A DNA stretch of 41,658 bases, taken from assembly GCA_023150915.1 (NCBI GenBank), contig JAKLKA010000056.1, positions 1 to 41,658 on the forward strand, in the 5' to 3' direction. The stretch comes from Polyangiaceae bacterium. Its GTDB lineage: Bacteria > Myxococcota_A > Polyangia > Polyangiales > Polyangiaceae. Position 1 is the stretch's first letter. Every line of letters starts with the position of its first letter. The position numbers and the translations under genes were made by a program. Under the pieces are notes generated by a model. The model had not been told where the DNA came from and did not search any database. It saw only the letters and a program-made list of their open reading frames with translations. This document shows, in pieces, positions 1-41,658 of this stretch.

Positions 1-373
1 CCACCACGCGACCCGGCCACCGGGACGCGGCGGCCCGCACCAGCGCAGGGTCTTTGATGGCCGCGGTGCCAAGCACCACGCGCTCCACGCCGAGGCTCAG
101 CGTGGCCTCGATGGCCGCGAGGTCGCGAATGCCGCCGCCCACCTGCACGCCCGGACCGAAGGCCGCCACGATCCGCGCCACCAGCTCGCGCTGCACGGTC
201 TGTCCAGCCCGCGCGCCCTCGAGATCGACCACGTGCAGCCGCGAGACCAGGGCGCGCCATTGGGTGGCGATCTCGGCGGGGTCGCGATCGTAGTGCGTCA
301 CCTGATCGTAGTCGCCCTGGCGCAGGCGCACCGCCTTGCCGTTCAGCAGATCGATGGCGGGGATGACGATCAC
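1..373 (-). CDS. hisA: HisA, phosphoribosylformimino-AICAR-P isomerase, 5' part only
   Basis: This is the N-terminal 124 codons of ProFAR isomerase, a TIM-barrel enzyme that carries out the fourth histidine-biosynthesis step, an Amadori rearrangement of the ribose. The start MIVIPAIDLLNG carries the catalytic Asp8, and the phosphate-binding stretch QVGGGIRD is visible. The rest of the gene runs off the window. The start is a GTG 7 bases after the hisH stop; an in-frame extension upstream offers no better start. It is the last visible gene of a lipoprotein-hisB-hisH-hisA run. In this family hisF usually follows, but it would lie outside the window. Confidence 0.95.
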   Translation of the reverse strand, partial: MIVIPAIDLLNGKAVRLRQGDYDQVTHYDRDPAEIATQWRALVSRLHVVDLEGARAGQTVQRELVARIVAAFGPGVQVGGGIRDLAAIEATLSLGVERVVLGTAAIKDPALVRAAASRWPGRVV

Positions 374-380
374 GGCGCGG

Positions 381-1001
381 TCACCCTGCCAGGAATTCGC
401 CGAGCATCGTCAGGCCCGTGTCCTGGCTCTTCTCGGGGTGGAACTGCACGGCGAACACCTGGTCGCGCCCGATGGCCGCAGTGACCGTGTGAGGGCCGTG
501 GGTCGAGGTGGCGAGCACCAGCGTTCGGTCCACCGGGAGCGCGTGATACGAATGCACGTAGTAGACCCACGCCCCGCTCGGGAGCCAGGGGTGCCCAGCG
601 CCGGCCCGATCGAGCTGATTGTGGCCCATGTGAGGGATCTTCACGCCGTCGGGCGTGAGGCGCTCGACGCTGCCGCGGAACAGGCCGAGCCCCGCCACGC
701 CTTCGGCCTCGGCGCTGGACTCGAGCAACACCTGCAGCCCCAGGCAGATGCCGAAGTAAGGCGTGCCGGCGGCGATGCGCTCGAGCAGCGCGGCGCCCAT
801 GCCCGCGCCCAGCGCGCGCATGCAGTCGCGAAACGCCCCCTGCCCGGGAAACACCAGCTTGTCGGCCTGGCAGAGCCGATCGGGATCGGCGGTGAGCTCG
901 ACCACCACGCCGGGCAGGCCCCGGCGATCGGCCGCGGTGAGCAGCGCCTTCTCGACCGAACGCAGGTTGCCGAGGCCGGTGTCGACCAGGGCCACCCGCA
1001 T
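381..1001 (-). CDS. hisH: HisH, imidazole glycerol phosphate synthase glutaminase subunit
   Basis: This class I glutamine amidotransferase has 206 aa, the usual family length. It hydrolyses glutamine and passes ammonia to HisF, which forms imidazole glycerol phosphate and AICAR. The nucleophile is Cys86 in the elbow YFGICLGLQ, and His188 and Glu190 in the motif FHPEKS complete the triad. The start MRVALVDTGLGN is the normal HisH N-terminus. A longer reading frame continues upstream but only overlaps hisB, so the ATG at 1001 is chosen. That ATG shares one base with the hisB stop (TGATG), so the two are probably translationally coupled. Confidence 0.96.
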   Translation of the reverse strand: MRVALVDTGLGNLRSVEKALLTAADRRGLPGVVVELTADPDRLCQADKLVFPGQGAFRDCMRALGAGMGAALLERIAAGTPYFGICLGLQVLLESSAEAEGVAGLGLFRGSVERLTPDGVKIPHMGHNQLDRAGAGHPWLPSGAWVYYVHSYHALPVDRTLVLATSTHGPHTVTAAIGRDQVFAVQFHPEKSQDTGLTMLGEFLAG

Positions 1002-1591
1002 CACAAGACGCCCTTGGTCGAGGGCACGCCGGCGGCCCGGGGGTCGCGCGCCACCGCGCCGCGCAGCGCCCGCGCGAAGGACTTGAAGCAGACCTCGGCG
1101 ATGTGGTGCAGGTTGTCGCCCGAGTGCAGCACCACGTGCAGGTTTGCCTCGGCGCTGCGGGCGAAGGCTTCGAAGAACACCCCGCACAGCTCGCTGTCGA
1201 ACTCGCCGATCTTGGCCTTGGGCAGCGGCACCCGCCACACGAAGAACGCGCGGCCCGACAGATCGAGCGCCGTGGTGACCAGCGCCTCGTCCATGGGCAG
1301 CGTGGCCGACCCATAGCGGCAGATCCCGGCGCGATCGCCCAGCGCCTCGAGCACGGCCTTGCCCAGCACGATGCCCACGTCTTCGGTGGTGTGGTGGCCG
1401 TCGACGTCGACGTCGCCCTTGGCCTTCACCGTCAGGTCGATCACGCCGTGGCGCGCGATCTGCTCGAGCATGTGCGAGAGGAAGGGCAGCGGTGTGTCGA
1501 TGCTGCTCTTGCCGGTGCCGTCGAGATCGAGCTCGACGGTGATGGAGGTTTCCCGGGTCGTGCGCTCGACCCGCGCCCGGCGCGAGGTCAC
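1001..1591 (-). CDS. hisB: HisB, imidazoleglycerol-phosphate dehydratase
   Basis: This 196-aa monofunctional IGP dehydratase removes water from imidazole glycerol phosphate to give imidazole acetol phosphate, using a di-manganese site. The metal-binding signatures HHTTEDVGI and the later HSGDNLHHIAE are intact, and the duplicated half-domain fold is implied by these two His-rich motifs. There is no fused histidinol-phosphatase domain as in enterobacteria. The start is GTG, overlapping the stop of the upstream lipoprotein gene as GTGA. An upstream extension of the same frame has no protein-like character. The gene is followed by hisH with a one-base overlap. Confidence 0.96.
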   Translation of the reverse strand: MTSRRARVERTTRETSITVELDLDGTGKSSIDTPLPFLSHMLEQIARHGVIDLTVKAKGDVDVDGHHTTEDVGIVLGKAVLEALGDRAGICRYGSATLPMDEALVTTALDLSGRAFFVWRVPLPKAKIGEFDSELCGVFFEAFARSAEANLHVVLHSGDNLHHIAEVCFKSFARALRGAVARDPRAAGVPSTKGVL

Positions 1592-2268
1592 CGGAACTCC
1601 TCGACCTTCCACGCGCCGTGCTCGCGGAGCAGTTCGACCGTGCCGCCAGCGCCGTACGACATGGTGGCGCGCTCGCCGATGCGCTCGAACTTGGCCGTGG
1701 GCAGCGCCGCCGCCAGCGCCTGGGTCAGGCGGGTGAGCTCGTCTTTCTGCTCGCCCTCCCAGGCCTTCTTCAGCTTGGCCGCGTCGAGCCCCTCTTTCTT
1801 GCCGTCGGGCACGAAGCGCATCAGCACGTCCCACCGCTTGTTCTCGAAGGCGCGGATGAAGGCGCGCACCGCGGCCTCGGGCGAGGCCTGGCTGTACAGA
1901 TCGATGGCCGAGGCGTCGACCCGCCACTGCCCGGCTTCGTACACCAAGAGCAGCGATTCGCCGTTCGGCGCGGTGACCGTGGCGGTGACCAGCGGAGGGC
2001 CCGAGGGTCGGACCAAGGCCGCCGAGATGTCGCGCACCTCTTCCGGGTTCTCCTTCACCATCCGCGCGAAGGCCTCGTAGGGCAGCTGCTTCTTCGCCTC
2101 GTCGCTGAGCAGGGCATAGGCCTCTTCGACGTGCCCCGCCCGGAGCGCGTTGGCGTAGGCGTCGAGCGTGTCTTTCGGGCCCTGGGCGGGCTTTTGCGAG
2201 GCGCAGCCCAGCGCCAAGACGGCGAGCGCGGCGCCCAGGGTCGGCAGGCAGAGGCCGAGGGGATTCAC
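1588..2268 (-). CDS. Lipoprotein of unknown function, first gene of the his cluster
   Basis: This 226-aa protein has a hydrophobic N-terminus ending VLALGC, a relaxed lipobox with Cys22. It should therefore be exported and lipid-anchored. The mature part appears to hold two related halves: a segment around residues 30-60 (DTLDAYANALRAG) and one around 120-150 (AAVRAFIRAFENKRW). This resembles a tandem NTF2-like or DUF4878-type fold, but the family assignment is an inference. No catalytic motif is visible. It lies directly upstream of hisB with a GTGA overlap, although nothing in it suggests a histidine role, so the association may be only transcriptional. The upstream 74 bases separate it from the divergent lon gene. 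Confidence 0.85.
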   Translation of the reverse strand: MNPLGLCLPTLGAALAVLALGCASQKPAQGPKDTLDAYANALRAGHVEEAYALLSDEAKKQLPYEAFARMVKENPEEVRDISAALVRPSGPPLVTATVTAPNGESLLLVYEAGQWRVDASAIDLYSQASPEAAVRAFIRAFENKRWDVLMRFVPDGKKEGLDAAKLKKAWEGEQKDELTRLTQALAAALPTAKFERIGERATMSYGAGGTVELLREHGAWKVEEFR

Positions 2269-2342
2269 ACCGGCGGGATACCACAGGCCGGGCGAAGCGT
2301 CAGCGTGCTGGCCTTTGCCCCGGGGCGTACTACTGTCGGGGT

Positions 2343-4751
2343 ATGGCGCCCGCCCCGGCGAAGCCGCTTGGCACCGAGCAGATTGCGGTCGTTCCGTTGC
2401 GCAACTCGGTGCTGTTCCCGATGTCGGTGGTCCCCATCAACGTCGGCCGCCCGCGCAGCGTGCACCTGGTCGAAGAGCTGGTCGGCAAAGAGAGCGCGCT
2501 GGTCGGGGTCTTGACCCAGAAGAACGCGGACACCGTCGAGCCCACCTTCGACGAGCTGTACGAGGTCGGCACGCTGGCGCGCCTGGTGAAGGTGATCCGG
2601 CTCGGCCCCAGCAACTACAGCGTGGTGCTGAACGGCATCGGCCGCTTCCGCGTCGACAAGCCCTTGGGCCTCGAGCCCTACATGCGGGCAGAGATCGCGC
2701 GCCTTCCCGACGCGGGGGGCGACGACGCGGCCCTGGCCGAGCTGACCCAGCGCCTGCGCGAGGCCACCCGCAAGATGCTGGGCCTCTTGCCCAACCTGCC
2801 GAAAGAGACCGCCGGCATCTTGGACAACGTGCGCGAGCCGGGCGCGCTGGCCGATCTGATTGCCTCGAATCTGCCGGAAGAGCAGGCCGAGATCGCGTTC
2901 CGCCAGCGGGTGCTCGAGGCCGTCGACATCCCTGAACGCATCCGGATCGTGCTCGCGGTGGTCGAGCGCCAGCTCGACGTGCTGCGCGTCAAGGGCGAGA
3001 TCACCAGCATGGTGCAAGAAGAGCTCAGCCGGTCGCAGCGCGACTTGGTGCTGCGCCAGCAGATGCGCTCGATCCGCGAAGAGCTGGGCGAGGCCGGGGA
3101 CGACGACGAGCTGGACGAGCTGCGCGAGCGGGTGGCCCGCGCCGAGCTGCCGGCCGAGGCCGACAAGGCGGCGCGCAAGCAGCTGTCGCGGCTGGCCGGC
3201 ATGCAGCCCCAGGGGGCCGAGTTCCAGGTCACCAAGACCTACGTCGAGTGGCTGGCCGACTTGCCCTGGAACCGCACCACCAGCGATCGCTTCGACGTGC
3301 GCGAGGTGCGCCGCTGCCTGGACGAAGACCACTTCGGGCTGGAGCGGGTGAAGCGGCGGATCGTCGAGTTTTCCGCGATTCGCCAGCTGCGCCGGGACAA
3401 GAAGGGCCCGATCTTGCTGTTCGTGGGGCCGCCCGGCGTGGGCAAGACCAGCCTGGGCCGATCCATCGCCCGGGCCATGGGTCGGCGCTACGGCCGCATC
3501 GCCCTGGGCGGCGTGCGCGACGAGGCCGAAGTGCGGGGCCATCGCCGCACCTACGTCGGCGCGCTGCCCGGGCGCATCATCCAGGCGTTGAAGAAGGTCG
3601 GGACGCGCAACCCGGTGCTGGTGCTCGACGAGGTCGACAAGATGGGCGTCGACATGCGGGGCGACCCCGCGGCCGCGCTCCTCGAGGTGCTCGACCCCGA
3701 GCAGAACGACACCTTCGTCGATCACTACATCGACGTGCCGTTCGACCTGTCCGAGATCATGTTCCTGGCGACCGCCAACTACTTCGACAACATCCCGGCG
3801 GCGCTGCGCGACCGGATGGAGGTGATCGAGGTGCCCGGCTACACCCGCACCGAGAAGCGCGCCATCGCCGAGCAGTTCTTGGTGCCCAAGCAGCTGAAAG
3901 AGCACGCGCTCAGGCCCGAGGTGCTCGCGTTCTCGCGCGAGGGCATCGAGACCATCATCGACTTTTACACGCGCGAGGCCGGGGTGCGCGGCCTCGAGCG
4001 CGAGATCGCCGGCGTGTGCCGCGACGTGGCGGTGCGCCTGGCCGAGGGGCAGACCGTCGAGAACGTGGTCGCCGATCCGCACTGGGTCGAGCAGGCGCTG
4101 GGCATCCACAAGTACGACCTCGAGGTGGCCGAGCGCCGGCTTCGCCCGGGCGCTGCCACCGGTCTGGCGGTCACCCCGAGCGGCGGCGAGCTCTTGCTGG
4201 TCGAGGTGACCCGCATGCCGGGCAAGGGCGAGATCACCGTGACCGGTGGGCTGCGCAACGTGATGAAAGAGTCGGCCGCCACGGCGCTCTCGTTCGTGCG
4301 CTCGCGGGCCGAGTCGCTGCACATTTCGCCCGAGTTCTTGAAGGCCAGCGACCTGCACGTGCACCTGCCACGGGGCGGCGCGTCGCGGGACGCCGCCAGC
4401 GCCGGCGTGCCGATCTTCGTGGCGGTGGCGTCGCTCTTGCTCGACGCGCCGGTCAAGCCGTACATCGCCGTCGCGGGCGAGCTGACCCTGCGCGGCCGTA
4501 TCTTGCCGGTCACCGGGGTCAAGGCGATGGTCCTCGCAGCGCATCGCGCCGGGCTCCGCGCGCTGGTCTTGCCGGCGAGAAACGAGCGCGACCTGGAAGA
4601 GGTCCCCGAAGAGGTGAAGCACGATCTGGAAGTGCACCTGGTTCATCACGTGGACGAGGTGCTGCCGCTGGTGCTCGCCACCCCGGAGGAACGCGGTCCG
4701 CTGTCCGACCGCTCCTTGCCACCGCCGGGCAGCGGTGAGGCGCGGCCCTGA
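2343..4751 (+). CDS. lon: Lon-family ATP-dependent protease (paralog-like)
   Basis: This 802-aa cytoplasmic protease is a hexameric AAA+ machine that unfolds and degrades proteins. The LON substrate-binding domain covers about residues 12-205 and a coiled-coil linker about 206-340. The AAA+ module has Walker A GPPGVGKT (362-369), Walker B LVLDE (426-430) and the sensor-1 region FLATANY with Asn479. The C-terminal serine protease domain keeps the dyad Ser686/Lys727. However, the usual PKDGPSAG loop is SRDAASAG, and the usual GGLKEK is TGVKAM, so this may be a paralog rather than the housekeeping enzyme. A 20-residue Pro/Gly-rich tail follows the protease domain. The gene is divergent from the his cluster and is followed by a membrane metallopeptidase. 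Confidence 0.95.
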
Positions 4752-4804
4752 CCACGGAGCTCGGTCCGCTCCACCAGAGTCGCCCGCTCTCCGTCGGCAT
4801 CGCC

Positions 4805-7033
4805 GTGGGGGCTGCGGCCTGTCTCGCGACTGGCTTTCTGCCGCTGTTCGGCGGCCCGGGCTACGAAGCGGCGCTGGCCGCGGGGCTGATCCTACCCAGC
4901 ACGGCGGCCCTCTCGGTGGCCCTGGCCGTGTCGAGCACGCGTGCGAGCCCTTTCGATGCGCTGGGGCGTGGCGTGGCCACCGGGCTTTCGCTGGCGGCGC
5001 TGGCGCTGTCGATCAGCCTGCTGCACGGACTGCGCGTCGGCTTCTGTGACCTGTGGGACGGCGTCGCGATCTTCGCCCTGGGCCCTGGTGTGGGCTCGGT
5101 GATGGGGGGCGCGTGGGGGGCGGCGGCGGGGCTCATCGCGGCGGGCCGACGCCGGCGGCGCACGGCTGCCGTGCTGTTGGCGCTCGCGGGTCCGGCCGGC
5201 TCGATCGGGATCAGCCTGTGGCGCTTCTGGTCCAGCCCGATGGTGTTCGCGTTCGACCCGTTCTTCGGCTTCTTCGCCGGGCCGCTCTACGACACGGTGA
5301 TCGAGCCGCTGGCTCGGCTCCAGAGCTACCGTGTCGGGTCGCTCTTCAGCTTGCTCGCCGTCGGCGTGCTCGGCTTTCACCTCGAGCGCCGCGAGCGCCG
5401 CTTCGTTCTGGTTTCGCGGGGGCGCCCGGGCGTGGTGCTGGCCGGAGCCCTGGCGGCCGCCGGCTCGCTGTTCGTGACGCTGTCGGGGCCCCGCCTCGGA
5501 CACTTCAGCACCACCGCCAGCATCCGCAGCGAGCTCGAGCGCAGCCACGTCAGCGAGCGCTGCGAGATCGTCTACTCCCCCGGCGTTCCCGAGCACGAGG
5601 CGCGCATCTTGGGCCGCGAGTGCGACGGCCACGTGCAGGCGATCGAAGCCTGGTTCGAGACGCGCGGTCCCGACCGCATCACGGTGTTGATCTTCGAGTC
5701 CGAGGCCCAGAAGGGCTGGCTGATGGGGGCCGCCAGCACTTACATCGCGAAACCGTGGCGGCGCGAGGTGTACCTGCAGTTCGCCAGGTATCCGCACCCG
5801 GTGCTCGGCCACGAGCTGGCCCACGTGATCGCCGGCAGCTTCGGCGCCGGTCCGTTCCGGGTGAGCGGGCCGCTGGGCGGGCTGATCCCCGATCCGGGGC
5901 GGATCGAGGGTGTGGCCACGGCTGCCACGCCCTCCGACGACCCCGAGCTCACCCTTGCCGGGTGGTCCCGCGCAATGCTCGATCTCGGGCTCTTGCCGCC
6001 CCTGGCCGCGGTCTTCCGCCTGAGCTTCCTGGGTGAGAACAGCAGCAAGGCGTACACCGTGGCGGGCGCCTTCATCGAGTGGCTGCGCGCCGCGCACGGG
6101 CCCGCGGCGGTGCGCGGCTGGTACGCCGGCACGCCCCTGCCAGCGCTCACCGGCGGCAAGGATCTGGCCGCCCTCGAGCGGGACTGGCGCGCGTCGCTGG
6201 CGAAAGAAGCGCTTTCGCCGCAGGCGCTGGAAGCCGCCCGCGCGCGCTTCGATCGCCCGGCGATCTTCGGGCGGAAGTGCCCCCACGTGGTCGATCGCAT
6301 CTTGGGGGAGGCTCACGGCCGGCTGGGGCAGGGCGACGTTCGCGGTGCGCGCGAGCGCTTCGACCGCGTGCTGGCGCTCGACCGCGCGCACTTCGGCGCG
6401 CGGGCGGGGCTCGGCAGCTGCTCGGTCAAGGCGGGCGACGATGCCGACGCCCGGCGTCGCTTCGAAGAGCTGGCGGCCGATCCGAAGCTGCACGCAGCCT
6501 TGCGGCTCTCGGCGGAAGAGTCGCTGGCCGATCTCGATCTGGCCACCGGCCAGCTGGGCCGCGCGGTGGAGCGCTACGGGCGCATCGCCGCAGGGGTTGC
6601 CGACGACGATCGCCTCCGCACCCTGGACGTGAAGGCCAGCCCCGAGAACGACCGCGAGCGCGCGGCGATCGCGTCGCTCTTGGTGGGCGACCCACGCATC
6701 GGGCGGGACTTCGGCGAGGCCGCGGCGCTGATCGGCGAGTGGTCTTCCGCCGCGCCCGACGACGGCCTGCCCGAGTACCTGCTGGGCCGCAACTTCTACA
6801 ACTCGGGGCGCTATCTGGAGGCGGCACGGCGCCTCGACCGCGCTCTCGCGAAGAAGCAGCGGCTGCCCCGGGTCGAGCGCGAGGCCCTGCGTCTGCGCGT
6901 GGTGGTGGCCTGCGCCCTCGACGATCGACCGCGGGCGGCCGAGGCGTTTGCGCGCTACAGATCCTTGCCGGGGGTGGAACCCGCGGCCCGCGTCGGCGTG
7001 GAACAGATGGCGCGGCGCTGCGGCCTGCAATGA
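4805..7033 (+). CDS. Membrane-anchored metallopeptidase-like protein with TPR tail
   Basis: From the GTG this protein has 742 aa. The N-terminal ~220 residues hold several hydrophobic segments. A gluzincin-like site follows: HELAH (His336, Glu337, His340) with Glu368 in the motif RIEGVA as a plausible third zinc ligand, resembling the 'peptidase MA' type. The C-terminal ~270 residues are Ala-rich helical repeats, probably TPRs. The GTG has no Shine-Dalgarno sequence and lies inside the first hydrophobic stretch. In frame upstream, a CTG at 4748 overlaps the lon stop (CTGA) and would add a polar leader, [18 protein letters not shown], giving 761 aa. That may be the true start. The substrate is unknown. 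Coupling to lon suggests a shared role in proteolysis, which is an inference. Confidence 0.75.
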   Translation: MGAAACLATGFLPLFGGPGYEAALAAGLILPSTAALSVALAVSSTRASPFDALGRGVATGLSLAALALSISLLHGLRVGFCDLWDGVAIFALGPGVGSVMGGAWGAAAGLIAAGRRRRRTAAVLLALAGPAGSIGISLWRFWSSPMVFAFDPFFGFFAGPLYDTVIEPLARLQSYRVGSLFSLLAVGVLGFHLERRERRFVLVSRGRPGVVLAGALAAAGSLFVTLSGPRLGHFSTTASIRSELERSHVSERCEIVYSPGVPEHEARILGRECDGHVQAIEAWFETRGPDRITVLIFESEAQKGWLMGAASTYIAKPWRREVYLQFARYPHPVLGHELAHVIAGSFGAGPFRVSGPLGGLIPDPGRIEGVATAATPSDDPELTLAGWSRAMLDLGLLPPLAAVFRLSFLGENSSKAYTVAGAFIEWLRAAHGPAAVRGWYAGTPLPALTGGKDLAALERDWRASLAKEALSPQALEAARARFDRPAIFGRKCPHVVDRILGEAHGRLGQGDVRGARERFDRVLALDRAHFGARAGLGSCSVKAGDDADARRRFEELAADPKLHAALRLSAEESLADLDLATGQLGRAVERYGRIAAGVADDDRLRTLDVKASPENDRERAAIASLLVGDPRIGRDFGEAAALIGEWSSAAPDDGLPEYLLGRNFYNSGRYLEAARRLDRALAKKQRLPRVEREALRLRVVVACALDDRPRAAEAFARYRSLPGVEPAARVGVEQMARRCGLQ

Positions 7034-7064
7034 ACGGGCGCCGGGCCGCAACCAAGGCTTCCGC

Positions 7065-7919
7065 ATGGCTCTCGGTCGATCCCTCTTCGGTGCGCTGGCG
7101 CTCCATGCCGGCGTTGCGCTGGCGAGTCGATGGGCCGCCGGGCCGGAGCGCGCTCCGCTGGCGCGGCCCCAGAGCTACGAGGTGAGCGTGGTCGAGGTCC
7201 CGGAAGCGCCCGCGCCCGCCGCCACCGGGGACGCTCGCGGCACCGGGGGCGGAACTGCTCCCGCGCTCAGAGCGCCGCGAGCGCTCGGCCCAGGTCCCCG
7301 CCTGCTGACGGCGCCCGCCGGTGATCCGGCGGCCCCCTCGGCATCGGCCGAGGCGCCAGCCACCGCGGCGATCGAGCCGCCCGAGGCCGAGCGCCCCGTG
7401 GATCTGGGGCTCGGTCGGATCTGGGTGCGGCCCGGGCTGCCGGACCGCCGGAAGAAGCCCGAGTGGTCCACCGGTGCGCAGGCGGCCGGGGGTCTTGGCC
7501 ACGCGCTCGAGGCGCGCGACCAAGAGCGCGGCCTGGGGCGTGGCGGCGTGGTGGCCACGCTCGCCCGCAGCGCCGCGCTGGGCGCCGGCCCCGAGGAGGG
7601 TGAGGCCACGTTCCTGGTGATGGCCGATCGCGACGGCCGCGTGACGAGCGTCTCGCTCAGCGAGGACCGCGGCGGTTGGTCCGCGGTCACGCGCGCGCTC
7701 GAGCGATCCCTCGCCGGCAAGCGCTTGCGCGTTCCGCCGGGCGCGAACGGGCTCAGTGTCGCGGTCCGCGTGCAAGCCAAGGTGCAGCTCCCGAGCGGCT
7801 CGAGCCCGAAGCGGCCGGTGCGCGGCGCCGGCGCCGGCGCCGAGTTCGACGTGGCCGACATCGGTGCCACGCCGACCCGTGTGGTGTCGGCGCGGGTGAC
7901 CAGCGAGCGGGTGCTGTGA
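7065..7919 (+). CDS. TonB-like periplasmic protein
   Basis: This 284-aa protein has one N-terminal membrane anchor (residues ~5-25), then about 130 residues rich in Pro, Ala and Gly. A C-terminal domain follows at ~185-250 with the pattern EATFLVMADRDGRV...RVQAKVQL, which resembles the TonB C-terminal fold. TonB proteins transmit proton-motive force from ExbB/ExbD to outer-membrane receptors, but none of these partners is in the window. The ATG at 7065 lies 31 bases after the preceding metallopeptidase gene. The longer frame upstream overlaps that gene and is not protein-like. A run of repeated GGCGCC units encodes a short Gly/Ala stretch near the C-terminus. TonB function is uncertain. Confidence 0.7.
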   Translation: MALGRSLFGALALHAGVALASRWAAGPERAPLARPQSYEVSVVEVPEAPAPAATGDARGTGGGTAPALRAPRALGPGPRLLTAPAGDPAAPSASAEAPATAAIEPPEAERPVDLGLGRIWVRPGLPDRRKKPEWSTGAQAAGGLGHALEARDQERGLGRGGVVATLARSAALGAGPEEGEATFLVMADRDGRVTSVSLSEDRGGWSAVTRALERSLAGKRLRVPPGANGLSVAVRVQAKVQLPSGSSPKRPVRGAGAGAEFDVADIGATPTRVVSARVTSERVL

Positions 7920-7929
7920 AACCCGAAAC

Positions 7930-8367
7930 CTAGTACTTGCTCAGCTTCTCGCTCAGCTCGGCCCACGCGGGCGTCAGCACGTTGTCACACATCGGATAGA
8001 GGATGCCCTCTTCCTTCACGTTGTGCTGCTGGATCAGCATCAAGAGCGTGTCCCCCTGATCGAGCGCGCCCGAGACGTCGCCCCGTTCCATGGCGGCGGT
8101 CATCTCGTCGAGCATGCGCTTCATCTGGGCGTGCTCCATCCGCATCACGTGGGTCGGGCCGCCGCCATGCATCCCCGTCGCGTCCTCGAGGGCCGGGAAC
8201 AGCACCTCTTCTTCCATCGCGAAGTGGCGGCGCATGGCGCGATCGAAGGCTGCGTAGCGCGCGCGAGCTGCCTGTGGATCGTCCGCGACTTCTTCGATCT
8301 GCGCCCACAGCTCGTCGCAGTGGCGGTGGTCGGGGGTGAAGAGGGCTCCGGGGCTGTCTGCGCTCAT
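7930..8367 (-). CDS. Hemerythrin HHE-domain protein
   Basis: This 145-aa single-domain protein is predicted to be a four-helix bundle binding a non-heme di-iron centre. Candidate ligands are His14, His48 and Glu52 (HFAMEEE), His73 or His79, and His115 and Glu119 (HNVKEE). These match the HHE pattern of bacterial hemerythrins, which bind O2 or handle NO and iron-sulfur repair. The ATG at 8367 has a good Shine-Dalgarno sequence (GGAG, 5 bases away). The gene is divergent from a TetR-DUF2249 regulator, and the two start codons flank a perfect palindrome, so control by that regulator is likely. The exact ligand sensed or bound cannot be told from sequence. Confidence 0.9.
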   Translation of the reverse strand: MSADSPGALFTPDHRHCDELWAQIEEVADDPQAARARYAAFDRAMRRHFAMEEEVLFPALEDATGMHGGGPTHVMRMEHAQMKRMLDEMTAAMERGDVSGALDQGDTLLMLIQQHNVKEEGILYPMCDNVLTPAWAELSEKLSKY

Positions 8368-8386
8368 TTGGTCTCCGTCAGGCTTT

Positions 8387-8406
8387 ATGTTATCGGTCGA
8401 TAACAT
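8387..8406. promoter_or_regulatory. 20-bp perfect palindrome, likely operator of the TetR regulator
   Basis: The sequence ATGTTATCGGTCGATAACAT is a perfect inverted repeat (9-2-9). It sits between the divergent hemerythrin gene (start 8367) and the regulator gene (start 8405), and it overlaps the regulator's start codon. Its position and AT content, unusual in this GC-rich DNA, suggest an autoregulatory TetR-type operator. The regulator has no evident Shine-Dalgarno sequence, so its transcript could be leaderless or start at the in-frame ATG at 8387. Confidence 0.75.
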
Positions 8407-9499
8407 GGTGCTGGGGTTCCGGCGAGCAAAAACCGACGTCCGGCGGCAGCAGATCGTCGAGACCACGCTCGCGCTCTTGGCCGACTCGCCCCTCGACCAG
8501 CTCAGCACTCGGCAGATCGCCAAGGGGCTCGGGATCTCTCAGCCCGCGCTGTTCCGACACTTCGCCTCGCGCGACGCGCTCTTGCTGTCGGTGATCGAAG
8601 ACAGCACGGGCCGGCTGGGCCAGCTGGTGGAAGCAGTGGTGCAGGGCCAGGGCGGTGCGCTCGACAAGCTCGCGGCGCTGGGCGCTGCGCTGCTGCGCCA
8701 CCTGGACGCCCATCCCGGGCTGCCACGCCTCTTGTTCGCCAACGTCGCCGCGGGCGAAGGACCAATCTTCGATGCCCTGCGGCGGCTCTACTCGATGCAG
8801 AGCTCGCTGGTGACGGAGCTGATCCGCGACGGCCAGCGCTCCGGTGAGATCGAGCCGGCGATCGACGCGCGCGACGCGGCCACGCTGTTCGTCGGCGCGC
8901 TGCAGAGCGCCACGCTCTTGCGCCGGCTCGAAGGCCGTGCCGAGCCGCTCGAGAGCCAAGGGCGCAGGCTGATGGCCATCTGGCTACGGGGCGTGCGCGC
9001 GACCACGAAGCCCCCGAGCCTGACGCCCGCCGTCGCAAGCCAGCCCGCGCGCGCCGACGGGCTGCGCGGGCTGGACGTGCGGCCGCTCTTGGCTCGTGGT
9101 GTCGATCCGCTCGAGCAGATCTTGCAGGCCGTGGACGAAGTGGGGCCATCGGGCGTGGTGAAGATCATCGCGCCGTTCCGGCCGGCCCCGCTGATCGCCT
9201 TGCTCAGCGGGCGCGGCCACGCCGTGCGCGAAGAGCAGCGTGGCCCCCGCGAGTTCGCGCTCGAGGTGATCGTCGGCGGCGGGCCCGAGCCGGAAGATCT
9301 GCGCGATCGCGAGCCCCCGGAGCCCCTCGAGCGCGTGCTGGTCCGGGTCAGCGCCCTGCCGCCCGGCGCCGCGTACCTGGCGCGGCTGCCGCGCCACCCC
9401 CGGCTGCTCTTGCCCCGCCTGGTCGAGCGAGGCCTCGATCACCAGGTGTTCGACGAACCCGACGGCACGGCCCTGATCCGGATCAGCAGGTCACGATGA
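8405..9499 (+). CDS. TetR-family regulator fused to two DUF2249-like domains
   Basis: The protein has 364 aa, against about 200 for a normal TetR. Residues 12-60 are a TetR HTH (LSTRQIAKGLGISQPALFRHF), and 61-200 are the helical TetR effector core. After a linker there is a DUF2249-like domain at ~221-290, beginning GLDVRPLLARGVDPLEQIL. A second is at ~303-360, beginning EPPEPLERVL with a central ALPPG. DUF2249 proteins occur with hemerythrins and nitrogen-oxide respiration genes, so the tail may sense NO, redox state or metal, or bind a partner. That is an inference. The gene starts within a palindrome and overlaps the next gene as ATGA. An in-frame ATG at 8387 would add six residues. Confidence 0.88.
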   Translation: MVLGFRRAKTDVRRQQIVETTLALLADSPLDQLSTRQIAKGLGISQPALFRHFASRDALLLSVIEDSTGRLGQLVEAVVQGQGGALDKLAALGAALLRHLDAHPGLPRLLFANVAAGEGPIFDALRRLYSMQSSLVTELIRDGQRSGEIEPAIDARDAATLFVGALQSATLLRRLEGRAEPLESQGRRLMAIWLRGVRATTKPPSLTPAVASQPARADGLRGLDVRPLLARGVDPLEQILQAVDEVGPSGVVKIIAPFRPAPLIALLSGRGHAVREEQRGPREFALEVIVGGGPEPEDLRDREPPEPLERVLVRVSALPPGAAYLARLPRHPRLLLPRLVERGLDHQVFDEPDGTALIRISRSR

Positions 9500-10773
9500 G
9501 CGCTGGCATGAGCATGGCGGGGCTCCGGCCCGAGCAAGGCCCGCCGCTGGCGGTGCCGGCCAGCTTCTTCCTCGCCGCCCCGGTGGCGGTCGTTGCGGCG
9601 GGGGCGCTGCTCACGGCCGGCGGCTCGTCCTTCTTCTGGACGCGCTTCGCTGGGCCCACGGTGGCTCTGGCGCACCTGGGCACGCTGGGGCTCATGGCCG
9701 CGGTGATGCTCGGCGCGCTCTACCAGATGATCCCGGTGGTGGCCGGGGCGCCGGTGCCGTGGGTGCGCGCCGCCCACGCGGTGCACGCGGGCCTGGTGCT
9801 GGCGGTGGCCGCGCTGGCCGTGGGCTTCGCCACCGAGACGCGCGGCGCGATCGTCGCGGGCGCCGGCCTGCTCTCGCTGGTGTTCTTGCTGTTCCTCGCG
9901 CCCGTGGCGCTGGCGCTGGCCCGTGCCCCGGTGCGCGGGCCCACCGTCGCCGGCATGCGCATCGCCGTGCTCGGCCTGGCGCTGGTGGTGGGCCTGGGCG
10001 TTTGGCTCGGCCATGTGCGGGGGTCGGGGATCCCGAGCCCGCGCTATGCCAGCGCCGTCGCGGTGCACCTGACCACCGGGCTGGTGATCTGGATCGGAGG
10101 GCTGATCGCCGGCGTCAGCTTCCAGGTGGTCCCGATGTTCCATCTGACGCCGACCTTCCCGCGAGCGCTGACGACTGCGCTGGTCGCCGGCTTTGCGCTC
10201 GGACTTCTGGCGATGGTGGGCGCGCTGATCCTGGGCGCGAGCGCGTCTCAGGTTGCCCTGGCGGCGCTTCCCGCGGCGCTGGCCGCCTGGCTGGCGCACC
10301 CGATCGCGACCCTGCTGCTGATCCGTCGCCGCCGGCGCAAACGCCCCGACGCCAGCCTGGCGTTCTGGAAGGCGGGCCTGGCGAGCGCGCTGGGCCTCTT
10401 GCCCTGCGCCGCGCTGGCGGTGATCGGCAACGACTTGCGTCTGCCCGTGGCGTTCGCGTGGCTCGCGCTCTGGGGGTGGGGCGCGATGATCGTCCACGGC
10501 ATGCTGGGGAAGATCGTGCCGTTCCTGGTCTGGTTCCACCGCTTCTCGAAGCGGGTCGGCACCGCGCCGGTGCCCTCGATGAAACAGCTCTTGCCCGACC
10601 GGTACCCACGGATCGGCTTCGCGCTTCACCTGGTCACGTTGCTCTTGGGCCTCTGCGCCTTGGCGACCGGGGTCGACGTGCTGGCGCGCGCGACCGGGCT
10701 TGGGCTGTGCGCCACCGGCGCCGCGATGTTCGTGTCGGTGCTCCGACCGCTCGCGCACCGCGCTTCAGCGTGA
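9496..10773 (+). CDS. Polytopic membrane protein, heme-copper oxidase / NnrS-like
   Basis: This 425-aa protein has about 12 hydrophobic helices and several intramembrane His residues. These include His60 in ALAHLGTLG, His94, His97, the histidine in AVHLTTG, that in VVPMFHLTP, and those in IVHGMLGKIVPFLVWFH. The spacing recalls heme-copper-oxidase subunit I-like or NnrS-like proteins found with DUF2249 and hemerythrin genes. I cannot assign a catalytic subunit type, and no partner cytochrome c subunit follows. The gene overlaps the TetR-DUF2249 gene as ATGA, so they should be co-expressed. Its 3' end overlaps the convergent GAF gene by 9 bases. A role in NO or O2 handling is inferred from context only. 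Confidence 0.65.
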   Translation: MSAGMSMAGLRPEQGPPLAVPASFFLAAPVAVVAAGALLTAGGSSFFWTRFAGPTVALAHLGTLGLMAAVMLGALYQMIPVVAGAPVPWVRAAHAVHAGLVLAVAALAVGFATETRGAIVAGAGLLSLVFLLFLAPVALALARAPVRGPTVAGMRIAVLGLALVVGLGVWLGHVRGSGIPSPRYASAVAVHLTTGLVIWIGGLIAGVSFQVVPMFHLTPTFPRALTTALVAGFALGLLAMVGALILGASASQVALAALPAALAAWLAHPIATLLLIRRRRRKRPDASLAFWKAGLASALGLLPCAALAVIGNDLRLPVAFAWLALWGWGAMIVHGMLGKIVPFLVWFHRFSKRVGTAPVPSMKQLLPDRYPRIGFALHLVTLLLGLCALATGVDVLARATGLGLCATGAAMFVSVLRPLAHRASA

Positions 10774-11421
10774 CGCGCCGGCGCTCTCGACGCAGCTTGG
10801 GCAGATGCCGTGGCTGGTCGGGATGGCCTGGGCGACCAGCTCGTGCAGCGGGCGCCATTGGTCGTCGTCGCCGCGGACACTGCGGCACCAAGCGCACATG
10901 CGTAGCAGCGCCGCCGCCGACTTCAGATCCTCGCGTGCGCGCCGGAGCTCGATCTGCGCCACCACCGCGCCGCGCAAGATCTCCAGCGCCTGGCGCTGGA
11001 TGGGCGAGAGCTGACGCGGACGGGTGTCGATCACGCAGAGCGTGCCCAGCGCGTGGCCTTCGGCGGTGATCAACGGCGCGCCGGCGTAAAACCGGATGTT
11101 CGGATCCGAGGTCACCAGCGGGTTGTCCGCGAATCGGTGGTCGGTGAGCGCGTCTTCCACGATCAGGGTCTCGGGGGTGAGGATGGCGTAGGCACAGAAG
11201 GCGACGTCCCGCGAGGTCTGCTCCGCCTGCAGCCCCACTCGCGACTTGAACCACTGTCGCTGGTTGTCGACCAGGCTCACCAGGCTGATGGGCGTGTCGC
11301 AGATGGTGGCCGCCAAGCGCGTGAAGTCGTCGAACACCCGTTCGGCCGCGGTGTCCAGGATGCGGTGCTGGTGCAGCGCGTGCAGCCGCTGCGCTTCGCT
11401 CTCGGGGTGCGGGGCAGGCAT
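10765..11421 (-). CDS. GAF-domain protein with C-terminal CxxC/CPxC motif
   Basis: In this 218-aa soluble protein, residues ~15-160 form a GAF sensor domain, with FDDFTRLAA, VDNQRQWFKS, FCAYAIL and LGTLCVID. A tail of about 45 residues carries MCAWCRSVRGDDDQW and SHGICPSC. This four-cysteine pattern is common at the C-terminus of delta-proteobacterial GAF, PAS and response-regulator proteins and could bind metal. No output enzyme domain is present, so it is probably a signalling adaptor or redox/ligand sensor. It is convergent with, and overlaps by 9 bases, the heme-copper-like membrane gene, so a link to the NO-like module is possible but unproven. Confidence 0.88.
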   Translation of the reverse strand: MPAPHPESEAQRLHALHQHRILDTAAERVFDDFTRLAATICDTPISLVSLVDNQRQWFKSRVGLQAEQTSRDVAFCAYAILTPETLIVEDALTDHRFADNPLVTSDPNIRFYAGAPLITAEGHALGTLCVIDTRPRQLSPIQRQALEILRGAVVAQIELRRAREDLKSAAALLRMCAWCRSVRGDDDQWRPLHELVAQAIPTSHGICPSCVESAGASR

Positions 11422-11465
11422 GTGCCGGATGCCTGGGGCTGCGGTGACCAGCCCGCAAGGGTGGG

Positions 11466-12605
11466 TCAGGGGGCCGCGGGCTTGGGCTTGGCCAAGACCT
11501 CGACGTAGGCGTCACCGGTCTTCGCCAGATAGATGCAGCTGTCGTCCACCGCAATGTCGCTGACGCCGCTGCCCATCACCACGTCTTTGACCTGGAACCA
11601 CTCGATCTCTTTGCCGCGGCCGCCGCTCTTGGGAAGCTGCGAGAGAATGTGGCGCATGCCGTACGCCTCGCCGTTGAACACGAAGAACTGGCTGTCGTCC
11701 CAGGCGAAGAAGTGGAAGGGCGTAGAGCCCAGATCGCTGATCTTCTTGGCGTCGCCGCCTGCTTTGGGAACGCGATAAAGCCCGCCGCTGGCCTGGAACA
11801 CGACGTCGCTCGGCTCGACCGCGATGCGGATCGGGAAGGGCATCTTGCTCGCCAGCTCGCGCACCGCGCCGTCTTTGCGCGCTATCTTCAATACGCGGCG
11901 TGACGTCCAGTCGTCGACGAAGACGTCCTCGGCCGTGACCACCACGTCGCCGTACTGGCAGCCCTTGCCGGGCGTGGTGCGCGGCCAGCTGGCGCGCACG
12001 GCGGGCTCGCCGCCCCCAGTCGGCAGGCTCATCAGCTGATCTTTTTTCTCGCCCGAGTTGCACTCCACGTACCACAGCGCGTCCTCTGCCAGCGCGATCG
12101 GGCGGATCACGTCTTGCCGCAGCGTGGTCGCCTCACCGCCGGAAAGTGGAAGCTTCACCAGCGCCTTGCCGTGGACGAAGTAGGCCGCGCCGTCGTCGAC
12201 GACCAGCCCCGAGATGCGACCCGGGCTCTTCGAGTGGCCGATCACCGTCGCGCCCTCGCCGTCGCGCCCCACGCGCTTGAGCGTGGCCCGGGCGGCCGGT
12301 TGATCGAATGCCAGCAAGTAGACGTTGCCCGAGCGCACCGCCAGCCCGCCGAACTCGCCGGCCTGAGCGGTGAGCGCCGTCAGCTTCTGCTTGGTGACAC
12401 CCTTGCAGGCCACGCTGGGGGCGGGGGCGGGGGCGGGGCCGGGCGCCGGAGCAGGGGCCGGCGCGACGCTGACCACGGGCGCAACCGAGGGCGCCGGCAC
12501 CCACTGCGAGGCGCTGGGCGCGGGCGAGGCATTGCCCCCCTGTTTGCAGGCGAAGAGGGCGAAGACGATCGGGGCCCAGGTAAGTGTGAGTCGCACGCGG
12601 AACAT
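11466..12605 (-). CDS. Beta-propeller-like lipoprotein of unknown function
   Basis: This 379-aa protein has a signal sequence MFRVRLTLTWAPIVFALFAC ending in a lipobox. A Pro/Ala/Val low-complexity tether follows, about 45 residues with alternating AP. The remainder holds repeated blade-like units (LAVRSGNVYLLAF, LVVDDGAAYFVHG, VVVTAEDVFVDD, IAVEPSDVVFQASGGLYRVP, IAVDDSCIYLAK). The units suggest a 6-7 bladed propeller, of the type used for scaffolding or binding at the outer membrane. A start 27 bases upstream (12632) is possible but would spoil the signal peptide. It is divergent from the PAS histidine kinase. No enzymatic motif is visible. Confidence 0.82.
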   Translation of the reverse strand: MFRVRLTLTWAPIVFALFACKQGGNASPAPSASQWVPAPSVAPVVSVAPAPAPAPGPAPAPAPSVACKGVTKQKLTALTAQAGEFGGLAVRSGNVYLLAFDQPAARATLKRVGRDGEGATVIGHSKSPGRISGLVVDDGAAYFVHGKALVKLPLSGGEATTLRQDVIRPIALAEDALWYVECNSGEKKDQLMSLPTGGGEPAVRASWPRTTPGKGCQYGDVVVTAEDVFVDDWTSRRVLKIARKDGAVRELASKMPFPIRIAVEPSDVVFQASGGLYRVPKAGGDAKKISDLGSTPFHFFAWDDSQFFVFNGEAYGMRHILSQLPKSGGRGKEIEWFQVKDVVMGSGVSDIAVDDSCIYLAKTGDAYVEVLAKPKPAAP

Positions 12606-12664
12606 GCTGACAGCAATGAAACGGACGTTCAAGCATCGACGAGGACGACCGTTCGCGGGACGCG

Positions 12665-14293
12665 ATGACTTCCGCGATGTGCCAGTCGCCCTCGATCCAG
12701 GAGGCGCTGCAAGAGAGCGAACGCCGCTTCATGGACGTGCTCTACAACTCCGACGACGCCATCTTGCTGATTGGCGAAAACACCTTCGTGGACTGCAACG
12801 AGGCGACGGCGCGCATGCTGGGCTATCCCACGCGCCAAGAGTTCTTGCAGACCCACCCGTCCCAGCTGTCACCCCCGGTGCAGCCTTGCGGTCGAACCTC
12901 TTTCGAGAAGGCCGAAGAGATGATGCGCCGGGCCTGCGACAAGGGGTTTCATCGATTCGAGTGGATGCACCGAAAGGCGAACGGTGAAGACTTCCCGGTC
13001 GAGGTCTCGCTCACCCCCATCGTGCACGGTGGGAAGAACGTGCTGCACTGCGTGTGGCGTGACCTCACCGAGGTCAAGCGCGCCGAACGGGCGCTGCAAG
13101 AGAGCGAACGCCGCTTCATGGCCGTTCTATACGCCTCGGACGACGCCATCTTGCTGATCGGCGAGAACACCTTCGTGGATTGCAACGAGGCGACGGCGCG
13201 CATGCTGGGCTACCCCACACGCCACGAGTTCTTGCAGACGCACCCCTCGCAACTCTCGCCCCCGGTGCAACCGTGCGGCCGAAGCTCGTTCGAGAAGGCC
13301 GACCAGATGATGCGCTTGGCCCATGAAAAGGGGTTTCATCGCTTCGAGTGGGTCCACCGGAAGGCTGACGGCGAGGACTTTCCCGTCGAGGTTTCGCTCA
13401 CCCCCATCGTGCACGAGGGCAAGAGCCTGCTCTACTGCGTGTGGCGCGACCTCACCGAGCTCAAGCGCGCCGAGGCCGAGCTGCGCCAGGCCCAGAAGCT
13501 GCAGGCCGTGGGCCAGCTGGCAGCGGGCGTCGCCCACGAGATCAATACGCCGGCCCAGTTCGTGGGCGACAGCCTGCACTTTCTGTCCGACAGCTTCCGC
13601 GACATGCAGAACCTCTTGGGCGAGTATCGCAGGGCGCTGGCTGCGCTGTTGGCCGACGCCGAGCGCGAACAGGTGCAGAGCGAGCTGGCGGCAGCGGAAG
13701 ATGCGGCTGACCACGAATACGTGTCCGAGAACGCCCCGAGGGCTTTCGAGCGTGCCCTGGACGGCGTGGCACGCATCTCGACGCTGGTGCAGGCCATGAA
13801 AGAGTTCGCGCACCCGGGCAACAAGGAGAAGGCCCCCACGGATCTGAACCGCGCCCTTTCCACGACGCTGACCATCGCCAAGAACGAGTACAAGATGGTG
13901 GCCGACGTCGAGACCGACTTCGGCGAACTTCCCCCGGTGGCCTGCGTTTCAGGGGAGCTCAACCAGGTGTTTCTCAATCTGATCGTGAATGCGGCCCACG
14001 CCATCGCGGACGTCGTACGCGAGAGCGGCGGGCGGGGGGTGATCCGCGTGCGCACCCGCCAGGACGGGGGTCAGGTGCGGATCGAGATCTCGGACACGGG
14101 CGGCGGCATCCCCGATTCAGTCCAGCCCCGGGTCTTCGAACCCTTCTTCACGACCAAAGAGGTGGGTCGGGGCAGCGGGCAGGGGCTGGCCATCGCACGC
14201 ACGGTGGTGGTCGACAAACACGGTGGCGGTCTCACTTTCGAGAGCACGCCGGGCGAGGGCACCACCTTCGCGGTGGTCCTGCCGCTGTCCTGA
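12665..14293 (+). CDS. PAS-PAS sensor histidine kinase
   Basis: This 542-aa kinase has no membrane segment or signal peptide, so it is cytoplasmic. Two PAS domains (about residues 14-142 and 143-271) are nearly identical. Both contain DAILLIGENTFVDCNEATAR and end in WRDLTE.KRAE. The H-box is AAGVAHEINTP with phospho-acceptor His291. An inserted helical region (~300-390) separates it from the ATPase domain. The N-box NLIVNAAHAI, the G1 box ISDTGGGIP, the F-box FEPFFTTK and the G2 region GQGLAI are present. No response regulator lies beside it, so it is an orphan kinase here. It ends one base before the convergent ABC-permease gene. The ligand is unknown. Confidence 0.95.
   Translation: MTSAMCQSPSIQEALQESERRFMDVLYNSDDAILLIGENTFVDCNEATARMLGYPTRQEFLQTHPSQLSPPVQPCGRTSFEKAEEMMRRACDKGFHRFEWMHRKANGEDFPVEVSLTPIVHGGKNVLHCVWRDLTEVKRAERALQESERRFMAVLYASDDAILLIGENTFVDCNEATARMLGYPTRHEFLQTHPSQLSPPVQPCGRSSFEKADQMMRLAHEKGFHRFEWVHRKADGEDFPVEVSLTPIVHEGKSLLYCVWRDLTELKRAEAELRQAQKLQAVGQLAAGVAHEINTPAQFVGDSLHFLSDSFRDMQNLLGEYRRALAALLADAEREQVQSELAAAEDAADHEYVSENAPRAFERALDGVARISTLVQAMKEFAHPGNKEKAPTDLNRALSTTLTIAKNEYKMVADVETDFGELPPVACVSGELNQVFLNLIVNAAHAIADVVRESGGRGVIRVRTRQDGGQVRIEISDTGGGIPDSVQPRVFEPFFTTKEVGRGSGQGLAIARTVVVDKHGGGLTFESTPGEGTTFAVVLPLS
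12704..13477 (+). repeat. Tandem in-frame duplication of a PAS unit (2 x 387 bp)
   Basis: Two copies of a 129-codon unit lie head to tail, 12704-13090 and 13091-13477. By hand count 17 of the 129 residues differ, and many silent differences are also visible. The break falls exactly at the GCG CTG CAA GAG codons that start each unit, so the reading frame is kept. Confidence 0.9.
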
Positions 14294-14294
14294 C

Positions 14295-15134
14295 TCATGC
14301 CTTGCTAGCAACCGCCCGCAGCAGGTGCCGCTGCGCGAAGGCGAATACGGCCAGCGCCGGCGCGCTCAAGAGCACGTTGCCCGCCATCACGATGTGCCAG
14401 CGCACGCCGGTGCCCTGCTCGCGCAGAAGGGCGATGCCCAGGGGCAGGGTGCGGACCGCGTCGTCGGTGGTCATGACCAGCGGCCAGAAGTAGTCGTTCC
14501 AGTGATAGACGAAGCTGAACAAGAAGAACGACACCAGCGTTGGCCTGAGCATGGGGCCGAGCAGGCCGTAGATGATCCGGAGCTCGCTCGCGCCGTCCAT
14601 GCGTGCTGCCTCGATCAGCGAGTCGGGCACGCTGATCAAGGCCTGGCGGATCAGGAAGGTGCCGAAGGCGCTGACGCCGAAGGGCAAGATCAGCGCGGTC
14701 ATGGTGTTGACCCAGCCCACCTCGGCCAGCAGCGCGAAGACCGGCACGAAGCGCACCTGCGCGGGGATCAAGAGCGTGGCCACCACCAGGCCGAAGGCCA
14801 CCCCGCGGCCGGCGAACTTCAGCTTCGCCAGGGCGTACCCGGCGGGCAGCGCCACCGCGATCTGCGTGAACGCGATGCCCAGGGCCATCACCGTGGTGTT
14901 CCAGAAATAGCGCCCGAGCGGCATCGACTCGAGCACCGCGCGATACGCCCCGAGATCGAGGCCCGAGGGCAGGGGAGCCGTCGGTGCGCGCACGATCTCG
15001 GGCAGGGTCTTGAAGCTGGTCGAGAGCATCCACAGATAGGGCAAGAGCCAGACCGCCGCGACCAGGCCGAGCAGCACGTTCACCACGCCGTCGGTCAGCG
15101 GGCTTCTGAGCGTGCGGGTCTCGCGGCCGCTCAT
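14295..15134 (-). CDS. ABC sugar-type permease, MalG/UgpE family
   Basis: This 279-aa inner-membrane permease has six predicted helices. The EAA loop (EAARMDGASELRIIYG) contacts the ATPase. It is the second permease of a CUT1-type carbohydrate or glycerol-phosphate importer, and family length is normal. The start MSGRETRTL overlaps the stop of the upstream permease gene as ATGA. It is the last gene of the operon, ending two bases from the end of the convergent histidine-kinase gene, so no separate terminator fits between them. The substrate cannot be inferred from the permease alone. Confidence 0.94.
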   Translation of the reverse strand: MSGRETRTLRSPLTDGVVNVLLGLVAAVWLLPYLWMLSTSFKTLPEIVRAPTAPLPSGLDLGAYRAVLESMPLGRYFWNTTVMALGIAFTQIAVALPAGYALAKLKFAGRGVAFGLVVATLLIPAQVRFVPVFALLAEVGWVNTMTALILPFGVSAFGTFLIRQALISVPDSLIEAARMDGASELRIIYGLLGPMLRPTLVSFFLFSFVYHWNDYFWPLVMTTDDAVRTLPLGIALLREQGTGVRWHIVMAGNVLLSAPALAVFAFAQRHLLRAVASKA

Positions 15135-15997
15135 GCTGCCCCCTTCTTGCGCCACGCCCAGAGTTGCAGTGCCGTCAGGCCCAATAGCAGCACGAAGAAG
15201 ACCACCACCAGCGCGCTGGCGCGGCCCACCCGCAGGTTCAAGAACACCTGCTCGTAGATGGCGTACACGAACACGCTGGTGGAGCGCACCGGCCCGCCCT
15301 GGGTCATCACGCGCACCACGTCGAACACCTGGAAGCTGATGATCAGGCTGGTGGTGCCCACGAAAGCGGCCGTGGGTCTGAGCAGCGGCCAGGTGACGTT
15401 CACGAAGCGCTGCCAGGCGCCGGCGCCGTCGAGGGCCGCGGCTTCGTAGAGCGAGCGCGGAATGTCCTGCAACCCCGCCAGGAACAGCACCATCGAGTAG
15501 CCCGCGATCTTCCAGATGGTGACGCCCGACAGCGCATACAGCGCGCTCTTCGGGTTCCCCAGCCAGTGGGTGGTGGGCAGGTGCAGCGCCCGGCACAGCG
15601 CGGTGAGCGCGCCGGCGTCTGCGTCCAGCACCCACAGCCAGAGCAGGGCCACGCTCACCCACGACACCACATAGGCGCTGAAGACCGCGCTGCGCACGAA
15701 GCCCGCGAAGCGCGTGGGCCGATTGAGCGCCAGCGCCAGCACCAGGCCCAGCGCCATGGAGCCCACCACCACCACCGCGCTCATGATCAGCGTGGTGCCA
15801 AGGGCGTGCCCCAGCTCGCCCGAGTCGATCAGCGCGCGATAGTTGTCGAGCCCCACGTAGCGCGGCGGGGTGAGCAGGTCCCACTCGTAGAGGCTGCTCT
15901 TGGCTGCCTGCAGCAGCGGCACGAAGAAGAACACCACCAAGAGCACCAGCGTGGGCCCGAGCATCCACAGCGGATCGAAGCGGCGGCTGGGTCGCAT
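15131..15997 (-). CDS. ABC sugar-type permease, MalF/UgpA family
   Basis: This 288-aa inner-membrane permease has a short cytoplasmic N-terminus followed by six predicted helices. The EAA loop is SLYEAAALDGAGAWQRF. It pairs with the downstream MalG/UgpE-type permease. Its ATG at 15997 shares one base with the stop of the substrate-binding-protein gene (TGATG), and its own stop overlaps the next gene as ATGA, so all parts should be made in step. A GTG slightly upstream in frame is possible but overlaps the binding-protein gene further. Confidence 0.94.
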   Translation of the reverse strand: MRPSRRFDPLWMLGPTLVLLVVFFFVPLLQAAKSSLYEWDLLTPPRYVGLDNYRALIDSGELGHALGTTLIMSAVVVVGSMALGLVLALALNRPTRFAGFVRSAVFSAYVVSWVSVALLWLWVLDADAGALTALCRALHLPTTHWLGNPKSALYALSGVTIWKIAGYSMVLFLAGLQDIPRSLYEAAALDGAGAWQRFVNVTWPLLRPTAAFVGTTSLIISFQVFDVVRVMTQGGPVRSTSVFVYAIYEQVFLNLRVGRASALVVVFFVLLLGLTALQLWAWRKKGAA

Positions 15998-17235
15998 CAG
16001 CGCCACCTCGTGGCCAGGGCTCGGGCCTCGTCCAGGCTCTGGCGCGTGCCCTTGCCGCCCAGCACCGCCCCCTCGAGCCGCGGCTGCACGATCTCGCGCT
16101 GCACGCGGAACAGGTCTGGCGACCAGGGCCAGGGGCGCGCCACGCCCAGCTGATCGAGGGCCACGCGATCGTTGGGGTGCTTCAGGTAATAGCCCTCGGC
16201 CTCGAGCTGCGCGATGGCCGCGCGGGTGACCGGCATGTAGCCGGTGCGGGTCGCCCAGGTGATGGCGTTCGCCGTCTCGTGCATGAAGCGCAAGAAGGCC
16301 CAGGCCGTGGGCTTCTGCTCGGCGGGCGCTGCCCGCAGCATGATCCAGTGCGTGCCGCCGGTCGGCACCGCGCGGCGCCGCTCGGCCGGAAGGGGCGCAG
16401 CGACCACCGGAAACGGGGCGTTCTCTTCCAGGTATTTCAGGAACGCGGTGCTGGTCCAGATCATGGCCACGCGCGCGCCGAGGAAGTCCTGGTTGGTCTG
16501 CTCCCAGGCGTTGTAGTCGCGGCCCGGCGGCGGCTTCATGCTCTTGTCTTCCAGGACCAGGGTCTTCCAGAAGTCGAGGGCGCGCTCGCCGGCCTCGCCG
16601 CCCAGGCTCACGCGGCCGTCGGGCTCGACCACGTCGCCGCCGGCTTGCCCGACCAGCGCCGCCCAGAACCACCAGTCGATGGGGCAACCGAAGCCATGGC
16701 GCCCTTCCTGGGTGAAGGCCCGTGCCACGGCGCGAAGCTCGTCCCAGGTCTTGGGCGCAGCGAGCTTCTTCTCGGCGAACAGCTTGCCGTTCAAGTATGC
16801 GATGGGCGTCGAGCGGTTGAAGGGCAAGGCGACCAAGCGTTGCTCGGCGCCCCCGGTCCACGAGCCGGCCTGCCCCAGGGCGGGCACGATGTCGAGCTGG
16901 CGGGCGCCGGGGTAATCGTCCAGCGGCTCGAGCACGTCGGCTCGAGCCAGGTAGGGGACGACCTCGCCGACCACGTGCGAGAGCGCCGGCGCGCGCCGGG
17001 CCGCGATCGCCGTGCGCAGCTTGGCCAACCCCTCGAAGTAGTCGCCCTGGTAGATGGGCGTGATCCAGTGCTCGCCCTGCGAGAGGTTGAAGGCCTTGAC
17101 CAGGCCCTCGAGCACCTGCCGGTTCTTGCCGCCGTAGGTGAACCAGAGCGGGGCGGTCTTGCGACCGGGCGGCGCGGTGCTCGCGGCGCAGCCGGTGGCC
17201 GCCAGCGCCAGGAACGCCCGCCGCGAGAAGCTCAC
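15997..17235 (-). CDS. ABC substrate-binding lipoprotein, UgpB-like (family 1)
   Basis: This 412-aa solute-binding protein has an N-terminus VSFSRRAFLALAATGC that combines a Tat-like SRRAFL motif with a lipobox. It may therefore be exported folded and then lipidated. The mature part is an extracellular cluster-B sugar-type binding protein (SBP_bac family), with the typical ALPFNRSTPIAYLN and PKTWDEL stretches. Fold and neighbours resemble UgpB, which binds sn-glycerol-3-phosphate or its diesters, but the actual substrate is not established. It starts with GTG overlapping the stop of the ATPase gene as GTGA, and runs straight into the permease genes. Confidence 0.92.
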   Translation of the reverse strand: MSFSRRAFLALAATGCAASTAPPGRKTAPLWFTYGGKNRQVLEGLVKAFNLSQGEHWITPIYQGDYFEGLAKLRTAIAARRAPALSHVVGEVVPYLARADVLEPLDDYPGARQLDIVPALGQAGSWTGGAEQRLVALPFNRSTPIAYLNGKLFAEKKLAAPKTWDELRAVARAFTQEGRHGFGCPIDWWFWAALVGQAGGDVVEPDGRVSLGGEAGERALDFWKTLVLEDKSMKPPPGRDYNAWEQTNQDFLGARVAMIWTSTAFLKYLEENAPFPVVAAPLPAERRRAVPTGGTHWIMLRAAPAEQKPTAWAFLRFMHETANAITWATRTGYMPVTRAAIAQLEAEGYYLKHPNDRVALDQLGVARPWPWSPDLFRVQREIVQPRLEGAVLGGKGTRQSLDEARALATRWR

Positions 17236-18281
17236 AGCGCCTTTCCTGACGCGCGATCGAACCAGCGCGCGTGCTCGGCAGAGAAGCCGACGCGCATCGG
17301 GCTGTCGATGGTCGGCACCTCGAAGCCTGCCACCTTGGCGCGCACGCTCACGCCGCCCAAACCCAGCTCCAGGTGCGTGTCGCTGCCGTGGGGCTCGCTG
17401 CTCAGCACCCGGGCGTCGGCGCTGACCAGGCCCTGCGCTGCGTCACCCACCCGCAGGTGCTCGGGTCGAACGCCCAGCACCAGCTGCTCGGCGGCCTTCG
17501 GCAGGTCCAGGGTGAAGCCGGCGGCAAGGGCCTGGTCGGCGTCGATCAAGTTCATCGGGGGCGAGCCGAAGAAGCTGGCCACGAAGGTGGTGGCGGGCGT
17601 TTCGTAGATCCGACGCGGGGTGTCGATCTGCTCGATGCGCCCGGCGCGGATCACCGCGATGCGGCTCGAGAGTGTCATCGCCTCGGCCTGGTCGTGGGTC
17701 ACGTACAGCGCGGTCGCTTCCAGGCGACGCAGCAGCTTGCCCAGCTCGACCCGCAGCTCGGCGCGCAGCGCGGCGTCCAGGTTCGAGAGCGGCTCGTCGA
17801 ACAGAAACACGGCCGGCTCGCGCACGATGGCGCGTCCCATGGCCACGCGCTGTTGCTCGCCGCCCGACAGCTCGGCGGGCCGGCGATCGAGCAGCCGAGT
17901 GATGCCCAAGAGCTCGGCGGTCTGGCTCACCTTGGCCTCGCGTGCGCCGGCGCTCACCCTCCGCATCTTGAGGGGGAAGGCCATGATCTCGCGCACCCGC
18001 ATGTGCGGATAGAGAGCGAAGCCCTGGAACACCATCGCCACGTCCCGGGCCTGGGGCGGGACCCGGGTCATGTCGCGGTCGCCGATCAGCACCCGGCCGC
18101 TGTCGGGGAAGTCCAAGCCCGCCACCATGCGCAGGGTGGTGCTCTTGCCGCAGCCGCTGGGGCCCACCAGGCTGACCACCTCTCCCTGCTCGACCCCGAG
18201 GCTCACGTCGTCCACGGCGGGGCGCTCTACCCCGGAAAAACGCCGCACCAATCGCTCGAGCTGGACGCTATTCGCGGGCAC
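17232..18281 (-). CDS. ABC ATPase, MalK/UgpC family
   Basis: The 349-aa ATPase energises the import system encoded downstream. Walker A is GPSGCGKST (40-48), the Q-loop Gln86, the signature LSGGEQQR (138-145), Walker B FLFDEP (159-164) and the switch His196. A TOBE regulatory domain fills the C-terminal ~110 residues. The start is uncertain. A GTG at 18281 directly before PANSVQLERL is the best fit, and the longer upstream frame looks unlike protein. No strong Shine-Dalgarno sequence is seen. It is the first gene of the operon ATPase, binding protein, two permeases, so its promoter should lie in the 210-base gap shared with the divergent FGE-like gene. Confidence 0.93.
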   Translation of the reverse strand: MPANSVQLERLVRRFSGVERPAVDDVSLGVEQGEVVSLVGPSGCGKSTTLRMVAGLDFPDSGRVLIGDRDMTRVPPQARDVAMVFQGFALYPHMRVREIMAFPLKMRRVSAGAREAKVSQTAELLGITRLLDRRPAELSGGEQQRVAMGRAIVREPAVFLFDEPLSNLDAALRAELRVELGKLLRRLEATALYVTHDQAEAMTLSSRIAVIRAGRIEQIDTPRRIYETPATTFVASFFGSPPMNLIDADQALAAGFTLDLPKAAEQLVLGVRPEHLRVGDAAQGLVSADARVLSSEPHGSDTHLELGLGGVSVRAKVAGFEVPTIDSPMRVGFSAEHARWFDRASGKAL

Positions 18282-18491
18282 GCCGGTGATATACGGGAAA
18301 TCGCGGCGGAGCCGGGAATTTCGGGAAGGCTCTGTCGGGTTCGACCGGGCGTGCCGCGCCATCGTCCACGAAATTCCGCCCGCCGCTGGCAGAATTGCGT
18401 GGTATCCGGAGCGGGCTGGGCGGGGTTTGCGCTGGAGACCGTGAAGGCGAACGCACGACAACGCGGCCGGCTGCGACGGGGGCTTCGCGAG
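18282..18491. promoter_or_regulatory. Divergent intergenic region with a split inverted repeat
   Basis: This 210-base gap lies between the divergent ABC-operon ATPase gene and the FGE-like lipoprotein gene, and should hold both promoters. It contains GGAATTTCG (18315-18323) and its exact complement CGAAATTCC (18369-18377), 45 bases apart and AT-rich relative to their surroundings. They could be two halves of a looping operator or one regulator site in two orientations. No clear sigma-70 boxes stand out. Confidence 0.4.
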
Positions 18492-19730
18492 ATGCGTCGG
18501 CGCTCGATGCTCGTCGCCGCGCTTCTCGCCACCGCCTGCGCGGACAAGGCCTCGGCCCCGAGCCCCAGCGGCAGCGCGAGCCCGGCGCCGTCGCCGCCCG
18601 CGGCCAGCTCGAGCGCAGCGCCGAGCGCCAGCGCGAGCGCCCGGCCGGTCACGGTCGCTCCGTCACCCGCGCTCGCCGCCTGCCCGGTGAGCATGGCAAA
18701 GATCCCGGGCGGCGCGTTTACGGTGGGCAGCGACACGCCGGGCTCGGCGCCCGAAGAGATGCCGCGCTTCGAGACCCAGGTTGCGACCTTCTGCCTGGGC
18801 GTGACCGAGGTCACGGTCGACGCCTATTCGGCGTGCGTGAGCGCCGGCAAGTGCGAGAAGGCCCACGACGAGGGGCGCTTCTGCAACACGCGCTTCTCCG
18901 ACCGCGGGGATCACCCGATGAACTGCGTGAGCTGGGGGCAAGCCCAGGCCTACTGCCAGGCGCAAGGGGCGCGGCTACCCACCGAGCTCGAGTGGGAATA
19001 CGCCGCCCGGGGCGGCGGCGAGTACCGCGCGTTCTCGTGGGGCTCGGAGTCGCCCGAGGGTCGAACCTGCTGGAAGCACATCGGCGGCTCGTGCAAGGTC
19101 AAGTCGTTCGCGGCCGGAGCGTTCGGCCTGTACGACATGATCGGCAATGTCTGGGAATGGACCGACGACTGGTTTGGCGACTACCCGTGGCCGCCCCCCG
19201 GCGGCACGAACAAGGTCTATCGCGGCGGCAGCTGGAGCCGGCGCTTCGTGAAGTGGATGAGCCCCAAGCTGCGCAATCGCTGGCCCCCGAAGCTGTCGGG
19301 CTCGCACCTGGGTTTCCGCTGCGCGCTGACCCCCGGCGACGTGATCTGTCCCTTCGGTCGCAGCGCAGATGGCCAGCGCTGCCAGCACGGCGTCACCACC
19401 ATGGCCTGCAGCGGCCGGACGAAGTGGAACGGCGTGCGCTGCGCCCGGGACGGCGAGCCCGAGTGCCCGGCGGGCAGCGAGAAGAAGCCGGGGCACGGCT
19501 GCGCCGTCGCGCTCGACGTGAAGGGTGCTCTGCCCGCCGCCGACACCGCGCCGGTGTCCCGGGTGCGGACGCCCACCCATGACGCGGACTGCCAGCAGAA
19601 CAAGCCCGGGCGCCCGAGCGCCTATCGTTACACCGGGGGGACGCACCACGCCCGCAACCAAGTCAGCGCAGCCGCCGGTTGCGCCAATCGCGATGTCGGA
19701 GTCGGATGGAACTCGACCTGCTGCCCCTGA
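18492..19730 (+). CDS. FGE-sulfatase-fold lipoprotein with Cys-rich tail
   Basis: This 412-aa protein has a signal sequence ending LLATAC (relaxed lipobox, Cys16), then a Ser/Ala/Pro tether to about residue 55. The FGE-sulfatase (formylglycine-generating-enzyme-like) domain covers ~60-280, with IPGGAFTVGS, LPTELEWEYAARGG, GNVWEWTDDW, YRGGSW and HLGFRCAL. The stretch where true FGE has its two catalytic cysteines is here WSRRFVKWMSPKLRNR and has none, so formylglycine formation is unlikely. A structural or other EgtB/PvdO-like role is more probable. An extra ~130-residue tail is rich in Cys and Gly and matches nothing I recognise. The start could also be the ATG 15 bases downstream. The gene overlaps the next by 25 bases. 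Confidence 0.85.
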   Translation: MRRRSMLVAALLATACADKASAPSPSGSASPAPSPPAASSSAAPSASASARPVTVAPSPALAACPVSMAKIPGGAFTVGSDTPGSAPEEMPRFETQVATFCLGVTEVTVDAYSACVSAGKCEKAHDEGRFCNTRFSDRGDHPMNCVSWGQAQAYCQAQGARLPTELEWEYAARGGGEYRAFSWGSESPEGRTCWKHIGGSCKVKSFAAGAFGLYDMIGNVWEWTDDWFGDYPWPPPGGTNKVYRGGSWSRRFVKWMSPKLRNRWPPKLSGSHLGFRCALTPGDVICPFGRSADGQRCQHGVTTMACSGRTKWNGVRCARDGEPECPAGSEKKPGHGCAVALDVKGALPAADTAPVSRVRTPTHDADCQQNKPGRPSAYRYTGGTHHARNQVSAAAGCANRDVGVGWNSTCCP

Positions 19731-20458
19731 TCGGTCTCTTGCTGGTGAGCTGCGCCCGCCCTGCGCCCGCGCCGGCCGAGCCGCCCCTGCCCACTCCGAC
19801 GGCAAGCGCCGCGCCCGTGCCCGCACCCCCGGCCACTGCGCCGTCGCCCGCTGCTCCTGCCCCGACCGCGAGCCCCGCGCCCGCGACCCCCGAGCCGGTG
19901 CCCGAGCCGCCGCCGGCGCCCCCACGCTTGCCCGAGGGCACGGTGGTCTTGCACATCGGCGACTCGATGGCGGGCGCGCTGGGCGTGGCGCTGAACGACG
20001 AGCTGAAGCAGCACAACGTGAAGGGGATCTTGCGCTTCAAGACCGCCAGCTACATCCCCGGCTGGGCGGGCGGGCAAGAGCTGCCGCTGCACCTCTCGCA
20101 GATGAAGCCCGATCTGGTGCTGATCACGCTGGGCACGAACGAGGTGAAGATGCCCGATCCGACCCAGCGCGCGCCGCTGGTGAAGAAGATCGTGAAGCTG
20201 ATCGGCGATCGCCCGTGCGTGTGGATCGCGCCGCCGATCTGGACCGAAGAGCGCGGCCTGTACCAGGTGATCCGCGACAACGTGGCGCCGTGCCGCTACA
20301 TGGACACCGAGGTGGTCTACCCGCGGATGCCGCGTCTGGGCGACAAGATCCACCCGACGATCAACGCTCGCAAAGAGTGGGCGAAGCGCGTGGTGGCGTG
20401 GCTGGCCAAGGAGCGAGAGCCTGCCGCCGGCAAGCCGTGGGCGCTTCGCAGCGAGTGA
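19706..20458 (+). CDS. SGNH/GDSL-hydrolase lipoprotein
   Basis: This 250-aa protein has a signal ending LLLVSC (Cys16), then a Pro/Ala-rich tether to about residue 75. The SGNH-hydrolase domain follows. Visible blocks are HIGDSMAG with nucleophile Ser87, LGTNE with Asn145, and DKIHP with Asp213 and His216. Such enzymes deacylate lipids or remove O-acetyl groups from envelope polysaccharides; the substrate here is unknown. The start within the FGE-like gene gives a 25-base overlap, so the two lipoproteins are probably co-translated. The reading frame ends just where a LuxR-type HTH scar begins in another frame, so its last residues may be non-native. Confidence 0.88.
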   Translation: MELDLLPLIGLLLVSCARPAPAPAEPPLPTPTASAAPVPAPPATAPSPAAPAPTASPAPATPEPVPEPPPAPPRLPEGTVVLHIGDSMAGALGVALNDELKQHNVKGILRFKTASYIPGWAGGQELPLHLSQMKPDLVLITLGTNEVKMPDPTQRAPLVKKIVKLIGDRPCVWIAPPIWTEERGLYQVIRDNVAPCRYMDTEVVYPRMPRLGDKIHPTINARKEWAKRVVAWLAKEREPAAGKPWALRSE

Positions 20459-20591
20459 CCGCGTGGTCGCCGCCACCGTGGCCCTGGGGCAGCCGCAGAA
20501 GCGGATCGCCTACGAGCTGGGGCTGTCGCGGGCGACGGTCTCGCGCACGCTCTCGTCCGCCTTGACGAAGCTGGGCTGCGCGACCCGCGAC
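20436..20591 (+). pseudogene. Remnant of a LuxR-type helix-turn-helix domain
   Basis: In the +3 frame (same frame as the GTG at 20463) this DNA reads FAASDRVVAATVALG, then KRIAYELGLSRATVSRTL and ALTKLGCATRD. This is the conserved DNA-binding end of LuxR/GerE-type regulators, especially the myxobacterial form with IAYELGLS. There is no N-terminal part: upstream is the SGNH gene in another frame, and downstream it runs directly into the hairpin repeats. I read it as a decayed 3' fragment left by a rearrangement. Translation of the fragment alone is possible from GTG 20463 but unlikely to be functional. Confidence 0.7.
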
Positions 20592-20762
20592 GAACACGCC
20601 CCTGTTCCGCGCCTCCTGTCCACCCGGTGGACACAAGCAGAGGAACACGGCCCGTGTTCCGCGCGTCCTGTCCGCCCGGTGGACACAAGCTGAGGAACAC
20701 GCCCGTGTTCCGCGCCTCCTGTCCGCCCGGTGGACACAAGCTGAGGAACACGGCCCGTGTTC
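20592..20762. repeat. Tandem array of a 51-52 bp double-palindrome repeat (about 3.3 copies)
   Basis: Units begin at 20592, 20643 and 20695, and a partial fourth covers 20746-20762. Each has two hairpins. One is GAACACGGCCCGTGTTC (7-3-7), shortened by a base or altered in some copies. The other is TGTCCACCCGGTGGACA (8-1-8) in unit 1, with one A-to-G change in the other units that makes a G-T pair. The array fills the space between the convergent SGNH and acyl-CoA synthetase genes. It may act as a bidirectional terminator or mRNA-stability element, or be a small mobile or expanding repeat. It has no variable spacers, so it is not a CRISPR array. Confidence 0.85.
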
Positions 20763-20773
20763 ACCGAGCGGCA

Positions 20774-22603
20774 CTACTGCGCCGAGAGCAGCTCGTCCTT
20801 CGACGCGAACAGGGACTCGATCTCGGCGGCGTATTTCTGCGCGATGACGTTGCGCTTGATCTTCATGGTCGGCGTCAGCTCGCCGCCATCGACCGAGAAG
20901 GCGACCGGCAGGACGCGGATGCGCTTGATGGTCTGGTACCGCGCGACCTTGGTGTTGCAGTGCGCCTCGATGGCGGCAAACAAGTGCTTCTCCACCTTGG
21001 GATCCTTCGCCATGTTCTCGAGCGAATCCTTCTGCGTGCCGGCGTCGGCGGCCAAACCGTCGAGGTTCTCGGGGTCGAGCACCAGCAGCGCCGCCAGGAA
21101 CGGCATGCGGTCGCCGACCACCACGGCCTGGGCAATCCCGCGGATCTGGTTCACGTACCCTTCCATCTCTGCCGGTGCCACGTTCTTGCCTCCGGCGGTG
21201 ATCAGCAGGTCCTTCTTCCGGCCCGTGATCTTCAGGTACCCGTCCGGGTCGAAGGCCCCGAGATCGCCGGTGTGGACCCAGCCCTCGGCGTCGATCAGCT
21301 CCTCTGTCTCGGCGGGCATGCGCAGATAGCCGCGGGTCATGGTGCGACCCCGCGCGAGGATCTCCCCGTCGTCGGCGACCTTCACCTCGCAGCCCTCGAG
21401 CGGCGTCCCGACCGTCCCGAAGCGGGCCTCGCCCAGGCGACAGCCGGTGACGATCCCGGTCGTCTCGCTCATCCCGTAATACTCGTGGATGGCGATGCCC
21501 AGCGACGCGAAGAACTTCAGCGTCCCCACCGAGATCGGGGCGGCGGCGGTGCCGGCCATGACCAGCCGCTCGAGCCCAAGGGCCGCGCGCACCTTGCCGA
21601 GCACCAGCTTGTGGGCGAGCGAGCGGCCCAGGCCCGTGACCGGGGCCTTCTCGGCAAGCTCGCGGGTCATCGCCGCGAGCTCGGTGTCCCGAGCCCAGCG
21701 GGCGAGCGTGCCCTTGATCCCGGTCGTGGCCGAGAGCTTCGCCTCGAGCGCGGCCTGGAACTTCTCCCAGACGCGCGGCACGGCCACGAACACCGTCGGG
21801 CGGGCCTCGAGCAGGTGGTCTTTCACCTGGGAAATATCGGGGCAGAAGTAGACCTCGCCTCCGGCCCCCATCGACATCAGGTTCGTCATGATCTGCTCGG
21901 CGATGTGGCAGAGCGGCAGGTAGCTCACGACGATGTAGGGCTTGCGATCGGGCCCGCGAAAGATCGGAACGTGGTTGAAGAGCATCTCCTGCATGCCGAG
22001 GAGATTGCCGTGGTCGAGCATCACGCCCTTCGCGATGCCGGTCGTCCCCGACGTGTAGATGAGCAGGCAGGTGTCGTCGTGCCCGAGCGATGCCAGGCGC
22101 GCGTCGAGCTCGGTGTCCGGTTCGGCCCGCCCCTTGTCACGGAGCACGGTCAGGCTCATGGCCTGGTCGTCTGCCCCGTCGAGCATGGCGATCAGGTGCT
22201 CGACCTGCACCTGGCCCGGGTCGAGGGCGACGGCCGCGCGATACCGATCGACCAGCGCCTTGGTGTCCGCGATGGCGATCTTCGCGCGCGAGTTGCGGAG
22301 GATGTGCGCAAACTGCTCGACCGTGTTGGTCGGGTAGCCCGGCGCCGGGATCCCCTTGGCCGCCATGATCCCGAACTGGCACACCACCCACTCCATCCGG
22401 TTCGCACCGACCACCGCCACGCAGTCGCCCGGCTGGTGCCCGAGCGCGATCAGGCCCTTGGCGACCTCGCGCACCTGGGCGAAGTACTCGGCCCAGGTCA
22501 GCGTCTTCCACGCACCATCGACCTTGCCGTGGATGGCGGGTGCGTCGGGCGTCTCACGGGCGTGCGTCGCAAGTTGGTGGACCAGGCTCTGCGGGCTCTT
22601 CAT
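20774..22603 (-). CDS. Long-chain fatty acid-CoA ligase (AMP-forming)
   Basis: This 609-aa adenylate-forming enzyme activates a fatty acid with ATP and transfers it to CoA. The phosphate loop is YTSGTTGIAKG (183-193), the A5 motif YGMSETTG (376-383), and the A7/A8 motifs HTGDLG (444-449) and GRKKDLLITAGGKNVAP (461-477). It matches the FadD15/FAA1-like long-chain group with the longer insertion after residue 290. The start ATG at 22603 fits the family; an in-frame ATG 27 bases upstream would add nine residues. The end is convergent with the SGNH gene across the hairpin array. A role in beta-oxidation or lipid remodelling is likely, chain length unknown. Confidence 0.94.
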   Translation of the reverse strand: MKSPQSLVHQLATHARETPDAPAIHGKVDGAWKTLTWAEYFAQVREVAKGLIALGHQPGDCVAVVGANRMEWVVCQFGIMAAKGIPAPGYPTNTVEQFAHILRNSRAKIAIADTKALVDRYRAAVALDPGQVQVEHLIAMLDGADDQAMSLTVLRDKGRAEPDTELDARLASLGHDDTCLLIYTSGTTGIAKGVMLDHGNLLGMQEMLFNHVPIFRGPDRKPYIVVSYLPLCHIAEQIMTNLMSMGAGGEVYFCPDISQVKDHLLEARPTVFVAVPRVWEKFQAALEAKLSATTGIKGTLARWARDTELAAMTRELAEKAPVTGLGRSLAHKLVLGKVRAALGLERLVMAGTAAAPISVGTLKFFASLGIAIHEYYGMSETTGIVTGCRLGEARFGTVGTPLEGCEVKVADDGEILARGRTMTRGYLRMPAETEELIDAEGWVHTGDLGAFDPDGYLKITGRKKDLLITAGGKNVAPAEMEGYVNQIRGIAQAVVVGDRMPFLAALLVLDPENLDGLAADAGTQKDSLENMAKDPKVEKHLFAAIEAHCNTKVARYQTIKRIRVLPVAFSVDGGELTPTMKIKRNVIAQKYAAEIESLFASKDELLSAQ

Positions 22604-22704
22604 GGCTTCGTTTCGGGGGTGGCCGACCATCGTAGGTCGTGCTCACGGTCACGTCGATGGCAGAGCGGGGCAGGCCCCCCCCCTACTGCGAGCCGGCGAT
22701 CGGC

Positions 22705-24282
22705 TCATGCCGGCGCCGGCGCGGCGCCGAGCCGGGCCACCGGTCGCGAATGGATCACGCGCTTCAGCTCCCGGCCGCTCCACAGATCCTTGAGCGCCAG
22801 CCCCTGGGCGCTGAGCTGCGGGAAGCCCCCGCGGGGGTCGGCTTCGAGCCGGCGCAGGGCGCGAATGTAGTCCAGGTTGGCGACCACCTCGCGCGACCAG
22901 ACCCAGTGGCGCGCCAGGGGCCAGCTCACTGCCAGCGCGGCGAGCACCGGGCGCGGCCAGTGCGGCAAGAGGCGCCGAAGCTGCTTCCACGGGCTCTGCC
23001 CGGCATAGAACGCGGGGTAGCAACGAAGCGTGCCCAGATACAGCTCGAGGGGGGTCATGTTCTTGGGGAAGGTCACCACGTGCTGCATGTCGTAGAGCTC
23101 CCAGTCGCGGGTGAAGATGCGGCCCTCGCGCTCGAGCTTCTTCCACATCGGCGTGCCGGGGTAGGGCGTGAGCGGCATGAAGCCCGCCAGGGTGCAGCCG
23201 ATGCGGTGAGCGAAGCGCACGATCTCGCCGAAGTCTTCGCGCCGATCGTGATCGGTGCCGGTCAGGAAGAAGCCGTTGACCAGGATGCCACGCTCGCGCA
23301 GCTGGGCGACGTCCCGCTCCACGTCGCGCACGGTCTGGCCCTTCGAGAGTGACTTGAGGGACAGATCCCGGACCGACTCGAAGCCGCAGCTGACGAAGGT
23401 GCAGTTGGTGGCCGAGAGCAGCGCGAGCAGCTCGGGATCGCGCGCCACGTCCGAGCGCAGCTGCGAGTGCCAGCCCAGCTTGGGCACCAGCCGGTGGTCG
23501 ATCAGCGCCGTGAGCAGCTGCTTCAAGAACGTGCCGCCCACCGCCAGGCTGTCGTCCATGAAGAACAGGAACTGGCGCTCGGGGTCCCAGCGCGCGCCCA
23601 GCTCGTCGATCACGCTCTGCACCGAGCGGTGGCGGAGCGCCTGGCCGAACACCTTGGTGATCGAACAATAGTTGCAGGCCTGGTCGCAGCCCCGGGTGGC
23701 CTGAGTGAAGTAGATGCTCGGGTTCAGCGGGTAGCGCAGGCGGCTGGCCGCGCCGGCGATCAGGCCCACGTTGGGCCAGGGCAGAGCGTCGAGCTCGGCG
23801 CTCGAGAGCGGCGCGCGGGCCGGGCTTGCGTGAGTCTCGCCGCGGCGCCGGAAGGTGAGCCCGGCGATGGCGGCGAGATCGCCGCCGGTCTCGAGGGCGT
23901 GGCACAGCTCACGGAGAGTGTGCTCACCCTCGCCGCGCACCACGTAGTCGGCGTGACCGAGGGACTCGTCGGGGTTCAGGGTGGCGTGAGCGCCGCCGAG
24001 CACGACCGGCAGGCCCAGGGCGCGCACGCTGTCGGCGATGCGAAAGCCCTGGATGGCGTTGCAGGTCTGGATCGACACGCCGACCAGATCTGCGCCCGCC
24101 ACCAGCGCGGGGGTGAACGGGGTGATCTGCTCGTCGTAGGCCTCGACGCTGTGGCCCTGGCGCTCGAGCACCTGCTTCAAGATCGACAGCCCGGCGTGGG
24201 TGCACACCTGGCCTGGCACGCGCTGGGCCGAGAGGTAACCGGAGTACCGGCGCATGGCCGGGTAGATCAGGACGACGCGCAT
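22705..24282 (-). CDS. B12-binding-type radical SAM protein
   Basis: This 525-aa protein has an N-terminal cobalamin-binding-like Rossmann domain (~1-150), with VVLGGAHATLNPDESL and YVVRGEGEHTLREL. The radical SAM core follows with Cys199, Cys203 and Cys206 (CDQACNYC) binding a 4Fe-4S cluster. The usual DxHxxG cobalamin motif is not present, so B12 may bind base-on or not at all. The later ECGIL-like region is intact (GILVNGFFL, GTPMWKKL). Related enzymes act on lipids, hopanoids or peptides as methylases or ring-forming enzymes; the substrate is unknown. It lies between an acyl-CoA synthetase and a small membrane protein on the same strand. A nine-C tract (22675-22683) lies just after its 3' end. 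Confidence 0.9.
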   Translation of the reverse strand: MRVVLIYPAMRRYSGYLSAQRVPGQVCTHAGLSILKQVLERQGHSVEAYDEQITPFTPALVAGADLVGVSIQTCNAIQGFRIADSVRALGLPVVLGGAHATLNPDESLGHADYVVRGEGEHTLRELCHALETGGDLAAIAGLTFRRRGETHASPARAPLSSAELDALPWPNVGLIAGAASRLRYPLNPSIYFTQATRGCDQACNYCSITKVFGQALRHRSVQSVIDELGARWDPERQFLFFMDDSLAVGGTFLKQLLTALIDHRLVPKLGWHSQLRSDVARDPELLALLSATNCTFVSCGFESVRDLSLKSLSKGQTVRDVERDVAQLRERGILVNGFFLTGTDHDRREDFGEIVRFAHRIGCTLAGFMPLTPYPGTPMWKKLEREGRIFTRDWELYDMQHVVTFPKNMTPLELYLGTLRCYPAFYAGQSPWKQLRRLLPHWPRPVLAALAVSWPLARHWVWSREVVANLDYIRALRRLEADPRGGFPQLSAQGLALKDLWSGRELKRVIHSRPVARLGAAPAPA

Positions 24283-24366
24283 GGGTCGCCCGTGAGCAAG
24301 CCCCGGGCCACAGGTTTTTTGCGGCGCAGCGAGCGTCAGTTACCGGCAACTCAGGCGGACTTGGCT

Positions 24367-24927
24367 TCAGTCCGGGCGACGGACCAGCCGGGTGGCCACG
24401 GCGCCCAGGGCGAGGCCTGCGCCGCCGCCCACGAACAGCGAGACCATGAGGGCGGCGATGAACGCGTCGAGCGCGTCTTTGCCGACCTTGGCGTGGCTGG
24501 GCAGGTAGAGCGCCAGCAGGGTGACCATGCCCATCCAGGCGGTGAACGTGTTGCGCATGCCGCGCCCGGCCGCGGCGGCCTGAACCCCGGCCGAGGCGAG
24601 CAACGCCAGGACGGAGATCGCCATCAGCACGCTCGTGGGGACGATGGCGTACAGGCTGACGCTGGGCTGCAGGGCGTGGGCAATCGAGAGCTCGGCGGCG
24701 GCAGCGCCGGTGCCGCCGATCACCAGGGCTGGGGTGAAGATCGTGCTCTGCTTCAAGGGCGCGCTCGCCGCCAAGAGCGCCAGGACCGGAAAACCATAGG
24801 TCAGCAGCACCCCGGCGACCGGCCGCGTGGCGTCCATGCGCGACGCGCCGTAGAGCGCGAGCCCGCCGGCGAGCAGGCCCGGGACCTTGTAGCGCGCCCA
24901 GCCGGTTTCGAACTCGAGGTCGCTCAT
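24367..24927 (-). CDS. Hypothetical integral membrane protein, ~6 TM
   Basis: This 186-aa protein is rich in Ala, Leu and Gly, with about six hydrophobic helices and a short N-terminal cytoplasmic head MSDLEFETGWARYK. No catalytic or transport motif is recognised. It is divergent from a thioesterase gene across only 58 bases, and lies upstream of the radical SAM gene on the same strand. The 84-base gap after it holds a 14-bp near-palindrome, AGTTACCGGCAACT (24338-24351), possibly a regulatory site for the radical SAM gene. A start 60 bases upstream exists but overlaps the divergent thioesterase start. Confidence 0.75.
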   Translation of the reverse strand: MSDLEFETGWARYKVPGLLAGGLALYGASRMDATRPVAGVLLTYGFPVLALLAASAPLKQSTIFTPALVIGGTGAAAAELSIAHALQPSVSLYAIVPTSVLMAISVLALLASAGVQAAAAGRGMRNTFTAWMGMVTLLALYLPSHAKVGKDALDAFIAALMVSLFVGGGAGLALGAVATRLVRRPD

Positions 24928-24985
24928 TCGAGGCGGGTTTGTGACACCTTTGGCTCCGCTTGGCCAGCCTGCTATCAGCCGGGGC

Positions 24986-25450
24986 ATGAAGCCCGAGCAG
25001 CGGTTTTCGCGAGAGCAGATCCTGGCGGCGAGCGGGGCGCTGGCCGCCCAGCGCCGCCCGGTGCGCTTCCAAGACGTGGACGCGGCAGGGACGATCTTCT
25101 TCCCAAAGGTCTTCGAATACTTCTCGGACGCCTATCTGGAGCTCTTGTTCGCCGCGGGGCTCGACGTGCCCGGCGATCTGGCGCGGCGCACGGCGGCGGC
25201 GCCGCTGGTGCATTCCGAGGCCGACTATCTGGCGCCGCTCTGTTTCGGCGACCAGGTGGACGTGGAGGTCGTGCTCGCCCACGTGGGCGGCTCGAGCACC
25301 GCGTTCGCACACCGCATCCGCAAGCTCGACGGCACGGTGGCGGTGATCGGGCAGACCGTTCACGTGTGGGTCAGCGGCAAGACCTTCCAGCCCATGCCGG
25401 TGCCCGAGGCGCTGCGCGCCTACTTGGCTAGCCCGAGCCGGGCTCGTTGA
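24986..25450 (+). CDS. 4HBT-family acyl-CoA thioesterase
   Basis: This 154-aa hot-dog-fold thioesterase hydrolyses an acyl-CoA to free acid and CoA. The motif FQDVDAAGTIFFPKVF carries the active-site Asp of the YbgC/FadM and DHNA-CoA thioesterase type, and the later beta strands (GDQVDVEVVLAHVG) fit the fold. The ATG at 24986 gives the usual family length; an upstream in-frame ATG would add 15 residues that look unlike this family. Its end overlaps the convergent serpin gene by 23 bases. Its substrate could be a fatty or aromatic acyl-CoA; the acyl-CoA synthetase 2.4 kb away hints at lipid metabolism, by inference. Confidence 0.9.
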   Translation: MKPEQRFSREQILAASGALAAQRRPVRFQDVDAAGTIFFPKVFEYFSDAYLELLFAAGLDVPGDLARRTAAAPLVHSEADYLAPLCFGDQVDVEVVLAHVGGSSTAFAHRIRKLDGTVAVIGQTVHVWVSGKTFQPMPVPEALRAYLASPSRAR

Positions 25451-26639
25451 TCCGGCCCAGTGCCAGGATCAAGTTGCGCTTGCGGTCGCGGACGACGAAG
25501 AGGAACGGCTTGTCGGCCTTGACCACGACGCCCTGAGGCGCCGGCGGCTTGCCACTGGCCGTGCTCTCGGCGGTGGCGCCCTCGTCCACCACCAGGCGCA
25601 CCCGGTGCGGCACGCTCGAGAGGTGCAGCTGCCGCGTGCCGGTCATCACCGAGAAGTCGGCGCTGCCCCGGGCAAAGGCCGAGTGAATGCCGATCTTCTG
25701 CAGCGGCCCCGCCAGCTCGAGGGGCTCGCCCACGGTGAAGCGGGGCAGGGTCAGCGTCGTTTCTTTGGGCGTCAGGCCCGAGAGCAGCTGGTCGAGCTTC
25801 TTCTCGTCGAAGCCGGCTTCGAACTTGCTGGCGTCCTTGGGGACGATCAGATCGAACACGAAGCCCTCGGTCGCGTATTCGAGCTCGACGACCTGCGCCT
25901 CGGGCGTGTCGTTGACCGGCAGATCGGCGGTGCGGGTCATGAACGTCGCGTCGACCCCCTTGCCGTCGGCGCGCTTGAACTTGGCACGCGTCGTCAGACC
26001 GAGGTCGAAGGCGGCCTTCCACGGGGCCTCGAAATCGACGGCGCTCACCAGCATCAGCGAGACGCCAGAATCGACGCTTCCGGCCGGCAAGAAGCCCTCG
26101 AGCCGCTTCTCGGTGCGCGTCTCGACCCAGTGGTTGATCTGGTCGCGCGCGGTGTCGGGCGACGCGAAGTCTTTGGGGGAGACGGGCGCGTCGTAGTGCC
26201 GCTGGAGCAGCTCGATGAACGCCTGGGTGGGTCGGCGCTCGGTCGGCGCGAAGAAGCCCTGGGCGATGCGCAGCTTGAAGCTCACGGGCAGGGCGCCGGC
26301 GGGCGCCCGCCAGACCGCGAGCAGCCCCTGGTTGGCCTGATGGATCGCCAGCGGATCCCCGCCCAGGCCCAGCACGCTCTCGAGCTCGCCCGCCGTCTCG
26401 CCGCTGGCCCCCGCCCAGGCCATGCACAGCGCCATGCGCACGGCCGCCGGCGACAGCGCCAGATTGCCGGGGCGATCGCGGAGCACCGAATACAGGCGGA
26501 ACGCGAAGGCGCGGTCGCCGGCAGCGACGTGAGCCACGTCGGCGCGGCCCACGGGCTTTGCGGCCTTCGGCGGCGCCGGCTCGAGAGCGCGACAGCCAAT
26601 GGCGAACGCCGCGGCGCAGAAGATCGAGATCAGTCGCAT
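25428..26639 (-). CDS. Serpin-family lipoprotein
   Basis: This 403-aa protein has a signal ending AAFAIGC (Cys16) and then a full serpin domain: NLALSPAAVRMALCMAWAGA, VSAVDFEAPWKAAFD, PKETTLTLPRF and the C-terminal KPFLFVVRDRKRNLILALGRI. Serpins trap serine or cysteine proteases by inserting the cleaved reactive loop into a beta sheet. The hinge reads DEGATAESTAS, with a Glu where inhibitory serpins have small residues. The loop is short, about two residues under the standard length, with PPAPQG near the scissile site. Inhibition is therefore not certain. Lipid anchoring would place it at the envelope, perhaps guarding against host, prey or own proteases. It is convergent with the thioesterase gene. 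Confidence 0.9.
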   Translation of the reverse strand: MRLISIFCAAAFAIGCRALEPAPPKAAKPVGRADVAHVAAGDRAFAFRLYSVLRDRPGNLALSPAAVRMALCMAWAGASGETAGELESVLGLGGDPLAIHQANQGLLAVWRAPAGALPVSFKLRIAQGFFAPTERRPTQAFIELLQRHYDAPVSPKDFASPDTARDQINHWVETRTEKRLEGFLPAGSVDSGVSLMLVSAVDFEAPWKAAFDLGLTTRAKFKRADGKGVDATFMTRTADLPVNDTPEAQVVELEYATEGFVFDLIVPKDASKFEAGFDEKKLDQLLSGLTPKETTLTLPRFTVGEPLELAGPLQKIGIHSAFARGSADFSVMTGTRQLHLSSVPHRVRLVVDEGATAESTASGKPPAPQGVVVKADKPFLFVVRDRKRNLILALGRINEPGSG

Positions 26640-26679
26640 GCGGGGAGAACGTTCGCCAGGCCCGGCGAAGGCGTCAATC

Positions 26680-29600
26680 TCAGAAGCTCGAGATGCGTTG
26701 TTTCTTCTCGTCCACGCCCGCGCTGGTTGCCTCGCGCAGGCGCTGGGTCAGCATGCGGATCACGCCTTCGGCGATCTCGACCTGCTCGTGCAAGATCTCG
26801 TAGAACTCGGGGCTGCCGATCCGCAAGACCTCGCACTCTTCCTGGGCGACGGCGCCGGCGCTGCGCGGGACCTTGTCGAGCACGGCCATCTCGCCGAAGG
26901 CTTCGCCCGGGCCGAGGGTGGCCACCGTGTCGCCGTCGTGCACGATCGAGACGTGTCCGCGCACGATGACGAACAGGCTGTCGCCGGGCTCGCCCTGCTG
27001 GAAGATGGCCGCCCCGGGTGCATAGGTCTGCTCTTCGGCGACGTGGGCCAGCGGGGCCAGATCTTCGCCCGTGACCTTGGCGAAGAGCGGGGCGCTCTTG
27101 AGGAACAACACCTTTTCCACGGTCGAGTGCATGGGTACCTCTGGCGGCTGGCCCTCGAGTCGGGCCAGCTCGATCTGGGCGTGACGAGCCACGACGGGAT
27201 CACGGTCTTCTGAGAGCTGGGAGAGCAGCCCGCGAACCCGCTGGGGGGGACCGCTGGCCAGGGCGAACACCGCGCCTTCGCGGGCCAGCGCCTCGGGTCT
27301 GGACGCGGCGGCCTCGCCCAGCTCGACGGCCAGGGCGTCGCCGTGGCGCGCCAGGGCGTCCAGCACCACCAGCGTGATGTACGGGTTCGGGTGGGCCGCC
27401 TCTTCGCGCATGAAGTCTTCAGCGGTGGGGGCCGCTTTGGGGGCCAGCGAGTCGGCCTTCTTCACCAGCTCGCGCGGTGAGAGGTCGTCGAAGAACTGCA
27501 TCACCATCGGACGCAGCGTGGGCTCGAGCATGGTGTCCAGCACTTCGAGCGCGTTGGCACGCCGGCTCGCATCTTCGATGCGCTCGCGCACCAGTCGCAG
27601 CGGCTCGGGCGAATAGCGCAGCTCGAGGATGCGCAGGATGCGGCGGATCGCCCGGGTGTGGCGGAAGTTCATCTCTTCGGACAAGAGCGGGGTCTCGAAG
27701 CGCATGCGCGCGGCGTCCCACCCCGCCAGATTGCGGTAGCCGCGCTCGAGCTCGCTGCGCAAGAGGGCGCGGACCCGCTCGATGGGCTCGGGCGGACGCT
27801 TCAGCACTTGGCGCAGCCGGGACAGCGCACCCAGGACACGCAGTCGCAGGTGGCTCTCGGCGACGTCGGCCTGGCTCATGAGTCGCTGATACGTCTCTTG
27901 GCTCGGGATGCGGCGCAGCACCCGCGGAACCAGCAGGCGAACGTCGCGTGGGGTCTCGGCGCTGGTCATCAGCGAGAGCAGCGGCTCGAGGGCCGGGGCG
28001 CCGATGGCGGCCAGCGCGTTGGCGGCGCGGACGCGAACCGCCGGATCCGCCAGGAGACCGACGAGCAGCGAGACCAGGCGGGGATCGGCCACTGACTCGC
28101 AGGCGCGGAGCGCAGCGCGTCGCACGACCGGATCGGGATCGGCCAGCAGCTTGACCAGTGGGCGATAGGCGCCGGGGCCCACCGCGCCCAGCACCAGCGC
28201 GGCTTCGGTGCGGCCCTCGGGCTTGCCCGCCACGATCAGCTGCTCGAGCCGCGCGCCGCCCACGATGGCACCCTCGACGCCCGCGTCTCGCAAGAGCCCC
28301 GCGATGGTGGCCACGCGCACCTCCATCTGCGGATCGTCCAGCCGCGCGATCAGCGCGTCGACGCACTCGTCGCCCGCGAGCTTGGCATAGGCCTCGACCG
28401 CGGCGCGCCGGACCAGCGCGTCGGCGTCCTCGAGGGCGGCCCGGGCGGGGGCGGCCGAGGCGCCGGGCAGGGTGTGGAGCTTCTCGAGCGCGGCGCGCCG
28501 GACCACCGGGTCGTCGCTGGCCGAGAGGCGCTCGATGTGCTGCCGAAGCTCGGGGGTGGCGTCCGAGCCCAGCTGCTCGAGCGCGGCCAGCACGTGCCGC
28601 GGGTTGCCCCGCTCGAGCACGCTGAGCAGCGCCCGCCGGCTGCCGGCGTCGAGCACGAAGTCGGCGTCCAGCGCCAGCGTTCCGCGCACGCTCAGCGTGG
28701 ATTCGAGGCTGGACAGGTAACGGCGACGGACCAGCGGCACGCTGGACAGCCACACCACGACCACGGCGCTCGTGACGTAGCTGAGGTTCGCCACCGAGAG
28801 CCGCTCGGCCAAGAGCAAGAGCAGCACGCCGCCAGCGCCATACGCGCACGGCTTGACCACCGCGTCGAGGATGGCCCGCGTGCGCGCCTTCACCGCAGCG
28901 GGGAAGGGGACGTACAGCGCCTGCAGCGTGGTCTCGTGGATGGTGTACTGAAAGCCGTTGTCGGCGAACTTCATCGCGCTGGCCAGCCCCAGGCTGGGCA
29001 CGAAGGGCAAGAGGGCGCTGGCGCCGCCGAACACCCCGGGCATCACGCTCATGCCCCAGCCCACGCCCAGCCGCCGCAAGAGGCGCGGTGTGACGAACAG
29101 CTGGAACAAGAACGAGACGATGCCGGTGGCGGCGTAGAAGAGCGCGAAGAACTGGGCCAGCGCGTCCTCGCGATAGGTCGCCCGCGCGATGGCCTTGAAC
29201 TGATAGTCGCCCACGGTCAGCGCGGTGAAGGCAAAGAGCAAGAACACCGCCAGGGCCTGCACGTACGGATCGGACACCACCGCGTGCTCGCGCTTCGTGG
29301 CCGTGCCCCGGACCTCTGCCTCGGGCCGGGGCTCACGCGAGAGCGCCAGGGCGATGAAGGCGATGGCGATCATCATCGCCATCAGCACGAACAGCAGCTG
29401 AGCGGTCCCGATGGCGCGCACGACGATGCCGGCGGTGGTTCCGACCAGAACCACCCCCAGAATGCGCGCGGCGCCGATGGTTCCGAACAGCCGCTTGGCC
29501 GAGCGCGGGTCGTGCAGATCGTTGGCCAGCGTCCAGAACTGGACGATGAACAGGTTCGCCACCACCTCGGACCAGACATAGAACACCGGGTAGATGAAGG

Positions 29601-29937
29601 TGGCGCCGGCGCGGACGGCGACCCACACGCCCAGATAGGTGACGATGCCGATGGCGACCGAAGCCAAAATGGCGACGTGGCGTGGGATCTTGTCGGCGAA
29701 GCGCGCGTAGACCACGGCCGTGATGGCCGAGGCCAAGCCGTAGAGCACGAACATCCACGGCAGCGCCTCGAGTGAATACCGACTCAGGAACAGAGTGTCG
29801 CGGACGGTGCGCCCCAGGATGAAGATCGCCGACGCGAGCAGCAGGTGGGCGAACAAGAGCGCCGTGCGGCGACCCTCGCCCCGGCGAACGCCGAGCAAGC
29901 CCAGAGCTTGCTCGAGGACGGAGGTCGCGCTCGCCAT
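26680..29937 (-). CDS. NTT-like nucleotide transporter fused to HEAT repeats and a cNMP-binding domain
   Basis: This 1085-aa protein has three parts. Residues ~1-420 carry about 12 membrane helices resembling the ATP/ADP-antiporter (Npt1/Npt2, TlcC-like) family, starting LLFAHLLLASAIFILGRTVRDTLFLS. Residues ~430-920 are HEAT/armadillo-type helical repeats ([43 protein letters not shown]). Residues ~935-1055 form a cyclic-nucleotide-binding domain, with AFGEMAVLDKVPRSAG holding the Glu and Arg of the phosphate cassette. The likely picture is a membrane transporter or sensor gated by a cytosolic cNMP domain. Whether it still moves nucleotides is unknown. It is a single gene with no sign of frameshift. 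A small hairpin lies 40-60 bases upstream of its ATG. Confidence 0.9.
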   Translation of the reverse strand: MASATSVLEQALGLLGVRRGEGRRTALLFAHLLLASAIFILGRTVRDTLFLSRYSLEALPWMFVLYGLASAITAVVYARFADKIPRHVAILASVAIGIVTYLGVWVAVRAGATFIYPVFYVWSEVVANLFIVQFWTLANDLHDPRSAKRLFGTIGAARILGVVLVGTTAGIVVRAIGTAQLLFVLMAMMIAIAFIALALSREPRPEAEVRGTATKREHAVVSDPYVQALAVFLLFAFTALTVGDYQFKAIARATYREDALAQFFALFYAATGIVSFLFQLFVTPRLLRRLGVGWGMSVMPGVFGGASALLPFVPSLGLASAMKFADNGFQYTIHETTLQALYVPFPAAVKARTRAILDAVVKPCAYGAGGVLLLLLAERLSVANLSYVTSAVVVVWLSSVPLVRRRYLSSLESTLSVRGTLALDADFVLDAGSRRALLSVLERGNPRHVLAALEQLGSDATPELRQHIERLSASDDPVVRRAALEKLHTLPGASAAPARAALEDADALVRRAAVEAYAKLAGDECVDALIARLDDPQMEVRVATIAGLLRDAGVEGAIVGGARLEQLIVAGKPEGRTEAALVLGAVGPGAYRPLVKLLADPDPVVRRAALRACESVADPRLVSLLVGLLADPAVRVRAANALAAIGAPALEPLLSLMTSAETPRDVRLLVPRVLRRIPSQETYQRLMSQADVAESHLRLRVLGALSRLRQVLKRPPEPIERVRALLRSELERGYRNLAGWDAARMRFETPLLSEEMNFRHTRAIRRILRILELRYSPEPLRLVRERIEDASRRANALEVLDTMLEPTLRPMVMQFFDDLSPRELVKKADSLAPKAAPTAEDFMREEAAHPNPYITLVVLDALARHGDALAVELGEAAASRPEALAREGAVFALASGPPQRVRGLLSQLSEDRDPVVARHAQIELARLEGQPPEVPMHSTVEKVLFLKSAPLFAKVTGEDLAPLAHVAEEQTYAPGAAIFQQGEPGDSLFVIVRGHVSIVHDGDTVATLGPGEAFGEMAVLDKVPRSAGAVAQEECEVLRIGSPEFYEILHEQVEIAEGVIRMLTQRLREATSAGVDEKKQRISSF

Positions 29938-29976
29938 GCGGAAGGGCCCACCCGACTATAGCTTCGGGCGAGCGTG

Positions 29977-29997
29977 GCAGAATCGCGAAGATTCTGC
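29977..29997. promoter_or_regulatory. 8-bp stem inverted repeat upstream of the NTT-HEAT-cNMP gene
   Basis: GCAGAATC and GATTCTGC form a perfect 8-bp inverted repeat with loop GCGAA, 40-60 bases upstream of the 29937 start and just after the 30012 gene. There is no T-run after it, so it is unlikely to be an intrinsic terminator. An operator, or a processing hairpin between the two minus-strand genes, is possible. Confidence 0.45.
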
Positions 29998-30011
29998 GGG
30001 GCGGCGCGGGT

Positions 30012-30341
30012 TCAGGGACCTGCTCGGACCAACAGGTCGAGCAGCCAGGGCCTGCGGCCTTCGGGCGCCAGCTCGGCCACCGCCAGCGCGATCTGCGCAC
30101 GGCTGGCGTTCGGCCCAATGCCCAGCATGGCCCAGGTGCCGGCGGGCTCGGCGCAGAGGTCGCGCCCTTGCTCGACCGAAAGCCCGCTCGTCTTCGGGTA
30201 GACCGCCACCGTCATGGGCGGGCGCAAGAGCGCGAGGGCGCGCATCGCGAACGCGATACGATCGAACTCTTCGCTGCTGGTGGCGTCGAGGGTTCGCTGC
30301 TCTTCGACGACCCAGTGGTGGCTGTCGTGGCCTTGACTCAC
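30012..30341 (-). CDS. Small uncharacterised protein, last gene of an envelope operon
   Basis: From the GTG this is 109 aa, with no signal peptide or membrane segment. The sequence is Ala/Leu-rich with recognisable but unassigned blocks, RIAFAMRALALLRPP and WAMLGIGPNASRAQIA. I recognise no family. The start is doubtful. The GTG at 30341 has no Shine-Dalgarno sequence, while a CTG at 30371 overlaps the upstream gene's stop (CTGA) and would add a leader LTRLGPNWRR. This resembles the other NTGA junctions in the window. Coupling to a secreted barrel-like protein and a lipoprotein suggests a shared envelope role, an inference from context. Confidence 0.65.
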   Translation of the reverse strand: MSQGHDSHHWVVEEQRTLDATSSEEFDRIAFAMRALALLRPPMTVAVYPKTSGLSVEQGRDLCAEPAGTWAMLGIGPNASRAQIALAVAELAPEGRRPWLLDLLVRAGP

Positions 30342-30367
30342 GCGACGCCAGTTTGGACCAAGTCGGG

Positions 30368-31219
30368 TCAGTGGCCCATCGGTTTTTCGGCCGAGCCCAG
30401 GGTGACGGCCAAGAGCACCGTGTCGACCCGCTGGGCTCGGCCGTCGGTGGCGCCGTGAAACCAGCGCGCCTCGAAGCACGCGCCCAGGCGCCGCGCCCCG
30501 CCGCACAAGAGCGCTGACACCAGATCCACGCTGCCGTAGTCGGCGTCGCGCGGCGTGACGCGCGTGAGCTCGACGTCGAGGTCCAGGGGACCGGCACCGA
30601 GCGCGAGGCGTCCGCCCCACTCGAAGGTCGGGCCCAGTCGGCGCCGATCGTCTCCGGGGTTCATTCGGCCCGTGAGCACCGAGCCCACGCGGGGCGCGAG
30701 CTCGAGGTAGAGGTCGCGGCTGAGCAGCTGATAGCCCAGCTCGAACTGCGGCAGCTCGACCAGCGAGGCGTAAAACACCGAGCTTCCGAGCACGAATGCC
30801 CGGCCGCCGAGGCGCGAGAAGGGGCCGTGCCGGTTGCCCATTGCGTGAAACAGACCGAAGCCCAGATCGACCCCGAGGCCGCCCTCGACGCCGCCGCGGC
30901 CGCCGCCGATGAACGCCATGTGCCCGGCGCGTGCCGTGACGCCGCCGCGCGGATCGGTGACCACCGACCGCGACAGGCTGGAGAGCGCCAGCCCCGCCTT
31001 GGCGTCGCTGCCGTCCACCACCGACTCGCTGCCCCTGAGCCCGAAGATCCCGGCGGTGCGCCGCGCGCCGGCGGTCTTCTCGCAGCGCGCGCCGGGGCTG
31101 AGGCAGCCGACCGCGACCTGAGTCGTGACGTGGCCGCCGGGGTCGCCGGTCGCCACCACCAGCGGGTCGGCGGCGGCCGACGCCGACAGCAGGGTCAGAG
31201 CAGCGAGGGCTCGGGTCAC
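30368..31219 (-). CDS. Secreted protein, possibly a small outer-membrane beta-barrel
   Basis: This 283-aa protein has an N-terminus VTRALAALTLLSASAAADP, a clear Sec signal peptide. The mature part is rich in Gly and in alternating hydrophobic/polar strands (LYLELAPRVGSVL, GRLALGAGPLDLDVELTRV, VDTVLLAVTLG), as in small beta-barrels or outer-membrane-associated proteins. Cysteines occur in VGCLSPGARC and LLCGGARRLGAC, perhaps paired. No family is recognised. The start is a GTG overlapping the upstream lipoprotein stop as GTGA. The middle position in a three-gene minus-strand operon implies it works with the lipoprotein and the small downstream protein. Confidence 0.78.
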   Translation of the reverse strand: MTRALAALTLLSASAAADPLVVATGDPGGHVTTQVAVGCLSPGARCEKTAGARRTAGIFGLRGSESVVDGSDAKAGLALSSLSRSVVTDPRGGVTARAGHMAFIGGGRGGVEGGLGVDLGFGLFHAMGNRHGPFSRLGGRAFVLGSSVFYASLVELPQFELGYQLLSRDLYLELAPRVGSVLTGRMNPGDDRRRLGPTFEWGGRLALGAGPLDLDVELTRVTPRDADYGSVDLVSALLCGGARRLGACFEARWFHGATDGRAQRVDTVLLAVTLGSAEKPMGH

Positions 31220-31902
31220 TTGCCGGCCGCGCTGCGGATCGCCGCCTCGACGTCCGAGTCCTTGGCGGCAAGCTCGTCCGGGAGCTTGGCGCACGAGCCA
31301 TAGTCCGTCACCTTGACCACGCCCTCTGCGGGCTCTCGGAAGCCGACCGAGTCGCGCGTGAGCTTCACCACCCCGGGGGACCACGGCACGATCCGCTGGG
31401 GCGATGCGCCGGGCGCGCTGACCAGGGCCATGACCGAGCAACCGGTGCCGGCCTTGGCGAACAAGATGCCGACCGAGAGCGCCTGGCAGCCCTGCTTCGG
31501 GCAGACGCGCTCGGGCTCGGGTCGCATGTCGACCGTCACGTTGCCCAGCACCTTGCGCGCGATGTCCGCCAGCCGCGACTGGACGCGGGCCGCGGCCTTG
31601 AGCGTGTCCAGATCGGGCTTGCCGGCGTCGCGCGGCAGCACGATGCGTGGCCAGAGCACGACGGCGCCGCCCGGGGCCCCTGCCGAACGGCTGATCTCGG
31701 GCGCGTCGTTGCTCGCCGGCGCGGTAGCCTCAGCCGTCGGTGGCGGCGGCGCGATTTCGGCGCTGACCACCGGCGTCGGCGCCGTGGGCGCCGGGGGCGG
31801 CGCAGGCTCGGGATCTTCGGCGGGCTTCTGGGCGGACGAGTTGCAGGCGAGCAGCGCCAGCACGACCAGCAGGGCTTGGGGGAGCGTTGCGCGAGCGATC
31901 AC
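31216..31902 (-). CDS. Lipoprotein of unknown function heading a three-gene operon
   Basis: This 228-aa protein has a signal ending LALLAC (Cys20, good lipobox), a Pro/Ala tether to about residue 70, then a compact domain. The domain carries spaced cysteines in VCPKQGC, GTGCSV and GSCAKL, which could form disulfides. No known family or active site is visible. The gene is translationally coupled to the downstream secreted protein by a GTGA overlap. Upstream, 39 bases separate it from a coiled-coil protein gene, so both could share one transcript. It is likely anchored in the outer or inner membrane, facing the periplasm. Confidence 0.8.
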   Translation of the reverse strand: MIARATLPQALLVVLALLACNSSAQKPAEDPEPAPPPAPTAPTPVVSAEIAPPPPTAEATAPASNDAPEISRSAGAPGGAVVLWPRIVLPRDAGKPDLDTLKAAARVQSRLADIARKVLGNVTVDMRPEPERVCPKQGCQALSVGILFAKAGTGCSVMALVSAPGASPQRIVPWSPGVVKLTRDSVGFREPAEGVVKVTDYGSCAKLPDELAAKDSDVEAAIRSAAGK

Positions 31903-31941
31903 CCGGCGACGGTCGATGACCTGCCGGCGCGCGTCAACCCG

Positions 31942-32634
31942 TCACTCGCGCTGGCGCCGCCCCCGGCCACCCCCGCCGAACCCGAGCTTCTTGTCGTCGT
32001 CCAGGGCCTTGTACTTCTGCAGCTGACCCGAATCGAGGATCTGGCCCAGCTTGCCTTCGGCCTTCTCGCGCTCACTGCGTGCCGCCTCACGCCACTCCGA
32101 GCGCGAGGCGGGGCCGGCGTCCGAGTCGCGGAGCGCGCGCAACGACTCGAAGTACTCTTGCACCGCTTCTGCCACCTTCTGCTTCTGCGCATCGGAGAGG
32201 CCGAGCTCGCTGGCAAGCTCGCTGGTCCAGCGCTCGGCCATGCGCTTCCGGCGCTCTGCGCCGCGGGCGGTGCGCTCTTCGCGCCGCTCGTCTTCGACCT
32301 GCTCGAGCACGTCGCGCACGGCGTTCTCGAACACCGGGTCGTCGATGTGCGGCCGGCCGGCGCCGGCCGGCGCGGGCTCGTCACCGGCGCCGCTGGGGGC
32401 GGCCTGGGCCGCGGCCCGCTCCATGCGCTCTGCGCGGTCGCTTCGGGAAGAGCCGCGCTCGAGTCGGGCGACGCGCTTCTCGAGATCGCTGGTGTCCGGC
32501 GCGGCCCCGGGCTCGCGCGTGGCCGACGCCGACGGAGCAGGGCCACGCAGGGTGAAGCGGACGATGCCACCGCCGACCAGCCCGCCGAGCACGGCGGCCA
32601 CGATCGCGGTCACGGCGGGGGAGAGTTGGGCCAT
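31942..32634 (-). CDS. Membrane-anchored coiled-coil protein, Spy/CpxP-like pattern
   Basis: In this 230-aa protein a single N-terminal membrane segment (~8-27, VTAIVAAVLGGLVGGGIVRF) is followed by charged coiled-coil sequence (SDLEKRVARLERG, VLEQVEDERREERTARGAE). A helical hairpin with LSDAQKQKVAEAVQEYF and ILDSGQLQKYKALDDD recalls the LTxxQ layout of Spy/CpxP periplasmic chaperones. That match is by pattern only. The tail ends in Gly/Arg-rich GGGGRGRRQRE. It lies in a run of same-strand envelope genes, with 38 bases to the upstream Sel1-type lipoprotein gene. The function is probably stress or assembly related, with no direct evidence. Confidence 0.75.
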   Translation of the reverse strand: MAQLSPAVTAIVAAVLGGLVGGGIVRFTLRGPAPSASATREPGAAPDTSDLEKRVARLERGSSRSDRAERMERAAAQAAPSGAGDEPAPAGAGRPHIDDPVFENAVRDVLEQVEDERREERTARGAERRKRMAERWTSELASELGLSDAQKQKVAEAVQEYFESLRALRDSDAGPASRSEWREAARSEREKAEGKLGQILDSGQLQKYKALDDDKKLGFGGGGRGRRQRE

Positions 32635-32672
32635 GGACCGAAGATACCGCCGCTCGGCGGAAGGTTAGAGGC

Positions 32673-34475
32673 TCACTTGATGGCCTTGCCCACCGCGCAG
32701 GCAAAGGCGTCGCCGCTGGTGCAGGCGCGCTGCAAGTCCATGGTCGCGCCGGCCTTCTGGCCCTGAGCGGCGTTGATCACGCCCACGCGCGTGCAGGCTC
32801 TGAGGTCGTTCTTGGTGCAGGCCTGGCGCCACTCCATCAGATCGGTGGGCTTCGGGACCACCGCCCCGGTGCCGCCGTACATCACCTTCATGGCGGCACA
32901 GGCGAACGCGCTCATGCGCTGGCAGCCCATGGTGAAGCTGCGCTTCGCGCTGTCGGCGCCACCGGGCTTGCCCGCCTCGAGGCGGCCCAGATCGGCGCAG
33001 GCGTCGGCGTTGCCCATGAAGCAGCCGCGCCGATAGTGCATCTCGGCGATCATCGGGTTCTTGCTCGTGCCCTTGCCGTACTCGTGCATCTGCGCCAGCT
33101 CGCTGCACGACGCGCCGTCCGAGCCGCGGCACGCTTTGGTGTAGAGCTGAAGGGCCACGCCCAGGTCCTGCGTGACGCCATCGCCGGTCGCGTACAGCCG
33201 CGCCGCGCGCCCGCAGCTCTTGTCGTAGCCGCCGTCGCAGCCCAGCTTGAGCTTCTCGGCCGCCTTGGCGGTGTCTTTGTTGGCAAGCAGCAGCGTGCCC
33301 AAGAAGCCGCACGCCTCGGCCACGCCGTCGGCGCACGCCTTGTCGAACAGCTCGCTGGCCTTGGCTTCGTCCTTGGCGACGCCATTCCCGTCGGCCAGCA
33401 TGCGGCCGCGGTTCACGCAGCTCGGTGTGTCGCCGCCCGTGCAGGCCTTTTCGAAGAGCTGCGCCGCCTTGGCGGCATCTTTCGTGGCACCGTCGCCGGT
33501 GGCGAGCATCACGCCCAGCGCCCCGCAGCTGCCCGCGTGGTTCTTGTCGCATTGCGCCTGGCACTCGGTCGCGTTGCCGGGTTTGCACTGATAGGCCGGC
33601 GCGTCGGCGGCCTTGGTGCACTTGCCCTCGGCCAGCACCAGCCCGGCCGGGCACCCGCCCTCGATCTTGGCCAGCTCGACCCGCGGCTCTTTCGGCGCCT
33701 TGTCGTCCGCGGCCTTTTCCTTGCTGATCGGCGAGATCAGCAGGCGCACCGGTGCGCCGCACTGATCGGGGGCGTTCGCGGCGTTCGAGGTCGAGGCCTT
33801 GCAGGCGCCGAGATCGCCGTCCTTGTTCTGAACCTGGCGCTTGCTGGCCGACGCGCCGCCCGTCTCGGCGCCGAAGAACTCGGCGGCGGCTTTGGCCTCG
33901 CCGCTGGTGTTGGTCTCCATCACGAACGCGCCGACTGTGGCGCCACGCACGAAGTGGGTCGCGCCGTCGCACTTGCCCTTCAGATCGCCCTTGGTGGGCT
34001 CGGTCCAGGTGGTCTTCTGCTTGCCCACCATGACCATGGCGACGTCGAGCGAAGAGCCACGCTTGAGCTCGGCGCTGAGCTTCACGCCGCTGAGCGGCAG
34101 GTTGGCGCGCACCTCGTCCGAGTTGTTGAGGCGCACCACCTGCTCTTTGCGGGTCATGCCCATGTAGCCGTAGTTGCCTTCCAGGTGGCACTCTTTGAGC
34201 AGCTTGATGCCCTCGCAGCTGTAGGCCACCACCGCGACGCCCTCTTTCATCGCGATCTCGAGATCGCCACGCTGGTCGGGCTTCCAGTCGACGACCAGCG
34301 GCTCGCCCCCTTCGCCCACGCCCTGGCACTTGCCTTCTTCCAGGGCCTCGCCCGCGCTGGTCTCTTTGGGGCGCACGGCGTTGCCGACGCCGCCGGTGCC
34401 ACAGGCGGCCAGGGCGCTGGCGGCGCTGAGCGAAAGGAGCAGGCGAAAGCTGAAGACTCGGGTCCGGTTCGACAT
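32673..34475 (-). CDS. Sel1-repeat (Hcp-like, cysteine-paired) lipoprotein
   Basis: This 600-aa protein has a signal ending ASALAACG, so it is a lipoprotein. The N-terminal ~300 residues form an unrecognised domain with Cys pairs. From about residue 310 to the end lie roughly eight Sel1/TPR-like repeats, each with a conserved pair of cysteines (for example ACTGGDTPSCVNRGRMLADG, ACADGVAEACGFLGTLL, and SCGRAARLYATGDGVTQ). This is the layout of Helicobacter cysteine-rich proteins (Hcp), where each pair forms a disulfide. Such proteins scaffold or bind envelope partners; enzymatic claims for the family are debated. An ATG at 34484 is an alternative start. It is divergent from a papain-like protease gene. 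Confidence 0.88.
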   Translation of the reverse strand: MSNRTRVFSFRLLLSLSAASALAACGTGGVGNAVRPKETSAGEALEEGKCQGVGEGGEPLVVDWKPDQRGDLEIAMKEGVAVVAYSCEGIKLLKECHLEGNYGYMGMTRKEQVVRLNNSDEVRANLPLSGVKLSAELKRGSSLDVAMVMVGKQKTTWTEPTKGDLKGKCDGATHFVRGATVGAFVMETNTSGEAKAAAEFFGAETGGASASKRQVQNKDGDLGACKASTSNAANAPDQCGAPVRLLISPISKEKAADDKAPKEPRVELAKIEGGCPAGLVLAEGKCTKAADAPAYQCKPGNATECQAQCDKNHAGSCGALGVMLATGDGATKDAAKAAQLFEKACTGGDTPSCVNRGRMLADGNGVAKDEAKASELFDKACADGVAEACGFLGTLLLANKDTAKAAEKLKLGCDGGYDKSCGRAARLYATGDGVTQDLGVALQLYTKACRGSDGASCSELAQMHEYGKGTSKNPMIAEMHYRRGCFMGNADACADLGRLEAGKPGGADSAKRSFTMGCQRMSAFACAAMKVMYGGTGAVVPKPTDLMEWRQACTKNDLRACTRVGVINAAQGQKAGATMDLQRACTSGDAFACAVGKAIK

Positions 34476-34571
34476 GGCGCGCATGATACGCCGAGTTCGG
34501 AGCCGGGGAAGGGGCTGAGTCGCCGCGACTTTGACGCTTCTGGCTCGGCCCGGGTACGCTCCGGCCCGACG

Positions 34572-35525
34572 ATGCACACGCGGGCCTGGCTGATCCTCTT
34601 CGCCACTCTGGCGGCCGGCGCCGGCGCTTTCCGCTTCGGGCTCTCGTCGGCCGCGGCACAGCCGGCGCGCGGTCGCCTGCACGCCGGCCTGGTCGAGCCG
34701 TCGCTCGCGCTCACGCGTCAGGCTCGGGTGGCCTTCGAGTCGGAGCAGGCCGCGGAGATCACCCGCCGAGAAGAGCGGGATCGGCTCGACCAGCACCTGC
34801 GGCCGATGCCCGACCTCACCCAGACCGACCCAGCGCTCGGCGTGTCGGGTGGCGGCGAGGCGTGGTGCGGTCCGGTGGCGGTCTCGAACGCGCTGGCATG
34901 GCTCGGGTCCCAGGGTCGCGAGACGCTGCTCCCGGCCGGCGCGTCGCCCCGCGATCGCCAGCTCGAGCTGGTGCGCCGGCTGGGGTCGGGGCGGTACATG
35001 GGCACCACGCCGAACGGCGGCACCGGTGCGAAGAACGTGCTCCAGGGCCTGCACGCGTTCATGCGCGACAGCGGCTGGGGGTACAAGCGCCTTCAGTATC
35101 AGGGTTGGCGGGGCCACCCGGCTCGCTTCACCACGGGCGTGAAGTCCGTCGAGGTCGGCTTCATCGAGCGCGCGCTCGCTGACGGCGGCGTCGCGGTGAT
35201 CCACGCGGGCTGGTACACGCCGGCGAAGTACGGCGGCGACTTCCACCGTCGCCACGGCGGGCACTGGCTCACGGTGGTAGGCGTGAACGTCGACGAGCGC
35301 GGCAACCCGGCCGACGGCGTGCTGGTGGTCCACGATCCCGCGCCCTATGCCGGGGCCGCGGGGCGCCGGCACTTCGTGCAGCTCAGGCGGCTCGACGGCG
35401 GCTGGCTGCTGGCCGAGGACGGCGCGTTCCCCGCCAAGGGCTTCCACCGGCTCGAGGGCGGGATGCAGATCAAGAAGGCCGGCGACATCGCGGTCCTCGA
35501 CGGCGCGGTCGCGCTGATTCCGTGA
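34572..35525 (+). CDS. Exported papain-like (C39-type) cysteine protease
   Basis: This 317-aa protein has an N-terminal signal or anchor (MHTRAWLILFATLAAGAGAF) and no lipobox. The catalytic domain runs from ~90 to 300. The nucleophile is Cys99 in EAWCGPVAVSNALAWLG, with His231 in RRHGGHWLTVVGVN and Asp255 in VVHDPAP. The Cys-His-Asp layout matches C39-like/papain-fold peptidases. The target may be a peptidoglycan peptide or a protein. The gene is divergent from the Sel1-type lipoprotein across 96 bases, which include a 13-bp palindrome AGTCGCCGCGACT (34518-34530), possibly a shared control site. The next gene starts 95 bases downstream. Confidence 0.87.
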   Translation: MHTRAWLILFATLAAGAGAFRFGLSSAAAQPARGRLHAGLVEPSLALTRQARVAFESEQAAEITRREERDRLDQHLRPMPDLTQTDPALGVSGGGEAWCGPVAVSNALAWLGSQGRETLLPAGASPRDRQLELVRRLGSGRYMGTTPNGGTGAKNVLQGLHAFMRDSGWGYKRLQYQGWRGHPARFTTGVKSVEVGFIERALADGGVAVIHAGWYTPAKYGGDFHRRHGGHWLTVVGVNVDERGNPADGVLVVHDPAPYAGAAGRRHFVQLRRLDGGWLLAEDGAFPAKGFHRLEGGMQIKKAGDIAVLDGAVALIP

Positions 35526-35620
35526 CGCCGCCGCGCCGCGACCCGTGACGCGGTGGATGGCGCGGTGGGTCGGTCCTCGTCGACCTTGCCTCTGCGCTCG
35601 TCGCCACCTAGGTTGCGCCC

Positions 35621-36442
35621 ATGACGTTGCTCGGTCGCTGGGCCCTGGGCGCGCTTCCCGGCGCGCTCCTCGTCTCGTCGTTCTTCGCCTGCGGGGGGCC
35701 TTCGGAGCGCAGTTGCGCGGCCGAGGGCGCGTGGAGCGGCACATGCAAGCTCAAGAGCGTGGTCAAGATCCGCCACGCCGAGCTTCCGGTGCCGCACGGG
35801 ATCTTCGAGGTGATCTACGAGCCGCAGTCGAACCCGTCGTCCCCCAACTTCACGCCTCCGGCGCTGCGCGAAGAGATCCGCGTTCTGGCGAACCAGGAGC
35901 TGGAGCTCGACGACTATTTCAAGAAGCACGAAACCGCGCCCTGCCAGATGTCCGCGCCGCCCCAGGGGACCTGCCAGCCCGGCAAGGTGAGCATCGCCCT
36001 GCCGCCGTTTCAGCCCACCGGCGCGACCGCTGCTCAAGAAGTGCGCGGCTGCGCCCAGATCGAGTCGCAGGCGACCCAGGACAAGCTGCCCGAGCTCAGC
36101 AAGAACGCCCAGGCGATGCCGGAAGTCATGCTGTTCGAACAGTCGTCGGCGGTGGCCAGCGCAGAGGTCGCCACGGCGGCACAGGCCGCCGCGCAGCGCA
36201 TGAAGTCGTCGCCTGGCATCGAGTGCGTGGCGGTGGTCGGGCAGGTGTCGCCGGGCGAGCACCCGTCGGTGGCCACCGAGCGCGCCACGGCCGTGCGCAA
36301 GCTGCTGCTCGACAGCGGCGTCGATCCGGCGCGGATCACCACCATCACCGTGACCGCGGCGGTCTACGGCGGCGGCACCGAGGCGCCGCCCCCCGACCCC
36401 CAGAAGCGGCGGGTCACCCTCAAGATCCTGCTGTCGCGCTGA
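35621..36442 (+). CDS. OmpA-like-domain lipoprotein
   Basis: This 273-aa protein has a signal ending VSSFFACGG (relaxed lipobox, Cys24). The middle is unrecognised, with paired cysteines. The C-terminal ~90 residues (FEQSSAVAS, then ATERATAVRKLLLDSGVDPARI and PQKRRVTLKILL) follow the OmpA/MotB C-terminal pattern that binds peptidoglycan. Key residues of the motif (NxxL, RAxxV) are only partly kept, so peptidoglycan binding is plausible but not sure. It should sit in the outer membrane as a wall anchor. The end is close to, and convergent with, the PDZ-protein gene (39 bases between). Confidence 0.75.
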   Translation: MTLLGRWALGALPGALLVSSFFACGGPSERSCAAEGAWSGTCKLKSVVKIRHAELPVPHGIFEVIYEPQSNPSSPNFTPPALREEIRVLANQELELDDYFKKHETAPCQMSAPPQGTCQPGKVSIALPPFQPTGATAAQEVRGCAQIESQATQDKLPELSKNAQAMPEVMLFEQSSAVASAEVATAAQAAAQRMKSSPGIECVAVVGQVSPGEHPSVATERATAVRKLLLDSGVDPARITTITVTAAVYGGGTEAPPPDPQKRRVTLKILLSR

Positions 36443-36481
36443 AGATCTCGTACCACGAAGCAGGCGAGAGCGAGACGCGGC

Positions 36482-37168
36482 TCACGCCTTCGACTTGGGT
36501 GCGGGCTTGGCCTTCGGCTGAGACTTGTCCATCTCACGAAATCGCCGCTCGAGCTCTTTCATGCGCTTCTCGATGCGATCGGGATCGGTGGCGGGGTCTT
36601 TGCCGCCGTCGGGCGGCCACTTCCACTGCCACTGCTTGAAGAACTGCTTGCTGTTTCCCGGCCCCATCCCCTTGAACAGCTCGCCGAAGCCGTCGAACGA
36701 GAAATCGAAATCCAGCTCGCCGTCGGCAGGCGGATCGCTGTCGAGCTTGGCCTGAAGCTGCAGCGTGCGCCGCGCGCGCACCACCGTCACCGGCACGGCG
36801 TCGCCCGCCTTCTTGTCGGCCAGCGCGCGGGTGACGTCGCTGGGGCCGTCGACGGGATCGCCGCCGACGCGAGTGATCACGTCGCCCACCTTGAGCCCAG
36901 CCTTGGCCGCCGGCGTTCCCGGCTCGACACGCTGCACGAGCACGCCAGCGTCCTTGGGCGCGCCGAAGTGGTCCCGCAGCTCTTCGGTCATGTCGGTCGC
37001 GTGCACGCCCAACCGGCCCTTGCCGCTCTTGAACGAGAAGCTCCACGACGACGCGGGCGGGGGCTTGGCAGGCGCAGCGGCCGGGGCCTTGGGTTTGGCT
37101 TTGGGCTGTGCGACCGCCGGCGCGGCGAACAGCGTCAGGGCCAAGATCAGCGGAACTCTCCCTCGCAT
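36482..37168 (-). CDS. Exported PDZ-domain protein
   Basis: This 228-aa protein has a Sec signal, MRGRVPLILALTLFAAPAVA, followed by an Ala/Pro/Lys linker. A single PDZ domain (~55-140) contains GRLGVHATDMTEELRDHFGAP, GVLVQRVEPGTPAAKAGLKVGD and VDGPSDVTRALADK. There is no protease domain, unlike HtrA/DegP. The C-terminal part is acidic (GELDFDFSFDGFGELF), then charged and helical, ending in Lys/Ala. It may act as a binding or adaptor protein in the periplasm. A truncated amidase gene on the same strand lies just upstream, so its original operon has probably been broken and its promoter may have changed. Confidence 0.85.
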   Translation of the reverse strand: MRGRVPLILALTLFAAPAVAQPKAKPKAPAAAPAKPPPASSWSFSFKSGKGRLGVHATDMTEELRDHFGAPKDAGVLVQRVEPGTPAAKAGLKVGDVITRVGGDPVDGPSDVTRALADKKAGDAVPVTVVRARRTLQLQAKLDSDPPADGELDFDFSFDGFGELFKGMGPGNSKQFFKQWQWKWPPDGGKDPATDPDRIEKRMKELERRFREMDKSQPKAKPAPKSKA

Positions 37169-37196
37169 GGCGCGGCAAGCCTAGCACCGCGCAAGG

Positions 37197-37340
37197 TCAC
37201 GACCAGAGCGCGCTCGGTGCCTGCTGGGGCCAGGGCGTGGCGGCTTCGATGGCCGCCGCGACCTCGAGCAACAGCTGATCCTTGCCCTGCGCCGCGGCCA
37301 GCTGCACGCCAATGGGAGTACCACGGCCGTCCGTCTGGCT
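37197..37340 (-). pseudogene. Truncated amidase-signature enzyme gene, C-terminal end only
   Basis: The frame reads TDGRGTPIGVQLAAAQGKDQ, then LLLEVAAAIEAATPWPQQAP, then a TGA. This is the C-terminal end of amidase-signature (GatA-like) hydrolases. Upstream of about 37340 the frame no longer looks like amidase: the catalytic Ser-Ser-Lys region is missing. The break lies just before a hairpin and the start of the FGE-like gene on the other strand, so a deletion or insertion has removed the 5' part. It cannot encode an active enzyme. Confidence 0.78.
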
Positions 37341-37341
37341 C

Positions 37342-37368
37342 GGCGAGGATCTCGCGTCAATCCTCGCC
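37342..37368. promoter_or_regulatory. Hairpin (9-bp perfect stem) before the second FGE-like gene
   Basis: GGCGAGGAT and ATCCTCGCC pair perfectly around the 9-base loop CTCGCGTCA, ending 18 bases before the GTG at 37387. It could control translation of the FGE-like lipoprotein or mark the breakpoint of the amidase truncation. No U-run follows, so a terminator is unlikely. Confidence 0.5.
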
Positions 37369-37386
37369 CCGTGGCACAACAGCGGC

Positions 37387-38250
37387 GTGCGGCGCTGGCT
37401 CGGGCTCTCGATCGTGGTGGTGGCGTGCCAGCCGGCGCGCGCCGAACAGCAAGCACCCAGCGCGACTGCCTCCGCTGCACCCAGCGTCGCCATGGCTCCG
37501 CCGCCGCCCGCGCCGCCGGCCCCACCGGCCCCAACTGGACCCTGCCCGCCCGAGATGACCCGCGTCGCCAAGGCGTGCGTCGATCGCTGGGAGGCGCACC
37601 TGGTTGTCGCCGGGGCGCCCGAGCGCGTGCACCCGCACAACCAGCGGCCCGAAGCCGGCGTGAGCTACGCGGCCCGGAGCGCCAGCGGCGTCTTTCCTCA
37701 GGCGTACGTGAGCCGCATCGAGGCGCGGGCGGCCTGCGAGGCTGCGGGCAAGCGCCTGTGCACGCTGGGCGAGTGGTACCGCGCCTGCCGCGGCGAGAAG
37801 GGCGCCACCTGGCCGTACGGCTGGCACGAGAAGCGCGGCGCGTGCAACGCGCAGAAGCCCCACCTGCTCGGCAAGCTGTTCGGCAACGATCCGCGCCGCT
37901 GGGACTACGTCAAGCACTTCAACGCGCCCGAGCTCAACGCCACGCCGGGCTTTCTGGCGAAGACCGGCGAGCACGCCGAGTGCGCGAGCCCCGCCGGCAC
38001 CTTCGACATGGTGGGCAACGTCCACGAGTGGGTGAGCGACGTCGTCGACCGCACGCTGGAGCAGAAGCTACCGCTTCGCGACGACATCCAGAAGAAGCTC
38101 GACGTGAACACCGGTCACGGCATCTTCATGGGCGGCTTCTACTCCACCGGCGATGAGCACGGTAAAGGCTGCGGCTTCGTCACCATCGGCCACGAGCCGA
38201 AGTACCACGACTACTCGACGGGCTTTCGCTGCTGCAAGGACCCTACTTGA
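37387..38250 (+). CDS. FGE-sulfatase-fold lipoprotein (second copy)
   Basis: This 287-aa protein starts at a GTG, giving VRRWLGLSIVVVAC with a good lipobox (Cys14) and then a Pro-rich tether. The FGE-like domain (~60-285) shows KRLCTLGEWYRACRGEKG, GTFDMVGNVHEWVSDV, MGGFYSTGDEHGKG and STGFRCCKD. The region equal to the FGE catalytic Cys pair here is GKGCGFVTIGH, with one Cys only, so normal formylglycine formation is not expected. It is a distant cousin of the lipoprotein at 18492-19730, with the same architecture but without its Cys-rich tail. No Shine-Dalgarno sequence is obvious, and a hairpin precedes the start. The 3' end overlaps the convergent LEA14-like gene by 8 bases. Confidence 0.85.
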   Translation: MRRWLGLSIVVVACQPARAEQQAPSATASAAPSVAMAPPPPAPPAPPAPTGPCPPEMTRVAKACVDRWEAHLVVAGAPERVHPHNQRPEAGVSYAARSASGVFPQAYVSRIEARAACEAAGKRLCTLGEWYRACRGEKGATWPYGWHEKRGACNAQKPHLLGKLFGNDPRRWDYVKHFNAPELNATPGFLAKTGEHAECASPAGTFDMVGNVHEWVSDVVDRTLEQKLPLRDDIQKKLDVNTGHGIFMGGFYSTGDEHGKGCGFVTIGHEPKYHDYSTGFRCCKDPT

Positions 38251-38731
38251 GCCCCGGGATCAACCCACCCAGCCCGCGGATGCCGGCCTGGATGGCCTGC
38301 GCCTGGGTGATCTCGCCCTTGACCGTGAAGGGCACGTCGAAGCTGAGCTTCGTGCTGCCGATCTTGGCGGTGCCGTCGAAGGTGTAGGGCACGGGCTTGC
38401 CGCTGGCGGCCAGCGGCGCCAGCGCGCCGAGCTGGGTCCACGGCACGTCCAGCGTCGCCGGCACCCGCGTGGTGGCCTTGGCAGGCACGTTGCCCTTGGG
38501 CTCGGAGCGGGCGCGGCCGACCTCGACGCCCGCGCCGAGCTTCAGCGTGCCGCTGACCTCCTGCACGATCAGCGGGAAGGGGTTCCTGTTCTCCACGTCG
38601 AGCTCGAGCGCGAGCCCCACGCCCAGGGGCGTGACGCTCTGGACCCGCGCCGCGTGAGGCGTGATCTTCGGGGGCTCGGGCCTGGAACAGGCGACGGCGC
38701 ACAGGGCCGCCGCCGCGAGGTACGCGCGCAT
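38243..38731 (-). CDS. LEA14-like (WHy-domain) lipoprotein
   Basis: This 162-aa protein has a short signal, MRAYLAAAALCAVAC, with a relaxed lipobox. A single LEA14-like domain follows with LELDVENRNPFPLIVQEVSG, which holds the NPFP-type core of the fold, and a later strand pair PYTFDGTAKIGSTKLSFDVPF. LEA14-like proteins are beta-sandwiches tied to desiccation or stress and to envelope lipid traffic; the role here is unknown. The ATG at 38731 gives the expected signal, and a longer upstream frame runs back into the TlpA-like gene. It lies 14 bases after that gene on the same strand. Confidence 0.82.
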   Translation of the reverse strand: MRAYLAAAALCAVACSRPEPPKITPHAARVQSVTPLGVGLALELDVENRNPFPLIVQEVSGTLKLGAGVEVGRARSEPKGNVPAKATTRVPATLDVPWTQLGALAPLAASGKPVPYTFDGTAKIGSTKLSFDVPFTVKGEITQAQAIQAGIRGLGGLIPGLK

Positions 38732-38745
38732 GCGTGTCCTATACC

Positions 38746-39285
38746 TCAGCGCGCGCAGCCGAGCCGCGTGTTCATCCCGAATCGCGTGCTCATCCCCACG
38801 GTGTGGCCGGTGATTCGCCCCTCTTTGGACACGAAGTAGTTGGTGGGAAAGGCGCCGACCCGGTAGCTTCGCACCACCGCCGCGTCGGCCAGGAGCACGG
38901 GGTAACGGATGCCGGCCTCGGCGGCGTAGCGCCGGATGGCCTCGGGATCTTCGGAGTCGGCCACCACGCTGAGCAGCACCTCGTCTGGACCGAGCCCGGC
39001 GTGGACCGCGTTCAACGCGCCGTGCTCTTGCCGGCACACCCCGCACCAGGTGGCCCAGAAGTGGAGCAGCACGCGCTTGCCCTTCAGATCCGCCAGCGCC
39101 ACCCGGCTGCCGTCCAGCGCGGTCAGCGTGAACGCGGGCGCGGCTTCACCTTGGCCCACGAGCTTCCGCCCTTGCCAGGCGCTGACGCCGACGTAGACGG
39201 CCACCACCAGCGCGATCTCCAGCGCGATGCGTGCGGCACGTTTGCGCCACGGGACGCGGGGCTTGTCTGCTTTCTGGGGGGTCAA
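38746..39285 (-). CDS. TlpA/ResA-like thioredoxin, membrane-anchored
   Basis: This 179-aa protein has an N-terminal membrane anchor (~20-38, [18 protein letters not shown]) and a thioredoxin fold from ~48. The redox site is WCGVC (Cys81, Cys84), and FPTNYFV carries the cis-Pro loop. It should reduce disulfides in the periplasm, for example in cytochrome c maturation. The start appears to be a TTG whose TG lies in the glnS stop (TTGA), and no ATG or GTG lies nearby. A longer frame upstream runs antiparallel-like through glnS and is not real. The two genes should be co-translated. Confidence 0.88.
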
Positions 39286-41543
39286 CCGAGCCTGTCGAGT
39301 AGGAGCTGGCTCACGAGCTTTGGATTCGCCTGGCCCCGAGTTTCTTTCAGCACCATGCCGGTCAGGGCGCCGAGCACGTTCTTGTTGCCCGCCTTGTAGC
39401 GCGCCACGATCGCCGCGTTTTCGGCCAGGATGCGATCGACCACCGGCGCGAGCGCCGCCGGATCGCCGATTTGCTTGAGCCCCAGGCGTTCGACGATGGC
39501 CTTGGGCGAGCCGCCGCCCTGCAGCATCTCGGCCAGCACCTTCTTGCCCAGCGCGCCGCTCAGCGTGCCGTCGTCGATCAGGCTCGACAGCTCGGCCAGC
39601 TCGCGGGCACTGAACGGCAGCGGTTTTCCGGCGCGCGCTTCGGGGGGCAGCTCGTTGACGATCCAGGCGGCGAGCCCGCGCGCGTTTCCATGGAACGCCA
39701 GCGCGGCATCGAACAGAGCGCGCAGCGGTCCGGGCTCGCCCAGCACCCGGGCGTCCTCCGGCGAGAGCCCATGCCTTTCGACCAGCGCCTGCGCCTCGGG
39801 CGAGAGCGCCTCGCGCGCGCTCGGCTTCTCGGGCGCCTTGGCCTTGGCTGCCCGCGGCTCGGCCTTGGGCTCGGCTTTGGCCGCGGCCTTGGCCCAGCTG
39901 TCCTTCAGGCTCACGGTGCGATTGAAGACCGGCGCCCCCGGCCGGCTCGCCAGCGGGTCGACGAAGAAGAAGCCCTCGCGCTCGAACTGGAAGCGATCGC
40001 CGGCGACCGCGGAACGAAGGCTCGGCTCGGCCTTGCAGCCCGTGCGCACCACCAGCGACCCGGGGTTGAGATCTGCCAGCGGGTCGCCGCCGCCGGCGCC
40101 GGGGATCTCCACCGAGAACAGGCGATCGTAGAGCCGCACCTCCACGTCCACCGCGTGCTCGGCGCTGACCCAGTGCAGGGTGCCCTTGATCTTGCGCCCG
40201 CCGGCGTCGCCGCCGCGCGTGCTCGGATCGTACGAGCAGATCAGCTGGGTGACGTTGCCCGCCGGATCCTTGACCACGCGATCGCAGCGGATCACGTAGG
40301 CGTGGCGCAGGCGCACCTCGCGGCCCGGCGCGAGACGGAAGAAGTCCTTGGGCGGGTTCTCGGAGAAGTCGCTCTGATCGATGAACAGCCGCCGGCCGAA
40401 GGGCAGCTTGCGGCTGCCCTCCTTGGGCACGTCGTGGGGCCAGAGCGCCGCGTCGAGCTCCTCGCTCTGCCCCTCGGGATAGTTCTCGATCACCACCTCG
40501 AGCGGGTCGAGCACGCACAGGACGCGCGGCGACCGCTCGTTCAAGTCCTCGCGCAGGGTGTGCTCGAACAGCGCCAGCTCCACCGTGCTGTTGTTCTTGG
40601 CCACCCCGACGCGCGTGGCGAAGGCGCGCAGCGCTTCGGGCGTGACCCCCCGGCGCCTGAGGCCCGCGATGGTGGGCATGCGAGGGTCGTCCCAGCCGCT
40701 GACCCGCTCCTCCTCGACCAGCTGGAGCAGCTTGCGCTTGCTCATCAGGGTGTACGTCAGGTTGAGCCGCGCGAACTCGTACTGCCGGGGGCGCGCCGGC
40801 AGGGTCAGGTGGTCCACCAGCCAGTCGTAGATGTCGCGGTTGTTCTCGAACTCCAGCGTGCAGATCGAGTGCGTGATGCCCTCGATGGCGTCCGAGAGGG
40901 GGTGGGCGAAGTCGTACAGCGGGTAGAGGCACCAGCGGTCGCCGGAGCGGTAATGGTGCGCGTGCTTGATGCGGTAGAGCAGGGGGTCGCGCAGCTTCAT
41001 GTTGGCCGAAGCCATGTCGATCTTGGCGCGCAAGACCCGCGACCCATCGGGGTACTCACCTGCGCGCATGCTCCGAAAGAGCTGCAGGTTCTCCGCCACC
41101 GTGCGCTCCCGATGCGGGCTGGGGCGCCCGGCCTCGGTGATGCTGCCGCGGTAGGCGCTGATCTCGTCCTCGTTCAGATCGCAGACGTAGGCCAGGCCCT
41201 TCTCGATCAGCTCCTCGGCCAGCTGATAGAGCCGCTCGTAGTAGTCCGACGCGTAGAACAGCTTGTCGCCCCAGTCGAAGCCCAACCAGCGCACGTCGCG
41301 CATGATGGCCTCGGCGTACTCGGCGTCCTCGGTGGTGGGGTTGGTGTCGTCGAAGCGCAGGTGGCACACGCCGCCGTAGTCCCGGGCGATGCCGAAGTTC
41401 AGGCAGATACTCTTGGCATGCCCGATGTGAAGGTAGCCGTTGGGCTCGGGCGGGAACCGCGTCACGATCTTCTGGTGCCGGCCGGCGGCCAGATCGGCGT
41501 CGATGATCTCGCGGATGAAGTCCTTGGGGCGGTCGGCAGTCAC
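39282..41543 (-). CDS. glnS: Glutaminyl-tRNA synthetase with YqeY-like C-terminal domain
   Basis: This 753-aa enzyme charges tRNA-Gln with glutamine directly. The HIGH motif is [12 protein letters not shown] (31-42) and the KMSKS equivalent is LMSKRK (266-271). A class Ib anticodon-binding region follows to about 555. A Lys/Ala/Pro linker then leads to a C-terminal ~165-residue domain like YqeY/GatB tail, with [20 protein letters not shown] and [13 protein letters not shown], as in Deinococcus GlnRS, which may bind tRNA. The start chosen is the GTG at 41543, because a Shine-Dalgarno GAGGT lies 7 bases away; a GTG at 41552 would add three residues. It is coupled to a TlpA-like gene by TTGA. 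Confidence 0.95.
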
Positions 41544-41550
41544 GGCGGGC

Positions 41551-41555
41551 ACCTC
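41551..41555 (-). promoter_or_regulatory. Shine-Dalgarno site that decides the glnS start
   Basis: On the minus strand GAGGT lies 7 bases before GTG 41543. It would overlap the alternative GTG at 41552, which argues for the shorter protein. The remaining bases to the window end (41556-41658) show nothing else I can assign. Confidence 0.7.
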
Positions 41556-41658
41556 GGAAGCAAGGACCGCGGACTTTAGAGGCTAACGTCGGGGGCGTCC
41601 ACGAGGCCGCAGGCCGCGACCGCGCCGGGCCTGGCGGCGCGCGCCCGCCGCGCACCGG

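Follow-up and report, generated by a model that had tools for sequence, protein, structure and literature searches.

The window, by which we mean the whole stretch of 41,658 nucleotides analyzed here, lies on contig C281 of the source genome (G000) and carries a tandem array of palindromic repeats between the 3' ends of two genes. We refer to the two genus mates of the source genome as G001 and G002, and to contigs and loci by C and L numbers, respectively. The features around the array are:

19706 to 20458, plus strand: left neighbor, SGNH/GDSL-like hydrolase, 3' end towards the array (Pfam PF13472, E = 4.9e-5, below the cut-off)
20460 to 20591, plus strand: stretch resembling the C-terminus of a LuxR-type HTH protein, between the stop of the left gene and the array
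20592 to 20762, no strand assigned: type-A tandem array, 3.3 units of 51-52 bp
20592 to 20608, no strand assigned: palindrome P1, first copy, degenerate (GAACACGCCCCTGTTC)
20617 to 20633, no strand assigned: palindrome P2, unit 1, perfect 8-1-8, TGTCCACC-C-GGTGGACA
20642 to 20660, no strand assigned: palindrome P1, second copy, GGAACACG GCC CGTGTTCC
20669 to 20685, no strand assigned: palindrome P2, unit 2, G replacing A, giving G-T on the plus strand
20694 to 20711, no strand assigned: palindrome P1, third copy
20720 to 20736, no strand assigned: palindrome P2, unit 3, G replacing A, giving G-T on the plus strand
20745 to 20762, no strand assigned: palindrome P1, last copy, end of the array
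20774 to 22630, minus strand: right neighbor, FadD-like AMP-binding acyl-CoA ligase (Pfam AMP-binding, E = 1.1e-70)

The two flanking genes converge, as the initial annotation had stated (ends at 20458, plus strand, and 20774, minus strand), and the ligase gene ends about 12 bp from the array. The LuxR-like stretch of 44 residues follows directly after the stop codon of the left gene, runs into the array and shows 48-65% identity with sequences in G000, G001 and G002; it is probably a gene remnant. Elsewhere in the window, a 387-bp repeat occurs in two copies (12703-13552, 86% alike) inside a called gene (12677-14293) and may represent a recently duplicated PAS-like sensor domain.

About 3.3 tandem units of 51-52 bp had been annotated, each with two palindromes, of which the second was said to be a perfect 8-1-8 palindrome in unit 1 (20617-20633), and we could reproduce all of this. 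TRF delimited the array in the window at 20592-20762 with a period of 52, 3.3 copies, 93% matches and a score of 300, and the spacing of direct repeats within it is 52 and then 51. Each unit runs from P1 (GGAACACG-loop-CGTGTTCC) over an 8-bp spacer to P2 (TGTCCRCC-C-GGTGGACA in the window) and a second 8-bp spacer; P1 is degenerate in unit 1 and good in the three later copies. The fold of 20580-20775 is far more stable than that of dinucleotide shuffles (z = -7.6 and -7.4 for the two strands, 0 of 200 shuffles equal), as is expected of any tandem palindrome. The view that the array is neither CRISPR nor a known REP sequence also stood: the units are contiguous and alike, with no unique spacers separating the repeats in the window array or the other type-A arrays. 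An Rfam search of 19500-22000 returned nothing above the gathering score, the match over the array reaching 23.4 bits vs. 90. At the window array, the hairpins are not followed by the T-run of an intrinsic terminator, and the sole match to a terminator pattern in 20300-20900 (20839-20855) lies within the ligase gene.

Confinement of the repeat to this one place had been named as a finding that would count against the initial annotation, and it is not the case. When the window array was used as a query against the source genome (295 contigs, 8.0 Mb in total), type-A arrays emerged at nine places, namely on C281 (the window), C15, C26 (twice), C40, C57, C67, C200 and C205. The count is nine, or eight if the ends of C200 and C57 represent one locus, for which no exact overlap over 10 bases was found. 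Three of the nine arrays are located at contig ends, indicating that the assembly breaks within arrays. The family comprises about 40 units with a P2-to-P2 spacing of 51 or 52 between full units, none of which overlaps a called gene; it is thus palindromic, extragenic and present at multiple loci, as REP/BIME elements are. Searching G000 with P2 alone (one mismatch allowed) revealed more 52-bp arrays, at C205:62174-62709, at C205:63716-63940 and on C240. The two on C205, which we call type B, have P2 in common with type A and a different partner palindrome. A mosaic at C205:70110-70586 (L093:9811-10287) leads from about 3.3 type-B-like units straight into units of type A, with the 52-bp pitch common to the two kinds. 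A different repeat of 32 bp (5.7 copies at 98%) was observed at L088:12761-12942, between the second array on C26 (C26b) and the next gene end.

Outside the source genome, type-A arrays were not found in the two genus mates. A 23-base core pattern occurred in one of 183 genomes of the order, G000 itself, with 16 occurrences per strand, and an exact scan of a named genome collection, which may omit the source genome, gave no match. A family-wide DNA search yielded matches in 3 of 108 genomes, being G000 and two genomes with a single match of <40 bp each; upon inspection of their sequence, we rejected these two as arrays. Homology with G001 and G002 stops at the ligase stop codon, and no arrays are present at the orthologous ligase ends of either genome. 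We considered the array as a synteny breakpoint and rejected this, since both flanks of the ligase are non-syntenic in G001 and G002 and the array therefore marks no special break. In these non-syntenic ligase surroundings, an empty site for the type-A array was not found.

For 11 array loci, both neighboring genes could be called (the window, C15, C26 twice, C40, C205 three times, C240, C68 and C110, with the contig-end arrays on C57, C67 and C200 and further places of type C, described below, omitted). The flanks are convergent at six, tandem at five and divergent at none of these, as judged with a simple gene caller and with a weak call for the gene left of the array at C205:62097. Among 116 background gaps of at least 50 bp in a sample of G000, 15 were convergent, 60 tandem and 41 divergent (uncorrected P = 0.0012 for six or more convergent loci, P = 0.008 for no divergent one). 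At C57, C67 and C200, the neighboring gene ends at the array in all three cases. On C40 the array occupies the entire gap between two gene ends, and on C240 it lies at most 20 bp from both. This placement fits both a tolerated insertion behind genes and a role at transcript ends. The latter would make the array a bidirectional transcription terminator, or an mRNA 3'-end stabilizer, that is selected as RNA; the arrays behind genes with 6 of 11 flanks convergent, the tight fit on C40 and C240 and hairpins that are stable on both strands speak for such a function.

Selection for folding had also been suggested by seemingly compensating changes in P2, a suggestion that did not hold. Over 38 aligned family units (34 distinct), both sides were changed at 0 of 14 stem pairs (shuffle mean 0.8), and 93.5% of stem cells were paired vs. 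93.8% with shuffled 3' letters. Slid controls paired at 22-55%, which demonstrates that the arms are complementary, yet the variation in the arms is one-sided. The alignment contains 38 of 40 extracted units, two poor rows from C205 having been dropped and three edge copies of P2 without P1 skipped earlier. The related statement that the G-T pair of units 2 and 3 keeps the RNA hairpin is true of the plus strand (-8.0 kcal/mol for P2 of window unit 2) and fails for the minus strand, where the hairpin is weakened to -5.0 kcal/mol. At this variable pair of P2, G-T is the commonest state among the 34 distinct units (G-T 19, G-C 13, A-T 1), the A-T of window unit 1 being the exception (1 of 34).

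Across all extracted units, the six pairs of P2 hold 22 G-T vs. 2 A-C cells, and P1 shows the opposite trend (16 A-C vs. 6 G-T, plus 20 other mismatches). The orientation of type-A arrays relative to the adjoining gene end is sense at C26a and C57 and antisense at C26b, C67, C200 and C205; the window, C15 and C40 have convergent flanks. Because the mismatch biases of P1 and P2 are opposed, the array orientation varies and compensation is absent, selection on one RNA strand is unsupported, and the pattern does not look like that of one selected RNA strand. Taken with the lack of a T-run, the orthologous ligase ends without an array in G001 and G002 and the confinement of the core pattern to G000 among the 183 genomes of the order, this leads us to regard a terminator or stabilizer as unlikely.

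A protein-coding gene lies between two of the arrays on C205:

C205:62739 to 63560, minus strand: gene for a REP-associated tyrosine transposase (RAYT), 274 residues, between 52-bp arrays of 11.7 and 6.2 copies that share P2

We came upon the gene by inspecting the sequence that separates the arrays, since Pfam Y1_Tnp gave no match in the G000 genome; this model does not match the RAYT members described below either. The protein contains the motifs PEHFHLL and YIHLNPCR and matches NCBIfam REP_Tyr_transpos with E = 7.9e-8 (score 32.3, below the curated cut-off of 80), a profile that matches 15 of 15 aligned relatives at E ≤ 0.01. HxH and Y..LNP are invariant in these 15 members (in L133 and L138 of alignment A1, T or P stands between the two histidines), so that a RAYT with HUH motif and catalytic tyrosine is present, as in a REPtron. 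The sequence match of the C205 protein to the solved REP transposase 4er8 is weak (E = 0.024). For evidence from the fold, a relative from G002 with 68% identity was modeled (mean pLDDT 94). Foldseek found 4er8 as the sole match below 0.001 (E = 1.1e-4), and 4er8 was also the best match in VIA-align (Z = 14.3, 136 residues, rmsd 2.4; next row 8.2). Judged by motif, profile and the predicted fold of this relative, the product of the C205 gene is a RAYT. Its C-terminal domain, modeled alone from the G002 relative (pLDDT 89), gave no significant Foldseek match; in the best re-aligned rows it matched DnaA domain IV with Z = 8.7 (76 residues, rmsd 2.4) and 7.9, followed by TrpR with 5.2. Pfam HTH models match few RAYT members, and weakly. 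In its predicted fold, the RAYT tail thus resembles DnaA domain IV.

A homology search with the C205 protein in 183 genomes gave matches in 27. G000 itself has four, on C205, at C26:11562-12374, on C123 and as a fragment on C30. Between the start of the C26 gene and the type-A array C26b, which has 5.1 copies, there are 72 bp. The C123 protein (L143, G000:C123:232-1206) and its counterpart in G002 (L144:3825-4790, G002:C31) are 72% identical and have lost both HxH and the catalytic tyrosine. These motif-less paralogues are retained as open frames and have perhaps been exapted as a DNA-binding protein.

We compared the surroundings of 24 RAYT genes (12 genomes, with G000 contributing three genes) with those of 602 control genes on forty stretches of 5.7-20 kb from G000 and G001. 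The 24 derive from 29 places, from which five fragments or broken genes (L151-L155) were left out; 15 genomes with weak RAYT matches alone lay outside the array count. A non-coding tandem array with a period of 50-53 bp was present within 1 kb of 9 of the 24 RAYT genes vs. 3 of the 602 controls (Fisher P = 7.0e-12, and 1.4e-10 without the C205 RAYT, which was discovered through its arrays), values that are optimistic because the RAYTs are related and only 2 of the 12 genomes supplied controls. For periods of 40-60 bp, the numbers were 15 of 24 vs. 5 of 602. Within the control genomes G000 and G001, an array adjoins three of four RAYTs (those on C205 and C26 and that of G001, not that on C123). 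By TRF alone, ten RAYTs have a 51-52 bp array, and the strict count of nine drops L138, where the array overlaps the ORF. The remaining 15 RAYTs without a 50-53 bp array include several at contig ends. Contig-end arrays are frequent in general (C57:1, the ends of C67 and C200, and C152:1 in G000; C95:1, C108:1 and C125:1 in G002), so that copy numbers are to be read as minimum values and some RAYT genes could have been severed from their flanks.

The repeat sequences beside the RAYTs differ between species, and we traced the dispersal of two such arrays, one from G002 and one from G001. The former, type C, has relatives on 16 other G002 contigs; ten contigs of G000 (C68, C110, C129, C152, C249 and others) also carry relatives of it, with identities of 73-87%. 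The latter occurs at nine other places in G001 (weakest E = 9e-4) and was found in neither G000 nor G002. No 50-53 bp array lies within 1 kb of the motif-less L143 and L144 (C123 has 231 bp of upstream sequence); L144 has a 46-bp array of 1.9 copies at a distance of 570 bp. As a single case, this pair points the same way, to a link between RAYT and array.

Named relatives of the RAYT protein numbered 68, of which 18 were places already included. The other 50, from which coding arrays were not filtered, come mostly from outside the family; a 50-53 bp array lay no farther than 1 kb from one of them (L212, 53 bp, 1.9 copies), and four had arrays of 31-36 bp. L252 and L254 (Deltaproteobacteria bacterium GEM2.Bin11), which lie near 31-bp tandem arrays, illustrate such a different pitch. 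From the one case in 50 we conclude that the array link is peculiar to this RAYT clade and does not extend to RAYT-like proteins at large. The same figure suits a passive minisatellite that is copied by recombination or insertion sequences and accompanies the RAYT by accident, as do the slippage-like steps of 51 and 52 between units and the several arrays at contig ends, where unstable or repeated DNA would be expected. The enrichment beside RAYTs over controls, with different repeat sequences in different species, speaks against a passive repeat.

At the five loci where repeats flank the RAYT left and right, these are chiefly direct and not inverted. The C205 repeats match directly over 313 bp at 90% with no inverted match, L132 likewise has no inverted match, and at L137, L142 and L149 the inverted matches are weaker than the direct ones. 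A GTAG or GTGG head 0-2 nt 5' of the stem was not found at the array hairpins in 22 array stretches, 18 of which have perfect hairpins of at least 7 bp; the single headed hairpin lies in the flank of the C15 array, outside the array itself. A search of the 400 bp to the left and right of the 24 RAYT genes for terminal inverted repeats of the form GGGG[AT][CG]A[CG] found them on both sides of none and on a single side of two.

We further analyzed the spacing of dyads in 15 array consensus units and 2 controls, each against 1000 shuffles. In 5 of the 15 units (type A twice, type B, and the RAYT-side arrays L137 from G018 and L142 from G022) exactly half of the period (26 or 25.5 bp) separates the two best dyad axes, a spacing reached by 0-5 of 1000 shuffles. 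For type A the number is 2 of 1000, so that two inverted elements alternate regularly, as in REP/BIME. Even spacing is not general: the other 10 units gave 44-761 of 1000 shuffles, type C not being significant, and the single-axis palindromicity of most of them is within that of shuffles. In types A and B the centers of P1 and P2 are separated by 26 bp, which makes about 2.5 helical turns. One may view the even-dyad arrays as successive copies of a 26-bp element whose orientation alternates, an arrangement that corresponds to the BIME plan of REP elements as it is described in the consulted part of PMC2817692.

The half-period distance between two dyads in four families (P2 being common to A and B) also argues against the passive minisatellite, and we hold this explanation to be very unlikely. 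The same spacing could instead suit an array of protein-binding sites serving as a nucleoid, partition or replication landmark, with the DnaA-like tail of the RAYT as the binder or not. The 2.5 turns between P1 and P2 in types A and B, the half-period spacing in two other families and the predicted resemblance of the tail to DnaA domain IV (Z = 8.7 and 7.9) would agree with this. Set against it are a sequence that is not conserved in relatives and the absence of even spacing in 10 of 15 units, and we consider binding sites quite unlikely as the explanation.

We therefore favor, with good though not full confidence, the reading that the window array represents one of several loci of a dispersed, BIME-like and RAYT-linked family of extragenic tandem palindromes that lacks the GTAG head and is lodged behind genes. 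The family would be a variant of the known REP/BIME-RAYT kind. As a mechanism, we infer that the RAYT, an HUH/Y1 single-strand DNA nuclease, would bind hairpins in single-stranded DNA, for instance during lagging-strand replication, and would nick and rejoin them, thereby seeding new copies. Tandem number might then shift by slippage or unequal exchange, and copies would survive chiefly where they are least harmful, behind genes. Effects on transcript ends, if any, would be secondary; both transposition and any role in termination are suggested here from the arrangement of repeats and genes.

A broader proposal, which we consider possible but doubtful, is that Polyangiales harbor a headless class of RAYT repeats. 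An HUH nuclease with a DnaA-domain-IV-like double-strand binder would maintain direct arrays of alternating elements of about 26 bp, with dyads every 2.5 turns; the tail would dock on the double-stranded array or on the replication fork, the HUH core would process the hairpins, and the repeats would be species-specific on a 51-52 bp pitch. DnaA-like tails occur in a large group of relatives of Y1 transposases, and just flanking terminal inverted repeats had previously been proposed for this group. Since RAYTs with such a predicted tail adjoin dispersed tandem palindromes here, candidate substrates can now be named. Additionally, a constant pitch of 51-52 bp with changing sequence leads to a simple prediction on how such repeats arise.

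Among known systems, the yafM REPtron of E. coli with its BIME-2 elements is similar in its dispersed extragenic palindromes, regular tandem clusters and two kinds in alternation; in the part of the report consulted, BIME-2 flanks the E. coli rayt on both sides and REPs are given as usually >100 copies (PMC2817692). Unlike REP/BIME-2 and RAYT, the arrays described here have no GT(A/G)G head, a period of 51-52 bp and fewer loci, are direct and not inverted around the gene, and accompany a RAYT with a predicted DnaA-like tail. As the head is missing and the repeats beside the gene are direct, this is not a canonical REPtron. The REPIN/REP arrays of P. fluorescens SBW25 are similar in that REPs of two types, in both orientations, make up highly ordered tandem arrays, according to the section covered (PMC3116915). 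The GI-GIII arrays described there advance in steps of 184 bp (112 + 72), whereas the units here measure 51-52 bp with no longer spacer. Our literature search, whose coverage left out most subscription journals, returned no paper on REP/RAYT repeats of myxobacteria.

With TIRYT/TIRtron (PMC3733652) and TnpA-Y1 subclass 2.1 (PMC6006769), as far as the excerpts of these two sources extend, the system shares a Y1 protein, a Y---NP motif and an HTH or DnaA-like C-terminal domain, the last predicted here by fold alone on the G002 relative. There, too, the repeats beside the gene may belong to families, and double palindromes can occur among them. The terminal inverted repeats described for TIRYT, many with GGGGWSAS (excerpt of PMC3733652), have no counterpart here, as GGGGWSAS inverted repeats on both sides are absent. 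For subclass 2.1, the consulted part of the 2018 survey reports no REP-like sequences nearby (PMC6006769); unlike this subclass as reported there, tandem palindromic arrays are both near the gene and dispersed in our case. Nevertheless, the predicted DnaA-like tail points to a place for these RAYTs near the subclass 2.1 or TIRYT proteins.
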